A DNA stretch of 64,000 nt from Oscillospiraceae bacterium (GTDB taxonomy: Bacteria; Bacillota; Clostridia; Oscillospirales; Ruminococcaceae): assembly GCA_017427265.1 (NCBI GenBank), contig JAFRTG010000009.1, forward strand, positions 22,882 to 86,881, read 5' to 3'. Shown one piece after another: positions 1-64,000 of this stretch. Position numbers and translations under genes: made by a program. The notes below the pieces were generated by a model that did not search any database, was not told the DNA's origin, and worked only from the letters and a program-made list of their open reading frames with translations. Position 1 is the first letter of the stretch. Each line of letters opens with the position of its first letter.

Positions 1-638
1 AGGTTTTTATGCTTCAGGAAGCTGAAGCTGAACAGCACACTGACAAAAATGATGCTGACAAAACCGAACTGCGCAAACGCCGCATGAAGCTGCCCGTGCA
101 GAATCCATGTCGGAATGTGAATGCAAACAAACATGACCGCATTCAGCAGAAGCATTTTCCAGTCCTTTTCACTCTTTGCCGTCGCATTGAGCATCCAGCC
201 GCGGAAAACCGCCTCCTCGGTGATACCTACAAAAAGCAGCCACTGATTGTTCGTCAGCGTAAATTCCGGATTGATATGCAGTGTGCCGCCGCGCAGTCCT
301 TTAATCAAAGTGCCGCTGCCGAGCAGGCAAAAAATCAAAGACCAGAACAGCACCGATTTCAGCGGTACTTTTTCGGTGAACATCTGCTTCGCCCCGACAT
401 ACATGTCAGGCTCAAACCGCTTGACCAGCAGGATGGCCGGAACAAACCAGACCAGCATCTTGACGGCAGAACCGAACAGTTCAAACAGCAGCGAGCCGTT
501 CATCGCCTCCTTGATCGGCGGCCGGAGCCAAAGGGTCCAGCACGCCCAGAAGGCATAGAAAATCACAGCATGGATGATGAGCGCCGGTATCTTACCCGAT
601 GCCCGGCGCGTCATCATGTTTTCTTGAACTTCACTCAA
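1..638 (-). CDS. CPBP family intramembrane metalloprotease (3' part runs off window)
   Basis: The minus strand encodes a multi-helix membrane protein containing EEAVFRGW, the EExxxR motif of CPBP (CAAX/Abi-type) intramembrane proteases, followed about 35 residues later by a membrane segment with FVCIHIPTW, whose His fits the second motif. The C-terminus lies beyond base 1. The start is uncertain. A TTG at 638 overlaps the xylulokinase stop (TTGA coupling) and has AAGGAG 10 nt upstream; an ATG at 617 is the alternative. Substrate is unknown; relatives process peptides or protect against bacteriocins. The overlap with xylB suggests co-transcription but no functional link. Confidence 0.75.
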   Translation of the reverse strand, partial: MSEVQENMMTRRASGKIPALIIHAVIFYAFWACWTLWLRPPIKEAMNGSLLFELFGSAVKMLVWFVPAILLVKRFEPDMYVGAKQMFTEKVPLKSVLFWSLIFCLLGSGTLIKGLRGGTLHINPEFTLTNNQWLLFVGITEEAVFRGWMLNATAKSEKDWKMLLLNAVMFVCIHIPTWILHGQLHAAFAQFGFVSIIFVSVLFSFSFLKHKN

Positions 639-2158
639 AGCTTTGCAAGCTCCTTATACTGCTCCTTCAGTGCAGGATAAATCCTGCGGTAGAGCTGATA
701 GTAGTTTTCATAGACCGGAACGGCCTCTGCCTGCGGTGCGCAGGTCTTGTCCGTGCCGATAATTGCGGCGCATGCTTCCGGAACGGATGCATACTCGCCG
801 GTACCGACCATTGCAAGGATTGCAACGCCGAGCGCCGGGCCTTCCTTGGACTTTGTGGTCTGAATCGGGCAGTTGAAGAGGTCTGCGAGCATCTGACGCC
901 ACAACGGGGACGATCCGCCGCCGCCGCAGGCCATCATGTCGTCAACCGTGATATTCATTTCGCGGAACACCTCAAGGCAGTCACGGAGCGAATAGGTCAC
1001 ACCCTCCATGACAGCTCTGAGCATATCGCGCTTCTGATGCATTGCGGAGAGTCCGAAGAATACGCCGCGTGCGTCCGCATCGAGGTGCGGTGTGCGCTCG
1101 CCCATCAGGTACGGCAGATACAGCATTCTGTTTGCACCGATCGGCGACTTTTCCGCTTCCTTATCCATGAGATAGTATTCATCGACGCCCATGCCCTTTG
1201 CGGTCTGCTTTTCGGCATCGCAGAAGTTGTCGCGGAACCATTTGAGTGAAAGGCCTGCGCCCTGGGTCACGCCCATGACATGCCAGCAGCCCGGAACCGC
1301 GCAGCAGAATGTATGCACTCTGCCCTTCGGGTCAATCGAAATCTTGGAGCTGTGTGCAAAGACCACGCCGCTCGTGCCGATCGTCGTAAATGCCTTGCCG
1401 TCCGAAGCAACACCGGTACCGATTGCAGCAGCGGCATTGTCGCCCGCGCCGCCGACAACCGGCGTACCCTCTGCAAGACCCGTGAGCTTTGCAGCCTCAG
1501 CCGTCAGCTTTCCGGTAATCTCCGGGGATTCGTAGACCTTTGCAAGCAGGCTCTTGTCAATATCCAGCTTTTCGAGCACTTCATCGGACCAGCAGCGGTT
1601 CGGGATATCGAGCAGCTGCATACCGGATGCATCGGAAACCTCCGTTGCATATTCGCCGGTCAGGATGTAGCGGATATAGTCTTTCGGCAGAAGGATATGT
1701 GCGCATTTTGCGTAGTTTTCCGGCTCATTGTTGCGCACCCAGAGAATCTTGGATGCGGTGAAGCCGGTCAGTGCCGGGTTTGCAGTGATCTCGATCAGAC
1801 GCTCTGCGCCGACCTTTGCAGTGATCTCCTCGCACTCCTTTGCGGTACGCTGATCGCACCAGATGATCGACTTGCGGATGACCTTGTTATCCTTGTCCAG
1901 CATGACAAGGCCGTGCATCTGGCCGGAAAGACCGATGCCCTTGACGTCATTCTTATCCACGCCGCTCTTTTCGAGCACGGCAGCCATCGTATGCAGCACG
2001 GCATTTGCCCAGTCCTGCGGATCCTGCTCTGCATAGCCGTTCTGCGGCTGATAGAGCGGATATTCCTCTGTCGCCGAGGCAATCACGCTGCCCTTGCTGT
2101 CAAACAGAACGGTTTTGGTTCCGCTTGTGCCGATATCTGCGCCAAGATAGTAGTTCAT
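635..2158 (-). CDS. xylB: xylulokinase
   Basis: FGGY-family sugar kinase of 507 residues, the usual length for xylulokinase. It phosphorylates D-xylulose to xylulose 5-phosphate, feeding the pentose phosphate pathway. Visible motifs are the N-terminal phosphate-binding DIGTSGTK (residues 8-15), the xylulokinase signature SGQMHG (78-83), and GGAGDN with the likely catalytic Asp240. The ATG at 2158 is preceded by AAGGGGA. No xylose isomerase or transporter lies next to it in the window, so it is not in a classical xylAB operon here. It suits a plant-fibre degrader. Confidence 0.95.
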   Translation of the reverse strand: MNYYLGADIGTSGTKTVLFDSKGSVIASATEEYPLYQPQNGYAEQDPQDWANAVLHTMAAVLEKSGVDKNDVKGIGLSGQMHGLVMLDKDNKVIRKSIIWCDQRTAKECEEITAKVGAERLIEITANPALTGFTASKILWVRNNEPENYAKCAHILLPKDYIRYILTGEYATEVSDASGMQLLDIPNRCWSDEVLEKLDIDKSLLAKVYESPEITGKLTAEAAKLTGLAEGTPVVGGAGDNAAAAIGTGVASDGKAFTTIGTSGVVFAHSSKISIDPKGRVHTFCCAVPGCWHVMGVTQGAGLSLKWFRDNFCDAEKQTAKGMGVDEYYLMDKEAEKSPIGANRMLYLPYLMGERTPHLDADARGVFFGLSAMHQKRDMLRAVMEGVTYSLRDCLEVFREMNITVDDMMACGGGGSSPLWRQMLADLFNCPIQTTKSKEGPALGVAILAMVGTGEYASVPEACAAIIGTDKTCAPQAEAVPVYENYYQLYRRIYPALKEQYKELAKL

Positions 2159-2271
2159 AGTGCAAATCCCCTTTTCTATATATTTCAGTTTGGGTTTTCT
2201 GCCGGTTTCCCGGCTGCTTTATGCTTCATCCGCAGCAGAGCGCCGCGGAATGAATACCGTTTTATGCCGAA

Positions 2272-3657
2272 TCAGGCTGCGTTTTCAGAGCTTTCTTCGG
2301 ATGACTCATCCTCTTCATCCGTTGTGGTAGTCGTAGTCGTTTCTTCCTCTTCTTCCTCGTCAGTTTCCGCAGGCTTGGTGGTCTGTGCCGCACGGATAGC
2401 CTCGATATCAAGTCCCTCCGGATGTACCGGCGGCAGCGTATTGGATTCGAGGAACGCAGTCAGCTCACGGTTGTCCGGATCGAAGATCCGCTCAAGCATT
2501 GCGACATATTCGCGGAACACGACCTTGCCGTTGACAGTCAGAACCTCATTCTCCTCCGGCACGCCCAGCGCCGCAAGATTCTCGTCGCTCATGCGGGAAA
2601 GACGGAGATCGTAGGTCGGATTCAGACCGATCGAAACCATTTTGTCAAAATCAAGCGAGACCTTGAATTCCGGCTCGACCAGCGAAACGCGGAAGAACTT
2701 TGCAAGGCGCGAATCAATCGGATCCTTCTCCGAACCGTAGCCCAGCTTGTGGCGCTGCTTGCGGGTCAGGTCACCGATCTCAAAATCCTCTGCATAACCG
2801 ACATTCAGACCGAGCAGCTTCATCTGCTCCGCATCCAGCGTAAAGGTCGTATTCGGGTTGTGCGTAATCAGCTCTCTGGTAATCTCGGAACGGGTTTGCA
2901 GGCTCCATTCTGCATGGAACTCATCGAGCGGACGCTCATGATAAACCTCACGGGCATAGCCCTTTGCATACCACGTAGAGTGCTTGTAGCCGATGTCCTC
3001 TGTATTCGGCTCAATGGAAACATACGTATTTCCGAGACCCTGATCGAGCACCTGTACGATAGAGTAACGGTAGTTGCCGTGCGGTGTGACGGCGCGCTCC
3101 ACGACGGTTTCCTGCGTAGCAGGCTGCAGGATGCTCTGCACCATCAGAAAGACAAATGCGCCAAGCACGTAGATCATCAGGAAAACCGCGCCGAAGATCG
3201 TCTTGGGTCCTTCGCCCGTGCCGCTCGCCAGATACGTGACTGCGACCATCAGCATCAGCGGAACCAACAGCACCGGATGCTGATAATTGAACAGAATCAC
3301 AGGCAAGTAAAACGGCATGGAGAACATGATGACCAGCCGCGTGATGATCTGCCGCCGCGAGAACAGCATGACCGCACCGAAGAAGATGCAGCAGACCGTC
3401 ACAAGGAAGCCGTAAGTGCCCTTGCTGTCAGCGGGAATATCCAGACGGTAAAACACACTGTAATAGGCCAGCTTCAGAACCCCGCGGAAATAGAGCAAAG
3501 ACAGAAGCGAGACAAGAAATTTTGCAACGCCCAGAAAGAACTGTCCGTTTCTGGTGCGGACAGCGTCTCTCGCGTTTTTCACAAACGCACGGAACTGCTC
3601 CGCGGGCGCTTCCTGTCTGCCGCGTGCAGCGGCAATTTTTCTTACATTTGTACTCAT
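2272..3657 (-). CDS. hypothetical multi-spanning membrane protein with acidic tail
   Basis: A 461-residue protein I do not recognise. The N-terminal half has about five hydrophobic segments (roughly residues 42-180). A soluble region of about 230 residues follows, and the protein ends in a low-complexity tail of Glu, Asp, Thr and Ser. Its ATG overlaps the stop of the upstream helicase gene (ATGA at 3654-3657), so the two are translationally coupled. A tail this acidic and Thr-rich may be extracytoplasmic or bind metal, but that is inference. Confidence 0.8.
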   Translation of the reverse strand: MSTNVRKIAAARGRQEAPAEQFRAFVKNARDAVRTRNGQFFLGVAKFLVSLLSLLYFRGVLKLAYYSVFYRLDIPADSKGTYGFLVTVCCIFFGAVMLFSRRQIITRLVIMFSMPFYLPVILFNYQHPVLLVPLMLMVAVTYLASGTGEGPKTIFGAVFLMIYVLGAFVFLMVQSILQPATQETVVERAVTPHGNYRYSIVQVLDQGLGNTYVSIEPNTEDIGYKHSTWYAKGYAREVYHERPLDEFHAEWSLQTRSEITRELITHNPNTTFTLDAEQMKLLGLNVGYAEDFEIGDLTRKQRHKLGYGSEKDPIDSRLAKFFRVSLVEPEFKVSLDFDKMVSIGLNPTYDLRLSRMSDENLAALGVPEENEVLTVNGKVVFREYVAMLERIFDPDNRELTAFLESNTLPPVHPEGLDIEAIRAAQTTKPAETDEEEEEETTTTTTTDEEDESSEESSENAA

Positions 3658-6032
3658 GATGACACCTTTCGGATTCGGGCATATTTTGCCATGATTTTTT
3701 TTGTGCCGACATTATCAAAGGCGATCTCCAGCATCGAGTCGCCGCCCATCGGCGTAACACCGAGCACGGTACCTTCTCCGTGCACAAAGCTCTTGACGCG
3801 GTCGCCGGGAGCAAACTGATCCGGCATCTCCTGCGGCTTGCTGCGCTGTCTCAGCCACGGATCCGTCTGCACCGGCTGCCTGCCGGGCTTGCGCAGCGTA
3901 TCTGCTTCGCTGCTGCTGCCTGCCTTTTCCAGCACAGCAGGATCCATCTCCCGCAGAAAGCGCGACGTCCCGTTGGAAGCCGTCTGGCCGTAGAGCATCC
4001 GGTAAGCCGCGGTGGTGACGGAAAGCTGCTGCTTGGCGCGCGTGATCGCCACATACGCAAGCCGCCGCTCCTCTTCGATTTCTTCGGGACTGTCGATGCT
4101 CCGTCTGCCGGGGAACACGCCCTCTTCAAGACCCACAAGAAATACGCGCTCAAATTCCAGACCCTTTGCAGCATGAACTGTCATCAGCGTGACAGCATCC
4201 TGCGAATCCTCTGCGCGGTCCTGATCGGTATAGAGGGAAATTTCCTCGAGAAAGCCGTTCAGCGTCGGTTCCTCGCCTTCGTTTTCGGCCTGATTGATGT
4301 AAGAAAGGATGCTGGTTTTCAGCTCGCGGATATTCTCGACGCGCCCCTCGCCCTCTTCTCCGAGCGCCTGCAGCATATCGAGATAGCCGGTCACATCCAG
4401 CAATGTATCGTAAAAATCGTCGAGCGTCTGCTCGGAGGCTGCATCTGCAAGCTCCTCAAACACGGCAGCGGCCTGCCGCAGTGCGGATGCTCTGCGCTGC
4501 AGCACCGGATAGGAATCCGCCGTGCGGAGCACCTCAACCGGCGAGATGCCGAGATCCAGCGCAATCCCGGTAATATCCGAGAGCGTCTGTGCCCCGATGC
4601 CGCGCTTCGGCTCGTTGATGATCCGCGTAAACCGCAGCAGATCGGAGGGATTGTTGACCACGCACATATACGCGATGACATCCTTGATCTCCTTGCGGTC
4701 AAAGAAGCGCAGTCCGCCGAAGATCCGGTACGGGATACCGGCATGTGCAAGCTGGCGCTCCAGCGAATTGGAAAGCGCATGTGTCCGGTAAAGCACGGCA
4801 TAATCGCTGTACTTTCCGCCGTTTGCAACGCCCTTTGCGATCGTCTCCGCAACATAGCGCGCCTCGTCGTTCTGATCGGCAGCGCGGTACCATCTGACCT
4901 TTTCGCCTTCCGCAAGATCGGACCAGAGAGTCTTTTCCTTGCGGCTCTCATTGTGCCGGATGACTGAATTCGCCGCCTGCAGAATCTTCTTTGTGGAGCG
5001 GTAATTCTGCTCCAGCCGGATGACCTTGCAGTCCGGGAACTGCGACTCAAACGACAGAATATTCTCGATCGTCGCGCCGCGGAATTTATAAATGCTCTGA
5101 TCGTCGTCGCCGACGACACAGAGATTGTGATGCTTTTCCGCAAGCAGATGAATCAGCTCATACTGCGCGGGGTTGGTATCCTGATACTCGTCCACGAGCA
5201 GATACCGGCATTTGTTCTGATATTTTTCCAGCACATCCGGATTTTCGCGGAACAGCTGCACCGTCAGTGCGATGATATCGTCAAAATCGACTGCATTGGA
5301 TTCCCGCAGCCGCTGCTGATAAAGCGCATAGATCTGCGCGATCTTGCTGCGCCGGAAGTCGCCTTCCGCTTCCCGCAGCAGATCCTCAGGAGAAAGCAGC
5401 CTGTCCTTTGCACGGCTGATCTCATGTGCGACAGCCTTCGGCGGAAATGCCTTTTCCAGCGAATAGCCCCTGCTGCGCTCCTGCAGCGCGGGATCCTGCA
5501 GACAGGCGCTCACGACGCGCTGACTGTCATCCGCATCATAAATCGTGAAATCACCGGAAAAGCCGAGCCGGTCGATATGCTGCCGGAGGATCCGGACACA
5601 TGCGCTGTGGAATGTCGCCGCCCAGACATCGCCGGCATTTTCGCCGAGCATGGTTTCCAGACGGGCTTTGAGCTCTGCAGCCGCTTTATTCGTAAACGTG
5701 ATCGCAAGGATCCGCCAGCCCGGAACCGGCGCAAAGCCCAGCAGTTCTGTCAGGCGCTGTTCATCCGGCGCCGCCGTTCCCGCAGCCACCTGCTGCAGAT
5801 ACGCTGCATCCTCAGGTGCACAGGGCGGAATCTCTCCGTAATATGCATCCCCGAAGCGCATCATAAACGCGATCCGGTTGACGATCGCGGTCGTCTTGCC
5901 GCTGCCCGCACCTGCCAGAACGCTCACCGGACCGTTCACAGTCCGGACTGCATCCTGCTGCTGCGGATTCAGCCCCTTTGCATCCAGATACCGCGTCAGA
6001 GCGGCCTGTTTGATCTCCGTCATGCTCTGCAT
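3654..6032 (-). CDS. pcrA: ATP-dependent DNA helicase PcrA/UvrD
   Basis: Superfamily 1A 3'-5' helicase of 792 residues, near the usual length for PcrA. Motifs are Walker A GAGSGKTTA (about 41-49), AITFTNKAA (Ia), LLVDEYQDTN (II), GDDDQSIYKFRGA (III), LEQNYRS (IV), TVHAAKGLEF (V) and VAITRAK (VI). The C-terminus carries the short Tudor-like PcrA tail (GDRVKSFVHGEGTVLGV). It acts in nucleotide excision repair, clearance of RecA filaments and plasmid replication. An in-frame stop lies just upstream of the ATG at 6032, which fixes the start despite a distant Shine-Dalgarno. Confidence 0.95.
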   Translation of the reverse strand: MQSMTEIKQAALTRYLDAKGLNPQQQDAVRTVNGPVSVLAGAGSGKTTAIVNRIAFMMRFGDAYYGEIPPCAPEDAAYLQQVAAGTAAPDEQRLTELLGFAPVPGWRILAITFTNKAAAELKARLETMLGENAGDVWAATFHSACVRILRQHIDRLGFSGDFTIYDADDSQRVVSACLQDPALQERSRGYSLEKAFPPKAVAHEISRAKDRLLSPEDLLREAEGDFRRSKIAQIYALYQQRLRESNAVDFDDIIALTVQLFRENPDVLEKYQNKCRYLLVDEYQDTNPAQYELIHLLAEKHHNLCVVGDDDQSIYKFRGATIENILSFESQFPDCKVIRLEQNYRSTKKILQAANSVIRHNESRKEKTLWSDLAEGEKVRWYRAADQNDEARYVAETIAKGVANGGKYSDYAVLYRTHALSNSLERQLAHAGIPYRIFGGLRFFDRKEIKDVIAYMCVVNNPSDLLRFTRIINEPKRGIGAQTLSDITGIALDLGISPVEVLRTADSYPVLQRRASALRQAAAVFEELADAASEQTLDDFYDTLLDVTGYLDMLQALGEEGEGRVENIRELKTSILSYINQAENEGEEPTLNGFLEEISLYTDQDRAEDSQDAVTLMTVHAAKGLEFERVFLVGLEEGVFPGRRSIDSPEEIEEERRLAYVAITRAKQQLSVTTAAYRMLYGQTASNGTSRFLREMDPAVLEKAGSSSEADTLRKPGRQPVQTDPWLRQRSKPQEMPDQFAPGDRVKSFVHGEGTVLGVTPMGGDSMLEIAFDNVGTKKIMAKYARIRKVSS

Positions 6033-6289
6033 GGTTTGCTATGAATCCGTTCCTTTCTGCCAGCTTCCGGCCGGAATCCCCGCAGCAGGCGGAACTGTCG
6101 CTTCTGCAGACGGATATACTTCCGGCAATACCACTTTATTATATCACAAATCTTCCGAATTGAAAAGTCCCCAAAGAAAAATTTTCGATATTTTTCATAT
6201 TTTCCCGCTGCCCGTATCCGATATTCCCGCAATTTGCCGGATTTGCCTGAATGTTTCATGATTCTTTTCTTAATTTTTGCAAATAGGAC

Positions 6290-6318
6290 TTTCTTTTTTT
6301 CCGTTTTTCTTGTATAAT
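6290..6318 (+). promoter_or_regulatory. candidate sigma-A promoter for the AI-2E exporter gene
   Basis: A perfect -10 TATAAT lies at 6313-6318 with a weak -35 (TTTCTT, 6290-6295) 17 bp upstream, in an AT-rich intergenic stretch 57 bp before the gene at 6375. Confidence 0.5.
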
Positions 6319-6374
6319 AGAATAGAATACGAATATTATCTGTTGTTTCAGACGAAAGGAAGCATTCTGATACT

Positions 6375-7733
6375 ATGAAAATACGCTTGAATGAGCATCA
6401 GCAGGGCATCGCACGGATTGCCGTCTGGACGTTTTCCGTCTGCCTGCTGATCGGCATTGCAGTCTGGCGCTTTGATGCGCTCGCAGGAATTTTCCGCAAG
6501 GTGGTTTCCGTGCTCGCACCGGTTCTCGTGGGACTTGCGACTGCTTATCTGCTCAGCCCGCTGCAGAACTGGGCCGAGCGGAAGATCAGCATTCTCACCG
6601 ACCGGAAAAAGCCGCATCCGCGGCTCAGGCGCGGACTATCCGTTGCGGCAACCATGCTTGTGCTGCTGATTGTCATTGTCGGACTCGTTGCAGCCATCGT
6701 TCCGGAACTGATTACGAGCATCAAAAATCTGCTTGTCAATCTGCCGGAATACCTGACCAATATGACCGACTGGATCAATGCGCATATCGCCTCTCTGAAG
6801 GACGATCAGCCGCAGCTCTATTCGCTGTTGGTCTCTGTGTGGGATACTGCACAGAATTCCCTCAACAATTTCGCTGACCAGTTCGAGCCGAAGCTCGACA
6901 GCATTGCAAGCGGCGGCGCCGATCTCATCAGCATTGTCACGACCAGTGCCGTTTCCGTTTTCAAGGGCTTCACCAATTTCCTGCTCGGCCTGATTATCAC
7001 GGTATACCTTCTTTATAACAAGGAGCGCTATCTGGCACAGGCGCGCAAGATTCTCTACGCCACAATGCCGCAGGAGCGTGTTCACGGATTTCTCCGCATC
7101 GGCTCGCATGTCAGCTATACCTTCATGCACTTTTTCTCCGGCAAAACGCTGGATTCCATCATCATCGCACTGCTCTGCTTCATCGGCATGACGATTCTGA
7201 AAATGCCGTATATCACGCTGATTTCGATTCTGGTCGGCATCACGAACATCATTCCGTTCTTCGGCCCGATTATCGGCGCTGTTCCGAGTGCGCTGCTGAT
7301 CCTGCTTTCTGAGCCGCGCAAGGTCATTCCGTTCGTCATCTTTATCCTGGTGCTCCAGCAGTTCGACGGAAACTTCCTCGGCCCGAAAATCCTCGGCGAT
7401 ACGCTCGGCCTGCCAATGTTCTGGATTCTCTTTGCAATCACGATCGGCGGCGGTCTGTTCGGCTTCGCCGGCATGGTCGCATTCGTACCGCTGTTCGCCG
7501 CGGTCTACGCGCTGTTCTCTGACTTTCTCAGCGAGCGCCTGCATAAAAAAGGCCTGCCGCCGGAAACCGAATGCTATATGACAAATGAGATTCTTTTTGC
7601 CGCCGCAAAGCCGCCGGCGGATCCCGAAACAGAGGATCACGCCGGTGATACGGAAACACCGGAACCGGAGTCTTCTGATCCGGAGGCCGCTCCGGAAGCT
7701 GCCGGCACGGATGATGAAGAAGCAGCCGGGTAA
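6375..7733 (+). CDS. AI-2E family transporter (PerM/YtvI-like)
   Basis: A 452-residue membrane protein with the AI-2E transporter family layout: two N-terminal helices, a soluble insert (about 115-190), then five or six C-terminal helices. Conserved blocks are GLIITVYLLYNKERY, FFSGKTLDSIIIALLCFIG and the GITNIIPFFGPIIGAVPSA loop. Some members export autoinducer-2 and others are Na+/H+ antiporters, so the substrate cannot be assigned. The last 60 residues are an acidic, Pro/Glu-rich tail outside the family domain. An AAAGGA site precedes the ATG. Confidence 0.9.
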   Translation: MKIRLNEHQQGIARIAVWTFSVCLLIGIAVWRFDALAGIFRKVVSVLAPVLVGLATAYLLSPLQNWAERKISILTDRKKPHPRLRRGLSVAATMLVLLIVIVGLVAAIVPELITSIKNLLVNLPEYLTNMTDWINAHIASLKDDQPQLYSLLVSVWDTAQNSLNNFADQFEPKLDSIASGGADLISIVTTSAVSVFKGFTNFLLGLIITVYLLYNKERYLAQARKILYATMPQERVHGFLRIGSHVSYTFMHFFSGKTLDSIIIALLCFIGMTILKMPYITLISILVGITNIIPFFGPIIGAVPSALLILLSEPRKVIPFVIFILVLQQFDGNFLGPKILGDTLGLPMFWILFAITIGGGLFGFAGMVAFVPLFAAVYALFSDFLSERLHKKGLPPETECYMTNEILFAAAKPPADPETEDHAGDTETPEPESSDPEAAPEAAGTDDEEAAG

Positions 7734-7856
7734 GACGATCACAGATCCGCAGCTGCAGGCGCATGGAAAACCGGTTGCCGGCAGATGCCGCCTGTCTCTT
7801 TTCTGCGGCAATCCCACGATTTCTATGGATGACTGAATCCGCACGGAGGATGCAAA

Positions 7857-8561
7857 ATGAAACAATTTGAACAGGATGATATTATAGATGTCGCCTTTCA
7901 GACGGCAACCGACGACGAGCTGCTCAGCTCCGGTCAGCAGGAGGCCGCACGGCAGACCGATGAGGAAGCCCTCGCCGAACTGGCCGCCGAGGTCATGAAC
8001 GACCCTGAACGCTGCTTCTGCCGGAACTGCGGCAAGCCGATCTATAAAAATGCGAGCGTCTGCGTGCACTGCAACTATGTGACAAACCCGCTTGCGCTCC
8101 AGCAGGGGCAGCGGCTCGTCCGTGCCAGACGGGAACGCTATGAAAAGGGCAGCCGCATCCGCAACTTTATCACAAATCTGACCGGCATTGATCTCGAATC
8201 GCCGGATCAGAAGGCACGCTGGGCAATCCGCCCGCAGAATTATCACTACCAGACAACCGGCAGCGTCTACTGCACAAACTGCGGCTGTGAGGTCGATCCC
8301 GGCGCAAGCGTCTGCGTCCGCTGCAACTATGTGCTGAACCCGCTGGCTGTCCGCCGTGCGCAGATGGCCGTCAGCGACCGTACCGCCAAGCTTTCCCGCA
8401 AGGATCTGATCAAGAGCTTTCTCATTCCGGGTTACGGCCACAAGCTCTACAAGCTCTATGCGGAGCGCCGCCCGCAGATTGCAAAGCCCTGCCGGCTCGC
8501 CGGGCTCGCCAATCTCGGCGCACTGGTCACGGCAGCGATCATCCTGCTCAGCCAGCTCTGA
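7857..8561 (+). CDS. double zinc-ribbon protein with C-terminal membrane anchor
   Basis: A 234-residue protein with two copies of one zinc-ribbon unit, each CxNCG-x10-CVxCNY followed by NPLA (about residues 56-82 and 139-165). The shared flanks suggest internal duplication. A hydrophobic segment ends the chain, which may anchor it in the membrane. A strong GGAGGATGCAAA site precedes the ATG. The function is unknown; paired ribbons usually bind nucleic acid or protein. It sits 123 bp downstream of the exporter gene and ahead of a terminator. Confidence 0.8.
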   Translation: MKQFEQDDIIDVAFQTATDDELLSSGQQEAARQTDEEALAELAAEVMNDPERCFCRNCGKPIYKNASVCVHCNYVTNPLALQQGQRLVRARRERYEKGSRIRNFITNLTGIDLESPDQKARWAIRPQNYHYQTTGSVYCTNCGCEVDPGASVCVRCNYVLNPLAVRRAQMAVSDRTAKLSRKDLIKSFLIPGYGHKLYKLYAERRPQIAKPCRLAGLANLGALVTAAIILLSQL

Positions 8562-8596
8562 CGGCAGCCGCATACAGACAAAATCCACACAGTTCA

Positions 8597-8632
8597 TCAG
8601 GGAGAAGGCACCTGTCCTTCTCCCTGATTTTG
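8597..8632 (+). terminator. Rho-independent terminator
   Basis: A 12-bp stem (TCAGGGAGAAGG / CCTTCTCCCTGA) with a 7-nt loop, followed by TTTTG. It ends the 6375-8561 transcription unit. Confidence 0.85.
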
Positions 8633-8714
8633 TCCAGTATCCGCTTGAAAACCAAACGATTCCCATGGAATCGGCGGAAGGTGCTAAAAATCGCGCAGAG
8701 TTCAGTATTCTGTA

Positions 8715-8743
8715 TTGACTTTTTTGCAAGGATGTTGTAAAAT
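8715..8743 (+). promoter_or_regulatory. sigma-A promoter of the ATP-grasp pair
   Basis: TTGACT (8715-8720), a 17-bp spacer and TAAAAT (8738-8743), 55 bp before the start at 8798. Confidence 0.7.
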
Positions 8744-8797
8744 AAACAGGAAGGGTGTTGACCCGATGAATCATTTCTGCTCCGGAGGATAAAGAAT

Positions 8798-9691
8798 ATG
8801 GAGATTTATAACGGCTGGCTGATCGTGAACAGCTATTACAATCCCGCAAAGTTCAATTCGCTTTACAGAGTCCTTGAGGAATCCGCGGAAAAGGCAGGAC
8901 TGCATTTTTCCAAGTGGACGTCCGAGCAGCGCCCGACTGTCGTCGGTGCCGGTGCCCGCGAACCGAAGCCCGCATTTGTCCTGTTCTGGGATAAGGACAT
9001 CCAGCTTGCAAAGACAATGGAGCTTTCCGGTCTGAAGCTGTTCAACAGCGCAAATGCGATCGCACTCGCAGACGACAAAATGGAAACAGCGCTGAAACTT
9101 GCTGCTGCCGGCATTCCGATCCCGGATACCATTCCCGCACCGACCTGCTTCCCCGGCTGCAAGCGCAATCCCGCTTCGGCAGAGCAGGCAGCCCGTATCC
9201 TCGGCTGGCCGCTCGTCATCAAGGAGAACAAGGGCAGCTTCGGCGCACAGGTCTATCTTGCAAACAACAAGCAGGAGGCAGAGCGCATCCTGAACCACAT
9301 CGGCGAGCATGACTGCCAGTTCCAGCGCTTTATCCGCGACAGCAGCGGCCGCGATCTCCGCGTCACCGTTGTCGGCGGAAAGGCCATCTGCGCAATGGAG
9401 CGTCATTCTGCATCGAAGCAGGAATTCCGTTCCAATATCGGCGCAGGCGGCACCGCATCTGCACGCGCAATCACCCCGCTGGAGGAAAAGCTCGCTGTCG
9501 AGGCTGCAAATACGCTCGGCCTTGATTTTGCCGGCGTCGATATCCTCATGGGCAAGAACGACGAGGAGCGCTATGTCTGCGAGGTCAACTCCAATCCGCA
9601 GCTGCAAAGCACCATTGATACCTGCGGCATCAATCCCGCAACCAATATCATGTGGCATATCCGCAATCAGCTCAAGGGCGATACTGAATGA
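8798..9691 (+). CDS. RimK-like ATP-grasp ligase, first of a coupled pair
   Basis: A 297-residue protein of the RimK type ATP-grasp family. The core includes ALADDKMETALKLAAAGIPIP, the nucleotide-binding strand WPLVIKENKGSFGAQV, the acidic QRFIRDSSGRDLRV segment, and the metal site LDFAGVDILMG...YVCEVNSNPQ. Family members join a carboxylate to an amine through an acylphosphate, for example adding Glu to ribosomal protein S6 or building peptide-like metabolites. Its stop overlaps the next gene's start (ATGA). The substrate is not evident. Confidence 0.85.
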   Translation: MEIYNGWLIVNSYYNPAKFNSLYRVLEESAEKAGLHFSKWTSEQRPTVVGAGAREPKPAFVLFWDKDIQLAKTMELSGLKLFNSANAIALADDKMETALKLAAAGIPIPDTIPAPTCFPGCKRNPASAEQAARILGWPLVIKENKGSFGAQVYLANNKQEAERILNHIGEHDCQFQRFIRDSSGRDLRVTVVGGKAICAMERHSASKQEFRSNIGAGGTASARAITPLEEKLAVEAANTLGLDFAGVDILMGKNDEERYVCEVNSNPQLQSTIDTCGINPATNIMWHIRNQLKGDTE

Positions 9692-10539
9692 GCCCCCCGA
9701 ACGGGATTCTGCTCTATACGCCGGAGGACGCCAAACGCAACAGATGGTTCATTGAACAGCTATGTACGTATGCAGAGTCGGAGAATTTATCTCTCCGGCT
9801 CTGTCTGACTGATAGCCCGAAAACGCACAAACTTGTGATGCAGGATGCGGATTTCATCGTGAACCGCTCCCGGAGCTATATCCACAGCTCCGTCGCGCAG
9901 AATGTGCGGCATATCCCCTGCTTCAACAGCGCAGAGGTCACGGGCATCACCAATTCAAAATATCTGACCTATTGCGTTCTGCACGGCGAACACGGCATTC
10001 CGATGGCAAAAACATGGCAGTTCAGCCGGAGCAATCCGCAGCCGGAGCTGCCATTCCCGCTGGTCGCAAAGCCCGCAGACGGACACGGCGGCGAAGGCGT
10101 CGCATGGATTGCAGACAGAGCCGCGCTGGAACAGTACGCCGCTGCATTCGATGCAGCACATCCCGAACCGACTTACCCGTTTCTGCTGCAGGAGCCGGTC
10201 GTGACGGGATGGGATGTCCGCATCTATATGCTCGGCGGTGAGATTTATGCAGCAGTGCTCCGCACTTCGGATTCCGATTTCCGCAGCAATTTTTCGCTCG
10301 GCGGTCACGCGGAAGTGATCGAACCGGATGCAGACATGCATGCACTGGTATCGCGTGTACAGCAGATCATGCCGCTGGATTTTGCCGGTGTCGATCTGCT
10401 GCGGCATCCGGACGGCGGATATGTGCTCGGTGAAATCGAGGACGCCGTCGGCTGCAGAATGCTCTATCAGCTGACGGAGCTTGATCCCGCAAAAGACTAT
10501 ATGCATCTGATTGCAGAGCGGCTCAAAGCGCAGGGATGA
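9688..10539 (+). CDS. ATP-grasp ligase, second of a coupled pair
   Basis: A 283-residue ATP-grasp protein, diverged from its upstream neighbour but with the same skeleton: NSKYLTYCVLHGEHGIPMAKT, PFPLVAKPADGHGGEGV with the nucleotide-binding Lys, QEPVVTGWDVRIYMLGG and LDFAGVDLLR...GEIEDAVGCRM. Where RimK has EVNSNP, this copy has EIEDAVG, so the metal-binding Asn is not obvious and activity may differ. The 4-bp overlap implies the two proteins are made together, perhaps as a heteromer or as consecutive steps. Confidence 0.8.
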   Translation: MSPPNGILLYTPEDAKRNRWFIEQLCTYAESENLSLRLCLTDSPKTHKLVMQDADFIVNRSRSYIHSSVAQNVRHIPCFNSAEVTGITNSKYLTYCVLHGEHGIPMAKTWQFSRSNPQPELPFPLVAKPADGHGGEGVAWIADRAALEQYAAAFDAAHPEPTYPFLLQEPVVTGWDVRIYMLGGEIYAAVLRTSDSDFRSNFSLGGHAEVIEPDADMHALVSRVQQIMPLDFAGVDLLRHPDGGYVLGEIEDAVGCRMLYQLTELDPAKDYMHLIAERLKAQG

Positions 10540-10565
10540 GGCTCTGCCGCTGACGGATACATAAA

Positions 10566-10603
10566 AAGAACACTTCCGGTTCATTTCCGCCGGAAGTGTT
10601 CTT
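10566..10603. terminator. bidirectional terminator
   Basis: A 14-bp perfect stem (AAGAACACTTCCGG and its complement) with a 10-nt loop, between the convergent genes ending at 10539 and 10675. Confidence 0.8.
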
Positions 10604-10674
10604 CATTTATCACGTTTTTTCTTGCCGTTCAGGGCAATCTGTCCGGAATGCCGGTGTATGCATCCCAGAATCAA

Positions 10675-11037
10675 TCAAAGATCAATTTTGAAATCGTCTC
10701 CGCCTTCGCCGTTGACCGTGAAATATGCCGCATTCTCTTCCGGCTTCACATAAACCGTAAAGTCAGTGACAACCTTTCTCTTGTGAACGGACTTATATTG
10801 TTTCAGCGCCTTTTCTGCAAGTCCGGAGATATCAAAATCCTTTCCGTCAATCTGCAGAATCGTCTTCAGAACGGTCTCTGCCTTCTTTGCAGCGGCCTTC
10901 TTCGCGGCAGGTGCTTTCTTTTCTACGTCTTTTTTTGCAGCCGGTGCTTTCTTTTCAGCAGTCTTCGGTGCAGCTGCAGCCTTTTTGGCAGCAGTCTTTT
11001 TTGCGGGAGCCTTTTTTTCAGCAGCTTTGTCTGCCAT
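10675..11037 (-). CDS. histone H1-like Lys/Ala-rich protein with DUF6465-type C-terminus
   Basis: About the first half is a run of K/A/P repeats (PAKKTAAKKAAAAPKTAEKK and similar), resembling the C-terminal tail of histone H1 and likely to bind DNA or RNA without sequence preference. The last 65 residues form a compact domain (LQIDGKDFDISGLAEKALKQY...DFTVYVKPEENAAYFTVNG), which I match from memory to DUF6465. ATG 11037 is chosen over an upstream GTG at 11046 because AAAGGA lies 10 nt before it. Whether this is a nucleoid protein is not shown. Confidence 0.8.
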   Translation of the reverse strand: MADKAAEKKAPAKKTAAKKAAAAPKTAEKKAPAAKKDVEKKAPAAKKAAAKKAETVLKTILQIDGKDFDISGLAEKALKQYKSVHKRKVVTDFTVYVKPEENAAYFTVNGEGGDDFKIDL

Positions 11038-11212
11038 TGGGAGCACATCCTTTCAATCATTTTTTCGGCATTTCGCCTTTCTTATTATATCATATCTTTT
11101 ACGTTCTGTCAAGCAATTATACAGCTGTCAGGCGGATTTCCTGCTGATTTTAAATAAAAATTCATATTTCTTCCTTTTCGGTGAATGCAGCAACATTCAA
11201 ATTACATTTTTC

Positions 11213-12046
11213 TCATTCCGGCGTGAACGTCCGCGCCGCCATTTCTTCTGCAATTTCGGCATAGGAATATGCACGGCCTTCCGCGGCAGGATAGGCAGTT
11301 CTGTCCCAGCTGTGCGTCTGCAGCATGAACGTATCGTCACATAGAAAATGGGAATATGTATCCGCATCTGCATCCCATGTGCAGTCTGCATGATACCATA
11401 CGCCGTCCAGCTGCACCAGATTCCATGCATGTGCCGTGATGCCTTCCGGCTGTGTGACCGTCCCCTCAATCTGCATGACCGGGATCCCGGCCGCTTCCAG
11501 CAGCAGCGCAAATCCCTCTGCAAAGCCGGCACAGCTCGCCCGTCCGCAGATCAGTGCACCGTATGCGCTGCCGGCCGATTCCGCCGTTTCATCATAGATG
11601 CAGCTCCGGCAAAGCAGATCATAGGCAAGCAGCACGCGGATTTCCGGCGGGAAAGCATCCGCGCGCGCCGCCCATTCCGCTGCATATGCCGCAAGCATCT
11701 CCTTCCGCGCACGAACGGTCTCCCGGTCGGTTTCATATACTGCGCGGATTTCCAGCAGCCTCCCGTGCTTCTCCCATGTAACCGAATCAACAAGCGTTCC
11801 GGTCAGAACATTTTCCTTTACCGCATCGCGGATCCGCAATCCGGCCTCCGGATACAGCTGCGCCGGTATCGCTGCCGTAACGGATTCCGAACCCGTGCGC
11901 AGCATGTCCGCGGCAGCTGCGGTCAGCTCAAACCCGTTCTGAACATGCAGCACCGGTACAGCAGCACTCTGCACATCCGTTGCGGAATCCTGTGCGCAGC
12001 AGCCCGTCAGGAACAGAATCAGAATCAGCAGCATCGCAAACCTCAC
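11213..12046 (-). CDS. lipoprotein with transglutaminase-like domain
   Basis: Starts at GTG 12046 behind GGGAGGATACTCT, giving the lipoprotein signal MRFAMLLILILFLTGC with lipobox LTGC. The C-terminal half is a transglutaminase-core (Cys protease-like) fold: the Cys in GRASCAGFAEGFALLLEAAG, the His in GITAHAWNLVQL and the Asp in WYHADCTWD form the expected triad. Such proteins sit on the outer face of the membrane and cut or crosslink peptides; the substrate is unknown. A longer upstream start would bury the signal peptide and is rejected. Confidence 0.85.
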   Translation of the reverse strand: MRFAMLLILILFLTGCCAQDSATDVQSAAVPVLHVQNGFELTAAAADMLRTGSESVTAAIPAQLYPEAGLRIRDAVKENVLTGTLVDSVTWEKHGRLLEIRAVYETDRETVRARKEMLAAYAAEWAARADAFPPEIRVLLAYDLLCRSCIYDETAESAGSAYGALICGRASCAGFAEGFALLLEAAGIPVMQIEGTVTQPEGITAHAWNLVQLDGVWYHADCTWDADADTYSHFLCDDTFMLQTHSWDRTAYPAAEGRAYSYAEIAEEMAARTFTPE

Positions 12047-12181
12047 AGAGTATCCTCCCTTTCCGGTACGGACAGACGGCCGCAGCACGCCCGTTCACGC
12101 TTTCTTTTTCGTCAATACGCTGAAAAGAATGCAGACAGAGTGAATTGTTTTGTGCACGTATTCATTTTTTTGATTTTGCTA

Positions 12182-12210
12182 TTGCCAAACCGACGGAAAT
12201 AGTGTAGAAT
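12182..12210 (+). promoter_or_regulatory. promoter of efp
   Basis: TTGCCA (12182-12187), a 17-bp spacer and TAGAAT (12205-12210), 62 bp ahead of the efp start. Confidence 0.6.
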
Positions 12211-12271
12211 AATGCTATATGGAATGACGGAGTCTCATTCAAATACACGCGATTCTTTGGAGGTTAAACAT

Positions 12272-12829
12272 ATGATTTCTGCAGGTGATTTTCGTAACGG
12301 CATGACGTTTGAGATGGACGGTCAGGTCGTTCAGGTTATCGAGTTCCAGCACGTAAAGCCGGGCAAGGGCGCTGCTTTCGTCCGCACCAAGTATAAGAAT
12401 GTCATCACCGGTGCCGTGGTCGAAACATCCTTCAACCCGACTGCAAAGTTCCCGACCGCTTTTGTTGAGCGCAAGGATATGCAGTACAGCTACAATGACG
12501 GCGATCTCTTCTACTTCATGGATATGGAGACCTACGAGCAGATTCCGATCAGCAAGGATGTCATCGGCGATGCACTCGATTTCGTCAAGGAAGAGGAAAT
12601 CGTCAAGGTGCTGTCCTACAAGGGCAATGTCTTCGGCATCGAGCCGCCGTTCTTCGTCGAGCTGACCATCACCTCGACCGAGCCGGGCGTCAAGGGCAAC
12701 ACTGCTACCAACGCCACCAAGCCGGCCGTCGTTGAGACCGGTGCTGAGATCCGTGTCCCGCTCTTCATCAATGAGGGCGACAAGATCCGCATTGACACCC
12801 GTACCCGCGAGTACATGGAGCGCGCATAA
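12272..12829 (+). CDS. efp: elongation factor P
   Basis: A 185-residue EF-P with three beta-barrel domains. It rescues ribosomes stalled on polyproline by entering the E site. The tip loop [11 protein letters not shown] places the modifiable residue at Lys32, as in lysine-type EF-P proteins. No modification genes are next to it. The ATG at 12272 follows TTTGGAGG with good spacing; the longer reading from 12212 has no ribosome site. It is followed 63 bp later by the acidic zinc-ribbon gene. Confidence 0.96.
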
Positions 12830-12892
12830 TTCGTCTGCGGTTTCCATGTTCCGCTGACGGAACAAACTGTTTTGTGAGAAAGGATATTCATC

Positions 12893-13450
12893 ATGAAGCT
12901 GACTGAGAAAATCGCTTATATGAAAGGCCTTCTGGACGGCATGGAGCTCGACGGCTCCACCAAGGAGGGCAAGGCTATTCTGCAGATGGCAGAGGTCATG
13001 GAGGAGATGGGCGTTTACATCGACGATCTGCAGTCACAGGTTGACGAGCTGACAGAGCTCTGCGATCTGCTCGATCATGATCTCGGTGAGGTTGAAACCG
13101 ACCTTTACTGCGACGGTGACGACGATGACGATGATTTCAGCAGCGACAGCGATGACGACTCTGACGACGATTTCCGGATCGGTCAGGTTCTGCCCGCTGA
13201 TTATGATGATTTTTCCTATGATGACGACGACGATGACTATGATGATGTCCAGTACGTTGTCAACTGCCCGAGCTGTGATGAAACCGTCAACCTCAGCGAA
13301 CGCCAGCTTGAGGAGGGCAGCATGGTCTGCCCGCACTGCGGTGAGCTGCTCGAATTCAACTACGACAACATCGAGACCGAATTCTCTGCCGACGCAGAGG
13401 AAGAGGCCGAAGATGATGCCGAATCCGAAAACGAGGGCGATGCTGAGTAA
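12893..13450 (+). CDS. acidic protein with CD1247-type N-terminus and C-terminal zinc ribbon
   Basis: A 185-residue protein. The N-terminus (MKLTEKIAYMKGLLDGMELD...VYIDDLQSQVDELTELCDLLDHDLGEVE) matches from memory the CD1247 N-terminal domain found next to efp in Clostridia; it is helical and coiled-coil-like. A long Asp/Ser-rich linker follows, then a CPSC-x17-CPHC zinc ribbon (about 123-147) and an acidic tail. The function is not known. Confidence 0.8.
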   Translation: MKLTEKIAYMKGLLDGMELDGSTKEGKAILQMAEVMEEMGVYIDDLQSQVDELTELCDLLDHDLGEVETDLYCDGDDDDDDFSSDSDDDSDDDFRIGQVLPADYDDFSYDDDDDDYDDVQYVVNCPSCDETVNLSERQLEEGSMVCPHCGELLEFNYDNIETEFSADAEEEAEDDAESENEGDAE

Positions 13451-13472
13451 GCACTCCCCCGTTCCGCAAACA

Positions 13473-13586
13473 TGTTTCAGGGCGAGGTGAAAATCCTCAC
13501 CGGCGGTTAAAGTCCGCGAGCCGCTTTCGGGCGGCTGAACCGGTGTGATTCCGGTACCGACGGTTACAGTCCGGATGGAAGAAACA
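13473..13586 (+). ncRNA. FMN riboswitch (RFN element)
   Basis: Conserved RFN blocks are present in order: CAGGGCGAGGTGAAAATCC, ACCGGCGGT, AGTCCGCGAGCC, ACCGGTGTGATTCCGGTACC and CGACGGTTACAGTCCGGATG. The P1 stem pairs TGTTTC (13473-13478) with GAAACA (13581-13586). It lies upstream of the riboflavin transporter gene with a terminator between, so FMN excess should shut off riboflavin uptake by attenuation. Confidence 0.95.
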
Positions 13587-13637
13587 GATTGCACAACACA
13601 GCTGCGGCCTTCCGCCGCGGATTTCTGCTGTTCAATC

Positions 13638-13672
13638 CGCCCGTGAAACGATCTGTTTCACGGGCGTTTTTC
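13638..13672 (+). terminator. riboswitch expression-platform terminator
   Basis: A 12-bp stem (CGCCCGTGAAAC / GTTTCACGGGCG) with a 5-nt loop followed by TTTTTC, between the FMN aptamer and ribU. Confidence 0.85.
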
Positions 13673-13718
13673 TTCTGAAAGAAGCCGAAATTCTTCAATT
13701 CAGAAAGGAAAGATCTCT

Positions 13719-14471
13719 ATGAAAAAAGCAACTGCTGTTGCACAGGCTGTCCGGGCAGCCGACCGTCTCGCTGCCAACAAGGACCAGCTGAAAAAGCCTG
13801 CCGATGCCGCACTCGCCGGCAGTGCACAGAACCACTCCGCCACCCGCAAGCTCGTGATCCTTGCGCTGCTCTCTGCGCTCGGATTTGTCTCCGCGCTCGT
13901 GATCCGGATTCCGGTCATCAGCTTCCTCAAATATGAGCCGAAGGATATTTTCATCACCTTTGCAGGATTCCTCTACGGACCGCTGGCCGCCGGTGCCTGC
14001 GCGATTGTCACATCTGTTCTGGAGCTTCCGTTCGGCTCGACGGGTCTGGTCGGCATGGTGATGAATATTCTCTCCAGTGCTGCATTTGCCTGCACGGCCT
14101 CGCTGATTTACAAGAAGCGCCGCGATATTTACGGTGCCGCAATCGGCATGGTCTGTGCTGTCGCTGCCATGACCGTCAGCATGCTGCTCTGGAATTATCT
14201 GATCTCGCCGCTGTATATGGGCGTCACCCGCGAGCAGATCGTACCGATGCTGACTTCCATGTTCCTGCCCTTCAATCTGCTGAAGGCCGGTATCAATGCA
14301 GCCATTACGCTGGTGCTCTACCGTCCGTTCCTGCGGGTGCTGCAGCTCTGCGGCTATCCGGTCGGTGAGCATCTGAACGACAAAAAGTCATCCGTCCTGC
14401 TGATGGCCGCAACCGCTGTCGTCCTGCTCGGCGCGTGTATCGCAGTCGTCATTCTGATGAACCGCGGTTAA
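13719..14471 (+). CDS. ribU: riboflavin ECF transporter substrate-binding subunit RibU
   Basis: A 250-residue membrane protein with six helices. It shows RibU-type blocks SALGFVSALVIRIPVISFLKYEPKDIFI and GFLYGPLAAGACAIVTSVLELPFGSTG. It is the substrate-capture (S) subunit that works with the shared EcfA/A'/T module, which is not in this window. The N-terminal 40 residues are a polar extension before the first helix. The FMN riboswitch upstream supports riboflavin as substrate. GAAAGGAAAGATCTCT precedes the ATG. Confidence 0.92.
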   Translation: MKKATAVAQAVRAADRLAANKDQLKKPADAALAGSAQNHSATRKLVILALLSALGFVSALVIRIPVISFLKYEPKDIFITFAGFLYGPLAAGACAIVTSVLELPFGSTGLVGMVMNILSSAAFACTASLIYKKRRDIYGAAIGMVCAVAAMTVSMLLWNYLISPLYMGVTREQIVPMLTSMFLPFNLLKAGINAAITLVLYRPFLRVLQLCGYPVGEHLNDKKSSVLLMAATAVVLLGACIAVVILMNRG

Positions 14472-14472
14472 G

Positions 14473-15171
14473 CTACAGCACGCCGCTGCTTTCCGCATAG
14501 GCCGCACGCAGAACGGAAAGCGCCCGTTTTTCAATCCGTGAGACATACGACCGGCTGATGCCGAGCGAATCTGCAACCTCCCGCTGTGTCTGCGCCGGAT
14601 ACCCGAACAGCCCGTAGCGGTGCGCGATCACATTCCATTCGCGTTCATCCAGCCGCGTCTGCAAAAAATGATACAGCTGCTTTTCCTGCACGGACTGCTC
14701 CACCTGCGCTTCCAGATCCCCGCCGTCCGGCATGATATCCAGCAGTGTCAGCGCATTTCCGTCTTTGTCATATTCCAGAGGATCGTCGAAGAATACTTCT
14801 CCGGCGGTCTTCTTTTTTGCGCGGTAATGCATCAGAATTTCATTCTCGATGCAGCGGCTCGCATAGGTTGCAAAGCGCGCCCCCTTTTCCGGCCGGAACG
14901 ACGACACCGCCTTGATGAGCCCAAGCGTTCCGATCGAGATCAGCTCTTCCTGCTCCCGTTCCGGCGAATAGAACTTTTTTGTCATATGCGCAACCAGCCG
15001 CAGATTGTGCGAAATCAATTTCTGGCGCGCTGCATCGTCGCCCTCTGCGAGCTGCCGCAGACATTCCTCCTCCTGTGCGCGAGTCAGCGGCGGCGGAAAA
15101 GCCGCAGTATGATCGACATGCAGCAGAAAAAATGTCATCTGTCCGAATATGCCCGATAGAATCCCCAGCAT
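14473..15171 (-). CDS. sigK: sporulation sigma factor SigK
   Basis: A sigma-70 family factor with region 2 (LISHNLRLVAHMTKKFYSPEREQEELISIGTLGLIKAVSSF, RFATYASRCIENEILMHYR) and region 4 (TQREVADSLGISRSYVSRIEKRAL). The hydrophobic N-terminus followed by FPPPLTRAQEEECL is the pro-sequence and start typical of SigK, the late mother-cell factor. It is intact, with no skin-type interruption. ATG 15171 has GGAGG 9 nt upstream; a GTG at 15180 is too close to that site. Confidence 0.88.
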   Translation of the reverse strand: MLGILSGIFGQMTFFLLHVDHTAAFPPPLTRAQEEECLRQLAEGDDAARQKLISHNLRLVAHMTKKFYSPEREQEELISIGTLGLIKAVSSFRPEKGARFATYASRCIENEILMHYRAKKKTAGEVFFDDPLEYDKDGNALTLLDIMPDGGDLEAQVEQSVQEKQLYHFLQTRLDEREWNVIAHRYGLFGYPAQTQREVADSLGISRSYVSRIEKRALSVLRAAYAESSGVL

Positions 15172-15231
15172 TGCATACACCCTCCTTGTTCAGAGCATAT
15201 GCGGCGCACAGCGCATACATGACATTCTGCG

Positions 15232-17505
15232 TTATAAATCGTCCCGCAAGGATGTCTGTTTCTCCCCCAGCGGGAGACCGGATTCCACCTGCAGCACGCC
15301 GTCCCGCACACAGAGCTGACGGTTTCCTGTCCTGCGCCGCAGCAGACTGTCTGCCAGCAGCGGCTCCGCATACTGCGTCAGCGCTGTCCGGATTGCACGG
15401 GCACCGCCGCGGGCTGTATCCGCCTGTGCAATCAGAAGCTGCTCTGCTTCCGGCGTCCATGTCAGGGCAGTGCCGCATTCCGCTGCACGCGACGCAAGAT
15501 CCTGCAGCTGAAGCCGTGCAATCTGCGTGAAATCCGTGCCGTTCAGCTTCCGGAATACAATCGCCGCATCGAGCCGGTGCAGCAGTTCCGGCTTGACGTT
15601 TTTCCGCAGTACCTGCAGCAGCATCTCACGCTGCGCAGACTCCGTTTCCGAACGGTCTGCAAAGCCGATCACGCCGGTCTGCAGCTGCTCTGCACCAAGA
15701 TTGGAGGTCAGAATCAGCAGACACTCCGAGAAATCCGCCCGGAGCCCCGTGCCGTCCGTCAGAGAACCCTCCTCCAGAATCTGCAGCAGCAGTGAGAGAA
15801 TATCCGGATGCGCCTTTTCCATCTCATCAAACAGAATCAAACTGCATGGCGAACGGCGCACACGCTCCGCAAGCGTCTGTCCCTCACTGTAGCCGACATA
15901 ACCGGGCGGCGCACCGATCAGCCGGGACGCCGTGTGCTTTTCCATATATTCGCTCATGTCAATCCGGATGCAGCTGCCGCCGTATAATTCATCTGCGATG
16001 CATTTGGCAAGCTCTGTTTTGCCGATGCCGGTCGCACCGAGGAACAGAAACGCGCCGACCGGTCTGCCGGGTCTGCGCAAACCTGCACGGCTCCGGCGAA
16101 TCGCACGGGAAACCGCCGTGATTGCTTCATCCTGCCCGATGACGCGCTTGCGCAGCGTTTCCTCCAGACGGAGCAGTCGCTCCGCCTCCGGCTCGGTCAG
16201 TGTCGCCGCCGGTATTCCGGTTTTGGCGGAAACGGTCTGCTCAATATCCTTCCTGCAAACTGCCGGATGCGTCTCCGCATCCGCATACTCCGTCAGCCGC
16301 TTGGCAGCACAGGCCTCATCCAGCAGGTCAAGCGCCTTATCCGGCAGCGCACGGTCATGCAGATAGCGTACCGAATACTGTACAGCAGCCTGAATCGCCT
16401 CCGGCTGAATCTCCACATGATGAAATGTCTCGTATTTTCTGCGCAAACCGTGCAGCATGGCAGCTGCATCCGCGGCATCCGGCTCCGGAACGGAAACCGG
16501 CTGAAATCTCCGTGCCAGAGCCGCATCCTTTTCAATGTCGCGGCGGTATTCCGCCTCCGTTGTCGCGCCGATAATCTGCAGCTCGCCGCGTGCAAGACGG
16601 GGCTTGAGAATATTGGCCGCGTCGATCGCGCCCTCCGCCGCGCCGGTTCCCGTAATCATGTGCAGCTCGTCAATAAACAGGATCAGCTCAGGGGCGGCAG
16701 CCGCCTCATCCATACATGCCTTGAGCCGCTCCTCAAAATCGCCGCGGTATTTGGCACCCGCAAGCAGAGCAGTCAGATCAAGCGCAAGAATCGCCCTGCC
16801 TGCAAGCACCGCCGGAACCTCGCCGCGCAGAATCTGCTGTGCAAGCCCCTCAACGATCGCTGTCTTTCCGACACCGGCAGGGCCGGTCAGAACCGGATTG
16901 TTCTTTGTCCGCCGCAGCAGAATCTGCATCAGCTCACGCAGTTCGCGCTTGCGGCCGATCAGCGGATCAAACTGCCCGGCTGTCAGCGGATCAGTCATAT
17001 GCCGCGCATACTTAGCAAGCGCCGGACAGGCCTTACGGTCAAACTGCGGAAATCCCGGCTCCGGATCATCCGGCTGCTGCCCGCAGGCTGCATACAGCAG
17101 ATCCAGCGAGATGCCCATACCCCGCAGCAGAACGGATGCCCCGCAGTGCGCATCCTCAAGGATGGCACGCAGCAGACCTTCTGTACTGACAGGCTGTTCG
17201 GGTTTGCCGCACGCTGTCCGCTGATGCTCTGCACGCAGCAGAATCCGCCGCAGTGCCGGTGTATATGCGTCCTCGCTCAGATGTGACGGTGCAGCCGTGC
17301 CGAGCTCCTGCAGAACCGCCTGCTGAAACCGCTGCAGCGAGACACGGTGCGTCCGCAGAATCGCCGCGCCGACATTGCTGCCGTCCTTCAGCATCGCCAG
17401 AATCAGATGCTCACTGCCCACAAAGCTGTGGCCGAGCGATTCCGCTTCCTTCCGCGCACGGCTGATAATCCCGCCGGCCTTCTGCGTATAAAATGCATTC
17501 TGCAA
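15232..17505 (-). CDS. ClpC/ClpA-type AAA+ protease ATPase
   Basis: A 757-residue HSP100 unfoldase. It has a Clp N-domain (about 1-145, with HSFVGSEHLILAMLKDG), a first AAA module with Walker A GPAGVGKTAI and ILFIDELHMITGTG, and a second with GATGIGKTEL, SLILFDEMEKAHPDI and sensor LILTSNLG. It should unfold substrates for ClpP. It is shorter than ClpC (about 810); I see no UVR motif or long middle domain. It starts at TTG 17505 with GGAGGG about 7 nt upstream. Position between sigK and spoIIR hints at a sporulation role, which is inference. Confidence 0.85.
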   Translation of the reverse strand: MQNAFYTQKAGGIISRARKEAESLGHSFVGSEHLILAMLKDGSNVGAAILRTHRVSLQRFQQAVLQELGTAAPSHLSEDAYTPALRRILLRAEHQRTACGKPEQPVSTEGLLRAILEDAHCGASVLLRGMGISLDLLYAACGQQPDDPEPGFPQFDRKACPALAKYARHMTDPLTAGQFDPLIGRKRELRELMQILLRRTKNNPVLTGPAGVGKTAIVEGLAQQILRGEVPAVLAGRAILALDLTALLAGAKYRGDFEERLKACMDEAAAAPELILFIDELHMITGTGAAEGAIDAANILKPRLARGELQIIGATTEAEYRRDIEKDAALARRFQPVSVPEPDAADAAAMLHGLRRKYETFHHVEIQPEAIQAAVQYSVRYLHDRALPDKALDLLDEACAAKRLTEYADAETHPAVCRKDIEQTVSAKTGIPAATLTEPEAERLLRLEETLRKRVIGQDEAITAVSRAIRRSRAGLRRPGRPVGAFLFLGATGIGKTELAKCIADELYGGSCIRIDMSEYMEKHTASRLIGAPPGYVGYSEGQTLAERVRRSPCSLILFDEMEKAHPDILSLLLQILEEGSLTDGTGLRADFSECLLILTSNLGAEQLQTGVIGFADRSETESAQREMLLQVLRKNVKPELLHRLDAAIVFRKLNGTDFTQIARLQLQDLASRAAECGTALTWTPEAEQLLIAQADTARGGARAIRTALTQYAEPLLADSLLRRRTGNRQLCVRDGVLQVESGLPLGEKQTSLRDDL

Positions 17506-17695
17506 ATGCCATCCCTCCGAATCCGTTGTGCTGTTGATACTATATGCGGGTGTATTCCGTTTTACCCGCTGCTGTCACACAATCTCCGCTGACGCATATC
17601 ATGAGACTAGGAAGCGGAACACCGCTTCCGTAAGAAACGCCCCGCGATCCGGACGCGGCGCACCGAATACATGTCATGATAAAGGAGTGCTGACT

Positions 17696-17815
17696 ATGTG
17701 CGGTAACGATTGCAACAGCTTCTGGTGGATTATCATTCTGATTCTTCTGTTCTCCATGTTCTGCAATAACGGCTGCGGCTGCAACAACGGCTGCAACAAC
17801 GGCTGCGGCTGCTGA
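17696..17815 (+). CDS. 39-residue membrane micro-protein, Cys/Gly/Asn-rich tail
   Basis: Begins at ATG 17696 with AAAGGAG 8 nt upstream. The peptide has a hydrophobic span (FWWIIILILLFSMF) and a tail of repeated NNGCGC units with several Cys. It resembles the short YjcZ/YhjQ-like sporulation peptides in layout only. It sits between the Clp ATPase and spoIIR, and stops two bases before the spoIIR stop on the other strand. Confidence 0.6.
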   Translation: MCGNDCNSFWWIIILILLFSMFCNNGCGCNNGCNNGCGC

Positions 17816-17817
17816 TC

Positions 17818-18492
17818 TCAGCGCTGCACATCCGAGATCCCGCTTCTCCCCTCCGGAGAAGCGGGATTTTCCGTTTCCGGAAAACAGCTGCGGATCCGGC
17901 GCACGGCAGCCCGCACGGCATCGACACATTTCAGCCTCACCTCATACCGCTCAGGTTCCGCCGCAAGCTCCGCTGAGTCCGGCGGCAGAACACCGTCCGG
18001 AAATCCGCATGATTCCGCGCCGGCTGCTGCCGGAATGCAAAGAGCCGGATACATCACACACCACCAGTTCTGTCCGGCCGCCGAACCGATCTCCACGCGC
18101 AATGCCTGATATGTTCCGGCCGGAAGCGTCAGGTCACCGTAGCTGCGCGCCGGGAAATCCGCCGCACTGAACGACACCTTCACCGAATCGCTGCAGCCTG
18201 CTTTCAGCAGCGTCTCCTCCGCAGTCTTTTGTATCTGCGGAAGCGCAGCTTTGATTGCTTCACAGCCCGCGGTAAAATCCGCTTTCTCCGGAATCCACCT
18301 GCCGGACTGCTGCAAAACAGCATCCCGCACCAGCAGCTTCTGCGTCTGATCCGCTGTCGAATCCGAATCCGCCAGAATATGCAGCCGGATGACACTGTGC
18401 TCAAGTCCTTCCAGCGCATGTTCGGTGCCGGAAAGTGAAGCCGCCGCCCCTGCCAGCAGCAGAAGCAGCAGCATTCGGATTGCCTGTTTCAT
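17818..18492 (-). CDS. spoIIR: stage II sporulation protein R
   Basis: An exported protein of about 224 residues (signal segment MKQAIRMLLLLLLAGAAASL). The hallmark SpoIIR block is HSVIRLHILADSDSTADQTQKLLVRDAVL, followed by LPAGTYQALRVEIGSAAGQNWWCVMYPALC. Made in the forespore, SpoIIR activates the SpoIIGA protease that processes pro-sigma-E. The ATG at 18492 follows GGGAGGTTTTGCAT; the upstream reading from 18561 has no ribosome site. Confidence 0.93.
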   Translation of the reverse strand: MKQAIRMLLLLLLAGAAASLSGTEHALEGLEHSVIRLHILADSDSTADQTQKLLVRDAVLQQSGRWIPEKADFTAGCEAIKAALPQIQKTAEETLLKAGCSDSVKVSFSAADFPARSYGDLTLPAGTYQALRVEIGSAAGQNWWCVMYPALCIPAAAGAESCGFPDGVLPPDSAELAAEPERYEVRLKCVDAVRAAVRRIRSCFPETENPASPEGRSGISDVQR

Positions 18493-18622
18493 ATGCAAAA
18501 CCTCCCTTTGCTCTGCCCTGATTATGCTCCGGTCGGACGTATTTATACAAAGAATCTGCACATTTTTTCCATTACATACAGACCTTTGTTTCCGTTGTTT
18601 GATAATTCATTCACAATGCCTA

Positions 18623-18651
18623 TTGCTTTTTTCCGGCAAATCGTGTATAAT
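18623..18651 (+). promoter_or_regulatory. promoter of fba
   Basis: TTGCTT (18623-18628), 17-bp spacer, TATAAT (18646-18651), about 85 bp upstream of the aldolase start. Confidence 0.65.
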
Positions 18652-18737
18652 GGTAAATGGTGAAATAGGCAGTGAAGTCTCTCTCACCGACACAGCCGGC
18701 TGAACCGGCTTCAAAAGGTTATTAGGAGGAATTATCA

Positions 18738-19601
18738 ATGCTGGTATCTGCAAAAGAAATGCTGAACAAAGCCAGAGACGGCAAGTATGCTGTCGGTCAG
18801 TTCAACATCAACAACCTCGAATGGACAAAAGCAATCCTGCTCACCGCGCAGGAGCTGAACTCCCCTGTGATCCTCGGTGTCTCTGAAGGCGCCGGCAAGT
18901 ATATGTGCGGCTATACGACAGTTGTCGGTATGGTCAAGGGCATGATCAATGAGCTGGGCATCACCGTTCCGGTTGCACTGCATCTCGATCACGGTACCTT
19001 CGAGGGCGCAAAGGCCTGCATCAACGCCGGCTTCTCGTCCATCATGTTCGACGGTTCTCACTATCCGATCGAGGAGAACATTGCAAAGACCACCGCACTC
19101 GTCAACACCTGCGACGTGCTCGGCATCTCCCTTGAGGCAGAGGTCGGCTCCATCGGCGGCGAGGAAGACGGCGTCATCGGCAGAGGCGAATGCGCCGATC
19201 CCGATGAGTGCAAAGCTGTTGCTGATCTGGGCGTCACAATGCTGGCTGCCGGCATCGGTAATATCCACGGCAAATATCCGGATAACTGGGAAGGCCTCAG
19301 CTTTGAGACCCTCGCAGCCATCAAGGAGAAGGTCGGAGATATGCCGCTCGTTCTGCACGGCGGTACCGGCATTCCGGACGACATGATCAAGAAGGCAATC
19401 TCCCTCGGCGTTGCAAAGATCAATGTCAACACCGAGTGCCAGTGGGCTTTCCAGGAAGCAACCAGAAAGTACATCGAAGAGGGCAAGGATCTGCAGGGCA
19501 AGGGCTTCGATCCGCGTAAGCTGCTCGCTCCGGGCTTTGAGGCCATCAAGGCAAAGGTCAAGGAGAAGATGGAGCTCTTCGGTTCTGTCGGCAAGGCTTA
19601 A
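18738..19601 (+). CDS. fba: class II fructose-1,6-bisphosphate aldolase
   Basis: A 287-residue zinc-dependent aldolase that cleaves fructose 1,6-bisphosphate into dihydroxyacetone phosphate and glyceraldehyde 3-phosphate. Motifs are GQFNINN, the metal-binding LHLDHGTFEGAKACINAGFSSIMFDGSHYP, EAEVGSIGGEEDG, HGGTGIPDDMIKKAI and KINVNTECQ. Codon use is strongly biased, as in highly expressed genes. AGGAGGAATTATCA precedes the ATG. It is a single-gene unit with its own promoter and terminator. Confidence 0.97.
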   Translation: MLVSAKEMLNKARDGKYAVGQFNINNLEWTKAILLTAQELNSPVILGVSEGAGKYMCGYTTVVGMVKGMINELGITVPVALHLDHGTFEGAKACINAGFSSIMFDGSHYPIEENIAKTTALVNTCDVLGISLEAEVGSIGGEEDGVIGRGECADPDECKAVADLGVTMLAAGIGNIHGKYPDNWEGLSFETLAAIKEKVGDMPLVLHGGTGIPDDMIKKAISLGVAKINVNTECQWAFQEATRKYIEEGKDLQGKGFDPRKLLAPGFEAIKAKVKEKMELFGSVGKA

Positions 19602-19610
19602 TCATATTGC

Positions 19611-19645
19611 AAAGGCTGTCCGGTGCACCCGGACAGCCTTTTTCT
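19611..19645 (+). terminator. terminator of fba
   Basis: A 13-bp perfect stem (AAAGGCTGTCCGG / CCGGACAGCCTTT), 5-nt loop and T-run directly after the gene. Confidence 0.9.
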
Positions 19646-19647
19646 GC

Positions 19648-19676
19648 TTGACAAATCTCGCAAAACTTGATATAAT
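19648..19676 (+). promoter_or_regulatory. consensus promoter of tRNA-Leu
   Basis: TTGACA (19648-19653), 17-bp spacer, TATAAT (19671-19676): a perfect sigma-A consensus, 21 bp ahead of the tRNA. Confidence 0.85.
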
Positions 19677-19697
19677 ATTGTTGCGCGTTTCAAAAAA

Positions 19698-19779
19698 GCA
19701 CCTGTGGCGGAACTGGCAGACGCGATGGATTTAGGTTCCATTTCCAACCGGAGTGCAGGTTCAAGTCCTGTCAGGTGCA
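19698..19779 (+). tRNA. tRNA-Leu (anticodon TAG)
   Basis: An 82-nt class II tRNA. The acceptor stem pairs GCACCTG with CAGGTGC, with discriminator A79. The anticodon stem ATGGA/TCCAT holds loop TTTAGGT, so the anticodon is TAG at 19732-19734. A short variable arm follows, then T-loop TTCAAGT. CCA is not encoded. Confidence 0.95.
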
Positions 19780-19783
19780 TCAA

Positions 19784-19816
19784 GCGGGTTCTCCATACCG
19801 GAGAACCCGCTGTTTT
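19784..19816 (+). terminator. terminator of tRNA-Leu
   Basis: An 11-bp stem GCGGGTTCTCC / GGAGAACCCGC, 5-nt loop, then TGTTTTTT. Confidence 0.88.
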
Positions 19817-20328
19817 TTCTGCTTTATTTCGGAATCAAAAAATTTTCGCTGTAAAATCATTTGCTTTTTGATGCTCACAATTCTGATGCCGGAGTCTGCA
19901 CATCCGAAAGCATTTTTCTGTTCTCCGTCTGATTCATCTGCGATAACTGATTTCACAAAAATCCAAGCAGCGCATCCATACAGTTCGCATATGACAATTT
20001 TATTGCATCCGAAGCGGAAGGCGCAAGATTTTTTGTTCTGATATCTGTTTTCAGTTTTGGGTCATTCCGCGTTTTATGGCACAGCACAGACATTTTCTCG
20101 TTTCTGTAAAAAACTCGTGCTGTTCTTTTCCTGATTCAGTATGATCCTTCTCTATACGCACTGAATTCCATATTGTCCATTTATACCGGCAAGATGATAA
20201 TAATTCAAAGCCTCCGTCTGTTTTTATCATAGTATTTGTATATTAAAACATTAACCGTTTCTGTGTGCAAATCCGTGGCATATTTAACATATCCTACACA
20301 TAAAACAAAACAGAAAACTATTTAATGC
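19817..20328. other. AT-rich intergenic stretch without a gene
   Basis: I see no supported gene on either strand. The open readings here lack ribosome sites and coding character. The stretch grows AT-rich toward its right end, where the repeat boxes and promoter of the secreted-protein gene begin. Confidence 0.6.
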
Positions 20329-20388
20329 GGAGAATTCCGAAGATATCGGGAGATATCCGGAGAATTCAAGAGATATCGCATCATATTT
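20329..20388. repeat. two imperfect 30-bp direct repeats upstream of a promoter
   Basis: GGAGAATTC occurs at 20329-20337 and 20359-20367, exactly 30 bp apart, each followed by AGATATC boxes (20341, 20351 and 20371). The array ends about 25 bp upstream of the -35 box at 20413, a position suited to an activator. Confidence 0.6.
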
Positions 20389-20412
20389 TATGATAAACGT
20401 CATTTTCCGGAA

Positions 20413-20442
20413 TTGACTTTTGATTCCCTGCCAAGGTATAAT
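20413..20442 (+). promoter_or_regulatory. promoter of the small secreted-protein gene
   Basis: TTGACT (20413-20418), 18-bp spacer, TATAAT (20437-20442). The implied leader is about 100 nt. Confidence 0.75.
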
Positions 20443-20550
20443 GACGATGCAATTGCAAAGCACATATCCTATTCTTTACACATACACTCCGGACTGTATC
20501 ACTACATCACATTTACATTTCACATTACATCGAAAGGAAAGTACATCACA

Positions 20551-20895
20551 ATGAAATTCAAGAAGATTACGACAATCATGCTCGCAGCAGTTGCTGCATT
20601 CTCTGCAATCGGCGCAACCACCGCAAGCGCAGTAACCGGTTCCTACAATAAGGGTTATTCCCGTTCTCATAACGGCATTGACTTTGTTCAGGGCTGGGGC
20701 AAAGCAAGCGGAGACTACTGGGTCAATTACGGCTACCTCGCAATCAAGGGCGGCGGACAGAACACTGCAACCGGTTCCAGAACCTATAAGATCACCGGCA
20801 AGGTTGCTGACTCCGCTTGCAACTATGGTTACGGTATGATGGAATTCTGCCGCTACTATAACGGCACAGTCTATCACTATGTCCGTGGTCTCTAA
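20551..20895 (+). CDS. small secreted protein, possibly bacteriocin-like
   Basis: A 114-residue protein with a clear signal peptide (MKFKKITTIMLAAVAAFSAIGATTASA). The mature part of about 88 residues is rich in Gly, Tyr, Asn and Ser, with two Cys (SACNYG, MEFCRYY) that could form a disulfide. I do not recognise the family. Size, aromatic and Gly content, and an ABC exporter set 1.8 kb downstream resemble lactococcin 972-like loci, but no signature motif confirms it. The ATG follows CGAAAGGAAAGTACATCACA. Confidence 0.75.
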   Translation: MKFKKITTIMLAAVAAFSAIGATTASAVTGSYNKGYSRSHNGIDFVQGWGKASGDYWVNYGYLAIKGGGQNTATGSRTYKITGKVADSACNYGYGMMEFCRYYNGTVYHYVRGL

Positions 20896-20934
20896 TTACA
20901 ATCAGTCAAACCATTCTTTTTGACTGACGCATTT

Positions 20935-20972
20935 CTCAGAGGCACTGCAGCATTGACTGCGGTGCCTCCGAG
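20935..20972 (+). terminator. terminator after the small secreted-protein gene
   Basis: A 12-bp stem GAGGCACTGCAG / CTGCGGTGCCTC (one G-T pair) with loop CATTGA, then an AT-rich tail. Confidence 0.7.
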
Positions 20973-21079
20973 TTATATATATTTTTATCACAGCATTACA
21001 AACAGATCTTAAACCTTATCTTTTTTATCATTTACATATCACCGGCAGTTATTTTTTACTTTATACGGAGGAAAACAAC

Positions 21080-22144
21080 ATGCGCAAGCATTTGATATAT
21101 TGTACTGCAATGATCTGCTGCTTCCTGACAGCCTGCGGTACTTCGGAAGCCCCCTTAGTTGATGTAAACAATTCTGCTGAAGAATCCGTATCTTCTGAGA
21201 TTTCTTCGGCAGATTCCAATACAGATGAAGAATCTTCAGACGATCCGTTTGAAGGACTGGATTATGACGCTTTCTACGGCTGCGGATTTGAAAACGGCAC
21301 AGATGCAGACGGAAATCCCGTCATGGCCGATTATGATAATATTCCGGTTGAAAACAATACAATGAGCCTGACGCTTTTTAACCGGATCCAAATGAAGGAA
21401 CCGCCTGCTGAAGGAAAATGCCATGCATATATGCTGATGGGCATCAACGGTCAGCTCTATGATTTTACCGTTGACGGAAAAACAAGCACCAACGGAATTC
21501 TTGAAACAGACATCCCTGTGAATCAGGACGTCAGAGTTCCGTTTGAAGTGAAAGACCTTCCTGCTCAGAGCGGTGAGAATACGTTTGCATTCTATACTGT
21601 TCTGCCAGAATTCAGTACTCGTTCATATGGTATCATGAACTACACCGGCACCTTCCATGCCGATGCAGCAAATGAAGGCGTTCAGCCGGTTCCTCTGACA
21701 GCGGAAGCCGCAATTCAGAATATTGAAACGGATACAGCAGACGGCAAAACACAGGATGAAATCATAAACCCGAACGGCGGCGTAATCCGCATGTTTGATA
21801 AAGATGCCGTGCAGTCCTTTGATGACACGACCGGCACCTGCAAGCTGAAACAATCCACGCAGATTTACTATGAGCTGGTGAACATCAATGATGACAACGG
21901 TCCGAGCAACCGCAGCGGCGTCTGCCTTGCTGTTTTCGACGGAAAGCCGCTGAATATCTGGAACGGCAGTCCGTTTGCAGCTGTCTCCATGAAGGACAAT
22001 GAACTTCTGAAGCGCATCCCGATGACGTCTGATCTGAAGCCCGGCGAAAGCGGACAAATCGGCTGCATTTACTTTGATCTTTCCAACGAGACCGGCGAAC
22101 TGAAAACAGCGCAGATTACTGAAAAAATTACTGTTGCTGAGTAA
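21080..22144 (+). CDS. hypothetical lipoprotein
   Basis: A 354-residue exported lipoprotein: signal MRKHLIYCTAMICCFLTAC with lipobox LTAC, then a Ser/Glu/Asp-rich linker (to about residue 55) that probably spans the wall, then a globular region of about 300 residues with no motif I can name. ATACGGAGGAAAACAAC precedes the ATG. Its place between a secreted protein and an ABC exporter would suit an immunity or sensing role, but this is only context. Confidence 0.8.
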   Translation: MRKHLIYCTAMICCFLTACGTSEAPLVDVNNSAEESVSSEISSADSNTDEESSDDPFEGLDYDAFYGCGFENGTDADGNPVMADYDNIPVENNTMSLTLFNRIQMKEPPAEGKCHAYMLMGINGQLYDFTVDGKTSTNGILETDIPVNQDVRVPFEVKDLPAQSGENTFAFYTVLPEFSTRSYGIMNYTGTFHADAANEGVQPVPLTAEAAIQNIETDTADGKTQDEIINPNGGVIRMFDKDAVQSFDDTTGTCKLKQSTQIYYELVNINDDNGPSNRSGVCLAVFDGKPLNIWNGSPFAAVSMKDNELLKRIPMTSDLKPGESGQIGCIYFDLSNETGELKTAQITEKITVAE

Positions 22145-22339
22145 CGCGGAAGTCTTTAAAAAATTATTAAGAACGCTTGATAACTATTGACTTATTATGT
22201 GTGTTGCACTAAAATATAAATGTATATGCAACGACCGGATACAGTTTGAATTGTACTCAATAGACTTAGCAATATATTATGAGCGTCCGCCTATTTTATA
22301 AACGCATCTATTGATCTGCATGTATACAAAGTATCTATC

Positions 22340-22370
22340 ACGGAGCGCTGTACACAATACAGCGCTCCGT
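22340..22370. other. perfect 13-bp hairpin in the 5' region of a small lipoprotein gene
   Basis: ACGGAGCGCTGTA and its exact complement flank loop CACAA. There is no T-run on the plus strand, so it is either a weak terminator or a leader structure of the gene at 22404. The surrounding 22145-22403 contains nothing else I recognise. Confidence 0.55.
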
Positions 22371-22403
22371 ATATTACGTCACATTTTTAACGAGAATTGA
22401 AAC

Positions 22404-22646
22404 ATGCGACGCACAAAACAAATCATAACAATTTCACTTGCGCTTTCTTCTTTCTTTTTGACTGCCTGCGGTTCAACGCAGCAGCTGATAGATACAGATA
22501 CTATAGAAGAAGCAGGAAAACCAAATGATTTTGATCTGAACGAACGGTATGACTTCACCTTTTTCTACATTGACACAAAAAACGATATACAAAATCCATT
22601 TCTGTTAATTCCAACATCTACTGGAAGTCTGATTGCAACTGAATAA
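22404..22646 (+). CDS. short lipoprotein, possibly truncated
   Basis: An 80-residue reading with a convincing lipoprotein signal (lipobox LTAC at MRRTKQIITISLALSSFFLTACG). The chain then ends after about 55 mature residues with no recognisable domain, so it may be the N-terminal remnant of a longer lipoprotein. The ribosome site is weak (GAGAATTGAAAC). Confidence 0.5.
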   Translation: MRRTKQIITISLALSSFFLTACGSTQQLIDTDTIEEAGKPNDFDLNERYDFTFFYIDTKNDIQNPFLLIPTSTGSLIATE

Positions 22647-22679
22647 CATTCCCTCACACCGCATTACGGAGCAAACAGT

Positions 22680-23813
22680 ATGAAACAAATCACAGGCATC
22701 ATCACCGCAGCGGTCTGTCTGGCCGGCGCTGTCACAACATTGCTGGCCGGAACCGGTACATTTTCAACAAAGAAAACGCTGCCGGGGCAGAACCGGTTCG
22801 GCGGCTGCGGCACGGTTTACGCGGCCAGCATCCAATATCCGTCCGCTTTTTATGATGACACGAACTTTTATTACACGGCAAATTCACCGACATGGGAATG
22901 GCGATTTTCCGAACTCTACGCATACAATCCGGACAAGGATAGCTGCACCAGAGTCTGCGACCGCGTTTCCTGCACACACAAGGAAGATGCCTGCCCGCTG
23001 AGTCCAATCTATCAGAACAGCACTGGTGATATGATTTGCTCGGAGATGGACGGCCTGCTCTATGCCACGCGGGAAACAAGCAAGCATCTGATTCTTTTCT
23101 CGTGGAACCCGCTGACAAATGAGACCAAAGATGTCGCCTCTTATCCGGTCAGCGAAACAATCGAAGACTCCTCCGGCATGACAAGCGAGCGGATGCTTTA
23201 TATCAACTTCATCCGCCGCCTGAACAACGATCAGATCATGATGCTCCGGAACGAGGAGCTCTATATCTGCGACAACAATTTTCAGGATCTCAAGCATTTT
23301 CCGGCGCGCAATGCCATGTTCTTCCTGCAGACAGACGATATCCTCTACTGGACATCGCTGGGCTCCGGCCTGTTCTGCTATCACATGGATACCGGCGAGC
23401 TGGAAGCAGATATTCTGACAACCGTGCTGAACGCCAAACGCACGGTCGTCATATCCGGCGGCGGGCATTTTACGGCTTTCACCTATAAGGATCTGCTGTA
23501 TTTCCCCTATAACAACGCAGTCTATTCCTATAACGGAAAGACAAAGGAAGCTGTTGAAGTTACCAAAACAGACGACTGCAGCGATGCCAACCCCTACCCC
23601 TGCTTCGGGGACGGCAGCAGCCTGTATTACATGCTTGACGGCAAGGTGCGCCGCATGAACCTCGATACAAAAGAGACCGAGGAACTGCCGGAGCTGCCGC
23701 ATGTTCCTGCGTCCAGATTCAAAGATTATCTGCTGGTCATGAAGGATATGCCGGACGGCAATTCCGATGACATCCGCTGCTATGATCTGAACGGGAAGGC
23801 GGTGAACCCATGA
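22680..23813 (+). CDS. exported beta-propeller-like protein of the ABC operon
   Basis: A 377-residue protein with an N-terminal signal or anchor helix, then repeated short strands with Tyr-rich turns (NFYYTANSP, LYATRETS, DILYWTS, LYFPYNNAVYSYNG, SLYYMLDGKVRRM) that resemble propeller-type DUF5050 proteins. A CDRVSCTHKEDAC cluster is present early. Its last codons overlap the permease start (ATGA at 23810), so it belongs to the exporter operon and may be its extracytoplasmic partner. Confidence 0.75.
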   Translation: MKQITGIITAAVCLAGAVTTLLAGTGTFSTKKTLPGQNRFGGCGTVYAASIQYPSAFYDDTNFYYTANSPTWEWRFSELYAYNPDKDSCTRVCDRVSCTHKEDACPLSPIYQNSTGDMICSEMDGLLYATRETSKHLILFSWNPLTNETKDVASYPVSETIEDSSGMTSERMLYINFIRRLNNDQIMMLRNEELYICDNNFQDLKHFPARNAMFFLQTDDILYWTSLGSGLFCYHMDTGELEADILTTVLNAKRTVVISGGGHFTAFTYKDLLYFPYNNAVYSYNGKTKEAVEVTKTDDCSDANPYPCFGDGSSLYYMLDGKVRRMNLDTKETEELPELPHVPASRFKDYLLVMKDMPDGNSDDIRCYDLNGKAVNP

Positions 23814-24982
23814 AATTTGAATTCAAAAAGCTGCTCAGTCACAAGGAGCTGTGGATTGTTCTCGCACTTTCACTGATTGCGCTGCTGCTGCTGACCTTCC
23901 GCTATGATTTCGCAGGATTCTCCGTTCTGAAAGTCACATGGCAGAAACAGCCGCATTATTATAGTATGACCTATCAGGAGGCAGAGCCGATCCTGCAAAA
24001 GGAGCTTGCACAGCTCGGACCGGAAGCACAGAACGAATCCTCACCCAAATTTGCGGAAGCAACGGTTCTGAAGGATTTCCAGTTCTGCATCAATGAATAC
24101 AAACAGCAGGAAGACAAAATGCGGGAACTCGTCATCCAGATGAACAAAGATCTTCAGGAAGCGCAGACCGATTTTGCACGCCGCGATCTGTCACATGCAC
24201 TCAAGCTGTATAACCGTGCGTACCATTACCGCGTCTGCCCCTATAACCGCTTTCTGTTTGCATTCCTGCATATGGAATACGGCGATTATCTCCACTGGCT
24301 GTATCTGCTGCTGATTGTGACGCTGCTCAGTCCGCTGTTCTCCGCAGAATATGAAACCGGCATGTATCAGATTTTGTTTTCCTCGAAAAAAGGCAAAAAA
24401 GCATTGTTCCGGAAAAAAATTCTCGGCGGCGTGCTCGGTGTGAGCGCCGCGGCGTTCATCTACACATTGATCGCATATACAGCACTCTGGATTCACCGCG
24501 GACTCAGCTTTCAGCTCTGGGCGGCACCGATCCAGTGCATCGACCAGTACCGCTACTGTCCCTACGCGCTGACGGTTGCAGAATTCATTCTGCTGACAGT
24601 TCTGATGCGCATTCTGATCGGCTGCTTTGTGCTGGCAATCATAGCGCTGGTCTCCTGCTTCTGCAAAAAGTCGCTTGCCGTATTTGCAGTATCGGGCGGC
24701 GCTGCTGCAATCCCGATGCTGCTGGCCAAGCTGCTGGAGCACAATGCGGAAGGCATGACCGTTCTCAAGCGTCTCGGCCTGATGCGTCTCTCTTATCTGC
24801 GGGATTATCTGATGCGCTATGAAACCGTCAACGTCTGCGGATATCCGGTCAGTCAGATGATGCTTTCGGTACTCTGCACAGTGTTTCTGACTGCATTTGT
24901 TCTGGTCACTGCAAACATCTTCTACACACACAACAATACACACAGAAAGCCGGTGAAAACATGCTCTGCTTCACAGACCTGA
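23810..24982 (+). CDS. ABC-2 type permease, first
   Basis: A 390-residue membrane protein with an N-terminal helix, a soluble helical loop (about 55-150) and five or six further helices, the usual ABC-2 exporter permease layout. HMEYGDYLHWLYLLLIVTLLSPLFSAEYETGMYQ is the typical first cytoplasmic coupling region. It overlaps the ATPase gene by 22 bp and presumably pairs with the second permease at 25824. Confidence 0.82.
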   Translation: MKFEFKKLLSHKELWIVLALSLIALLLLTFRYDFAGFSVLKVTWQKQPHYYSMTYQEAEPILQKELAQLGPEAQNESSPKFAEATVLKDFQFCINEYKQQEDKMRELVIQMNKDLQEAQTDFARRDLSHALKLYNRAYHYRVCPYNRFLFAFLHMEYGDYLHWLYLLLIVTLLSPLFSAEYETGMYQILFSSKKGKKALFRKKILGGVLGVSAAAFIYTLIAYTALWIHRGLSFQLWAAPIQCIDQYRYCPYALTVAEFILLTVLMRILIGCFVLAIIALVSCFCKKSLAVFAVSGGAAAIPMLLAKLLEHNAEGMTVLKRLGLMRLSYLRDYLMRYETVNVCGYPVSQMMLSVLCTVFLTAFVLVTANIFYTHNNTHRKPVKTCSASQT

Positions 24983-25827
24983 CAAAAAAATACGGCAGCT
25001 TTTTCGCGCTGGACCGGTTTCACGCGGAGCTGGACTGCGGCATTTACGCGCTGCTCGGCCCGAACGGTGCCGGCAAAAGCACCATGATGAATATACTGGT
25101 CGGACTGCTTGCGCCGACAGCCGGAACCGTCACATATGACGGCAAAAACATCGAGGAAATGGGCGACTCCTTCCGTGCACTGATTGGCTATATGCCGCAG
25201 TATCCGGGGTTCTATCTGGGATTCACGGCAATGGAGCTGATGCGCTATATGGCAGACATGAAGGGTCTGCCGCGCAAGGATGCCGAAGCACGCTGCAAAG
25301 AGCTGCTGAAATCCGTCAATCTGGCGGATCACGCAAACGAAAAAATCGGAACATTTTCCGGCGGTATGCGGCAGCGTCTGGGACTTGCGCAGGCGCTCAT
25401 CAATGATCCGAAGATTCTGATTCTGGACGAACCGACCGCCGGTCTTGACCCGAAGGAGCGTGTCCGGTTCCGCAACATGATCCGCAGACTGTCGGATAAG
25501 ATCACAGTCATTTTCTGCACGCACATCGTCTCCGATATTGAAACGATCGCCAAGGAAGTCATTCTGATTCACCACGGCAAGCTGCTGCGGCAGGCGCCGA
25601 TTCCGGAGCTCGTGCACGATATGGAGGGTAAGGTCTGGGAGATTCTGCCGGATGCGGATGAAACGGAAACGATGCTCGATCAGTTTCCGCGTTCGAGTCT
25701 GGTCAGCCGCAACATGCAGACGGTCATCCGGATCGTGAACGATACGCAGCCGCACCCGAAGGCCAAAGCCTGTGCGCCGGTGCTGGAGGACGTCTACCTT
25801 TATATGTTCGGAGATAACGGCGTATGA
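24961..25827 (+). CDS. ABC transporter ATP-binding protein
   Basis: A 288-residue ATPase: Walker A GPNGAGKST (33-41), Q-loop region YMPQYPGF, signature FSGGMRQRLGLAQAL, Walker B ILILDEPTAGLDP and switch His in CTHIVSD. The MLCFTDLTKKYGSFFALDRF start and 288-residue length fit CcmA/BcrA-type exporter ATPases. It drives the two permeases on either side. Confidence 0.93.
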   Translation: MLCFTDLTKKYGSFFALDRFHAELDCGIYALLGPNGAGKSTMMNILVGLLAPTAGTVTYDGKNIEEMGDSFRALIGYMPQYPGFYLGFTAMELMRYMADMKGLPRKDAEARCKELLKSVNLADHANEKIGTFSGGMRQRLGLAQALINDPKILILDEPTAGLDPKERVRFRNMIRRLSDKITVIFCTHIVSDIETIAKEVILIHHGKLLRQAPIPELVHDMEGKVWEILPDADETETMLDQFPRSSLVSRNMQTVIRIVNDTQPHPKAKACAPVLEDVYLYMFGDNGV

Positions 25828-26867
25828 AGAACAGCGGACTTTGTTTTCAATTTGAACTGAAAAAGCTGCTGATTGCGCGGAGGGGCTGGCTCATCATTCT
25901 GGCAGCGATTCTGCTGCAGATCGGTCTGGGCTGCTTTTCCAATCCGCATCTGTATGAATACAGCTACGACACCAAGCTCTATGAGCAGTATACCGAAGTC
26001 TATTCCGGGCCGTTCAAGAAATCAAATCTGCGAAAGATGGATGCGAATCAGATTGTTCTGGACAAGATCATGAGCGAACAGACCAAGCCGGATCTTTCCT
26101 CTGTGGATGCCTACGAGAAGCAGTCACGCCGCATTGAGATGGCGTCACAGAAGAGCAGTGTCCTGATGGCAATCCGCGATAAATACGCCTCGTTTGCGGA
26201 TTTCCGCGAACTGGAGCCGGAGCTGACCTATGACCTTGAGCTGACCGACTATATCAAGCGGTTCGGGATGAACTGGGCATCGCTGCTGTGCATTGCCCTG
26301 CTGGTGCCGCTGCTGATGCTCGGTGACAAAAACTGCGGCATGGAACAGATCCTGTTCCCGACGGTCACCGGACAGGCGCGCATTGTACGGGCAAAGCTGC
26401 TGGCAGCCTGTGTAACCGGCGTGGCCGTGACGGCAGTCTGTACGCTGCTGCAGTGGATTCTGTTCTCGCTGCGCTGGAATCTCGGCAAGCTGGATGTGCC
26501 CGTGCAGAGCATCACGGGATATGCACAGTGCAGCCTGCACAGCAGCATCGGCGGAAGCCTGCTGCTTTCGGGCATCGTACAGGTTCTGGCTGTCCCGGCG
26601 GCCGTGCTGATTCTCTGCATCTTTTCGGCGCTGATCCGCAAGGAAGTGCCGGTCGTTGCAGCATCGGTCATTACGGTAGCAATCAGTGCCCTGCTGACGG
26701 AAAAGATTCCGGGGCTGCGCGTGTTCTCGATCGCAAGCCCGCTTTCCTGTATGCAGGCGCTTGCGCAGATGAGCGGCGCCGACCTGATTTTCATGCTGTT
26801 CTTCCTCTGTCTCAAAACAACACTTTTCGCAATGGCAGCATTCTGGCTTGCAAACCGGAAGCGATAA
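25824..26867 (+). CDS. ABC-2 type permease, second
   Basis: A 347-residue membrane protein with the same plan as the upstream permease: one N-terminal helix, a polar loop (about 40-145) and five C-terminal helices. KKLLIARRGWLIILAAILLQ is the typical start. The ATGA overlap with the ATPase gene indicates stoichiometric synthesis. The substrate is unknown; candidates are a peptide, a lipid, or self-protection against a peptide. Confidence 0.8.
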   Translation: MKNSGLCFQFELKKLLIARRGWLIILAAILLQIGLGCFSNPHLYEYSYDTKLYEQYTEVYSGPFKKSNLRKMDANQIVLDKIMSEQTKPDLSSVDAYEKQSRRIEMASQKSSVLMAIRDKYASFADFRELEPELTYDLELTDYIKRFGMNWASLLCIALLVPLLMLGDKNCGMEQILFPTVTGQARIVRAKLLAACVTGVAVTAVCTLLQWILFSLRWNLGKLDVPVQSITGYAQCSLHSSIGGSLLLSGIVQVLAVPAAVLILCIFSALIRKEVPVVAASVITVAISALLTEKIPGLRVFSIASPLSCMQALAQMSGADLIFMLFFLCLKTTLFAMAAFWLANRKR

Positions 26868-26986
26868 GCCTGCGGTCTGATATCTTACAGAAATAAACAA
26901 AGATACGAAAAAAGCAGCACGGTTCCCGCTGTTTTGAACAATCCCGCATTCCGTTTTGTATATTCAAACGAATTTCGCGGATATTG

Positions 26987-27015
26987 TTTACAACCCGCTG
27001 TTTTCATGGTATAAT
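26987..27015 (+). promoter_or_regulatory. promoter of the helicase-like gene
   Basis: TTTACA (26987-26992), 17-bp spacer, TATAAT (27010-27015), giving a leader of about 150 nt in which I see no gene. The rest of the 26868-27175 gap holds nothing else I can name. Confidence 0.65.
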
Positions 27016-27175
27016 TGCAGCAGAAGGGAATATATTTCCCGCAAACGGCATTCAAACTGCCGGCCGTTCCGTTATCACAAACAAAGAGTGCACTTGCTCC
27101 GGCAAGGGCATCTCTTTTTTGTAACTATTCATCACACTACTTCATCACACCATCAGCTGCAGAAAGGAACGTATC

Positions 27176-28489
27176 ATGGACACATTTCAGGAAATCACCA
27201 CAACTGCGCCCGAAATCGGACACACTGTCGTGCTGGGCAAGGCAGGCAGCGGCAAAACCGCGGCCGCCTGTGCACGCGCAGCTTACTATGCTGCGCTGCC
27301 CGAGCACCCCGGCGTACTGCTGCTCACATGGAACCGCATCTCCGCAGAGCTTCTGCGCCAAAGGTTCCGCCGTGTACAGCGTCCCCCGAAAATCATGAGC
27401 TATCAGGATTTCGCCGTACAGCGTATGCGGCAGAGAAAGGTACTCAGCGGAAGCTGCCGGATCCTGACACCGCAAAAACAGCAGAATTATCTGCGGCAGG
27501 CACTCGCATACTGCCGAAGCCATTATCCGGATGAGCCGATGTTTCAGCTCCCGGAATCTTTTTATGCACCGCAGCTTTATTCATTCCGGCAGGCTGCGGC
27601 CTCCGCGCCGGACGGCGCTGACAGCTCCGTTCCGGAAAAACTCCGCCGCTGCCTTGAAGCACTCTATATGAAATATCTGGAGCTGCGTACCTTTGACGGC
27701 TGGCACTACGACCGGGACGATCTGGCGGAAGCGTTTTACCGCTCTGCACAGACATCGCGTCCGGAATACCGTTATGCGCATATTATTGTAGATCAGGCAG
27801 AAGAATTTTCGCCCGTCATGCTGCAGTCGCTGCTCACATGTTTGCAAAGCGGCGGCTCCTTTACGATGTTTGCCGATCCCGCCCAGCAGATCTGCAGCTG
27901 CAGGCACGCATGGCAGGAAGCAGGCATTCCGGTCAGCCGGATCCGTGTTCTGTCGGAAAAATGCCGCGCATCTGCAGAAATCGACGCATTTCTCAGCAAT
28001 ATCCTCCGCCGTCTGGATTGCCGTGCGCCTGCCGCAGAGGAGTGCGATCATGCAGACAGACTTGCGTTCCGTCTGTTTCCGACGCCTTCCGTTGAGGCCG
28101 AAGCGATCATCACGCAGGCACTGCAGATCAGCCGGCATGAACCGACGGTCATCCTCTGCCGGAACGGAAGAATGCTTGAACGCTTCCGGGAAATGCTCAG
28201 CTGCCGCCGTGCCGGCTTCACCGTACTCAACACAGATTCCAGTACCATTCCCCAGCACCGCACAGTCTATCTTTCTGAATACCGCGATGCGAAGGGACTG
28301 GTATTTCCGCATGTATTTCTGCCCGGCCTCTCGGCGCAGGCGCAAGCCGGTGCTGAGGACAGCCGTCGGGCGGAGCTCCGCCTGCTCTATGCAGCCGCGA
28401 GCCGTGCACAAAAAACGCTGCGGCTCTCAGGCAGCGGAATGCCCTCTCCCCTGCTCTCACCGCATTGCGTCTGCGTCACAAAATGCTAA
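27176..28489 (+). CDS. compact UvrD-like NTPase with altered Walker B
   Basis: A 437-residue SF1 helicase-like protein, far shorter than UvrD/PcrA (about 720). Motifs visible are Walker A GKAGSGKTAA (about 20-29), LLTWNRISAELLRQRF (Ia), IIVDQAEEF (II), FADPAQQI (III), LSEKCRASAEI (IV), YRDAKGLVFPHVFLPG (V) and LLYAAASRAQKTLRL (VI). Motif II normally reads DEAQ/DEFQ; here the catalytic Glu is Gln, so ATP hydrolysis may be impaired. It has its own promoter and terminator. Its role is unknown. Confidence 0.8.
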   Translation: MDTFQEITTTAPEIGHTVVLGKAGSGKTAAACARAAYYAALPEHPGVLLLTWNRISAELLRQRFRRVQRPPKIMSYQDFAVQRMRQRKVLSGSCRILTPQKQQNYLRQALAYCRSHYPDEPMFQLPESFYAPQLYSFRQAAASAPDGADSSVPEKLRRCLEALYMKYLELRTFDGWHYDRDDLAEAFYRSAQTSRPEYRYAHIIVDQAEEFSPVMLQSLLTCLQSGGSFTMFADPAQQICSCRHAWQEAGIPVSRIRVLSEKCRASAEIDAFLSNILRRLDCRAPAAEECDHADRLAFRLFPTPSVEAEAIITQALQISRHEPTVILCRNGRMLERFREMLSCRRAGFTVLNTDSSTIPQHRTVYLSEYRDAKGLVFPHVFLPGLSAQAQAGAEDSRRAELRLLYAAASRAQKTLRLSGSGMPSPLLSPHCVCVTKC

Positions 28490-28498
28490 AAATCATGC

Positions 28499-28536
28499 TT
28501 TCCGGCGATGTTTTTGCATCGCCGGAAAATTTTTTT
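28499..28536 (+). terminator. terminator of the helicase-like gene
   Basis: A 12-bp stem TTTCCGGCGATG / CATCGCCGGAAA, 6-nt loop, then TTTTTTT. Confidence 0.9.
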
Positions 28537-28556
28537 GCAGAAATACCGGTCAGGGC

Positions 28557-28606
28557 TTGACAAAGAACTACAAATGTAGTATAATACAGTAAACTACATT
28601 TGTAGA
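28557..28606 (+). promoter_or_regulatory. promoter with two BlaI/MecI-type operators
   Basis: The promoter is perfect: TTGACA (28557-28562), 17-bp spacer, TATAAT (28580-28585). Operator 1, ACTACAAATGTAGT (28567-28580), covers the spacer and -10. Operator 2, CTACATTTGTAG (28594-28605), covers the start of transcription. The TACA/TGTA dyads match the BlaI/MecI recognition sequence, so the downstream repressor should control its own operon. Confidence 0.9.
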
Positions 28607-28624
28607 ACGAAAGGAGGTTTCTGT

Positions 28625-29014
28625 ATGGAACCCAAAAAACTGCCGGATGCCGAATTTGAAATCATGAAGGCAATCTGGCAAATGCAGGAGCCGGTCACAT
28701 CCGGCATGGTCACGGAACAGCTGCGGCTGACGGTTCCCCCAAGAGAATGGAAGCCGCAGACAATCCTGACAATGCTCACCCGTCTGGAGCAGAAAGGCTT
28801 TCTGCGATCGGAAAAGCACGGCAGAGAACGTGCATACTACGTGCTGATTCCGCAGGCAGATTATCTGCAAATCGAAGCAAGCAGCTTCCGGCAGCGGTTT
28901 TCCGGCGGCCGCTTCACAGGACTTGTCAAGGCGCTCTGCGATACCGATGATCTGACCGCAGCAGACATCGAGGATCTGCAGCGCTGGCTCGAAGAAAGGA
29001 GCAAGCAGTCATGA
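28625..29014 (+). CDS. BlaI/MecI/CopY family repressor
   Basis: A 129-residue penicillinase-repressor family winged-helix protein: LPDAEFEIMKAIWQ, VPPREWKPQTILTMLTRLEQKGFLRSEKHGRERAYYVL, and a C-terminal dimerisation helix. It binds the two dyads in its own promoter and is normally cut after the partner sensor is activated. GAAAGGAGGTTTCTGT precedes the ATG. Its stop overlaps the sensor gene start. Confidence 0.93.
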   Translation: MEPKKLPDAEFEIMKAIWQMQEPVTSGMVTEQLRLTVPPREWKPQTILTMLTRLEQKGFLRSEKHGRERAYYVLIPQADYLQIEASSFRQRFSGGRFTGLVKALCDTDDLTAADIEDLQRWLEERSKQS

Positions 29015-30222
29015 TGATGAAAATTGTGCAGCATCTGTATCACGCAATCCTGAATGAAAATTTCCTGTCATATGTGATTCAGAGCATTATAATCTGCTCG
29101 CTGACGATGAGTTTCATCGCGGCATTCGTGCTCCTGATCTCCCGCCATATGAAGAACCGGCAGTCCGCCGCAGGACGCTGCCTGCTCTGGTGGGTAATCG
29201 GTTTTGGCTTCCTGATTCCGTGCAAGCCGCATCCGGCGGGCTCTATCACCGTCATCAGCGCAGACGGACTCCATGATTCACCTACTTTGGCGGATATGAT
29301 CGCATACCGTCTGCACAGCCGCTGCGATCTGAGCAAAGAATTCTTTGTTCTGCTGTTCTGCGTCTGGTTGATCGGTGCCGTCGTATACGGTACTGTGACA
29401 CTGAACCGTCAGGAGCAGTTCAGACGGGACATCAAACGGCTGCACAGACCCGCAGATATGCACACGCAGGCGCTCGCAGACCTGCTCTGCGATACGCTCA
29501 GCATCAGACGGCACATCCCGGTTTATACGGTTCCGGTGATTGAAACGCCCATGCTGAGCGGATTGCTGCGCCCCTGCATTCTGCTGCCGGAGCAGGAATA
29601 TGACAGCGAAGAGCTGCGGCTGATCCTGAAGCATGAGCTCTGCCATTACTGCCGCGACGATCTGCTCTGCAAGCTGCTGTGGATCGGCTGCCGGACAGTT
29701 CACTGGTTCAATCCGTTTCTGCCGCTGCTGATGCAGCAGATGGAGCAGGACTGCGAGCTCGCCTGCGATGAAGCCGTCATGGAGAACGAACCGTCTGATT
29801 CCGCGAACATTTACTGCAAGGCGATTCTGCACACGGCCATGCGCCGCACCGCCGGCAAAAGAACAGATACAGTGCTTGCAACGGGCTTTTCATGCAGCAA
29901 GGAGATTCTGCGTTCCCGTCTGCAGGCAATCCTTTCCGGTGTCCGAAAGCGCTGCTGCCCGGCTGTTGCGGCTGTCGCGCTGATCCTCACGCTCCTGACA
30001 GGCAGCCTTCTCGCATATGAGGTATTCGATACCATGCCGTCGCTTGCGCCGCACAACACGTTCATATCGACCGCCGCTGCGTCCGTACCGGTTCCGGAAA
30101 ACCCTGCCGAACCGCAAACGACGCTGCCGCCTCCTGAATATCTCACGGAGCAGAATATCCCCGCAGTTGAAGAGATGCCGGATGCGGTCCATACGCAGCC
30201 GCAGATCATTCCGCTCCCGTAA
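29011..30222 (+). CDS. BlaR1-type M56 family membrane metalloprotease
   Basis: A 403-residue protein with N-terminal membrane helices, a zinc protease motif HELCH (208-212) and downstream LACDEAVM, and one further helix near residue 325. It then ends in a Pro-rich tail of about 60 residues instead of the penicillin-binding sensor domain of true BlaR1. It presumably cleaves the BlaI-type partner in response to some other envelope signal. No beta-lactamase is in the operon. Confidence 0.88.
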   Translation: MMMKIVQHLYHAILNENFLSYVIQSIIICSLTMSFIAAFVLLISRHMKNRQSAAGRCLLWWVIGFGFLIPCKPHPAGSITVISADGLHDSPTLADMIAYRLHSRCDLSKEFFVLLFCVWLIGAVVYGTVTLNRQEQFRRDIKRLHRPADMHTQALADLLCDTLSIRRHIPVYTVPVIETPMLSGLLRPCILLPEQEYDSEELRLILKHELCHYCRDDLLCKLLWIGCRTVHWFNPFLPLLMQQMEQDCELACDEAVMENEPSDSANIYCKAILHTAMRRTAGKRTDTVLATGFSCSKEILRSRLQAILSGVRKRCCPAVAAVALILTLLTGSLLAYEVFDTMPSLAPHNTFISTAAASVPVPENPAEPQTTLPPPEYLTEQNIPAVEEMPDAVHTQPQIIPLP

Positions 30223-30226
30223 ACAC

Positions 30227-30258
30227 CAAACCGGACAGCAGACATGTGCTGTCCGGTT
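30227..30258 (+). terminator. terminator of the repressor/sensor operon
   Basis: Stem AAACCGGACAGCA / TGCTGTCCGGTTT with loop GACATG and a T-run. Confidence 0.9.
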
Positions 30259-30330
30259 TTTCATTCAGCGGGGACAGAGCATTTCATCCACACCAGAGCT
30301 TTTTTTGCGCTCCGGAATCATTCCGCACGC

Positions 30331-30359
30331 TTGTATTTTGTCTCCGTGTGTGATATAAT
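30331..30359 (+). promoter_or_regulatory. promoter of the Xre regulator
   Basis: TTGTAT (30331-30336), 17-bp spacer, TATAAT (30354-30359). The leader is about 190 nt with no gene in it. Confidence 0.6.
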
Positions 30360-30555
30360 GGTTCATGCGCTGCGATGAAATCGCACCGAACGGCAATCGG
30401 CAAATTGCTGCGATTGCGTATCGTTTACAGCGCACTCTATGTGATATTTACACAAGACATGCCGTGTCCGGAGCCGAAAAAGCGGCATTTCTCACTTTGT
30501 GTCGTGGACTTTGGCGGGAAAAAGCAGTATGCTTGTAATGAAAGGAGGCAGCAGA

Positions 30556-31131
30556 ATGGATCAGATCAAGATCGGTCAATTTCTGAAAGAGCTGCGAAAG
30601 GAAAAGGCGCTGACGCAGGAACAGCTGGCAGAGCATTTCGGCGTATCGGGCAGAACTGTAAGCCGCTGGGAAAACGGCAACAATATGCCGGATATCAGCA
30701 TTCTGATTGAGCTTGCGGATTATTACAGTGTTGACATCCGCGAGCTGATCGACGGAGAAAGGAAAAGTGAGGATATGGATATGCAAACAAAAGAGATTGT
30801 CGAAAAGGTTGTTGACTATACGACCGAGGACAAGGAACAGGTCATCAAACAGACGCTGCACGAGTCGATTGCAGGTATCATAACGCTGGCAACGGGCATT
30901 ATACTTGCCTTGTTTTACACAGGGAGCAATACCGTGGTCATCAACATCCGGGACATGTGCTTCTCCTTAACAGCAGTGGCGCTGTTCTCAATTTTTCTGT
31001 ACTCCAGCGGCAAGGCTGCGGAGATGAAAAAGAATAAACGCAAGCAGAAAATCTTTTTCATTACAATGATTGCAGGACTCATTCTGATCGGGTTTATCAT
31101 CACAGTGCTGACATGCACATTCAGCGCATGA
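30556..31131 (+). CDS. Xre-family regulator with C-terminal membrane helices
   Basis: A 191-residue protein: an Xre helix-turn-helix (IGQFLKELRKEKALTQEQLAEHFGVSGRTVSRWENGNNMPD, about 5-46), a helical linker, then three hydrophobic segments (about 100-190). This type of membrane-tethered Xre protein is common in Firmicutes and may sense an envelope signal. AAAGGAGGCAGCAGA precedes the ATG. A terminator follows; it is the last chromosomal gene before the integrated element. Confidence 0.85.
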   Translation: MDQIKIGQFLKELRKEKALTQEQLAEHFGVSGRTVSRWENGNNMPDISILIELADYYSVDIRELIDGERKSEDMDMQTKEIVEKVVDYTTEDKEQVIKQTLHESIAGIITLATGIILALFYTGSNTVVINIRDMCFSLTAVALFSIFLYSSGKAAEMKKNKRKQKIFFITMIAGLILIGFIITVLTCTFSA

Positions 31132-31172
31132 AATACGGCGCATTCCCCTGCCGGCCGGATGCTTGCATACTG

Positions 31173-31208
31173 AAAAAGGCTGAGCTGCCGGAAGCGTTCA
31201 GCCTTTTT
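31173..31208 (+). terminator. terminator of the Xre gene
   Basis: AAAAAGGCTGA pairs with TCAGCCTTTTT across a 14-nt loop. Confidence 0.8.
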
Positions 31209-31265
31209 GATTGTATACAGAAAACAGGCCGCAAACTGTTCCGTTTACGACCTGTCTCATAAAAA

Positions 31266-31288
31266 TGGTCGAGGTGACAGGACTTGAA
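31266..31288 (-). other. tRNA 3'-end fragment; candidate left attachment site (attL)
   Basis: Read on the minus strand, the 23 bases give TTCAAGTCCTGT (T-loop and T-stem) followed by CACCTCG (acceptor strand), discriminator A and CCA. The 5' part of the tRNA is absent: the T-stem partner and everything upstream are unrelated. This is what remains when an element integrates into a tRNA 3' end. The acceptor sequence fits a tRNA-Pro of CGAGGTG type, by inference. Confidence 0.75.
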
Positions 31289-31386
31289 CAAAATCTACCT
31301 ATCACGAGTCAAACGATCCGCCTATTTGTTACAGTCAAACAGTATTATTTTATCATACATCAAGTGGAATGTCAAGATTATTTCAA

Positions 31387-31439
31387 AAAAAAGCATCCAT
31401 ATCAACCTGAAGCATTTGGATTGGTATGGATGCTTTTTT
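31387..31439. terminator. bidirectional terminator at the element edge
   Basis: AAAAAAGCATCCATA (31387-31401) pairs perfectly with 31425-31439 across a 23-nt loop, with A and T runs on both sides. It insulates the integrase from the chromosome. Confidence 0.85.
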
Positions 31440-31500
31440 GGTCACTATGCTATAATATATGTGTCCATTGGACTACTATATATAAAAAGGAGCATACAGA

Positions 31501-32115
31501 TGCCGTTAAAACAACCTGAAAACGATCCCACATTCGATGTTCTTGCATACATGCGTTCGCTTTCCCCTATTCCGGACGGAAAGTACGAGTGTGCAACAGT
31601 TGCCGACTGGACTGTCTGCTGGTTACTCCATTATTGTTCCGGAATTAAAGAGTCCACAAAAATGGAGTACGAAAAGATCGTTCAGCAGCATATCAATCGC
31701 GTTCTCGGAAAAGTTCTTCTGACGGAATTATCACACGAGGATGTTCAGCTGTTTATCAACAGCCTGAATATGGGAATCGGTATCGACAATAAGTTAAGCC
31801 CGAAAAGCATTAAAAACATTCATGGGACACTCCATATTTGCCTGAAAGTCGCTGTGGATTTCGGATATATCAATGCGAATCCAGCGGACAAGATCATTCT
31901 GCCGAAGAAAACCACTCCGGAGATTGTTCACCTTGAACCGGAGATTCTGCATGACTTCTTCGGTGCAATCAAGAATCATCCTAAGCGGCTTCTGTTTATT
32001 GTTTCTATTTTTACCGGAATGCGCGAAGGTGAGATCATCGCTTTCACATGGGACTGCGTTCGGTTCGATACCGGCGATATTTACCTCTATCGCCAGCTTT
32101 CTCAAAATGTATATG
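31501..32115 (+). pseudogene. tyrosine site-specific integrase, C-terminal part lost
   Basis: About 205 residues remain: an N-terminal core-binding domain (TKMEYEKIVQQHINRVLG) and the start of the catalytic domain with the first active Arg in FTGMREGEIIAFTWD. The HxxR box and the catalytic Tyr are missing because a group II intron begins near 32116. What follows the intron is not integrase. The protein cannot catalyse integration or excision. AAAAGGAGCATACAG precedes the ATG. Placement next to the tRNA fragment is typical of ICE integrases. Confidence 0.85.
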
Positions 32116-34502
32116 GTTCGTTTTTCTGTATACATCTCATCGGTTGAAATACCATTGAGGACTTTGAAGAACTGTAATTCAAATCAAAGTCAGATTCTCT
32201 CGGTGTACGGCAGCAGCCTAAGGGCTTCACAAATAGGATAGAGATTTAGGAACGTTTGAGAGCCTGTTATCGGAGTTTTACAGAACGCTGAAGGTAACAG
32301 GAAGTCAGCCGTCCCATAGTAGTCTGAGGTTGGGAAAGCCAACCACAAAGAGCTGAAATGCTCTGCGGCGAAGGGGACGAGTCAGATTAATGATAAATTT
32401 CACGAATTGAGAACAAATAACTCCCTGAAATATTGGGTGACGAACTATGGGGTGATACCTTATACATCTAAACGTCATGTTCTCGGACGAAAGCGACCTA
32501 AAAAGATGTCAGGATTATCTTTACCAAAAGAGCCTTGACAATGTCACTTTCACAGGATTGATTGAAGCAATGTGTAACGAGGTTACGATTGTAACAGCAA
32601 TTCATGACATCAAATCCAATCACGGCAGTAAAACGCCGGGAGTGGATGGTAGAAACATCAACCAATATCTGCAAATGGGCAAAGATGAATTAATTGCACT
32701 GATTCAGTCCAGATTTCACAGTTATAAACCCAAACCTGCAAGACGCGAATATATCGCCAAAGCAAACGGAAAATTGCGTCCGTTAGGCATACCGACTATG
32801 CTTGACAGGATCATACAGCAATGTATGAAAATCATACTGGAACCGATATGCGAAGCAAAGTTTTACCCGCACAGCTACGGTTTCAGACCGTACAGGGCGC
32901 AGAAACATGCAATCAGAGACATCGTAAATGTTATCAATGCAACAGGCATCCGGAAAGATAAGGCGGTATGGGCGATTGAGGGCGACATTAAAGGATACTT
33001 TGATACGATCAATCACAGGATTCTGATGCGGAAGCTCTGGAAAATAGGAATCCATGATAAACGGGTTCTGAAAATCATAAGCCAGATGCTGAAAGCGGGA
33101 TATATTGAACACGGATTGTATCATATGACTACAACAGGAACCCCGCAGGGCGGCATATTATCGCCGCTGCTTGCAAATGTATATCTGAATGATTTTGACT
33201 GGTATGTAGGCAGAAAATATCTGGAACCGCATAGAAAATGCCTGCGTAAAAGTAATGACACAAGAAGACTGAAAGCACACGGCGCAACACCAAAGTATAA
33301 TTTCAGATATGCAGATGATTGGGTAATACTGACGACATCAAAGGAAGAAGCCGAAAGGCTGAAACGTGAATTGACCAAATACTTCAAATACCAGCTAAAG
33401 CTTGAATTGTCGCAGGAAAAAACATATGTCACAGACCTGCGCGACAAAGGCATCCGATTTCTCGGATTTGTAGTGAAAGCGGAGCGGAAACGGAAAACAC
33501 CGAATCCGAAATCATGGACTGACAATCTTGTCGGAAAACCGTACCCAGACCTTGAAAGGCTAAAGCGGAAAACAGATAAAATTAAGGAAGCGATCAGGAC
33601 AATCCAAACGTATGAAGCACCTACTTCCAGAGCGGCAAAGATACAGGAAATCAATTCCATGATAATGGGAATTGCACAGTATTTACAGCCGTCTATCTGT
33701 TCGCACGCTTATAACATCATAGACAGGAAAGTCAATAATACTGCATTTGCGGTATGGAAAAGAATGTACCCGCACAGCTACAATCAAATGCAGATTCCGC
33801 TGCAAAACCTTTGTAATCTCCCGCACAGACATCAGGGATATACAAGTACGACATTTGCGATCAGGGTTGAGGGGTTCTGGTTCGGTCTGACCTACGCATT
33901 CATCACGCACAGCAAGTATGAGACCAAGCCTTTCGATCAGAAAACAACACCCTATACCGAAGACGGCAGAAAACGATATTTACAGCAATGTAAGAATAAC
34001 AAGCGCCTACCATGCAACAGACCTTCAATTAACAATGCAATGACGCTTGCTTTTACGCCTTATGTAAAAGGGAAATTCTGGAAGCAGAATTTCGAGTATT
34101 ACATGAATCGGGAGTATGCTTTTAATCGGGACAAAGGCAAATGTAAATGCTGTGGGAAATATTTGAGCGGAGATGCAGACGGACATTGTCATCACGTTGA
34201 CAGAAAATTGCCGCTGGACAGAATCAATAAAGTGCAGAATCTGGCATGGGTCTGTGTTGAATGTCATCATATGATTCATAACAGCCCGATTTCCAATGTT
34301 GATGTTAAGACAGAACGAAAAATCATGAAATATCGTGCAAAACTCAAAAAGTGAAATTTATCGCAGGCTGTATATCGTGAGAGTACAGCTTTGTTGAGAG
34401 AAAAGTAAGTTAATCTGATGGAACGCTGTGTGCGGTGAAAGCTGCATGCACAGTGTGAGGTGGGGGAAAACCCGGAGATTGTCTCAAAGGGTTACCTATC
34501 AC
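32116..34502 (+). mobile_element. group II intron
   Basis: Contains a maturase gene and a clear domain V (about 34421-34460: GTGTGCGGTGAAAGC with GAAA tetraloop, then GCATGCAC), followed by a domain VI-like hairpin and the AY-type 3' end CCTATCAC. The 5' end is placed at GTTCG (32116), a weak match to the GUGYG consensus, so it is approximate by some tens of bases. The flanks are from different genes, so splicing would not restore either. Confidence 0.8.
32477..34354 (+). CDS. ltrA: group II intron reverse transcriptase/maturase with HNH domain
   Basis: A 625-residue intron-encoded protein: RT domain with GVDGRNINQYL, RPLGIPTMLDRIIQQ, GDIKGYFDTINH, GTPQGGILSPLLANVYL and YADDWVI (active site), a maturase region (about 380-470), and a C-terminal HNH endonuclease (CKCCGKY...HCHHVDRK...CVECHHMIH). 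It is apparently intact, so the intron could still move in trans or retrohome. Confidence 0.95.
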   Translation: MFSDESDLKRCQDYLYQKSLDNVTFTGLIEAMCNEVTIVTAIHDIKSNHGSKTPGVDGRNINQYLQMGKDELIALIQSRFHSYKPKPARREYIAKANGKLRPLGIPTMLDRIIQQCMKIILEPICEAKFYPHSYGFRPYRAQKHAIRDIVNVINATGIRKDKAVWAIEGDIKGYFDTINHRILMRKLWKIGIHDKRVLKIISQMLKAGYIEHGLYHMTTTGTPQGGILSPLLANVYLNDFDWYVGRKYLEPHRKCLRKSNDTRRLKAHGATPKYNFRYADDWVILTTSKEEAERLKRELTKYFKYQLKLELSQEKTYVTDLRDKGIRFLGFVVKAERKRKTPNPKSWTDNLVGKPYPDLERLKRKTDKIKEAIRTIQTYEAPTSRAAKIQEINSMIMGIAQYLQPSICSHAYNIIDRKVNNTAFAVWKRMYPHSYNQMQIPLQNLCNLPHRHQGYTSTTFAIRVEGFWFGLTYAFITHSKYETKPFDQKTTPYTEDGRKRYLQQCKNNKRLPCNRPSINNAMTLAFTPYVKGKFWKQNFEYYMNREYAFNRDKGKCKCCGKYLSGDADGHCHHVDRKLPLDRINKVQNLAWVCVECHHMIHNSPISNVDVKTERKIMKYRAKLKK

Positions 34503-36514
34503 CATGCTTCGTCACGACAAAAATGACAAATGTTTCCGGTGTTACGACAAAGGCATCCGGCATTGCAGATGACATGCAGATGAAGTGCGATTACTTCAAC
34601 GAGGAACTCGGTGACGGTCATATTCTTTTTAGTACCGGCACACCGGTATCGAACTCGATGACAGAACTCTATGTCATGACAAGATACCTTCGCTCCGATC
34701 TGCTTGCGATGACCGGCACAGAACGATTTGACGATTGGGCAGCGACATTCGGAAATGTGACGCAAAAGAACAAGATGAATCAAGCAGGACAGATGCAGCT
34801 CAAGACGAGTTTCAGCTCGTTCAAGAATATGCCGGAACTCATGCAGATGTATAAAGAGTTTGCCGATCTGGTATCTGCTGACAAACTTGCTGAAACGACC
34901 AAGCGTCCGGATCTGATTACCGGTCAGCCGCAGATCATCGCTGTGGAAGCATCGCCGGAACAGAAAGCATATGTCGAACAGCTTGCTGAAAGGTCGCTTG
35001 CTTGCCAGAACGGTTTTGTCGATCCGCATACAGACAATCCGTTGAAGATCACACATGAAGCGAGATTGGTCGGACTCGGCAACCGTGCAATCGCAGCATT
35101 GTACCGGCAGAAGGACGGCGAAAAAGGCGAACTCCCTGACGGGTTTATCGAAGATCATGACAGCAAGATTGATGCCTGCCTTGAAAATGTCAAGAAGCTC
35201 TATGACAAGACCGCGCCTGAAAGCGGTGTCCAGATTATCTTCTCGGATATCGCTGTCAATGATGACAAGGGTAACTTCTCCGCTTATAAGTACATGCGTG
35301 ATAAGCTGGTCGCTATGGGTATCCCGGAAAAGGAAATCGTCTTTGCTCCGAAGGCAAGTGCAAGAAACCGTGAAGATATTTTCCGTGACATTAACGAAGG
35401 AAGATACCGCGTGGTAATTGCTTCAACCAGTACGCTCGGCACCGGCGCGAACATTCAGAAGAAACTTTACGCGCTCCACAATTTCGACATTCCGTGGAAG
35501 CCAAGCGACTTTGAACAAAGACAAGGAAGAATCCTGCGGCAAGGCAACAGCTATGATGCAGTTGAGATTTTCAACTACGTTACAAAAGGAACACTTGACA
35601 GCTTCCTCTATCAGATCGTGACAGACAAGGCACGTTATATCGCGCAGCTCTGGAACGATGAATGCCCGGCTCGTATCATGGAAGACTGTGACGAAACTGT
35701 ACTTACTTACGGTCACTTCCAAGCAGTCGCACAGGATAATCCCGATCTGCTGCATCATCTGGAATTGCAGAATAAGGTTGATGAGCTGAAACTCCTGCGC
35801 AGCGAATATCGCAAAGAAACTTCTACGCTTCAGCGCAGAGTGGCGCAGATTCCGGATTTGCTTGAACAGACAAAGCAGAGAATCGAAGCAACGAAAAAGG
35901 ATATTGACAGCGTTTCTGCAATGCGTGACAAGCAGACCGGAAAGATCAGCGAACTGTCCGTCCGGAAAAATGCCGGTCACGGAGAGGTTATACGCGACCA
36001 CGGCGAAATCAATAAATACCTGCTTTCCAAGATTCAGAGCAAGGCAAAGGCTCCGTTCGATGAACAGCCCGGTTTCACGATTGGGAACTTTACTGTTACA
36101 GTTCAGAGCAGTCACAGGTATGCCGGAGAATTTGAATTTGTCATCAAGGGCGAATGGGACAAGGTGTATTATGTGGATGCTGCCAATGACGAAAAAGCTG
36201 ATAACTGCCGCCGCATCTCCAATTTCTTCGATACCGGTTTGGAGAAAGAGTTGGCTAGAGCAGAGCAGAAAATCGAAGACCTTAACATGGAACAGAAGCA
36301 ATCGCAGGAGCGCATCGACAAGCCGTTCCCGGCACAGGACGAGCTGGATGAAGCAGAACAGGAACTCGCAGATCTGGACATTAAGCTGACGCAGAACGGA
36401 CTTTTGACAGATGGCGCAGAATATGCAAACGGCGAGGAAGGCAACGACCAGACTTTCATTCCCGATAATGACGAAGACGAGGAAGATACCTATTTCGCTG
36501 ACCATTCATTATAA
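34503..36514 (+). pseudogene. C-terminal part of a large SNF2-type helicase of the element
   Basis: Reads FVTTKMTNVSGVTTKASG directly after the intron. It contains the second helicase lobe (LFSTGTPVSNSMTELYV, VIASTSTLGTGANIQKKLYAL, DIPWKPSDFEQRQGRILRQG) and a long coiled-coil tail. Full-length homologs on ICEs are very large proteins, often with methyltransferase and helicase lobe 1 upstream; all of that is missing. Residues before about 34503 in this frame are intron sequence, not protein. Without Walker A it should be inactive. Confidence 0.8.
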
Positions 36515-36585
36515 GACGTAATAACAGATTGAAGCTGCCCTTTTCGGAAGGGGAGGGCAGCTTCTTTCAAAAAGGAGGATAGAAA

Positions 36586-37611
36586 ATGACGAACGATGAA
36601 ATTATTGAGAGTGCCAGACGTAAAAATCTGGTCGAGTATTTTCAAGCCTGTGGCTATACGTTACAGAAAAAAGGAACTGAGTTTTATGTCAACGAGATCA
36701 AAGGTCTGACAATCAACCCGAACAGCAATGCATGGTATCACCATTACCAGCGAGCTGGCGGCTACAACGCGATTGATTGTCTTTGCAAAGTATTCGACAT
36801 GGACTTCAAAGAAGCTGTCCATGCTTTGACCGGAGAATATTTGCAGTCCGGCAAGCAGAGTCAGCAGACCGGTTGGTTTAAGAAAAAGAACACACAGGCA
36901 GCTTCGCCGCAGCAAACACCGACAGAACCGGTGAAGCAAAAGAAGGAAATTGAGATGCCGGAGAAAGCAGCAGCGAATGCTCCGCTGTTTGCTTACCTTC
37001 ACAAGACCAGAGGGATTCCGTATGATGTTATAAAAGAGTTCACAGATTCCGGATTGCTCTATCAGACGAATAAAAAATTCGGAAATGGCTTCAAGGCTAA
37101 TGCTGTTTTCGTTCATCGGGATCGTGAAGGCACTCTTGTCGGCGGTGAGCTGCAAGGTCTTGATCCGGTTTATCGGTTCAAGGGAATGGTTGCCGGAACC
37201 GGTGATACCGCTTTTCAGTTTGTGCCTGTTCCTGCAAAGGACGGCAAACTGAAACGGGCATATATCTTTGAGAGTTCAATCGACCTGATGAGTTTTTATA
37301 CCATGTTCCGTAAGGAACTGAAACTTGAAGGGACAGCATTTATTTCTCTCGCCGGACTGAAACCGACTGTACCAAAGCATCTGCAAGCTGAGGGAGTCGA
37401 AATCATTTCCTGTGTTGACAATGACACAGCCGGTCAGAATTTTGAGGTCGATAACGGATTCAGGAGATCAGATTTCGTGAAGGAGCATCTCGACGTAAAA
37501 GGTTTGAAAGACTGGAACGATCTTCTTCGGTATCCTGATGTTAAGCCTGAACCGGCTCGGACTATTACACCTGTCAATGAACAATATGCAGTAAGGAGTA
37601 TGATGCACTGA
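36586..37611 (+). CDS. DUF3991/Toprim primase-like protein
   Basis: A 341-residue protein. The N-terminus (NLVEYFQACGYTLQKKGTEFYV...WYHHYQRAGGYNAIDCLCKVF) is the CHC2-like fold of element primases, with the zinc Cys residues not conserved. The DUF3991 segment (YLHKTRGIPYDVIKEFTDSGLLYQ) and Toprim region (FESSIDLMSFYTMF, ISCVDNDTAGQNFE with DND) follow. It probably primes replication of transferred single strands. TCAAAAAGGAGGATAGAAA precedes the ATG. Confidence 0.85.
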   Translation: MTNDEIIESARRKNLVEYFQACGYTLQKKGTEFYVNEIKGLTINPNSNAWYHHYQRAGGYNAIDCLCKVFDMDFKEAVHALTGEYLQSGKQSQQTGWFKKKNTQAASPQQTPTEPVKQKKEIEMPEKAAANAPLFAYLHKTRGIPYDVIKEFTDSGLLYQTNKKFGNGFKANAVFVHRDREGTLVGGELQGLDPVYRFKGMVAGTGDTAFQFVPVPAKDGKLKRAYIFESSIDLMSFYTMFRKELKLEGTAFISLAGLKPTVPKHLQAEGVEIISCVDNDTAGQNFEVDNGFRRSDFVKEHLDVKGLKDWNDLLRYPDVKPEPARTITPVNEQYAVRSMMH

Positions 37612-37928
37612 TGGATAAGACCAATGAACCGAAGCCCAAGAAGAATGATCCGGTGATTCATGTTTCCCTTCATGAAGATGAACTGAAAGCACTTCTTTCG
37701 ATTCTAAATCTCTTTAAGGAAGAAGATATATCGGAGCCACGAAAAGACGGAAAGCAAGCAGAAAAAATAATGGACGTTATCTTCAAATACAGAAAAGCAT
37801 ATAAGAGGAGTGACGGAACGCACTACACGATATGCTTTTTTGAATCGCAAGCGGCAGCAATGATGAAGTTCTTTGCAAAGACTGTCCGAATGATAAAGCC
37901 GCTGAACGATAACAGTAACGAAACGTAA
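37611..37928 (+). CDS. small conserved element protein
   Basis: A 105-residue protein whose ATG overlaps the primase stop (TGATG), so the two are coupled. It is charged and mostly helical (HVSLHEDELKALLSILNLF...YTICFFESQAAAMMKFFAKTVRMI). I do not recognise a domain. It ends just before the oriT candidate. Confidence 0.7.
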   Translation: MDKTNEPKPKKNDPVIHVSLHEDELKALLSILNLFKEEDISEPRKDGKQAEKIMDVIFKYRKAYKRSDGTHYTICFFESQAAAMMKFFAKTVRMIKPLNDNSNET

Positions 37929-37941
37929 AAAAGTCAAGGGT

Positions 37942-38183
37942 TTGGGATTATCCCAATCTGCGGAGCAGACCGGAAGTTCCGTATTCATGATTTCTGATAT
38001 AAAATCCGAGAAATCTGAAATGGGTACGGAACTTCCAAAGCCGTCAAGGTCGCAGACTTTGCACATAGCTGGGTGTATACCCGGCGGTCTGTTTTGTATA
38101 TCGCGTGAAACAGCGACGTACAAAACAGAAAATGTGTTACCTCTCTCTTTCCAAAGTGTACGAAGTACGCTTGGAATAGAGAG
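37942..38183 (+). other. candidate origin of transfer (oriT) with nested inverted repeats
   Basis: Between the primase operon and the relaxases lie four inverted repeats: TTGGGA/TCCCAA (37942-37956); 12-bp arms GGAAGTTCCGTA/TACGGAACTTCC (37972-37983, 38025-38036); CTGTTTTGTA/TACAAAACAG (38089-38098, 38119-38128); and CTCTCT/AGAGAG with inner TCCAA/TTGGA (38143-38183). Between the last two is AATGTGTTAC (38131-38140), matching the pMV158 MobM nick site TGTG/TTA. The expected nick falls after 38136. Confidence 0.65.
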
Positions 38184-38232
38184 AAAACGAACAAAACCGA
38201 CTGCCAAACTGAAAAAAGAAAGAGGAACGACT

Positions 38233-39081
38233 ATGCAGAAATTCAGCGTTTCATTCTCACTCGGCAATGGTGCAGAGATTCATGGCGGAGACACTGACCA
38301 TTATTTCAATGTATATCTTGCCGAAAAAATCAAGAAAAACCAGCATGATCCTTGTATTGTGTTCATTATGAAGAACATAAAAGATACTTATCACCAGTTG
38401 TTTGATGAAGCACTTGAAAAATACAATTCCACGAAAAAACCATGTCGCAAAATTAAGGATTACTATGAGCATATCTCGTCCGGAAATCGTGAATCGCCGT
38501 TCTATGAAGCAATCGTTCAGTTTGGTGACAGTATCAATGCGCCTGTCGGCTCAGAGCGCGGAAAGATCGCAAAGCAGTTGTTGACAGAGTATATGAAAGG
38601 CTTTCAAGAAAGAAATCCTAATTTGCATGTATTTTACGCTGTGCTTCATATGGACGGGGCAAGCCCACGTTTAAGAATTGATTTCGTTCCATTCTATAGC
38701 AAAAATCATAAAAATGGATTGGTAAAAGGTGTTTCGATGCGAGCTGCATTGGAGGAAATGGGATACATTTCAAAAGGATACAGAGAGAATCATCTATCAC
38801 TTTGGGAACAGGCGGAGAGAAAAGTTATGAATCAGCTTCTCAAAGTGCATGGATATACCCGTGAGGACAAGCATGTGAAACACAAGCACATGAGTGTATA
38901 TGAATACAAAGAAATGCTGCGCAGAGATGCTATGATGAAAAATGCGAGAGCGAAAATCTTTCAGGAAGGAGATCTGCAAGCGATTAAGGAATTGCAGATC
39001 AAGTTGGCATCAGCTGAACAACAAGTTGAGCAGCAAGAAGCTGAAAGAAAAGAAAGGTGGAAAAAACATGGAACAGTTTAG
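38233..39081 (+). CDS. MobV-type relaxase homolog lacking catalytic His residues
   Basis: A 282-residue relative of the next gene, truncated to the relaxase domain. The MobV motif HxDExxPHxH reads HMDGASPRLR (139-148): the Glu is Gly and both metal-binding His are Arg. It should not nick DNA but could still bind oriT or dimerise with the active copy. ATG 38233 follows AGAGGAACGACT; the in-frame extension to 37942 runs through the oriT repeats and is rejected. Overlaps the next gene by 14 bp. Confidence 0.82.
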   Translation: MQKFSVSFSLGNGAEIHGGDTDHYFNVYLAEKIKKNQHDPCIVFIMKNIKDTYHQLFDEALEKYNSTKKPCRKIKDYYEHISSGNRESPFYEAIVQFGDSINAPVGSERGKIAKQLLTEYMKGFQERNPNLHVFYAVLHMDGASPRLRIDFVPFYSKNHKNGLVKGVSMRAALEEMGYISKGYRENHLSLWEQAERKVMNQLLKVHGYTREDKHVKHKHMSVYEYKEMLRRDAMMKNARAKIFQEGDLQAIKELQIKLASAEQQVEQQEAERKERWKKHGTV

Positions 39082-40936
39082 TATCAGTTTTGCTCTAGGG
39101 AAAGGTAGCGCACCTCATGGTGGAAATATTGAACACAACAATAGAGAGTTTCTCGCTAGCAACGTGAATGAGATTAAATCGCCATTGAATGTTGTTTTCA
39201 CAAGAACAGATATTGAGGATGCTTACCATCAACTGTTTGATGATGCACTTGAAAAATATAACGAAAAACAAAATAGACCATGCAGACGGATTCAGAATTA
39301 CTATCAACACGTAGCGTCTGGAAATCGTGAATCGCCGTTCTATGAAGCAATCGTTCAGTTTGGTGACAGTATCAATGCTCCGGTTGGATCTGAACGCGGC
39401 AAAATTGCCAAAGATATGCTGATAGAATTTATGAAAGGCTTTCAAGAAAGAAATCCCAATTTACATGTCTTCAACGCTACACTCCATCTGGATGAAGCAA
39501 GTCCGCATCTTCATATCGACTTTGTGCCTTATTATACAAAAGGACGAAAGAACGGATTAGAAAAGGGTGTGTCAATGAAAGCTGCATTAGAAGAAATGGG
39601 CTTCCGTGCGCAAGGAAAAATGAAAAATCAATTAGTCCTTTGGGTTCAGTCAGAGAAAAAAGTAATGGATCAGATTCTTAATTCGCATGGATATACCCGT
39701 GAGGACAAGCATGTGAAACACAAGCACATGAGCGTAGCCGACTACAAGACAATGGTAAACAGTCAAAAGACGATGCAAAGAATCGCAGCAAGACTTGGAC
39801 TGTCCGGAGAAGAACAGCGTTCACGGCAAGAGCTATATGCAAAACTGGCAGCATCCGAGAAGAAGGTTGAACAGTTGGAAGCTGAAAGAAAATCTCCTTA
39901 CGCTTGTTTTTATTACTCATCGCCGGACAAACAGATTTTCGTTCAGGACGTAATGCGGCAAGAGGGCATCCACTTCCGAGAAACAGACAACGGTTTTGAA
40001 GTGCAGGAATGCTTCGCCAGACGGATCAGGGAAATCGAGAAGACATATCAGGCTCCGGCGTCCACGATCCGCGACAGGCTTCGGGATGATATTGATAGTT
40101 TCCTCTATCAGTCAAAGTCATTTGACGAGTTCATCCAGAAGATGAAAGCCGCAAACTACGAAGTCAAACAAGGAAAATATATTTCTGTCAAGCCGCCTTA
40201 CGGTCAAAGGTTCACCCGATTGAAGTCGCTTGGAGAACACTATGACGAGTTTTCGCTAAAAAAGCGAATGAAGATCAAGGCGCGTTTTGAAGCACGCCTT
40301 GATAAACGCATCAAAGAACTGGAAGCTGAAAAGGCTACGAACCTTTGCGTTCTGCAAGAGGTTCGGCGGTATATTGTTGTAGTCGAAAAGGGCGATCTTC
40401 CAATCAGAAAGAAAGATAAAACGCAGCCATTCAGTTGGAGCAACGATCCGGAGATTGACAAGCTGCTTGCGTTAAACAACATGCTGAATCAAGGGATGAC
40501 CGTAGAAACGATCCGTAAAAAGGCAGAAACGCTTGAAGCAACCGCACAGACAAAAGGTGCTGAACTGGAACAAGCTGAGAACGATCTGCGTCAGTATCTG
40601 GAGATGAAAGAGAAAATCGAAATCGTCTTTGAAGGCAAAGCATCCGATGCATTTTCGCTGGAACAAGCAAAAGCTGCCGTCCGGCAATATCCGGATATTA
40701 ACGCATCAAACTATAGGAATATTGATAAGGTTGTCGATCCGGCGAAGGTGAAAGTTCAGGAACTTGCAGAGGAACATCGAGCTATCCGTTCAGAATTGAA
40801 AACCGTTACAGAAGCATTAAGCGTTATCGAAAAAGCAACCAATCACACCTATGTCGATCATTTGCTTGCAGATCAGCGCCGCATTGCCGCGTCGGAAGTG
40901 CTTATGAATGGTATCTATTCAGGAGAGTCGTTATGA
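39068..40936 (+). CDS. MobV-type relaxase (plasmid recombination/mobilization protein)
   Basis: A 622-residue protein. The N-terminal 270 residues form the Mob_Pre relaxase domain with intact motif HLDEASPHLH (140-149) and IDFVPYY. The remainder is a long coiled-coil region with several helices that probably contacts the transfer machinery. It should nick at the oriT just upstream and lead the strand into the recipient. AAAGGTGGAAAAAAC precedes the ATG. Two DNA blocks are identical to the upstream paralog. Confidence 0.88.
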   Translation: MEQFSISFALGKGSAPHGGNIEHNNREFLASNVNEIKSPLNVVFTRTDIEDAYHQLFDDALEKYNEKQNRPCRRIQNYYQHVASGNRESPFYEAIVQFGDSINAPVGSERGKIAKDMLIEFMKGFQERNPNLHVFNATLHLDEASPHLHIDFVPYYTKGRKNGLEKGVSMKAALEEMGFRAQGKMKNQLVLWVQSEKKVMDQILNSHGYTREDKHVKHKHMSVADYKTMVNSQKTMQRIAARLGLSGEEQRSRQELYAKLAASEKKVEQLEAERKSPYACFYYSSPDKQIFVQDVMRQEGIHFRETDNGFEVQECFARRIREIEKTYQAPASTIRDRLRDDIDSFLYQSKSFDEFIQKMKAANYEVKQGKYISVKPPYGQRFTRLKSLGEHYDEFSLKKRMKIKARFEARLDKRIKELEAEKATNLCVLQEVRRYIVVVEKGDLPIRKKDKTQPFSWSNDPEIDKLLALNNMLNQGMTVETIRKKAETLEATAQTKGAELEQAENDLRQYLEMKEKIEIVFEGKASDAFSLEQAKAAVRQYPDINASNYRNIDKVVDPAKVKVQELAEEHRAIRSELKTVTEALSVIEKATNHTYVDHLLADQRRIAASEVLMNGIYSGESL

Positions 40937-41655
40937 AGAAAAAATGCTCTGCTTCTGCTCTGAAATTACTGGCAATCATCGCTATGACGGTCGATCATAC
41001 CGCGCTGATGTTCGTTCCGCAGGAGAGTTTGCTCTATTATCTTATGCGACTTTTCGGTCGGCTGACCGCGCCGATCATGGCATTTTTCATTGCCGAGGGC
41101 TTTCAGTACACGCGCAGCCGGAAGAAGTATCTGCTTCGTCTTGCTGCCTTCGGATTGATCTCACAGCCGTTTTACGTTGCAATGATCTTCGGAAAAATAC
41201 CGGACAGTACGTTGAATCTGATCGGAAATTGGAACGTCATGGTATCACTTGCACTCGCACTTTTCTGTCTGATCGTACTGGAATCCAGACTGCCGGAAAC
41301 ACCGCGCCTGATTCTGGTCGCTGTTCTGATTTCACTCGGACACTTTGCCGATTGGTCGCTCATGATTCCGGTTTGGACGGTAATCTTTTATGTCTTCCGA
41401 AACGATTTCCGGAAGAAAGCAATTATATTTGCTGTTGCATGTGTTGTGCTGCAAACTGTAATCTTCGCAAAAAGTTATGATAGTTTCCTGATGTTCACAT
41501 ATCAGTACGGTACGCTTCTCGCGCTGATTCCGATCTCGCTATACAACGGCGAGCGCGGCTGCGTCCGGCATAAGAATCTGCAACGCTGGTTCTTTTATGT
41601 CTACTATCCGGCGCACATGCTGGTGCTGCTCGTAATCAGGGAAAAACTCATCTAA
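40933..41655 (+). CDS. TraX family membrane protein
   Basis: A 240-residue protein with about eight helices and the TraX signature SASALKLLAIIAMTVDHTALMF followed by RLFGRLTAPIMAFFIAEGFQYT. TraX in F plasmid acetylates pilin; in Firmicutes elements its role is unclear. The ATG overlaps the relaxase stop, so it belongs to the mobilization operon. Confidence 0.88.
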   Translation: MKKKCSASALKLLAIIAMTVDHTALMFVPQESLLYYLMRLFGRLTAPIMAFFIAEGFQYTRSRKKYLLRLAAFGLISQPFYVAMIFGKIPDSTLNLIGNWNVMVSLALALFCLIVLESRLPETPRLILVAVLISLGHFADWSLMIPVWTVIFYVFRNDFRKKAIIFAVACVVLQTVIFAKSYDSFLMFTYQYGTLLALIPISLYNGERGCVRHKNLQRWFFYVYYPAHMLVLLVIREKLI

Positions 41656-41692
41656 AGAGAAAAAGCGCAGGGCAGATGCCTTGCGCTTTTCA

Positions 41693-41968
41693 TTATAAAA
41701 ATTCAATTCGCAGCGTTTTTCCCATTGCGGTCGCAAGTCGTTTCAGCGTCCGAATAGACGGATTTGCGTTTCCGTTTTCCAGCTTGCTTATATCACCTTG
41801 TGCGATTCCGGAACGAGCAGCAAGCTCTTTCTGTGTTAAGCCTGTTTCCTTTCTCGCATCAATAATAGCCTGAATAATTGCGTATTCAGGTTCAAGTGCT
41901 TCCCATTCCTGACGAAATTCAGCATCTTCAAGCTGTTTATCCAGATACTTCTGAAAATCATCTTTCAT
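41693..41968 (-). CDS. Xre-family antitoxin (HigA-like)
   Basis: A 91-residue protein with helix-turn-helix ETGLTQKELAARSGIAQGDISKLENGNANPSIRTLKRLATAMG. It lies one base downstream of the toxin gene, the toxin-first order of higBA. The start MKDDFQK follows AGAGGAGAATTGATAT; the longer reading runs back into the toxin gene. It should neutralise the toxin and repress the shared promoter at 42340-42388. Confidence 0.88.
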   Translation of the reverse strand: MKDDFQKYLDKQLEDAEFRQEWEALEPEYAIIQAIIDARKETGLTQKELAARSGIAQGDISKLENGNANPSIRTLKRLATAMGKTLRIEFL

Positions 41969-41969
41969 A

Positions 41970-42323
41970 TCAATTCTCCTCTCTTGACAGGTAATCTGCT
42001 CGATAGCGCTTTGCTTTTTCAATCTCATTCTTAGGTGTCTTTTGCGTTTTCTTGATAAATCCATTTGTCAGTATAATCTTCCGTCCGATCATAAAGAAAT
42101 AAAGGACTCTGGAAATATCCGTACCAACTTTTGCACGCAATTCAAAGATTCCGTCTTCTAATTCTTCCGAGTAAGGCATTCTTGTTTGATAGCCGTTTGC
42201 CTTAACAATTCTAATAGTCATGAGCATTTTTGCTCTCATTTTCGTATCAAGACTGTTAAGAAATTCTTCAACTGGCTTTTCGCCCTTCTCTGTTGTATAG
42301 AATATGATTTCAAATTCCTGCAT
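41970..42323 (-). CDS. HigB/RelE-family toxin (phage Gp49-like)
   Basis: A 117-residue RelE-superfamily protein: FYTTEKGEKPVEEFLNSL, MPYSEELEDGIFELRAKVGTDISRVLYFF and FIKKTQKTPKNEIEKAKRYRADYL, the characteristic HigB/Gp49 blocks. It should cleave ribosome-bound mRNA when the antitoxin is lost, stabilising the element. The start MQEFEII follows CAAGGAGAATCAAA. Confidence 0.88.
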   Translation of the reverse strand: MQEFEIIFYTTEKGEKPVEEFLNSLDTKMRAKMLMTIRIVKANGYQTRMPYSEELEDGIFELRAKVGTDISRVLYFFMIGRKIILTNGFIKKTQKTPKNEIEKAKRYRADYLSREEN

Positions 42324-42339
42324 TTTGATTCTCCTTGAT

Positions 42340-42388
42340 ATAGGATTTATCCTATAATTATTGTAGCATAATTTTATGGATTTGTCAA
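42340..42388 (-). promoter_or_regulatory. toxin-antitoxin promoter with operator palindrome
   Basis: On the minus strand TTGACA (42388-42383), 17-bp spacer and TACAAT (42365-42360) form a near-consensus promoter. Just downstream lies the palindrome ATAGGATTTATCCTAT (42340-42355), well placed for autorepression. Confidence 0.82.
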
Positions 42389-42396
42389 GTGCTATT

Positions 42397-42738
42397 TCAA
42401 AAAAAGTGAATATGAAATTCCAGAACGATCCGCTGCCATGTGCGCGAGAGCCAGCGGCGGAGTTGGTTCCGGATGCGGCGGATTCCCTTGTTTTCCTTCC
42501 GAGCTGCTTCTTGCGCACGATTCATTTCACCGATGAACGCCAGCGTTTTCGTTTCCACGATTCGCTTAATTGCGTGCTGCGCTTCAGCTTCGGAATAGCC
42601 TTCGCGCAGAAAACCGTTGTATGTACGCTCAATGTACTCCTTCACACCCGGCACGGTCAGATACAGTCTGCACTGATCTTGCAGAAACATAACTGCGTAG
42701 TCCGGCAGTCCTTCAAACATATCAAAAGTGTTATTCAT
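42397..42738 (-). CDS. hypothetical element protein
   Basis: A 113-residue protein with a strong ribosome site (AAAAGGAGGATGACCT). The N-terminal half is acidic and helical (DYAVMFLQDQCRLYLTVPGVKEYIERTYNGFLREGYSEAEAQHAIKRIVE); the C-terminus is very Arg-rich. No domain recognised. Confidence 0.65.
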   Translation of the reverse strand: MNNTFDMFEGLPDYAVMFLQDQCRLYLTVPGVKEYIERTYNGFLREGYSEAEAQHAIKRIVETKTLAFIGEMNRAQEAARKENKGIRRIRNQLRRWLSRTWQRIVLEFHIHFF

Positions 42739-42788
42739 AGGTCATCCTCCTTTTTCAATCAGTAACGTATATGGGTATAGAGCATGGA

Positions 42789-43457
42789 TCACATAATCCA
42801 TGCTCTTTCCGGTAATGCTTCACACAGTTTGTCCAGTTGTTTGGCTGCGTTACTGTATGCGTAGCAGCCTTCATTGCAAAAATCGTTATAAGCCTTCTCG
42901 ATCTCCTTAACCGTTTCGATGATACTGTGGTTATCATCTTTCAGGATGCCGAAGACTGCTTCCAGCCGGTCATACTTCTCACGGATCGACCAGAATGCTG
43001 CCATTGCGCTGACGCATTGACCGATAACCGAAAGCATGTCTTTCTTTGTCAGCTGCATGATTCGCTTTCCGCTGACCGTCTGAGCAAGCTCGGATTCGTA
43101 CTGACACAGCCCGTAGTAGTCTTCTTCGACAGTATCAAAGCCGATGCACTGAAAGCGATTACCCATGAGAGCAACCGTGCAGTCATCGAAATGCTCCGAG
43201 ATTAGTTCGTCATCGAGAATGCTGTAGAGCTGATCCGCTTCTGCGGAAAGATCGGAAAACATCATCTGGAACTCGTAGAAGTCTTCTTCTTCGCCGTCCA
43301 TTGCTTCAAGGATGTTTTCATCATCCCATGCGTAGCGGATTTCGTCACACTCTGAGCAAATGTCGCACAACTCATTGTGAATCAGCTCATAGCCAAGCAT
43401 TGCAAGTGCCGGTCGCTTATAGCGGAGATTCCGCGCACGTTCAGCTTTCTTGCTCAT
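42789..43457 (-). CDS. hypothetical element protein with N-terminal Cys cluster
   Basis: A 222-residue, acidic, largely helical protein starting MSKKAERARNLRYKRPALAMLGYEL, with CDICSEC near residue 34. It starts at ATG 43457 behind GGAGGATCGACAGC and overlaps the upstream gene by 17 bp. No known family comes to mind; its position in a run of small genes suggests an accessory role for the element. Confidence 0.7.
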   Translation of the reverse strand: MSKKAERARNLRYKRPALAMLGYELIHNELCDICSECDEIRYAWDDENILEAMDGEEEDFYEFQMMFSDLSAEADQLYSILDDELISEHFDDCTVALMGNRFQCIGFDTVEEDYYGLCQYESELAQTVSGKRIMQLTKKDMLSVIGQCVSAMAAFWSIREKYDRLEAVFGILKDDNHSIIETVKEIEKAYNDFCNEGCYAYSNAAKQLDKLCEALPERAWIM

Positions 43458-43938
43458 GCTGTCGATCCTCCATTTGTTCCCGAAAGGCATCATCAAGCTC
43501 CATTAAGATCTTGAATGCAAGGTCTGTAAATGTATTGCTGAACTCGCTGCCGTCGATTCTTCTTGCAAATTCAAGCAAATCTTCTTCTTCGCCGCTTATA
43601 GTCAAGCTGTGTTCAGAGAAAGAGTAAAGCGTTCTGTTGTACTGAATGCCGCCTTTCATGTCATTGTAAAGATCGTAGTATTCACTTTTCACGCCGTCCA
43701 CGGTCAGACCGTCCTTAACATATGCATTATGCATGAGATGCAGGAATGTATACAGAAGACCGCCAAACTGGTCATCGTTCTGAACGTAGCAGTTCAGATC
43801 TGCATCGGTTGTGGTCGGAGTAATATCTCCGTCATCCACACCTTCTATCTGCCATTCAGTAAATACAGAGTCATTCGTTACGGTACGAGCAATCAGCTCC
43901 ATTGCGCGAACAACTGCGCAGCGTTCTTTCGTGTTCAT
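43441..43938 (-). CDS. hypothetical protein, paralog of the gene at 45308-45577
   Basis: A 165-residue acidic protein. The first 90 residues (MNTKERCAVVRAMELIARTVTNDSVFTEW...VDDGDI...YTFLHLMHNAYVKDGLTVDGV) align with the shorter minus-strand gene at 45308-45577, so an ancestral gene was duplicated. Its leader carries a 32-bp repeat shared with the gene at 44696. Function unknown. Confidence 0.72.
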   Translation of the reverse strand: MNTKERCAVVRAMELIARTVTNDSVFTEWQIEGVDDGDITPTTTDADLNCYVQNDDQFGGLLYTFLHLMHNAYVKDGLTVDGVKSEYYDLYNDMKGGIQYNRTLYSFSEHSLTISGEEEDLLEFARRIDGSEFSNTFTDLAFKILMELDDAFREQMEDRQHEQES

Positions 43939-43946
43939 AGCTCCCG

Positions 43947-43978
43947 CCTTTCTGCCGGGATTCGCCGCCCGGCTCGGC
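43947..43978 (-). repeat. 32-bp leader repeat, copy 1
   Basis: Identical to 44919-44950. On the minus strand it contains GCCGGG...CCCGGC hairpin arms and ends with CAGAAAGG just before the start of the gene at 43938. Confidence 0.85.
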
Positions 43979-44061
43979 ATCTCTTACAACCTATACTATT
44001 TTATGATGCAACAGTCAGGCAGACTGGTAGTTTTATTAGTTACCTTCCTTTCCTGTTGAGA

Positions 44062-44418
44062 TCAGATGTTCAGCCACTTTTCCCAAGTCCTTCGCATTGG
44101 TTCTTCATGACAGAACCAGAATGCCTGTTCTTCGTGTTCAGTCCATTGCTGCGCCAGCTTCGCTGCATCCCACGGATTCAGGAAAACGCACTTGCCAAGC
44201 GCTGCTGTTTTGTACCGCCGAGGGACGCAGCCTTTTCCGGGTTCATAACCGCGGATACAAAATTCTGTGTAGTGAGTGCCGTCATAATAGCCTGTCAGGA
44301 TGCCGCTGCTCACACAGTATTCTTTCAACGGTCCAGCTCGTCCCGGAATGTAGTATAGATGCTCGATCACATACCATAGAACCGTGCCGGTTATCAGCGG
44401 TCTTTTCTTTCTTTTCAA
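44062..44418 (-). CDS. hypothetical element protein
   Basis: A 118-residue protein read from TTG 44418, which has AAGGAGG with ideal 7-8 nt spacing; the ATG at 44445 lies upstream of that site and lacks its own. A hydrophobic-aromatic core is seen (TGTVLWYVIEHLYYIPG), along with CIRGYEPGKGCVPRRY. No known domain. A GTTGCTACTAGTAGCAAC palindrome lies in its leader. Confidence 0.6.
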   Translation of the reverse strand: MKRKKRPLITGTVLWYVIEHLYYIPGRAGPLKEYCVSSGILTGYYDGTHYTEFCIRGYEPGKGCVPRRYKTAALGKCVFLNPWDAAKLAQQWTEHEEQAFWFCHEEPMRRTWEKWLNI

Positions 44419-44453
44419 AGCGGCAACCTCCTTTTCGTGGTGCATTCCGAAAA

Positions 44454-44471
44454 GTTGCTACTAGTAGCAAC
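44454..44471. repeat. palindrome, copy A
   Basis: GTTGCTACTAGTAGCAAC, identical in core to copies B and D; located in the leader of the minus-strand gene at 44062-44418. Confidence 0.88.
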
Positions 44472-44480
44472 CTAGCAGCA

Positions 44481-44663
44481 TCAGACTCTACTTGCGAACA
44501 TGGACGAGATCGTTTTGTAGTACCCTTTGCGCTCCGTAGGCTCGACTTCTGTTTCTGCCAGCTCATGCAGTTGCGTCCCTGACATATAGGGACAATCCTT
44601 TTTGAGAATTGTGCGATCCGGAAAGATAACTGCTTTCCAGTCTTTGCAGTCACACAGTTTCAT
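44481..44663 (-). CDS. small hypothetical protein
   Basis: 60 residues (MKLCDCKDWKAVIFPDRTILKKDCPY...), behind GGCAGAAAGGAACTATT. Three Cys and an acidic middle are the only features. The leader matches that of its neighbours, which supports translation. Confidence 0.55.
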   Translation of the reverse strand: MKLCDCKDWKAVIFPDRTILKKDCPYMSGTQLHELAETEVEPTERKGYYKTISSMFASRV

Positions 44664-44695
44664 AATAGTTCCTTTCTGCCGTTATCGGCTTCGTA

Positions 44696-44911
44696 TCAGT
44701 CAAAATGAACCGGAAGGTTCATATCCTTTGCTCTTTGTACGATCTCTGCGCCTTTGCGTTCCCAATAGTCAATCCGGCGTTCCTGTGCCTGTGCAGTTGT
44801 GGCTTCACCGAGATTATAGTATTGATCTGCCGCCCTAGCAGCATTGCCTTTCATCGTGAGAGTATATTCATAAGCGAAGGTAAAGATTTCAGCAAGTTCT
44901 TTCGGTTCCAT
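44696..44911 (-). CDS. small hypothetical protein
   Basis: 71 residues, helical and charged (MEPKELAEIFTFAYEYTLTMKGNAARAADQYY...). Start supported by AAAGGATCAGTT. The upstream leader is one of two identical 32-bp hairpin repeats. Confidence 0.6.
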   Translation of the reverse strand: MEPKELAEIFTFAYEYTLTMKGNAARAADQYYNLGEATTAQAQERRIDYWERKGAEIVQRAKDMNLPVHFD

Positions 44912-44918
44912 AACTGAT

Positions 44919-44950
44919 CCTTTCTGCCGGGATTCGCCGCCCGGCTCGGC
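44919..44950 (-). repeat. 32-bp leader repeat, copy 2
   Basis: Identical to 43947-43978; ends in the ribosome site of the gene starting at 44911. Confidence 0.85.
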
Positions 44951-44967
44951 TCCGTTCTAAAAACAGG

Positions 44968-45252
44968 TTAGAAAAACAGCCACATCGACATATTCCGAAA
45001 GACCTCGACAGATACATTGTGGACGATAGCAGCTTTCATTTCGTAATCGGTTACATCACGAAACTCCGCTGTATGCTCAATAATGTCATCGACAATCTCG
45101 GAAACATCTGCCGTTGAAAGGTGCCGGTATCCGCAAAGCTCAAAGAGCAGATGACGGCATTCCTCGTTAGTCCCAGCATTGTACCAGTTATGCTTGATGC
45201 AGAGTGCCTGCATCTTGGTACTCTCTATTCTGCGAAATTCTGTGTATTCCAT
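44968..45252 (-). CDS. small hypothetical protein
   Basis: 94 residues (MEYTEFRRIESTKMQALCIKHNWYNAGTNEECRHLLFELCGY...). The ATG at 45252 is 6 nt after AAAGGA; an ATG two codons upstream is too close to it. Helical, three Cys, no known domain. Confidence 0.6.
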   Translation of the reverse strand: MEYTEFRRIESTKMQALCIKHNWYNAGTNEECRHLLFELCGYRHLSTADVSEIVDDIIEHTAEFRDVTDYEMKAAIVHNVSVEVFRNMSMWLFF

Positions 45253-45307
45253 ATTCATTCCTTTCCGTGAGGGAGTTGTGCGCTCCCCCACTCTTTTTTT
45301 CTTTCAG

Positions 45308-45577
45308 TTAAGCATCAGGCTTGCTCACGATTCCGTCAATATACAGACCGCCGTCTTTGTAAGCATTCTTCATGACATGCAGGAATGTGTCCATGAGATC
45401 TGCAAAGACTGCATCGTCCTCGACGTAGTAATCCAGTTCCTCGTCTTTTGTGTCAGCGTCAATGTCGCCGTCAGCGACACCGCTTATCAGCCATTCCTCG
45501 AAGAAGTTTTCATTGTTGACTGCTCTGGCAAGCAGCTCCATTGCACGAACAGCGTCGCAGCGTTCCTTCTTATTCAT
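45308..45577 (-). CDS. hypothetical protein, short paralog of 43441-43938
   Basis: 89 residues beginning MNKKERCDAVRAMELLARAVNNENFFEEW, clearly homologous to the N-terminal part of the protein at 43441-43938. Very acidic (DGDIDADTKDEELDYYVEDD). Preceded by GAGAAAGGGCTACACT. Confidence 0.65.
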   Translation of the reverse strand: MNKKERCDAVRAMELLARAVNNENFFEEWLISGVADGDIDADTKDEELDYYVEDDAVFADLMDTFLHVMKNAYKDGGLYIDGIVSKPDA

Positions 45578-45623
45578 AGTGTAGCCCTTTCTCCCCGTTA
45601 TGCCGATAGGACAGCTTATCGCT

Positions 45624-45788
45624 TCATTTGCCGTTAAACCAGTCATTCCATTCTTCGTCAGTAGGCGCATCGCCATAGAGGTCTTCGGTATCGTCCGCTT
45701 CCTCTTGCTCTGCTTCATACCTGTCAATGATCCGGTTGATCTGCTCGGTTGTGGTAATCGTAGTTCTGATGTCTTTCATAAAGTTCAT
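45624..45788 (-). CDS. small acidic protein at the divergent operator region
   Basis: 54 residues (MNFMKDIRTTITTTEQINRIIDRYEAEQEEADDTEDLYG...) behind AAAGGAGAATCAACC. It is the first gene of the minus-strand run and is driven by the promoter at 45835-45863. Function unknown; size and acidity are compatible with an antitoxin or a DNA-mimic, without direct evidence. Confidence 0.6.
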   Translation of the reverse strand: MNFMKDIRTTITTTEQINRIIDRYEAEQEEADDTEDLYGDAPTDEEWNDWFNGK

Positions 45789-45834
45789 GGTTGATTCTCC
45801 TTTGAGCTTTGGTTTCGTCTTACCTGACACTATA

Positions 45835-45967
45835 ATTATATCATATACGCGCGTATATGTCAATGCGATGCGGTCATATTTGTAACAAATCACAGAATAT
45901 ACGCGCGTATATAGACTATCTTTGTGCGCTATTTAGCTTGAAATTCTATTTGGACTTGTGGTATACT
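45835..45967. promoter_or_regulatory. divergent promoters with two identical 16-bp operators
   Basis: Minus-strand promoter: TTGACA (45863-45858), 17-bp spacer, TATAAT (45840-45835). The spacer is filled by the palindrome ATATACGCGCGTATAT (45843-45858, extended by C/G to 18 bp). A second copy lies at 45897-45912. Plus-strand promoter: TTGAAA (45938-45943), 18-bp spacer, TATACT (45962-45967), reading into the ribbon-helix-helix gene. The two copies are 54 bp apart, close to five helical turns. Confidence 0.85.
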
Positions 45968-45994
45968 GATAGGTAGAAAGGAGGGTGCTGTTTT

Positions 45995-46210
45995 ATGTAC
46001 GATGCAGTATCCAAGAAAGCGACTCTTAAATACATGAAAGAGAAGCGCGAAAACCTGAATCTGAACTTCCCGAAGGGCAAGAAGGCAATCTTCAAAGCCT
46101 ATGCGCAATTCAGAGGTATGAGTCTGACTGAGTTGATCACCCAGCTGATCGAAGCTGATATGGAATTTCATCATTACATTCCTGAAGAAGAAAAGGAAGA
46201 TGCCGAATAA
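45995..46210 (+). CDS. ribbon-helix-helix (Arc-like) DNA-binding protein
   Basis: A 71-residue protein with KRENLNLNFPKGKKAIFKAYAQFRGMSLTELITQLIEADM: a beta strand followed by two helices, the Arc/MetJ layout. It starts at ATG 45995 behind AAAGGAGGGTGCTGTTTT. It is the likely binder of the two ATATACGCGCGTATAT palindromes, repressing both divergent promoters (inference). Confidence 0.8.
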   Translation: MYDAVSKKATLKYMKEKRENLNLNFPKGKKAIFKAYAQFRGMSLTELITQLIEADMEFHHYIPEEEKEDAE

Positions 46211-46396
46211 ATGTGTACTGTTAGAGCCTACTCTAACGACATATTCAAAAAGGCTTGAAATGTGTGTCATATAAGTTAGTATTTATATTTCGGGATGTGT
46301 CATAATTAAAAGCGCACCCTATCGGTATATTATTTCTTTTCAGACAAGCACATACTATATATAATATCCTTCCTGAAAGAAAAAGAGGAATAGATC

Positions 46397-46975
46397 ATGC
46401 AAAAGACTTATATCGGCTATGCACGGGTATCGACCGAAGAACAGAACGAAGCCCGGCAGCTCGAATCATTCCGGACATTCCGCGAACCGATCTCCAAGAC
46501 GTTCATTGACAAGTGCAGCGGAAAGAACATGAACCGTCCGCAGCTGAAAGCCATGTTGGACTATGTACGCGAAGGCGATGTGGTTGTGGTGTCGGACTTC
46601 TCCCGGCTTGCCCGCAGTACGAAGGACATGCTGCAGATCGTTCAGGATCTCACCGATAAAGGTGTCGGTCTGATCAGCATGAAAGAGAATCTGGATACTG
46701 AAACGCCGCAAGGTAAGTTTATGCTGACAGTCTTCGCTGCTCTGGCAGAGCTGGAACGCGCCACGATTTTGCAGCGGCAGCGGGAAGGTATCGAGATCGC
46801 TAAGTCTGCCGGAAAATATAAAGGACGAAAACCGCTTCCGATGGATGAGGAACGGTTTCGTTCTGAATGTGCGAAATGGAGAGCCGGTGAGCAGACCGCA
46901 CGGGAAACCATGCTGAAGCTCAATATTAAGCCTAACCGGTTTTACCGGATTGTGAAGCGGCTCGGAATAAGGTAA
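46397..46975 (+). CDS. serine recombinase, resolvase/invertase type
   Basis: A 192-residue protein: IGYARVSTEEQNEARQ with catalytic Ser12, the VVVSDFSRLARSTKDML and TPQGKFMLTVFAALAELERATILQRQREGI blocks, and a C-terminal helix-turn-helix. It cuts and rejoins DNA by a 5' phosphoserine mechanism. It is apparently intact. A second, truncated copy of its last 66 codons lies at 58656-58856. GAAAAAGAGGAATAGATC precedes the ATG. Confidence 0.92.
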   Translation: MQKTYIGYARVSTEEQNEARQLESFRTFREPISKTFIDKCSGKNMNRPQLKAMLDYVREGDVVVVSDFSRLARSTKDMLQIVQDLTDKGVGLISMKENLDTETPQGKFMLTVFAALAELERATILQRQREGIEIAKSAGKYKGRKPLPMDEERFRSECAKWRAGEQTARETMLKLNIKPNRFYRIVKRLGIR

Positions 46976-46994
46976 TTATGAAAGGAAACTTAAA

Positions 46995-47807
46995 ATGAAG
47001 AGCGTGCAAAAAATACACATTTGGCTGTTTATAGCGATTTCCCTTATGCTTTTAACAGGTTGTATTGATTATAGCACTGTACCTTCGTCTGATGATTATT
47101 CAGCAAATACATATGTCACTACACTAGAAGCATCAACTAATAACAGCGAGGGCGATTTGACTTCCGTTCAAGGCTCAAACCTGACAACTGATTCTACGCC
47201 GAATTCTAAAAAACACTACAAAGGATATTATGTAATCAATTCAAATACCGGCGTTTTTCATTGTACAAATTGTGCATCTGTAATGATGGCACGAGCAGAG
47301 GCTCTACAATATGTCGAATCAACATGTGCGGATTTAGTTGAAAAAGGATATTCCCCTTGCCAAAAATGCCATCCAACTGATATCGAAATTACGGATAATA
47401 GTAATACACAGTCAGTTGAGGTTCTCCTGACTCCTGATGAGGATGCGGATCGAATACTGAAGGGATATAATACTAAAACACAATTGGAAAGAATTACAGA
47501 AGATGACATATCATATGAATATACCGGTGGAGGTTATCATACCACTGCGTATAAAAATGGTATTCGGTTTGAGATATGCTATGCAGACAGTTTCTATCTG
47601 CAAGCCATGGCAGCGAATGAAAGCGCTTCAAATGAATGCTTTAAAAATGAAGTAATAAACTTTTTGTCAGCAATTATAGGTTCATCCAATGCAGAAAGCG
47701 TGATAACTGAAGCTGTCCAAACAGGACACAGTGTAACTTATAATAAACAAACAATCAGTTTTGATGGAACATACTTCCGCTACTCGGATGATTCGTGGGC
47801 GTCATAA
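46995..47807 (+). CDS. lipoprotein with Cys-rich YVxNxxTxxFH-type domain
   Basis: A 270-residue lipoprotein (lipobox LTGC). After a Ser/Thr-rich linker it has YVINSNTGVFHCTNCASV, then EKGYSPCQKCHP. This Cys/His pattern resembles the metal-binding tail (Ada-like) found in some secreted nucleases and surface proteins. The rest is unassigned. It occupies the slot between the recombinase and the small helical gene. Confidence 0.75.
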   Translation: MKSVQKIHIWLFIAISLMLLTGCIDYSTVPSSDDYSANTYVTTLEASTNNSEGDLTSVQGSNLTTDSTPNSKKHYKGYYVINSNTGVFHCTNCASVMMARAEALQYVESTCADLVEKGYSPCQKCHPTDIEITDNSNTQSVEVLLTPDEDADRILKGYNTKTQLERITEDDISYEYTGGGYHTTAYKNGIRFEICYADSFYLQAMAANESASNECFKNEVINFLSAIIGSSNAESVITEAVQTGHSVTYNKQTISFDGTYFRYSDDSWAS

Positions 47808-47835
47808 TAATAGTCGTTTGAAAAAGGAGTTCAAT

Positions 47836-48051
47836 ATGGAGAAATTAGTAATCGACCGAGATACATACCGTCAGATTAAGAAGATGAGCCGTGAGGAGCT
47901 GAACGATTTTCTCATTCGGTACGCGCAGAACCTCTGCAAACCTATCGACCTGAAAGACATGGAAAAAGAAATCCGTGCAATCAGCGGCATGGGCGAGAAG
48001 CGGACAGAGCTTGTCATGAATATCATCGAGAAGTATCTTGGGGATATTTAA
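47836..48051 (+). CDS. small helix-hairpin-helix-like protein, module partner (copy 1)
   Basis: 71 residues: DRDTYRQIKKMSREELNDFLIRYAQNLCKPIDLKDMEKEIRAISGMGEKRTELVMNIIEKYL. The segment ISGMGEKRTE resembles the GxGxxR turn of helix-hairpin-helix DNA-binding motifs. A near copy lies at 59526-59741, again after a recombinase and one other gene. AAAAAGGAGTTCAAT precedes the ATG. It probably binds DNA alongside the recombinase. Confidence 0.78.
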   Translation: MEKLVIDRDTYRQIKKMSREELNDFLIRYAQNLCKPIDLKDMEKEIRAISGMGEKRTELVMNIIEKYLGDI

Positions 48052-48133
48052 GTAGGAGTTTTTTCAGATTATTTGGCACGTTTTTGTGCATACATACAAT
48101 TTATTGTTTCAAAAGAGAAAAAGCAGAGCGATT

Positions 48134-48151
48134 GAAACCATGAATATATAG
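48134..48151 (+). promoter_or_regulatory. shared 18-bp motif, copy 1 (before ECF sigma gene)
   Basis: GAAACCATGAATATATAG is identical to 49761-49778. Both copies are also preceded by a CATACAAT box at slightly different spacing. Copy 1 lies 100 bp before the sigma gene. It could be the promoter recognised by that sigma factor. Confidence 0.5.
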
Positions 48152-48251
48152 GGGATAAAGAAAATCTTATTATTGTGGGTTTATTCAAAGAGATACAACG
48201 GAGCACTAGAACGTAAAGGATATTACTTTGTTCAAAAGCAGGAGCGGACAA

Positions 48252-48731
48252 ATGAAAAAAGAAAGGCTGTGTGATGATGCGGCACAAAAATATTACAAGA
48301 ATATTTTGCAGTTCTGCCTACGGTTATTAGATTATGACGGATATGCAGCAGAAGAATGTACACAGGAAGTATTTATGTTATTAACCGTAAAGAAAGACAA
48401 ACTTGATTTTGGACAAAATATACGCGGTTGGCTTTATGCATCTGCTGAAAGAATATGTAAAGACTATCGAAAACGGGAATCACGTCGATTATCGCATATC
48501 ACAAACACATTGGATGATATAAAAGACCAAGCATATGATCCGTTTTCGTCTGACTCTGATTCTATACTCGATTATCTTTCTCATGAGGAATACCAATTAT
48601 TGAAAGCCTACTATACAGAAGAATATGGGAACCGTACAAGTCTCGCTGAAAAATATGGAATGACCACATCACAACTCTATAAAAAAATATGCAGTATAAG
48701 AAAAAAGATTACTCCTCAAAATAAAGAGTGA
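48252..48731 (+). CDS. ECF-type RNA polymerase sigma factor
   Basis: A 159-residue protein: region 2 (YYKNILQFCLRLLDYDGYAAEECTQEVFMLL...NIRGWLYASAERICKDYRKRE) and region 4 (YQLLKAYYTEEYGNRTSLAEKYGMTTSQLYKKICSIRKKI). Start at ATG 48252 behind CAGGAGCGGACAA. The membrane protein that follows is its likely anti-sigma factor. Low GC compared with the chromosome. Confidence 0.85.
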   Translation: MKKERLCDDAAQKYYKNILQFCLRLLDYDGYAAEECTQEVFMLLTVKKDKLDFGQNIRGWLYASAERICKDYRKRESRRLSHITNTLDDIKDQAYDPFSSDSDSILDYLSHEEYQLLKAYYTEEYGNRTSLAEKYGMTTSQLYKKICSIRKKITPQNKE

Positions 48732-48819
48732 TCTGATGGATACGATGTATTTGCTGCAATTATATACATATTAAAGTATATTTCTGTTTTCAAAAGGATA
48801 TAGAATGGAGGATGACGCA

Positions 48820-49659
48820 ATGGAAGAAAACAGTTCAAGCCGCAGCAATTCCCACGTCAATCCGGATCAAGCATTTCTGGAAGAATTACAGGAAAAACTT
48901 TCAAAAGAATTGGAAATGCCACATTCTGAAAGAAACTATGACCGAATTGAGGAATGGACGGATACGATCAATTTGCTGTTGGGAACCAGCGAACTGATTG
49001 ATAAAAGAAGCAAAATCGGTATTTTACAGCTTCGACAAGAAAAGGAAAAAGTCAATCGAAGGCGAATGAAGCGCATTATTTGCACCTTTGTTTCTTGCTT
49101 TTGTGCAAGTGTACTCATTATCTCAAACATTTGGAGCTACTCTGTTTTGGGAATGAGTGCGTTTTCTGCGATGTATCAGGTTATGAGCGGCGGAATCACA
49201 ATAGACTTCAAAAAACAGGAAAATGTTCCACCTGAGTCGTACAACTCTGATTCGTTATATAATTGTTATCTTGCTGAAATGCGAAGGATCTGTGAAAATG
49301 AGAATATATCTTCCAGATTACCGGATTATCTGCCTGACGAATATACGAAAACTGAATCATTTGGACAGATTATTCGTGCCACCCACGTTTGCACAGTCAT
49401 ATTTCACTTTGAGCATCAAGGTTCAAAACTCATTCTTCAAATCATGGATTACGATTCGTCCGATAACATGCCGCCAATGGGTGTTCCATCAGATCATTAC
49501 AACATCTCAGAGCAGATTATTGATGGCATAAGGGTATGTATCTCTAAGGAAGATCAGCAATTTACTGCGGTATTTGAGGAGGGAACAATACAGTACATGC
49601 TGTATATTGACAATACTGATTATGCCGAAGGACAAAAGATATTGCAATCTATGTTTTAA
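48820..49659 (+). CDS. probable anti-sigma factor, single-pass membrane protein
   Basis: 279 residues: an N-terminal cytoplasmic helical region (about 1-85), one membrane helix (RIICTFVSCFCASVLIISNIW), and an external domain resembling DUF4367 (YLPDEYTKTESF...IQYMLYIDNTDYAEGQKILQSM). It probably holds the ECF factor at the membrane. GGAGG 8 nt upstream favours ATG 48820; ATG 48805, with AAAAGG, is the alternative. Confidence 0.75.
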   Translation: MEENSSSRSNSHVNPDQAFLEELQEKLSKELEMPHSERNYDRIEEWTDTINLLLGTSELIDKRSKIGILQLRQEKEKVNRRRMKRIICTFVSCFCASVLIISNIWSYSVLGMSAFSAMYQVMSGGITIDFKKQENVPPESYNSDSLYNCYLAEMRRICENENISSRLPDYLPDEYTKTESFGQIIRATHVCTVIFHFEHQGSKLILQIMDYDSSDNMPPMGVPSDHYNISEQIIDGIRVCISKEDQQFTAVFEEGTIQYMLYIDNTDYAEGQKILQSMF

Positions 49660-49760
49660 CAATTCCGCGCAGGCACTTTTCACAAAGTGTCTGCATATTT
49701 TTTGTGGATTCATACAATAATTCGTTTTTTTCTTTTCAAAATGGAAGAACTAAGGAAACA

Positions 49761-49778
49761 GAAACCATGAATATATAG
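49761..49778 (+). promoter_or_regulatory. shared 18-bp motif, copy 2 (before exported-protein gene)
   Basis: Identical to 48134-48151 and 50 bp ahead of the exported protein at 49829. If it is an ECF promoter, the sigma factor would control itself and this secreted-protein group. Confidence 0.5.
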
Positions 49779-49828
49779 AGAGGTAAATAGAACGCCTCCC
49801 GAATCAAATAAACATCAGGAAAGGAAGT

Positions 49829-50317
49829 ATGAATATGAAGGCTAAGAAAATTGCTGCTGCGTTGTGCGCGATAGGATTCACGATTATAAACTGTTCCGCA
49901 ATGTCTGCTTCTGCAGCTTTTACAGGATCAGTTGCGACAGCAACACTAACTAACGATGATACTGATGCCGCTGGATTGATTTCGTACTACTCACTCATGA
50001 TTTCAGCTGATGTAAGAAAGGTGAAAATTACTGCTACAACTTACGGAACAGATGTTATGGCAAAAATAGGGTTTACGAATATTAAAGTCCAGCACAGCAG
50101 TAACGGGTCAACAGGGTGGGTTACAGAAAAAACTCCCACTGATCAAACAGATACTGATACCAATTATTATGGCTTGGATGGCTTCCCGGTTGATGTATCC
50201 GGCGGATATTACTATCGTGTGGTTCTTGATCATTATGCTAAAGAACAGGGCTGGTTTTTCCCTAGTTCGCAGTCTATCGCAAATACATCAAATGTGGTAT
50301 GGGTACCAGCCAACTAA
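49829..50317 (+). CDS. secreted protein of unknown function
   Basis: 162 residues with a signal peptide (KKIAAALCAIGFTIINCSAMSASA) and a mature part of about 130 residues rich in Thr, Tyr and Asp, apparently all beta (DVRKVKITATTYGTDVMAKIGFTNIKVQHS...GYYYRVVLDHYAKEQGWFF). The mature part has no Cys. The layout suggests a small extracellular beta-sandwich. GGAAAGGAAGT precedes the ATG. Confidence 0.72.
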   Translation: MNMKAKKIAAALCAIGFTIINCSAMSASAAFTGSVATATLTNDDTDAAGLISYYSLMISADVRKVKITATTYGTDVMAKIGFTNIKVQHSSNGSTGWVTEKTPTDQTDTDTNYYGLDGFPVDVSGGYYYRVVLDHYAKEQGWFFPSSQSIANTSNVVWVPAN

Positions 50318-50437
50318 AAACTTGATTGATGGAAGAAGGTGTTTCCAATGGGTAAAAGTGTTTGAGTTTGATTCTGATGCTAATCCCCAATAGAAAAATA
50401 CACGATCACAAACGAATATGATTTTAGGAGGTTAAGT

Positions 50438-51145
50438 ATGAAAAAGATCTTTTCGCTCATAATCGCTTGCTTTATGGCGCTTTTTTCTTTTGCTTCCATG
50501 TCTACGATTACAGCAAGTGCGGACACAGTCTACAGCAGAGATCCTGTGAATTACATTGCTTTCGTTAATCCGAGCAACCCCAACTCGACTACTACCCTTA
50601 CCGCTTCGTATTCTGTTAAATATAATCCGGACGTAATCACCTATGACGGATATGTATTGTCAGATTGGTATTATGACAGCTTTTCTATTTCCGTTTCAGA
50701 GCAAGCCGATGGATGGATGCTGCTTACTGCATCTGCAAGATACAAGAACCCCAATTCTTCAACAGCTTGCCCGAATGTATTTATGCTTAAATTCTCGGCA
50801 ATCGACGATATCAGCAATGTCCGCAGCGCATTTAATAATGAGTATTATAATCTCTACAATCATCTTGCAGATTATTATTACAATGTTCAAAGCGTTGGCA
50901 ATAAAACGTCTGCCGTTGTACGAGCAATGGGAGACATCGATGCGGATTTCATTATTGAGAGTGACGATGATTGTGACGAGATTACAAAGTATATTGCAAG
51001 TCTCCCAAGTATGGTTTCGCCCGGAACACTCGAATTCAAACTTGCAAATGTTAATTTTAGTGCATATGTCGATATTTCTGATGCTGTACTCATTGCAAGT
51101 TACGCTGCCAACTCTGCAAGCTACTTTTGGGCACCGGTGATATAA
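50438..51145 (+). CDS. secreted protein with cohesin-like part and degenerate dockerin-like C-terminus
   Basis: 235 residues with a signal peptide (MKKIFSLIIACFMALFSFASMSTITASA). The middle (TTTLTASYSVKYNPDVITYDGYVLSDWY...WMLLTASARYKN) resembles a cohesin-like beta-sandwich. The C-terminus, MGDIDADFIIESDDDCDEITKYIAS...NVNFSAYVDISDAVLIASYAA, keeps the two-helix spacing of dockerins but both calcium loops have lost key Asp/Asn residues. It is followed after 2 bp by the true dockerin protein. AGGAGGTTAAGT precedes the ATG. Confidence 0.65.
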   Translation: MKKIFSLIIACFMALFSFASMSTITASADTVYSRDPVNYIAFVNPSNPNSTTTLTASYSVKYNPDVITYDGYVLSDWYYDSFSISVSEQADGWMLLTASARYKNPNSSTACPNVFMLKFSAIDDISNVRSAFNNEYYNLYNHLADYYYNVQSVGNKTSAVVRAMGDIDADFIIESDDDCDEITKYIASLPSMVSPGTLEFKLANVNFSAYVDISDAVLIASYAANSASYFWAPVI

Positions 51146-51147
51146 TA

Positions 51148-52341
51148 ATGCGCAAATATATAATATACAAGTTTATTCTATTGCTAACCGGCCCAATAAT
51201 TGCCGTATCATGTTTTCCAATTGAATCATTTGCTGCTTCTTATTCTGACGGCGAATTGCTTACGAAATATGCCGATAAGTTCAAAGTAATTGAAAAGAAT
51301 TACGCTGCTGACAACGAACGCTTGAAGAATGAGAACTATATGCAGAACAAGGTATACGCCAACGGCATCCTTTATTCAGCGTATTTGTCCGGCAATTCTC
51401 TGGAATATGACTGGACAGAGTATGTTGAATGCATCAAGGATGACACGAGTGAACCACCGCATCTTGTACGGAATTATCACAACTGTGAGCTTGAAAACGG
51501 ATTTTATTATTCCGTTCATGACGGCGCAGCAACAATACACGGCGCGGATGCTGAGCAGTTTGCTGACGTAAAAGTCTTAGCGCTTCCGGAAACACTGGGC
51601 GGATTCCCGGTTTATGAGATTGCTCCACACGCTTTTGACGGCTTTGAGGGTGCTGTGTTTCCTAAACTCTCAAAAATCAGCATTCCGGACAGCGTTGAAG
51701 TTATTTGTTGCCGTGCATTTCAAGGTGTCTTCACGCAGAAAAAATGCACTTCCCTGTCGGATCGTCTGAAAGACTGTAAGATCAATGTGCCGAAGTCTGT
51801 TCAGTATATTGGAGAATATGCCTACGGCTTCGGTACTGTTCGGGCGCTTGGCGATACTGTTATTTTGCCAGAAACATTGGAATATATTGACCGGATGGCG
51901 TTTGCAGACAATTCCGTTCAGATATATGACCTGTGTGATACTGAATTGGGAAAAGTGCCGTATTTACAAGCCGATGAAGACTATATGCCGCTTCCCGAAG
52001 ATTTTTATCCGGAGATCATATTACCAGATTCTGTCTATGTCTGCAATGATGATTATATTGTGCTTCAGCGCGGAATTACGAAGTATTGTCAGAATGCATT
52101 GCGTCCGAAGCAGTATGCTGAATACTATGTACGCGAAGGATTTACAAAGCCAAAAGGCGATGTGAATAATGACGGACAGGTAAATCTTGCAGATGTTATC
52201 TGTATGCAACGCTATTTGTGCTGTTCACTTGTGGGGGCCTCGGCATTTTCGCTTGATTGGGAATCAGGTGACATGAACGATGACGGAGCAATCAATGTAA
52301 TTGACTTTTCATTACTTAAAAGAACATTGCTCGGTTCATAA
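51148..52341 (+). CDS. secreted BspA-like leucine-rich repeat protein with dockerin
   Basis: 397 residues: signal peptide, a polar region, BspA/LRR_5-type repeats (VKVLALPETLGGFPVYEIAPHAFDGF, LSKISIPDSVEVICCRAF, INVPKSVQYIGEYAY, VILPETLEYIDRMAFADN), and a C-terminal type I dockerin with both calcium loops intact (GDVNNDGQVNLADVICMQRYL and GDMNDDGAINVIDFSLLKRTLL). Dockerins dock onto cohesins of a scaffold on the cell surface. ATG 51148 is the best start; the upstream TTG lies in the previous gene. Confidence 0.85.
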   Translation: MRKYIIYKFILLLTGPIIAVSCFPIESFAASYSDGELLTKYADKFKVIEKNYAADNERLKNENYMQNKVYANGILYSAYLSGNSLEYDWTEYVECIKDDTSEPPHLVRNYHNCELENGFYYSVHDGAATIHGADAEQFADVKVLALPETLGGFPVYEIAPHAFDGFEGAVFPKLSKISIPDSVEVICCRAFQGVFTQKKCTSLSDRLKDCKINVPKSVQYIGEYAYGFGTVRALGDTVILPETLEYIDRMAFADNSVQIYDLCDTELGKVPYLQADEDYMPLPEDFYPEIILPDSVYVCNDDYIVLQRGITKYCQNALRPKQYAEYYVREGFTKPKGDVNNDGQVNLADVICMQRYLCCSLVGASAFSLDWESGDMNDDGAINVIDFSLLKRTLLGS

Positions 52342-52520
52342 AAGCCAAATCATGACAACGCATTATTTAATCCCTGCGAAATAGTATCGCAGGGATTATT
52401 TCTTATAAAACAGTGCAGACGGCTTATGCTGCCTGTATTTTTAGTATGATTCAGTTTTTGCCTTTGGTTTACATCCTCTCTTTTTCGGCTTGGACTATTC
52501 TTCCGCATCAGGTTCTCCTG

Positions 52521-52546
52521 AAAAGTTGCTACTAGTAGCAACTTTT
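52521..52546. repeat. 26-bp palindrome, copy B
   Basis: AAAAGTTGCTACT and its exact complement; core GTTGCTACTAGTAGCAAC at 52525-52542, followed by TTTTTC. The remaining gap 52342-52793 holds only this and the promoter below. Confidence 0.9.
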
Positions 52547-52622
52547 TCGACCGATGCTTGCTTCTGTCCCATTATAATCAAGGAGCCATTGTCATTTTGC
52601 ACATTAACACAGACTGTTTGCA

Positions 52623-52651
52623 TTGACTTTTTCTTTAATTTATGGTATACT
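52623..52651 (+). promoter_or_regulatory. promoter of the 52794 gene
   Basis: TTGACT (52623-52628), 17-bp spacer, TATACT (52646-52651). Confidence 0.65.
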
Positions 52652-52793
52652 TGCTACATCAAGTGTGCTTCAATATAATTTCATAAGTTGTTTGCAATAA
52701 CATGACTATATGAGGTATACGATGCTAAATGGCTAACAATTTGTTTGATTTTGGCGATGTCAACGAAGCTCAACAGAAACGAGGCGGTTTATA

Positions 52794-53690
52794 TTGGCAA
52801 AACATGAAATCGAAAGAGATGGCATCATTTATACATTTCCAGATGATGAATCATTTCGGATGTATAATCAAGGAGTGGCAATCCTTGATAGACGCGGTCG
52901 CCTTATCAACTCGAAGACTAAAATTCTGATTAAAATCTTAGAACATAGGGTGGCTACAAAGCAAGTCACCCCAACTGCAAAACAAGTTTTTGTTCCTGCA
53001 TCAAATATCGATCAAACCCTAAAGCAAGAAGTAGTTGATGGAGCAAAAGGCTTTGCAAGAAAGTTTATTAGCGAAATATCAACTGAGGGTGCTAAAGGAC
53101 TAGCTAATTGGTTTGTTCATGAGGCTATGCCATATCTTGTCTATGAGAAGATTGTTCCTACATATAAAAAGTTTAAAGCTCAATTTGAGGCTAATCAACA
53201 TTCGCTTGATAAAGCGCTTGAGGAACAAAAAGAAACATCAACTTCTTCCAAGCAGCTTAAAGCACAGTCCAAAATTAAACAGCAAGACAAAATGTCCCTA
53301 ACCAATGAAGTGCAAGAAAAAAGAACGCATCTCACATCGTTTTCTGTCAATTCTTCGAAATCCGATTCTCGAAACCAAGCGGCAGTACAAGAATATACCG
53401 AACAGCAACGGATTGCCTTCCACTTTATTGTCCAGTTCAAAGGTCTGGTCACGAGATACAATAATGGTGAGGTGGATTTGCAAGATTCCGTAAAACAATT
53501 AACAGACCGATCGGTGATTGCCCAATTCAATCAAACTATTGAATCCAATCCCAACATAATTGGAATGACAGAATACAATGAACTGGCACGAATATTGGGA
53601 CGCGATTTATTTCAAAGTGGTAAATATATTCCGATTAAAGCAGATGAAATCAAACAGCTTTTAGCGAATACAAAACAAGAGGAATACTAA
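52794..53690 (+). CDS. hypothetical protein
   Basis: A 298-residue protein read from TTG 52794, with GAGGCGG 6 nt upstream. The N-terminus is compact (HEIERDGIIYTFPDDESFRMYNQGVAILDRRGRLI). A long Lys/Gln/Ser-rich coil follows (about 125-205), then a helical C-terminus (AFHFIVQFKGLVTRYNNGEVDL...). No signal peptide or known domain. A short ATG reading from 52729 in another frame may be a leader peptide. Low GC. Confidence 0.65.
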   Translation: MAKHEIERDGIIYTFPDDESFRMYNQGVAILDRRGRLINSKTKILIKILEHRVATKQVTPTAKQVFVPASNIDQTLKQEVVDGAKGFARKFISEISTEGAKGLANWFVHEAMPYLVYEKIVPTYKKFKAQFEANQHSLDKALEEQKETSTSSKQLKAQSKIKQQDKMSLTNEVQEKRTHLTSFSVNSSKSDSRNQAAVQEYTEQQRIAFHFIVQFKGLVTRYNNGEVDLQDSVKQLTDRSVIAQFNQTIESNPNIIGMTEYNELARILGRDLFQSGKYIPIKADEIKQLLANTKQEEY

Positions 53691-54024
53691 TTCACGCACA
53701 CAAGGGTGATGCTCTTGATCCTGCCGCGCTGGAAGCAAAGATCAAAGACCTGATGATAGACGATAAAGTGACTGCGAAAAAGGCATCTATGAGTATCTGT
53801 TGACCGGGGACGAGAAGTATCTCAGCATTCGGCGGTTCTCTGATTCACAGAAGCGGGACGCATACGAACGGCAGCAAGGCATTTGCCCGAAATGCAAGCA
53901 ACACTATGAGATTGACCAAATGGAAGGCGATCACATTGATCCGTGGCATTTCGGCGGCAAAAACGATGCTGCAAACTGCCAGATGCTTTGCAAGCATTGC
54001 AACCGGCGAAAGTCGGGAAAGTGA
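53690..54024 (+). pseudogene. HNH endonuclease C-terminal remnant, frameshifted
   Basis: The first part (IHAHKGDALDPAALEAKIKD...DKVTAKK) is in one frame. The second (GIYEYLLTGDEKYLS...QQGICPKCKQHYEI...EGDHIDPWHFGGKNDAANCQMLCKHCNRRKSGK) continues in another after AAAAAGGCATC near 53781; adding one G would join them. The HNH site (CxxC, GDHIDPWHFGG, CxxC) is intact. It matches the C-terminus of DUF262/HNH-type proteins, the rest of which is missing. Confidence 0.8.
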
Positions 54025-54109
54025 AAAGGTGAAATATATTGGACTGAAACGGCGCAGTCGGTCGGGAAACCGGCGAGCTGCGCTATTTTCATATAAAAGG
54101 GAGAAGAGT

Positions 54110-54688
54110 ATGGAAAAGAAAAAGAGTGCATTTATAATTACTATTATTACTATTCCTGTAATAGCAACCGCATTCCTAGGTGGAATATGGTTCCAAAAGC
54201 GTTCTGAAAAGTCGGATTCTAAAGCGCCTTTGGGTTTTGAGGATATTCTCAATAATCAAATACATCTTTCTGATGAAGAAAAGGAAGATGTTCCGCTTTT
54301 TCTTTCGGCAATGAACGACTCATGTTTATTTAAGGTAAATGATTACTCAGAAACTGAACTTAATGGCGAAAAAGCATATTTAGTTTCGATTGAATTGACC
54401 TATCCGGATGTTGCGGATGATATAAGAAAATACCTTGAAGCCGATGTCTCAACATCTTTTGATGAGCAAAAGGTTAATTACGACATTGCAGAATTGGTAA
54501 AAAATGCATCGAGAAGCTCTGCTGATTTTGAGCTGTATTTTATTTCGAAAGATAATGATTTTGTACCAATTTTCTCAGATGAGATTATTGACACAATGTA
54601 TGGCGGGATATATAGTGGTTATTATAGCGAACTTGAAAAATTTGGTCGTAAAATAAGTAGTGATGGGAGTGTGGATAATGAACAATAA
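54110..54688 (+). CDS. single-pass membrane protein, unknown function
   Basis: 192 residues with one N-terminal helix (SAFIITIITIPVIATAFLGGIWF) and a highly charged external domain with no Cys-pair or known motif. The ATG at 54110 is behind AAAAGGGAGAAGAGT. Overlaps the large exported-protein gene by 11 bp, so the two are likely made together. Confidence 0.7.
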   Translation: MEKKKSAFIITIITIPVIATAFLGGIWFQKRSEKSDSKAPLGFEDILNNQIHLSDEEKEDVPLFLSAMNDSCLFKVNDYSETELNGEKAYLVSIELTYPDVADDIRKYLEADVSTSFDEQKVNYDIAELVKNASRSSADFELYFISKDNDFVPIFSDEIIDTMYGGIYSGYYSELEKFGRKISSDGSVDNEQ

Positions 54689-57600
54689 AATATTCTCTTT
54701 TATAGCATCAATGCTTTGCTTTGTCCTTTTTATTGACAGTAATTTTAATTCTTTGCTTGTTCATGCTGACTCCGACTATGAAATCAAGTATATAGATGCA
54801 GTCATAGAAGGAAAGCATGAGCGCATCCCCGTATTACAACAAAACGGAAATCTTTATCTCTCATCTGAATCATTGTCAAATTACACTGATTTTTATTATG
54901 ATAAAATCAAGAGGAAATTTATTCATGATCGAGCATCGGAAAACAATGGCTTTAGAGAAATATGGGTAAATGAGTCATCGAAGCTGCATATCGTTTCTTG
55001 TCTTTCTGCTATTCCATCTGTTCAACATACTCTTGAAATACCAGAAATCATTGTTTTTGATACGGATGAATACTTTTCAATTCCAGAGATACTTCCCGTG
55101 TTGAACAGCAATGTAAATATAGTTAATCACGAGTTACATATAGAGCGTATTCCGTATTCCCTAACAAATATTTTTTCCTCTTTTGATCTGCATGATTTTC
55201 TATATAACACATATGATGATAAAGATATTTTGGGCTTATCTTATGATAAGGTTCTAACTGGATATTCCTATTTCTTTTCATCTTTAGTTAATTTCAAATG
55301 GAAAAGACTGATTAATATAGGCGGAAAAAATCTTGGAAAGGTAGATGACTATACCGAGATTTTCAATTCGTTTCTAAATGAAGATGAGGCTTATTTGAAG
55401 GCTATGGACAATGGCACAGATTATAATACCTCATTAGTAAAGTATTTGAAAAACGACGATAATGACATAATAAACTATGCTTTAGAATCGTTAAGCCAAA
55501 GCGCTGATATTTCCGGCGAACTACATCAGCAAATGCTAGAATTGTATCCAACGATTGATTCATATACAAATGAATTTACAAATATAGAAGCACTTGGAAA
55601 AACAGCGACTGGAGTTGATTTGCTTCTAAAATTATGCTCTTACGCAACAGTGTATCACAATCACATTGAAGATCATTATCAGATGTTGAATGCAGTATAT
55701 GGCGCTACAGATAATGCCAATGGGCTATTATTATATTCAAGTAATGACGAAGCTAAAATTGCTGCTGAGAGGATATATACAAGATATTCCGCTGATAAAA
55801 CAAAATCAACCGCAAGCTATATTGGACAAAGCGTAGCAGATATAGTTGTTAATAAAGCACCAGAGTTTGTGGGTGCTGCCGCAAACTCAGCTGCTATTAG
55901 TTGGGCTGGTGCCGGCGCTTTGATTGCAAAAGGTGTATTCATTTATACTGATTTTAACATTTATAATATTGCAGAAAAAGCACAGTACTTGGGACATTAT
56001 AATCACTTAATGGAAACAGGGCTCGCACAATTTCAACAGTATTCTTCAAATGCTAATATGTCTAAATCTCAAATGGAGAAAATTCGCCTTTCTGCCATTA
56101 TGACACTACTTTCAAGTAGATCATCATATCAAGTAATGATTTATTCACAAGAACAAGTTGGAAATGAGACAAGTATATGGCAGAAGAAAATTGATCAAAT
56201 CGACGAATTGCTTAAACAGCTATATCAAGCTAACAACGGATGCTTTGCAGACTCTGTAGAGTATATTAATCAGAAGATCAAGGAACTAAAAGCAGAAATC
56301 TCCAGCATTACATTATCTGATGATCCTGTTAATGGTCTAAATATCTCTGCTACCGTCTTTGCTCAACCTTATCAAACCACAGACAATAGCCATTCAGCCC
56401 CGATGTATGCAGAATCGTCCAGCAATTCTAAGCTGCTTACGACTATTCCAAATGGAACTATTGTTACCATCATTTCCGTTCCAGACAACTATCAAGACGG
56501 AGAACCGGATCACCTCATGGTATTAGTTGATTATAACGGACAACAAGGATATATAAATTCATTATGCTTAAGATGCGATCCGAGTATAGATATATCGTTG
56601 TATTCGCAAGAGCAAATATTAGATCTAGGCAAAATTCTGTTTAACGAATGTGAATATTTTTCAGAACTGCCTATTAGTTTTGCTTCGCTTTTAGATTACA
56701 CATTATCTGACGAATACGATAGTATCTATCAAAAAATGTTACCCGCTGGTTTGTCTATCTCCAAGTTGAAAGAAGAATTTTATAAATATTTCAGCAGTAC
56801 CGAGAGCATCCATGAAGAGAGCTTTAGTGAGAAAGATGGCTTCCTTTGGGTAGCAACAGGATATGGCGGTCTAATTTGGCTTGATCATTTTGAAGTTAAA
56901 TCTGTAAAATCGGTTTCAAAAACTGAAATAGTATACGAAGTCGATGAAATAATCAATCCAAATTTCTATGAATTTTACGCACCCATAAATACTTTTGAGT
57001 TCAAAATACTTAACGAGAATGGAAAGTGGATGCTAACTATTCCTGACAGAGCTCCGGAACAACCATCCTCACAATATACAAGCCAGACATATGAAGATAT
57101 ATATGGTTCGCTTGTATTTGATGGCGTCAATGATCAAAAAGGACTGTTCGGACATGAGGATTATGTTTCTCAACCGACGGGCTATCGAATTCACCAATAC
57201 TTCTTGGAAGATATTAATAATGACGGAATTAAGGAGCTGATTCTTGAAGTTACAGTCTCCGGAACAGATGAAACCTTCCGTGAATGCTACACCTATAAAG
57301 ACGGAAGTGTTCAATGGTGTGGCATATATACTGATATTTATATGATCAAGGACTGCTATTTAGCTTCTGACGGAAATGGCTTGGTTGTTATAAGTTGGGG
57401 CGGTTGGAGTGAAGATAATCATGTTTATGCTTTCCATTATTGGAGACTTTGGGACATTAAAGAACGAGATCATCTAATACCTTATATTGGAGACTTTCCA
57501 GAAATAGGAGATTTTCACACAGATACGGTAGAGATGCATGTTCCATATGCCACTATTCCTGATAATATCCGTAGTAAACTCGGCAAGAAGTTGGTCGCAT

Positions 57601-58502
57601 ACTCTCCTGTTGATCGCTCGCCGCTCAAGGAATCGTTTTCATCCACATCCTCATCTGAAAAGTCAGCTTCAATTAGCTCAGTATCTGATAAGTATACTTC
57701 AATTCAAGGTATAGTTAATACCGAGAAGAGTGATCTCATGCTGCGCAGATTGCCTGATGCGAATGATAAAACAAATGTGATTTCAAAAATACCGAAGGGT
57801 ACAAAGATAGCACTTTTACTACCGTTCAAGTCTTACTTTGCCCGAGATGACGGCGATCAAACATCCTGGTACTATGCAGATTATAATGGTAAAACTGGTT
57901 TTGTAAGCGCAAAATACATCAAAGAAACAGCTGACAGAGTAGGAATGACAGATGAGCAGATAACAAGCGTTGCGAAACTGTTATATCTTTCAGCTATGAA
58001 TGCCGAGTCGTGGTCATATAGCAATTGCTTTGATTACAGTATAGAGAGCTATATTGGTTGTCCTGATTCATATCCTCACAGCAATGAATTTCGGTATTAC
58101 CCAATTAGCGGCATACAGACTACAGCGGATTGGTACGCTCAGATTCATAAACAGTTTAGTGCAAAATACGATGATGACCGCGCATTTAACGAAGGTGGGC
58201 TGAAAGCGTTAATTCAGAGCAATGATTCGTATCCCCCTTACTACTGGAATAATAATGGACGATGGTATCTTTTGGATGCGATTTTCCGAAAAGGGGACAT
58301 TCCTCTGGATATTGCATATAGTGAACCGTTTAGAGTTGTTCATCTTACAAAGCAAAAAGAATCCGGCAACGAAGTGTTCTTCAGTGGTTATTTGGATTAT
58401 TCGCAAGGTGATTCAGCATGGGTATATGACGGCGGTATAGATAATATTGATAACTTTTCTATATGCTTTGAAGATGGAAGTTGGAAGGTTGGCTTTTTCT
58501 AA
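54678..58502 (+). CDS. large exported multidomain protein with SH3-like repeats
   Basis: 1274 residues. Signal peptide, then a copper amine oxidase N-terminal-like stalk domain (AVIEGKHERIPVLQQNGNLYLSSESL), a helical region (about 200-530), and two bacterial SH3-like domains (about 572-632 and 1012-1084) that often bind the cell wall. Between them is an EF-hand-like DINNDGIKELILEV. The ATG at 54678 has GGGAGTGTGGATA upstream. GC is far lower than the chromosome. Function is unknown; surface attachment is likely. Confidence 0.78.
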   Translation: MNNKIFSFIASMLCFVLFIDSNFNSLLVHADSDYEIKYIDAVIEGKHERIPVLQQNGNLYLSSESLSNYTDFYYDKIKRKFIHDRASENNGFREIWVNESSKLHIVSCLSAIPSVQHTLEIPEIIVFDTDEYFSIPEILPVLNSNVNIVNHELHIERIPYSLTNIFSSFDLHDFLYNTYDDKDILGLSYDKVLTGYSYFFSSLVNFKWKRLINIGGKNLGKVDDYTEIFNSFLNEDEAYLKAMDNGTDYNTSLVKYLKNDDNDIINYALESLSQSADISGELHQQMLELYPTIDSYTNEFTNIEALGKTATGVDLLLKLCSYATVYHNHIEDHYQMLNAVYGATDNANGLLLYSSNDEAKIAAERIYTRYSADKTKSTASYIGQSVADIVVNKAPEFVGAAANSAAISWAGAGALIAKGVFIYTDFNIYNIAEKAQYLGHYNHLMETGLAQFQQYSSNANMSKSQMEKIRLSAIMTLLSSRSSYQVMIYSQEQVGNETSIWQKKIDQIDELLKQLYQANNGCFADSVEYINQKIKELKAEISSITLSDDPVNGLNISATVFAQPYQTTDNSHSAPMYAESSSNSKLLTTIPNGTIVTIISVPDNYQDGEPDHLMVLVDYNGQQGYINSLCLRCDPSIDISLYSQEQILDLGKILFNECEYFSELPISFASLLDYTLSDEYDSIYQKMLPAGLSISKLKEEFYKYFSSTESIHEESFSEKDGFLWVATGYGGLIWLDHFEVKSVKSVSKTEIVYEVDEIINPNFYEFYAPINTFEFKILNENGKWMLTIPDRAPEQPSSQYTSQTYEDIYGSLVFDGVNDQKGLFGHEDYVSQPTGYRIHQYFLEDINNDGIKELILEVTVSGTDETFRECYTYKDGSVQWCGIYTDIYMIKDCYLASDGNGLVVISWGGWSEDNHVYAFHYWRLWDIKERDHLIPYIGDFPEIGDFHTDTVEMHVPYATIPDNIRSKLGKKLVAYSPVDRSPLKESFSSTSSSEKSASISSVSDKYTSIQGIVNTEKSDLMLRRLPDANDKTNVISKIPKGTKIALLLPFKSYFARDDGDQTSWYYADYNGKTGFVSAKYIKETADRVGMTDEQITSVAKLLYLSAMNAESWSYSNCFDYSIESYIGCPDSYPHSNEFRYYPISGIQTTADWYAQIHKQFSAKYDDDRAFNEGGLKALIQSNDSYPPYYWNNNGRWYLLDAIFRKGDIPLDIAYSEPFRVVHLTKQKESGNEVFFSGYLDYSQGDSAWVYDGGIDNIDNFSICFEDGSWKVGFF

Positions 58503-58537
58503 GGAGCAAATAGGCTGTTTGAAACGAGTGTATAACA

Positions 58538-58678
58538 ATGTTCAAAAAAGTGATTTCAGGTTTATGTACTGTTACTATGTGTGTGCAGGTGCTCAGTTCT
58601 TTTTCAATTACTACAACTGCTGTGGAATTACAAGGCGGTTCAAGTGGAGGAGGACAAGCGGCAGCGCGAAGGCATTGA
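58538..58678 (+). pseudogene. N-terminal fragment of an exported protein, cut by recombination
   Basis: 46 residues: a good signal peptide (MFKKVISGLCTVTMCVQVLSSFSITTTAVE) and a few more residues, then at about 58656 the reading runs into recombinase sequence in the wrong frame and stops. Confidence 0.6.
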
Positions 58679-58856
58679 GATCGCCAAGTCTGCCGGAAAG
58701 TATAAGGGACGGAAGCCAATCCCGGTCGATGAAGACAGGCTCCGTGCTGAGTGTGCGAAATGGAGAGCCGGTGAGCAGACCGCAAGAGAAACCATGCAGA
58801 AGCTAGATATAAAGCCAAACCGATTTTATCGAATCGTGAAGAATCTCGGCTTATAA
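58656..58856 (+). pseudogene. serine recombinase C-terminal fragment (module copy 2)
   Basis: About 66 codons (RQREGIEIAKSAGKYKGRKPIPVDEDRLRAECAKWRAGEQTARETM...NRFYRIVKNLGL) match the C-terminus of the recombinase at 46397-46975, including the helix-turn-helix. The catalytic domain is absent. The sharp left edge is a recombination junction. Confidence 0.85.
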
Positions 58857-58870
58857 ATAAGGAGGCACTT

Positions 58871-59482
58871 ATGAATTTTAGAGATGAAGTAAAATCAGTC
58901 ATGAAGTCCAAAGAACAGATTGTGTCAGAGTTATCAGATATTGAAAAAAAGAAGGAAGAACAAAGTTTGCTTAATACATCTAGGATTATTTTTGAATCTA
59001 TAAAAAAAGATATTCTGGCTCGATCTTCCAGAGGAGATATTCAAAACGGTGTTATTCAAGGAATTGTCCCGATTTATTATACAAAACTTGGTTGGAATAA
59101 TGGTGATATGCCAGAAGGATATGAGGGCTATTTTATAAGCGCGACATATAAAGAAACACATAAAAAGCACGAGACATTGTTTAGATTTCATACTATTCAC
59201 AAAGATACTATAGAGATTGATAATTTACCTAAAGTAAAAAAGGTTCATGAGATTTTATCTGACTTGTGTAATCAAGAAGAAATAGAAATAGGTGCGTTTT
59301 TTCTTCATGCTTGTGTTTTTGAAGCTCCTTTTCAAAGGAAACTTATTAGAGAGTACAATATTCCAATCCAAAATAACAAGTTGAAGTATACTCTTACATA
59401 TCATACCTATAATCGAAATGGAAATAGAACAGGAGAATCAGCAAGGATAGACTTAGCTGTTAGCTATAGATTCCGTATATAG
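58871..59482 (+). CDS. hypothetical protein in the module slot
   Basis: 203 residues, no signal peptide. The N-terminus is coiled-coil-like (VMKSKEQIVSELSDIEKKKEEQ); the remainder mixes strands and aromatic residues (IVPIYYTKLGWNNGDMPEGYEGYF). No family recognised. It sits between the recombinase fragment and the small helical gene, the same slot as the lipoprotein at 46995. AAGGAGGCACTT precedes the ATG. Confidence 0.7.
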   Translation: MNFRDEVKSVMKSKEQIVSELSDIEKKKEEQSLLNTSRIIFESIKKDILARSSRGDIQNGVIQGIVPIYYTKLGWNNGDMPEGYEGYFISATYKETHKKHETLFRFHTIHKDTIEIDNLPKVKKVHEILSDLCNQEEIEIGAFFLHACVFEAPFQRKLIREYNIPIQNNKLKYTLTYHTYNRNGNRTGESARIDLAVSYRFRI

Positions 59483-59525
59483 ATGAAATCGGAAACATTT
59501 TCTTTTCAGAAAGGAAGAAAACTAC

Positions 59526-59741
59526 ATGGATCAACAAGCAATCGACCGGGACACCTACCGGCAGATTAAGAAAATGAGCCGTGAGGAGCTGAATGCTTTT
59601 CTCATTCGATACGCGCAGAATCTATGCAAGCCCATTGATCTGCGAGATATGGAAAAGAAAATCCGTGCTATCAGCGGTATGGGCGAGAAGCGGACAGAAC
59701 AGGTCATGAGTATTATCGAGAAGTATCTCGGTGATGCGTGA
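59526..59741 (+). CDS. small helix-hairpin-helix-like protein, module partner (copy 2)
   Basis: 71 residues, near-identical to 47836-48051 from DRDTYRQIKKMSREELN to the end (ISGMGEKRTEQVMSIIEKYLGDA). Only the first few residues differ. Behind AGAAAGGAAGAAAACTAC. Confidence 0.78.
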   Translation: MDQQAIDRDTYRQIKKMSREELNAFLIRYAQNLCKPIDLRDMEKKIRAISGMGEKRTEQVMSIIEKYLGDA

Positions 59742-59835
59742 TACTTTTTTCTTTCAGAAGTGAAGGTAAAAACGTAATCCGTCTTTTTGTCTTTGGCGAT
59801 TGGCACTTACGATGATTATCGGGAATCCTAAAAAG

Positions 59836-59868
59836 ATAAGGCATTCAGATGCTTTCTGAATGCCTTAT
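59836..59868. terminator. bidirectional terminator
   Basis: 14-bp perfect stem ATAAGGCATTCAGA and complement, 5-nt loop, between convergent genes. Confidence 0.85.
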
Positions 59869-59871
59869 AAA

Positions 59872-60378
59872 CTATTCCTTTAATATGCCGACAACTACCT
59901 GTCGCTGTGTTCCGTCATCAGTGCAGGATATGACCGTGAGCCTGTTATCTTCAAAGTCATTAAGCACCCAAGTATCATTAGGTTCGACTGTTCTGTATTC
60001 AGTGACGATATATAGATAGCGTGTTCGATTGGCATCTATATCAACGAGATACATCTCATCGCCTATCTGAATCTGGTCAAGGTCATTGAATATCTCGGCA
60101 TATATCGTGCTGTTATGCCCTGCAATACAATAGTTGCCCTTACCGAGTGCGCCGGTTCCCTCAAAATGCCCTGCTGACACTTGCAGAGCCTTTGAATCCG
60201 TCCCCTCAAGCACAGGCACCTTAACATTCAACCGTGGAATCTCAAAGTTGATGTTGTAATCGAGCAATTTGCGGAGATATAGCTCTCTGCTGATTTTTCT
60301 ATAAATGAACAGGGATAGTATAGATACTCCGCAGATCATCATGAAACTACCGAGTACTCGTAATGCTTTCTTTTTCAT
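59872..60378 (-). CDS. class D sortase, copy 1
   Basis: 168 residues with one N-terminal helix and the sortase core: GHFEGTGALGKGNYCIAGHNS with His88, and TVISCTDDGTQRQVV with Cys152 and Arg159. It joins LPXTG proteins to the wall or to each other. Its substrate is probably the LPQTG protein encoded immediately upstream. A second copy at 63153-63659 differs at only a few residues. Confidence 0.92.
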   Translation of the reverse strand: MKKKALRVLGSFMMICGVSILSLFIYRKISRELYLRKLLDYNINFEIPRLNVKVPVLEGTDSKALQVSAGHFEGTGALGKGNYCIAGHNSTIYAEIFNDLDQIQIGDEMYLVDIDANRTRYLYIVTEYRTVEPNDTWVLNDFEDNRLTVISCTDDGTQRQVVVGILKE

Positions 60379-60394
60379 AAATCCTCATTACAAG

Positions 60395-60425
60395 TAGGAG
60401 CGTCACTAAGCAAGCGACGCTCCTA
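60395..60425 (-). terminator. hairpin between LPQTG gene and sortase, copy 1
   Basis: Stem TAGGAGCGTC / GACGCTCCTA. An almost identical hairpin lies at 63676-63706. It may reduce sortase expression relative to its substrate. Confidence 0.65.
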
Positions 60426-60433
60426 TGGTTTGT

Positions 60434-61174
60434 TTATTCGTTTTCTTTTCTCGTTTTCACAACCAGTGCTGCGCCGCCGACTGTCATGAGAGCTGCAAGA
60501 CCTGCAATTGCCTTGTAAATGTCAGAGTATCCAGTCTGGGGTAATGTACTATTTGAAGCATTTGCTTGGAAAATGATTTTGACCAAGGAGGAATCAAGAG
60601 CGTTGTTCTCGCAGAAAGTTTTGATTTCCTGCGTGATTGCAGCAGCATTATACTCCGTTTCGCCTTCAGCCTGCTGCTTGAAAGAAACCGCTACATCTTC
60701 CTCGGAAGCAGTCACAGTTGCATCATAGCCTTTTTCCTTGACGAAATCTGCAAGTTTCTGCTCAATGGCCTTGAGATCGGTTGTAACAGCTTCCACGACA
60801 GCATTTGCTTGGAAAATGACTTTGACCAAGGAGGAATCAAGAGCGTTGTTCTCGCAGAAAGTTTTGATTTCCTGCGTGATTGCAGCAGCATCATACTCCG
60901 TTTCGCCTTCAGCCTGCTGCTTGAAAGAAACCGCTACATCTTCCTCGGAAGCAGTCACAGTTGCATCATAGCCTAATTCCTTGACGAAATCTGCAAGTTT
61001 CTGCTCAATGGCCTTGAGATCGGTTGTAACAGCTTCCCCGACAGTTTGAACAAATGCGGCTGTTACATCAATATCTTCAACAGCATGAGCTTCATTTCCG
61101 GTTGCTGTTAACGAAAGCAGCACAGATGAACACGAAACACAGATTGACGTTATTATTGTAAAGGCTTTTTTCAT
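60434..61174 (-). CDS. LPQTG surface protein with two 81-residue repeats
   Basis: 246 residues: a signal peptide (MKKAFTIITSICVSCSSVLLSLTA), two tandem repeats (each starting EAVTTDLKAIEQKLADFVKE and ending IFQANA), then LPQTGYS, a membrane helix and KTRKENE, the wall-sorting signal. Start at ATG 61174 with AAAAGGAGTGGTCAAC. The adjacent sortase is the likely partner. Confidence 0.9.
   Translation of the reverse strand: MKKAFTIITSICVSCSSVLLSLTATGNEAHAVEDIDVTAAFVQTVGEAVTTDLKAIEQKLADFVKELGYDATVTASEEDVAVSFKQQAEGETEYDAAAITQEIKTFCENNALDSSLVKVIFQANAVVEAVTTDLKAIEQKLADFVKEKGYDATVTASEEDVAVSFKQQAEGETEYNAAAITQEIKTFCENNALDSSLVKIIFQANASNSTLPQTGYSDIYKAIAGLAALMTVGGAALVVKTRKENE
60558..61043 (-). repeat. tandem 243-bp repeats within the LPQTG gene
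   Basis: The blocks starting GCATTTGCTT at 60558 and 60801 are 243 bp apart and nearly identical, preserving the reading frame (81 codons). Recent duplication. Confidence 0.88.
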
Positions 61175-61344
61175 GTTGACCACTCCTTTTCAACCGATAT
61201 TCGGATTCTTCATGAAGAATCGCATTCGCTTGAAATCCATTTGCTTATCATTTGATCGATGAAGGTATTTAGCCCAATGGTATCACCTCCTGCGATATTG
61301 AAACTCTTGTCAATTCTTTTTCAGCAATACTGCTGTTTTCTAAT

Positions 61345-61920
61345 TCACTCGTAAAGTACATGAAAGGCATCATAATCAACATAGCCATATCCTGTTAGTG
61401 TTAATTGCAGTGATTCTATCAGTTTATCTTCTGGCTTTACAGAAAAATAATTCTGAATGTTTTGCGTAAGTGTCACTTCCATAATGAATTGATCGCCAGC
61501 GGAATAAGCAGCAACAGAGGAATCAACGCTTTCCTGTCCATTATTTTTTATTTCAATCTGGATCAGTTTTACTTCATCGCCAATATCATTTGCTTTTTTC
61601 CAAGAACCGAACACAATTTCCGGTGTACACTCCAGATACTCTGTTTTATATGCCAATTCATCACCGTTAATATAGTAAATATTGACATCTTTTTGTTCCA
61701 CCGCAATATTCATATCCGAGGACTCATTGTTCGGAGAATTAGGGATAAGGAGATTACTTTCTCTAAGAAAAATACCGATTCCAATTACGGCAAAACAAGC
61801 TGCCACAGCAGCAATATACCTCGTTCGCAGATGATTAGTAGTTTTGTACGGCTTTTCAGTAGCTTTCACGGCCGATTCATCAATATTACCGAGTATCTCA
61901 TAAAATCGTAGTGCAGTCAT
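61345..61920 (-). CDS. probable anti-sigma factor, single-pass membrane protein
   Basis: 191 residues: a short cytoplasmic N-terminus, one membrane helix (YIAAVAACFAVIGIGIFL) and an external domain. The gene overlaps the ECF sigma gene by 4 bp (ATGA at 61917-61920), the usual sigma/anti-sigma arrangement. No zinc-binding anti-sigma motif is visible. Confidence 0.72.
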   Translation of the reverse strand: MTALRFYEILGNIDESAVKATEKPYKTTNHLRTRYIAAVAACFAVIGIGIFLRESNLLIPNSPNNESSDMNIAVEQKDVNIYYINGDELAYKTEYLECTPEIVFGSWKKANDIGDEVKLIQIEIKNNGQESVDSSVAAYSAGDQFIMEVTLTQNIQNYFSVKPEDKLIESLQLTLTGYGYVDYDAFHVLYE

Positions 61921-62477
61921 AATTCGTACCCCCTTTCAATAAGATAGTTTCGCAATTGCTTTCTGATTCGATTCAATTCTACATGGATATAGTTTTCAGA
62001 GCTTCCACATCGGTGCGCAATTACTGATATTTTATCAGAGTACCAATAACGGCGAATGAAGATATGTCTTTTCAATTCAGAAAGAGTATTGATGAAATCA
62101 TTAACAGCATTCGCCAGTTCATTTGCAATAACTTCGTCTTCAACTGACTCATTGTTTGAAACGATTTCGCTGATCTCATCAAGAATAGCAGAAATTTCAT
62201 TGCCGCCGCGCTTCATAGCATGATTAGCCTTATACTTATTGAAAGAAATATTCCGTACTATTTTCCCTAAAAATGTAGACAATATATTAGGCTTATGCGG
62301 CGGTATACTGTTCCACGTCTTCAGATAGGTATCATTGACACTTTCCTCGGCATCTTCGGGATTATTCAGAATATTCATTGCAATGCTCGTACAATAGCTC
62401 CCATACTTTGCTGATGTTTCAGCGATAGCAAGTTCGTTTCTATCAAGGTATAACTGAACTATATCTTTATCTTCCAT
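61917..62477 (-). CDS. ECF-type RNA polymerase sigma factor
   Basis: 186 residues: region 2 (YGSYCTSIAMNILNNPEDAEESVNDTYLKTWNSIPPHKPNILSTFLGKIVRNISFNKYK) and region 4 (LSELKRHIFIRRYWYSDKISVIAHRCGSSENYIHVELNRIRKQLRNYL). ATG 62477 has GAGG 9 nt upstream. It likely controls surface-protein genes nearby (inference). Confidence 0.88.
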   Translation of the reverse strand: MEDKDIVQLYLDRNELAIAETSAKYGSYCTSIAMNILNNPEDAEESVNDTYLKTWNSIPPHKPNILSTFLGKIVRNISFNKYKANHAMKRGGNEISAILDEISEIVSNNESVEDEVIANELANAVNDFINTLSELKRHIFIRRYWYSDKISVIAHRCGSSENYIHVELNRIRKQLRNYLIERGYEL

Positions 62478-62754
62478 AGGTACGCACCTCATTTCTGTTA
62501 CCGATGGGTCCTCTTATTTATATACACAACTTCTGTCGAAAAAACTTACATAATTCACAAATAAAACTTTAACATTGTGCTTTACATAGAACACATCTGT
62601 TTTAACGAAAAAAATATCCGAAACAACAATGCGGACAGCTCCACGCCGTCCGCATTGTTATACTAGTGTGCGCTTTTCTTTTGTCATGATACATGATACC
62701 CCTTTTTGAACTCATTTTACCATAGTATGATAGATATGTCAAGTCAATCGGGAA

Positions 62755-62780
62755 AAGATGCTACTAGTAGCATCTTTTCA
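62755..62780. repeat. 26-bp palindrome, copy C (compensated variant)
   Basis: Same as copy B except for the paired change GTTGC to GATGC and GCAAC to GCATC, which keeps all 13 base pairs. Confidence 0.88.
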
Positions 62781-62869
62781 AGCGCACGCTCTGAATCGGA
62801 TTGTGTTTGACAAATCAGGATTAACATGCTATAATGAATAAGCAGTAATCAAGTTTAACCCTTTCCAAA

Positions 62870-62891
62870 AAGTTGCTACTAGTAGCAACTT
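62870..62891. repeat. palindrome, copy D
   Basis: AAGTTGCTACT and its complement, 22 bp, 115 bp from copy C. Confidence 0.88.
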
Positions 62892-63028
62892 ACGAGCCAT
62901 TCTCTTTATGCACTCATTTGTCTTTGCCGGTGACGTCCTCGCCGGTTTTCTTTTTCAGGTCAGCAGAATGTACGTCCATAAACAGAAAAATCCTGCGGAT
63001 ACAATCTGCCCGCAGGATTCATTATTGT

Positions 63029-63136
63029 TTATCCCATTGTATTTGAAAGAATCCAGAATATTACAATTCCGGCAAGTATAATCCCAAAAGTGATTACAAG
63101 TCCCGCGAATACCACACACAGAAAAGCCGCAAGCAT
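63029..63136 (-). CDS. possible 35-residue membrane peptide
   Basis: MLAAFLCVVFAGLVITFGIILAGIVIF... ending at TAA 63029: two-thirds hydrophobic. It begins 16 bp after the sortase copy 2 stop, with AAAGGA rather far upstream. A terminator follows. Unproven. Confidence 0.4.
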   Translation of the reverse strand: MLAAFLCVVFAGLVITFGIILAGIVIFWILSNTMG

Positions 63137-63152
63137 TCCGAATAACGTGCCG

Positions 63153-63659
63153 TTATTCCTTTAATATGCCGACAACAACTTGTCGCTGCGTCCCATCATC
63201 GGTGCAGGATATGACCGTGAGCCTGTTATCGTCAAAGTCATTAAGCACCCAAGTATCAATAGGTTCGACTGTTCTGTATTCAGCGACGATATATAGATAG
63301 CGTGTTCGATTGGCATCTATATCAACGAGATACATCTCATCGCCTATCTGAATCTGGTCGAGGTCATTGAATATCTCGGCATATATCGTGCTGTTATGCC
63401 CTGCAATACAATAGTTGCCCTTACCGAGTGCGCCGGTTTCCTCAAAATGCCCTGCTGATACTTGCAGAGCTCTTGAATCAGTCCCCTCAAGCACAGGCAC
63501 CTTAATATTCAACCGTGGAATCTCAAAGTTGATGTTGTTATCGAGCAATTTGCGGAGATATAGCTCTCTGCTGATTTTTCTATAAATGAACAGGGATAGT
63601 ATAGATACTCCGCAGATCATCATGACACTACCGAGTACTCGTAATGTTTTCTTTTTCAT
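63153..63659 (-). CDS. class D sortase, copy 2
   Basis: 168 residues, differing from copy 1 at only a few positions (for example S12V, Y41N, V52I, K63R, G74E, T126A, N134I, E143D). Catalytic His88, Cys152 and Arg159 are kept. Downstream of a second LPQTG gene with the same hairpin spacing. The flanking 3' sequences differ, so the duplicated block ends just after the gene. Confidence 0.92.
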   Translation of the reverse strand: MKKKTLRVLGSVMMICGVSILSLFIYRKISRELYLRKLLDNNINFEIPRLNIKVPVLEGTDSRALQVSAGHFEETGALGKGNYCIAGHNSTIYAEIFNDLDQIQIGDEMYLVDIDANRTRYLYIVAEYRTVEPIDTWVLNDFDDNRLTVISCTDDGTQRQVVVGILKE

Positions 63660-63675
63660 AAAGCCTCATTACAAG

Positions 63676-63706
63676 TAGGAGCGTCACTAAGCAAGCGACG
63701 CTCCTA
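63676..63706 (-). terminator. hairpin between LPQTG gene and sortase, copy 2
   Basis: Same stem as 60395-60425. Confidence 0.65.
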
Positions 63707-63714
63707 TGGTTTGA

Positions 63715-64000
63715 TTATTCGTTTTCTTTTCTCGTTTTCACAACCAGTGCTGCGCCGCCGACTGTCATGAGAGTTGCAAGACCTTCAATCGCCTTGTAAA
63801 TGTCAGAGTATCCAGTCTGGGGTAATTCAGCATTATCATTAGGATCGGTTATATCAGCATCTTGGATAATCATCGGTTCACCGTTTTCATTCAGTGCGAC
63901 CAGATTGAAATACGCTCTGGCAATATTACTTTGCGCGGCGAAGTCCAAGAGAGCTTTTCCGTCAGTCGTACCGGCATTCCACTCGATGACAACAGTTTTA
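63715..64000 (-). CDS. LPQTG surface protein, partial at the window edge
   Basis: The last 94 codons of a wall-anchored protein: ...KTVVIEWNAGTTDGKALLDFAAQSN... then NAELPQTGYS, membrane helix and KTRKENE. The sorting signal is nearly identical to that at 60434, while the region before LPQTG is unrelated. The N-terminus is beyond base 64000; the TTG near 63948 is internal. Confidence 0.85.
   Translation of the reverse strand, partial: KTVVIEWNAGTTDGKALLDFAAQSNIARAYFNLVALNENGEPMIIQDADITDPNDNAELPQTGYSDIYKAIEGLATLMTVGGAALVVKTRKENE

Follow-up and report, generated by a model that had tools for sequence, protein, structure and literature searches.

Decayed ICE of an Oscillospiraceae bacterium with a 5'-truncated group II intron

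How do the front of a tyrosine integrase gene and the back half of an SNF2-type helicase gene come to lie on the two sides of a single group II intron? The locus is part of the window (the whole stretch of 64,000 nt analysed here), which corresponds to contig C5:22882-86881 in the 3.82-Mb draft genome (49 contigs) of a Ruminococcus-like gut bacterium, C5 ending at window 64000. Read on the + strand, it carries in order the integrase N-terminal part, the intron, the helicase C-terminal half, a DUF3991/Toprim_2 protein (36586..37611), two adjoining Mob_Pre-type relaxase frames (38215-39081 and 39065-40936, together 38215..40936) and TraX (40933..41655). An earlier note on this DNA had described the first three as adjoining and had explained them by recombination between two copies of the intron, one in each gene, with loss of everything between. 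The adjacency was borne out by Pfam, Rfam and TIGR04416 matches together with the limits of homology to relatives. The explanation fared differently: as argued below, the arrangement looks like the ordinary decay of a mobile element and not like a swap between two introns.

The integrase remnant (31500..32101, +) comprises about 201 codons and matches Pfam Phage_int_SAM_3 at 5.7e-9. Its frame retains ..TGMREGE.. and ends after ..YLYRQLS, whereas an intact relative runs on with ..LRFHDLRHTYAVL..LGH.., so the later catalytic residues have been lost from the window. DNA homology to integrase relatives ends at 32101 in L079, L081, L084 and L085, which amount to three independent cases because L084 and L085 come from identical stretches. 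A fifth relative, L089, matches at 92% and is itself cut at 31572, while the best DNA match over the full stretch in the genus is about 75%. Within the same genome, contig C29 carries an integrase that is 44% identical in amino acids to that of the window, with no DNA match between the two; like the integrases of G301 and G310 it extends past the window break point and contains no intron. The missing C-terminal part has no match above 43% identity in its own assembly, that best match being the one on C29, and neither the viral contigs nor the family sample held a closer integrase by which a microhomology at the seam could be resolved.

On the other side of the seam, intron sequence occupies 32106..34505 (+). 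Domains V and VI were recognized by Rfam RF00029 at 34421-34505 with 53.1 bits (cut-off 40), and the intact 625-aa frame at 32477..34354 encodes a reverse transcriptase/maturase that matches TIGR04416 with 319.7 bits (cut-off 300); its C-terminal part is HNH-like in our reading. The closest relative, L042 (identical to G320:C3), shares 96% of the residues of this protein and 94-99% of the nucleotides in the intron parts compared. In L042 the intron is complete, with 2768 nt (L042:132-2899), and sits between the helicase codons DESHAYKN and FVSTKM: it begins with GTGCGAAACG (GTGCG), one nucleotide past the DESHAYKN codons, and on its 3' side the exon resumes with GC-TTC-GTT. From the intron 5' end to the start of the reading frame there are 739 nt in L042 and from the seam to the frame 371 nt in the window, hence about 368 nt of the intron are missing. 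The missing part comprises the 5' splice site and the 5' part of domain I, which places the truncation inside that domain: the 5' end motif GUGYG, present in relatives mostly as GTGCG, is absent at the window seam, and conserved intron sequence (GCAGCATCGTAAGAG-like) extends upstream of window 32106 in all 32 relatives aligned (32 of the 35 found, L055, L062 and L070 being left out of the alignment). Judged by these alignments, the window intron is a truncated member of the group II introns. The first structure retained is a predicted hairpin (32107..32135, +) that starts directly at the seam and exposes CGTTTTT in its loop. This is the complement of AAAAACG, with which the 5' exon of L042 ends, and we read the loop as a putative EBS1. 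The 3' splice site (34505^34506) preserves the helicase frame, as it does in L042 and in intron-less relatives. Without its 5' splice site the intron should neither splice nor move as a unit. The genome contains a single copy of it, and of the missing 5' part no trace was found elsewhere in that genome. Changes in the intron protein were polarised to look for relaxed selection, and gave 12 nonsynonymous and 8 synonymous changes on the window branch vs 7 and 12 on that of L042 (Fisher p = 0.20; 66/105 unpolarised).

The two sets of homology limits nearly meet. Closer intron relatives match from 32104 (L043-L045, L052, L065, L072) or from 32106 (L042), the alignments of more distant relatives set in deeper inside the intron, and 2-4 nt within 32102..32105 match neither integrase nor intron relatives. 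The alignments place the join at about 32101-32106, inside domain I and not at an intron end, with a possible microhomology of up to about 6 nt (AAAATG). The idea that the intron forms the seam between the two genes holds in so far as it adjoins both, but its 5' join falls within domain I. Neither the 29 other genomes of the genus nor a family sample of 396 genomes, apart from the one analysed here, gave a match spanning the seam.

The 3' flank is the 3' exon of the intron. Helicase_C is found in 34460-36514, the helicase half itself (34506..36514, +) starts at the codon following a DEAH-x-x-K-N site, and the alignments of intron-less relatives begin at 34506 or within a few bases downstream of it. 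A scan for the intron protein, built on six peptide patterns, yielded at least 35 relatives, the nearest named ones labelled Ruminococcus. The helicase site is occupied in 27 of the 35, a call made for 22 through a clear 5' exon and for L055, L057, L058, L063 and L073 through an alignment break at the same residue or the 3' exon. Six lie in other genes, VirB4-type (L066-L070) or VirD4-type (L064), and two (L062, L075) at host sites without an identified gene; a nested intron, considered for L064, was rejected in favour of an ordinary insertion in the VirD4-type gene. The positions of the relatives show the conserved DEAH-box site of the helicase to be the homing target of this family. Fourteen helicase loci were inspected, the weaker helicase matches being outside this count: 13 cover the site (L087 does not reach it), and 12 of these have no intron (11 loci of the genus and L014 from another genus), which leaves L042 as the only occupied one. 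Identity between the window and L042 is 97.0%, 94.4% and 98.7% in three intron parts vs 60.7% in the adjoining helicase exon, which indicates that the intron moved between diverged helicase genes. No intron relative was found in the viral contigs; phage and plasmid collections gave partial matches, mostly to intron parts as judged by position, and the best phage-labelled record, which carries no annotation, was covered to 41% at 68.6% identity.

Two further features of the relatives may be recorded here. About 50 extra nt follow domain VI before the exon resumes in 11 of the 21 relatives (out of 35) whose 3' end could be located (L048 8031, L064 8016, L065 8026, L066 4638, L067 4973, L068 5920, L069 8018, L070 8018, L072 8027, L074 8019 and L075 3785). 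The addition forms a hairpin in all seven relatives folded, it moves the TK codon from +14 to +64 in the four helicase-site cases, and it presumably resembles the 3' extension of Bacillus cereus introns. In L044, a Ruminococcus albus element, a second and different intron-type reverse transcriptase (2813-4588, 30% identical) lies in the helicase gene, upstream of the first and at another break.

What has been lost between integrase and helicase can be estimated from a paralogous element on C29. On one strand this contig carries an integrase, ParA, ParB, a 774-aa protein, a VirD4-type coupling protein, a TrbL-like protein, a VirB4-type ATPase, the helicase, a toprim protein, Mob and TraX, in a gene order shared with the window element, and its helicase frame runs uninterrupted for 3843 aa. 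The names integrase, ParA, ParB, VirD4, VirB4 and helicase are backed by Pfam, and TrbL-like is our own reading of a protein with no Pfam hit. The C29 counterparts of the two breaks lie at 97759 (integrase) and 59859 (start of the helicase exon), 37.9 kb apart, so that we estimate a deletion of about 38 kb, with the proviso that the two elements have diverged; the undeleted parental form of the window element was not found, and both the size and the exact breakpoints rest on relatives. Six C29 proteins tested from between the breaks (ParA, ParB, VirD4, VirB4, TrbL-like and the 774-aa protein) have no match in the window, and the C29 helicase matches the window only from the homing site on. A search of the assembly with the 1043 helicase residues that surround and precede the site hit C29 only; ParA/ParB DNA was likewise confined to C29 apart from short repeat matches, and VirB4 occurs on C29 and, 64% identical, on C48. 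These comparisons support the suggestion, already made in the earlier note, of a large deletion to which the C-terminal part of the integrase, the N-terminal part of the helicase and the genes for conjugation were lost. The C48 copy belongs to a second type IV secretion remnant (C48:72591-84807; L100, L101), which reaches to about 1.3 kb from the contig end and holds a VirB4 with one TGA, a TrbL-like protein, VirD4 and a homologue of the 774-aa protein. These are homologues from a similar element, and translocation of the missing middle to C48 was considered, but it finds no support: the helicase search matched only C29, and the integrase C-part has no match on C48 as far as that contig reaches before it runs off its end.

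The outer limits of the element can also be proposed. Its attL core, 24 nt at 31266..31289 (+), repeats without mismatch the 3' end of tRNA-Pro(CGG), which is intact at C48:6773-6849 and lies on the minus strand of that contig. G317 has a match to the left flank of the window (28859-30021) at a distance of about 340 nt from this tRNA. To the left of the tRNA, C48 from about 6142 to 6773 has counterparts of 80-87% similarity in G309, G313 and G310, which carry this integrase or part of it; a 50-nt piece of it also matches in G295, a genome without an integrase match. It is thus probable that the element extends from window 31266 across the end of C5 at 64000 as far as C48:6773 and measures at least 39.5 kb, with the right end of C5 and the left end of C48 as probable neighbours across it. 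A 22-nt palindrome (AAAAGTTGCTACTAGTAGCAAC-like, up to 3 mismatches) occurs at 14 distinct places, four in the window, all from 44450 rightwards (44450, 52521, 62753, 62868), two on C48 left of the tRNA and eight on C29; the places outside the window are L040 4221, 8622, 11601, 14306 and 14665, L022 18019 (= L039 8019), L038 8574 and 9278, and L118 5206 and 6601. It is absent from four other C5/C48 stretches of 69.8 kb in total, two of them holding the C48 secretion remnant. This distribution fits the proposed boundary without proving it. The palindromes, some of which fall within genes and are translated in frame as KVDTSSN (helicase, VirD4, ParB and a 159-aa protein), could be candidate sites for the ParB of the element or for a regulator, or an intragenic repeat.

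Taken as a whole, the locus is quite probably the product of homing into the helicase followed by an illegitimate deletion that joined the integrase to the intron, with a decayed ICE at tRNA-Pro as the result. A group II intron would first have homed into the large helicase gene at the conserved DEAH-box site. A single illegitimate deletion of about 38 kb would then have fused the integrase, at codon ~201, with domain I at a point immediately 5' of the EBS1-like hairpin, removing the catalytic part of the integrase, ParA/ParB, the type IV secretion genes, the N-terminal part of the helicase and 368 nt from the intron 5' end. The junction is there to be read in the DNA, and from it we infer the order of events, homing and then deletion, and the mechanism. 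Deletions of this kind do occur in the family without introns: in G307 and G309, which are identical over 3700 nt and count as one event, the integrase breaks off after about codon 235 and passes directly into the tail of a Mob gene, without an intron between them. In G313 only 24 integrase codons are left, again with no intron at the junction. Loci of such decayed relatives are L105 (about 5700-6000), L106 and L107 (6766-6838). What counts against this best explanation is that a random deletion does not account for the coincidence of intron and seam.

That coincidence is where other readings have to be weighed. The exchange between an intron copy in the integrase gene and another in the helicase gene belongs to a class of events that has been discussed as a possible cause of deletions in the account of PMC5894124. 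It predicts a complete, hybrid intron with its 5' splice site at the first gene; instead 368 nt are missing relative to L042, and the integrase side has no intron 5' end, so that the copy in the integrase would already have had to be truncated at its 5' end. Intron-bearing integrase genes, sought among relatives, did not appear: none of the 35 intron loci gave a match to any of three integrase queries, and the integrases of G301, G310 and C29 that extend past the break are free of it. With a single intron copy in the genome and no remains of the lost 5' part, we regard this proposal of the earlier note as highly improbable. Joining of unrelated reads during assembly, a concern in any draft of 49 contigs, is also very unlikely here, since there is no second intron copy to mislead the assembler, among the 20 direct-repeat families listed (of 31) there is none that ties the integrase flank to the intron where the two meet, only diverged copies of the missing pieces occur in the assembly, and the gene order across the seam agrees with an element of the same type. 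That the deletion came first and the intron was inserted later at its junction has nothing for it beyond position and is hardly to be entertained, for the 3' side falls exactly on the helicase homing site, whereas the 5' flank lies off the splice site and the intron is truncated.

The alternative that deserves more attention couples the deletion to homing itself: intron RNA ligated to the helicase 3' exon would be copied into cDNA that stops about 368 nt short, and its end would be joined to the integrase gene by end joining or template switching, with loss of the intervening DNA. The 3' junction does coincide precisely with the homing site, and truncation is confined to the 5' junction, as one would expect if reverse transcription had stopped early. 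Spread of the intron was recent, given its 94-99% identity to L042 vs 60.7% in the adjoining exon and its absence from 11 of the 12 other site-covering helicase loci of the genus and from one locus of another genus. LINE-1 elements make deletions in animals, an event with which this reading can be compared. Error-prone 5' joining of cDNA from linear intron RNA has been described in Drosophila, as reported in PMC3280974. Yet an ordinary later deletion yields the same sequence, the divergence of about 5% from L042 leaves time between homing and deletion, and the integrase of G307/G309 was deleted without an intron; a literature search found no bacterial precedent for deletion by faulty retrohoming. 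We consider this course of events unlikely, if conceivable, and just as doubtful the claim that would follow from it, namely that a bacterial group II intron made a deletion of about 38 kb while inserting, its cDNA end joined to a gene tens of kb away. If true, deletion during retrohoming would add a new form to the damage that introns do in bacteria. Homing followed by a separate deletion remains our preferred reading, and it makes the locus a worked case of ICE decay in which the breakpoint can be placed within a few bases; it also illustrates that recombination between intron copies need not be invoked wherever an intron marks a seam.

We conclude that the window contains a decayed ICE and, within it, a truncated group II intron; the literature search returned no mention of the window locus or of a helicase-site intron family. 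Compared with mobile group II introns (TIGR04416, RF00029), the window intron has an intact 625-aa protein, domains V/VI, an exact 3' splice site in a conserved target and homing to the helicase site; it differs in having lost its first 368 nt and the 5' splice site, and in having an unrelated gene as its 5' neighbour. Retrohoming of linear intron RNA with an end-joined 5' junction likewise combines an exact 3' with an aberrant 5' junction, but as described in PMC3280974 it was seen in Drosophila and without a 38-kb deletion, and for the window it is a candidate mechanism only. Among the fragmented RmInt1-like introns of rhizobia, FRE652, as presented in PMC5894124, is similar in that an intron fragment persists in accessory DNA; it has lost its 3' part, while the window intron has lost its 5' part and kept its protein intact. 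The element as a whole resembles a CIME, described in PMC5704250 as a cis-mobilizable element, that is, a decayed ICE. Within the window the functional integrase and the transfer genes are lost and the left att is apparently kept, its core matching the intact tRNA-Pro on C48; unlike a CIME, the window element still has Mob-type relaxase frames and TraX, and its right att would lie on another contig to which it is probably continuous.
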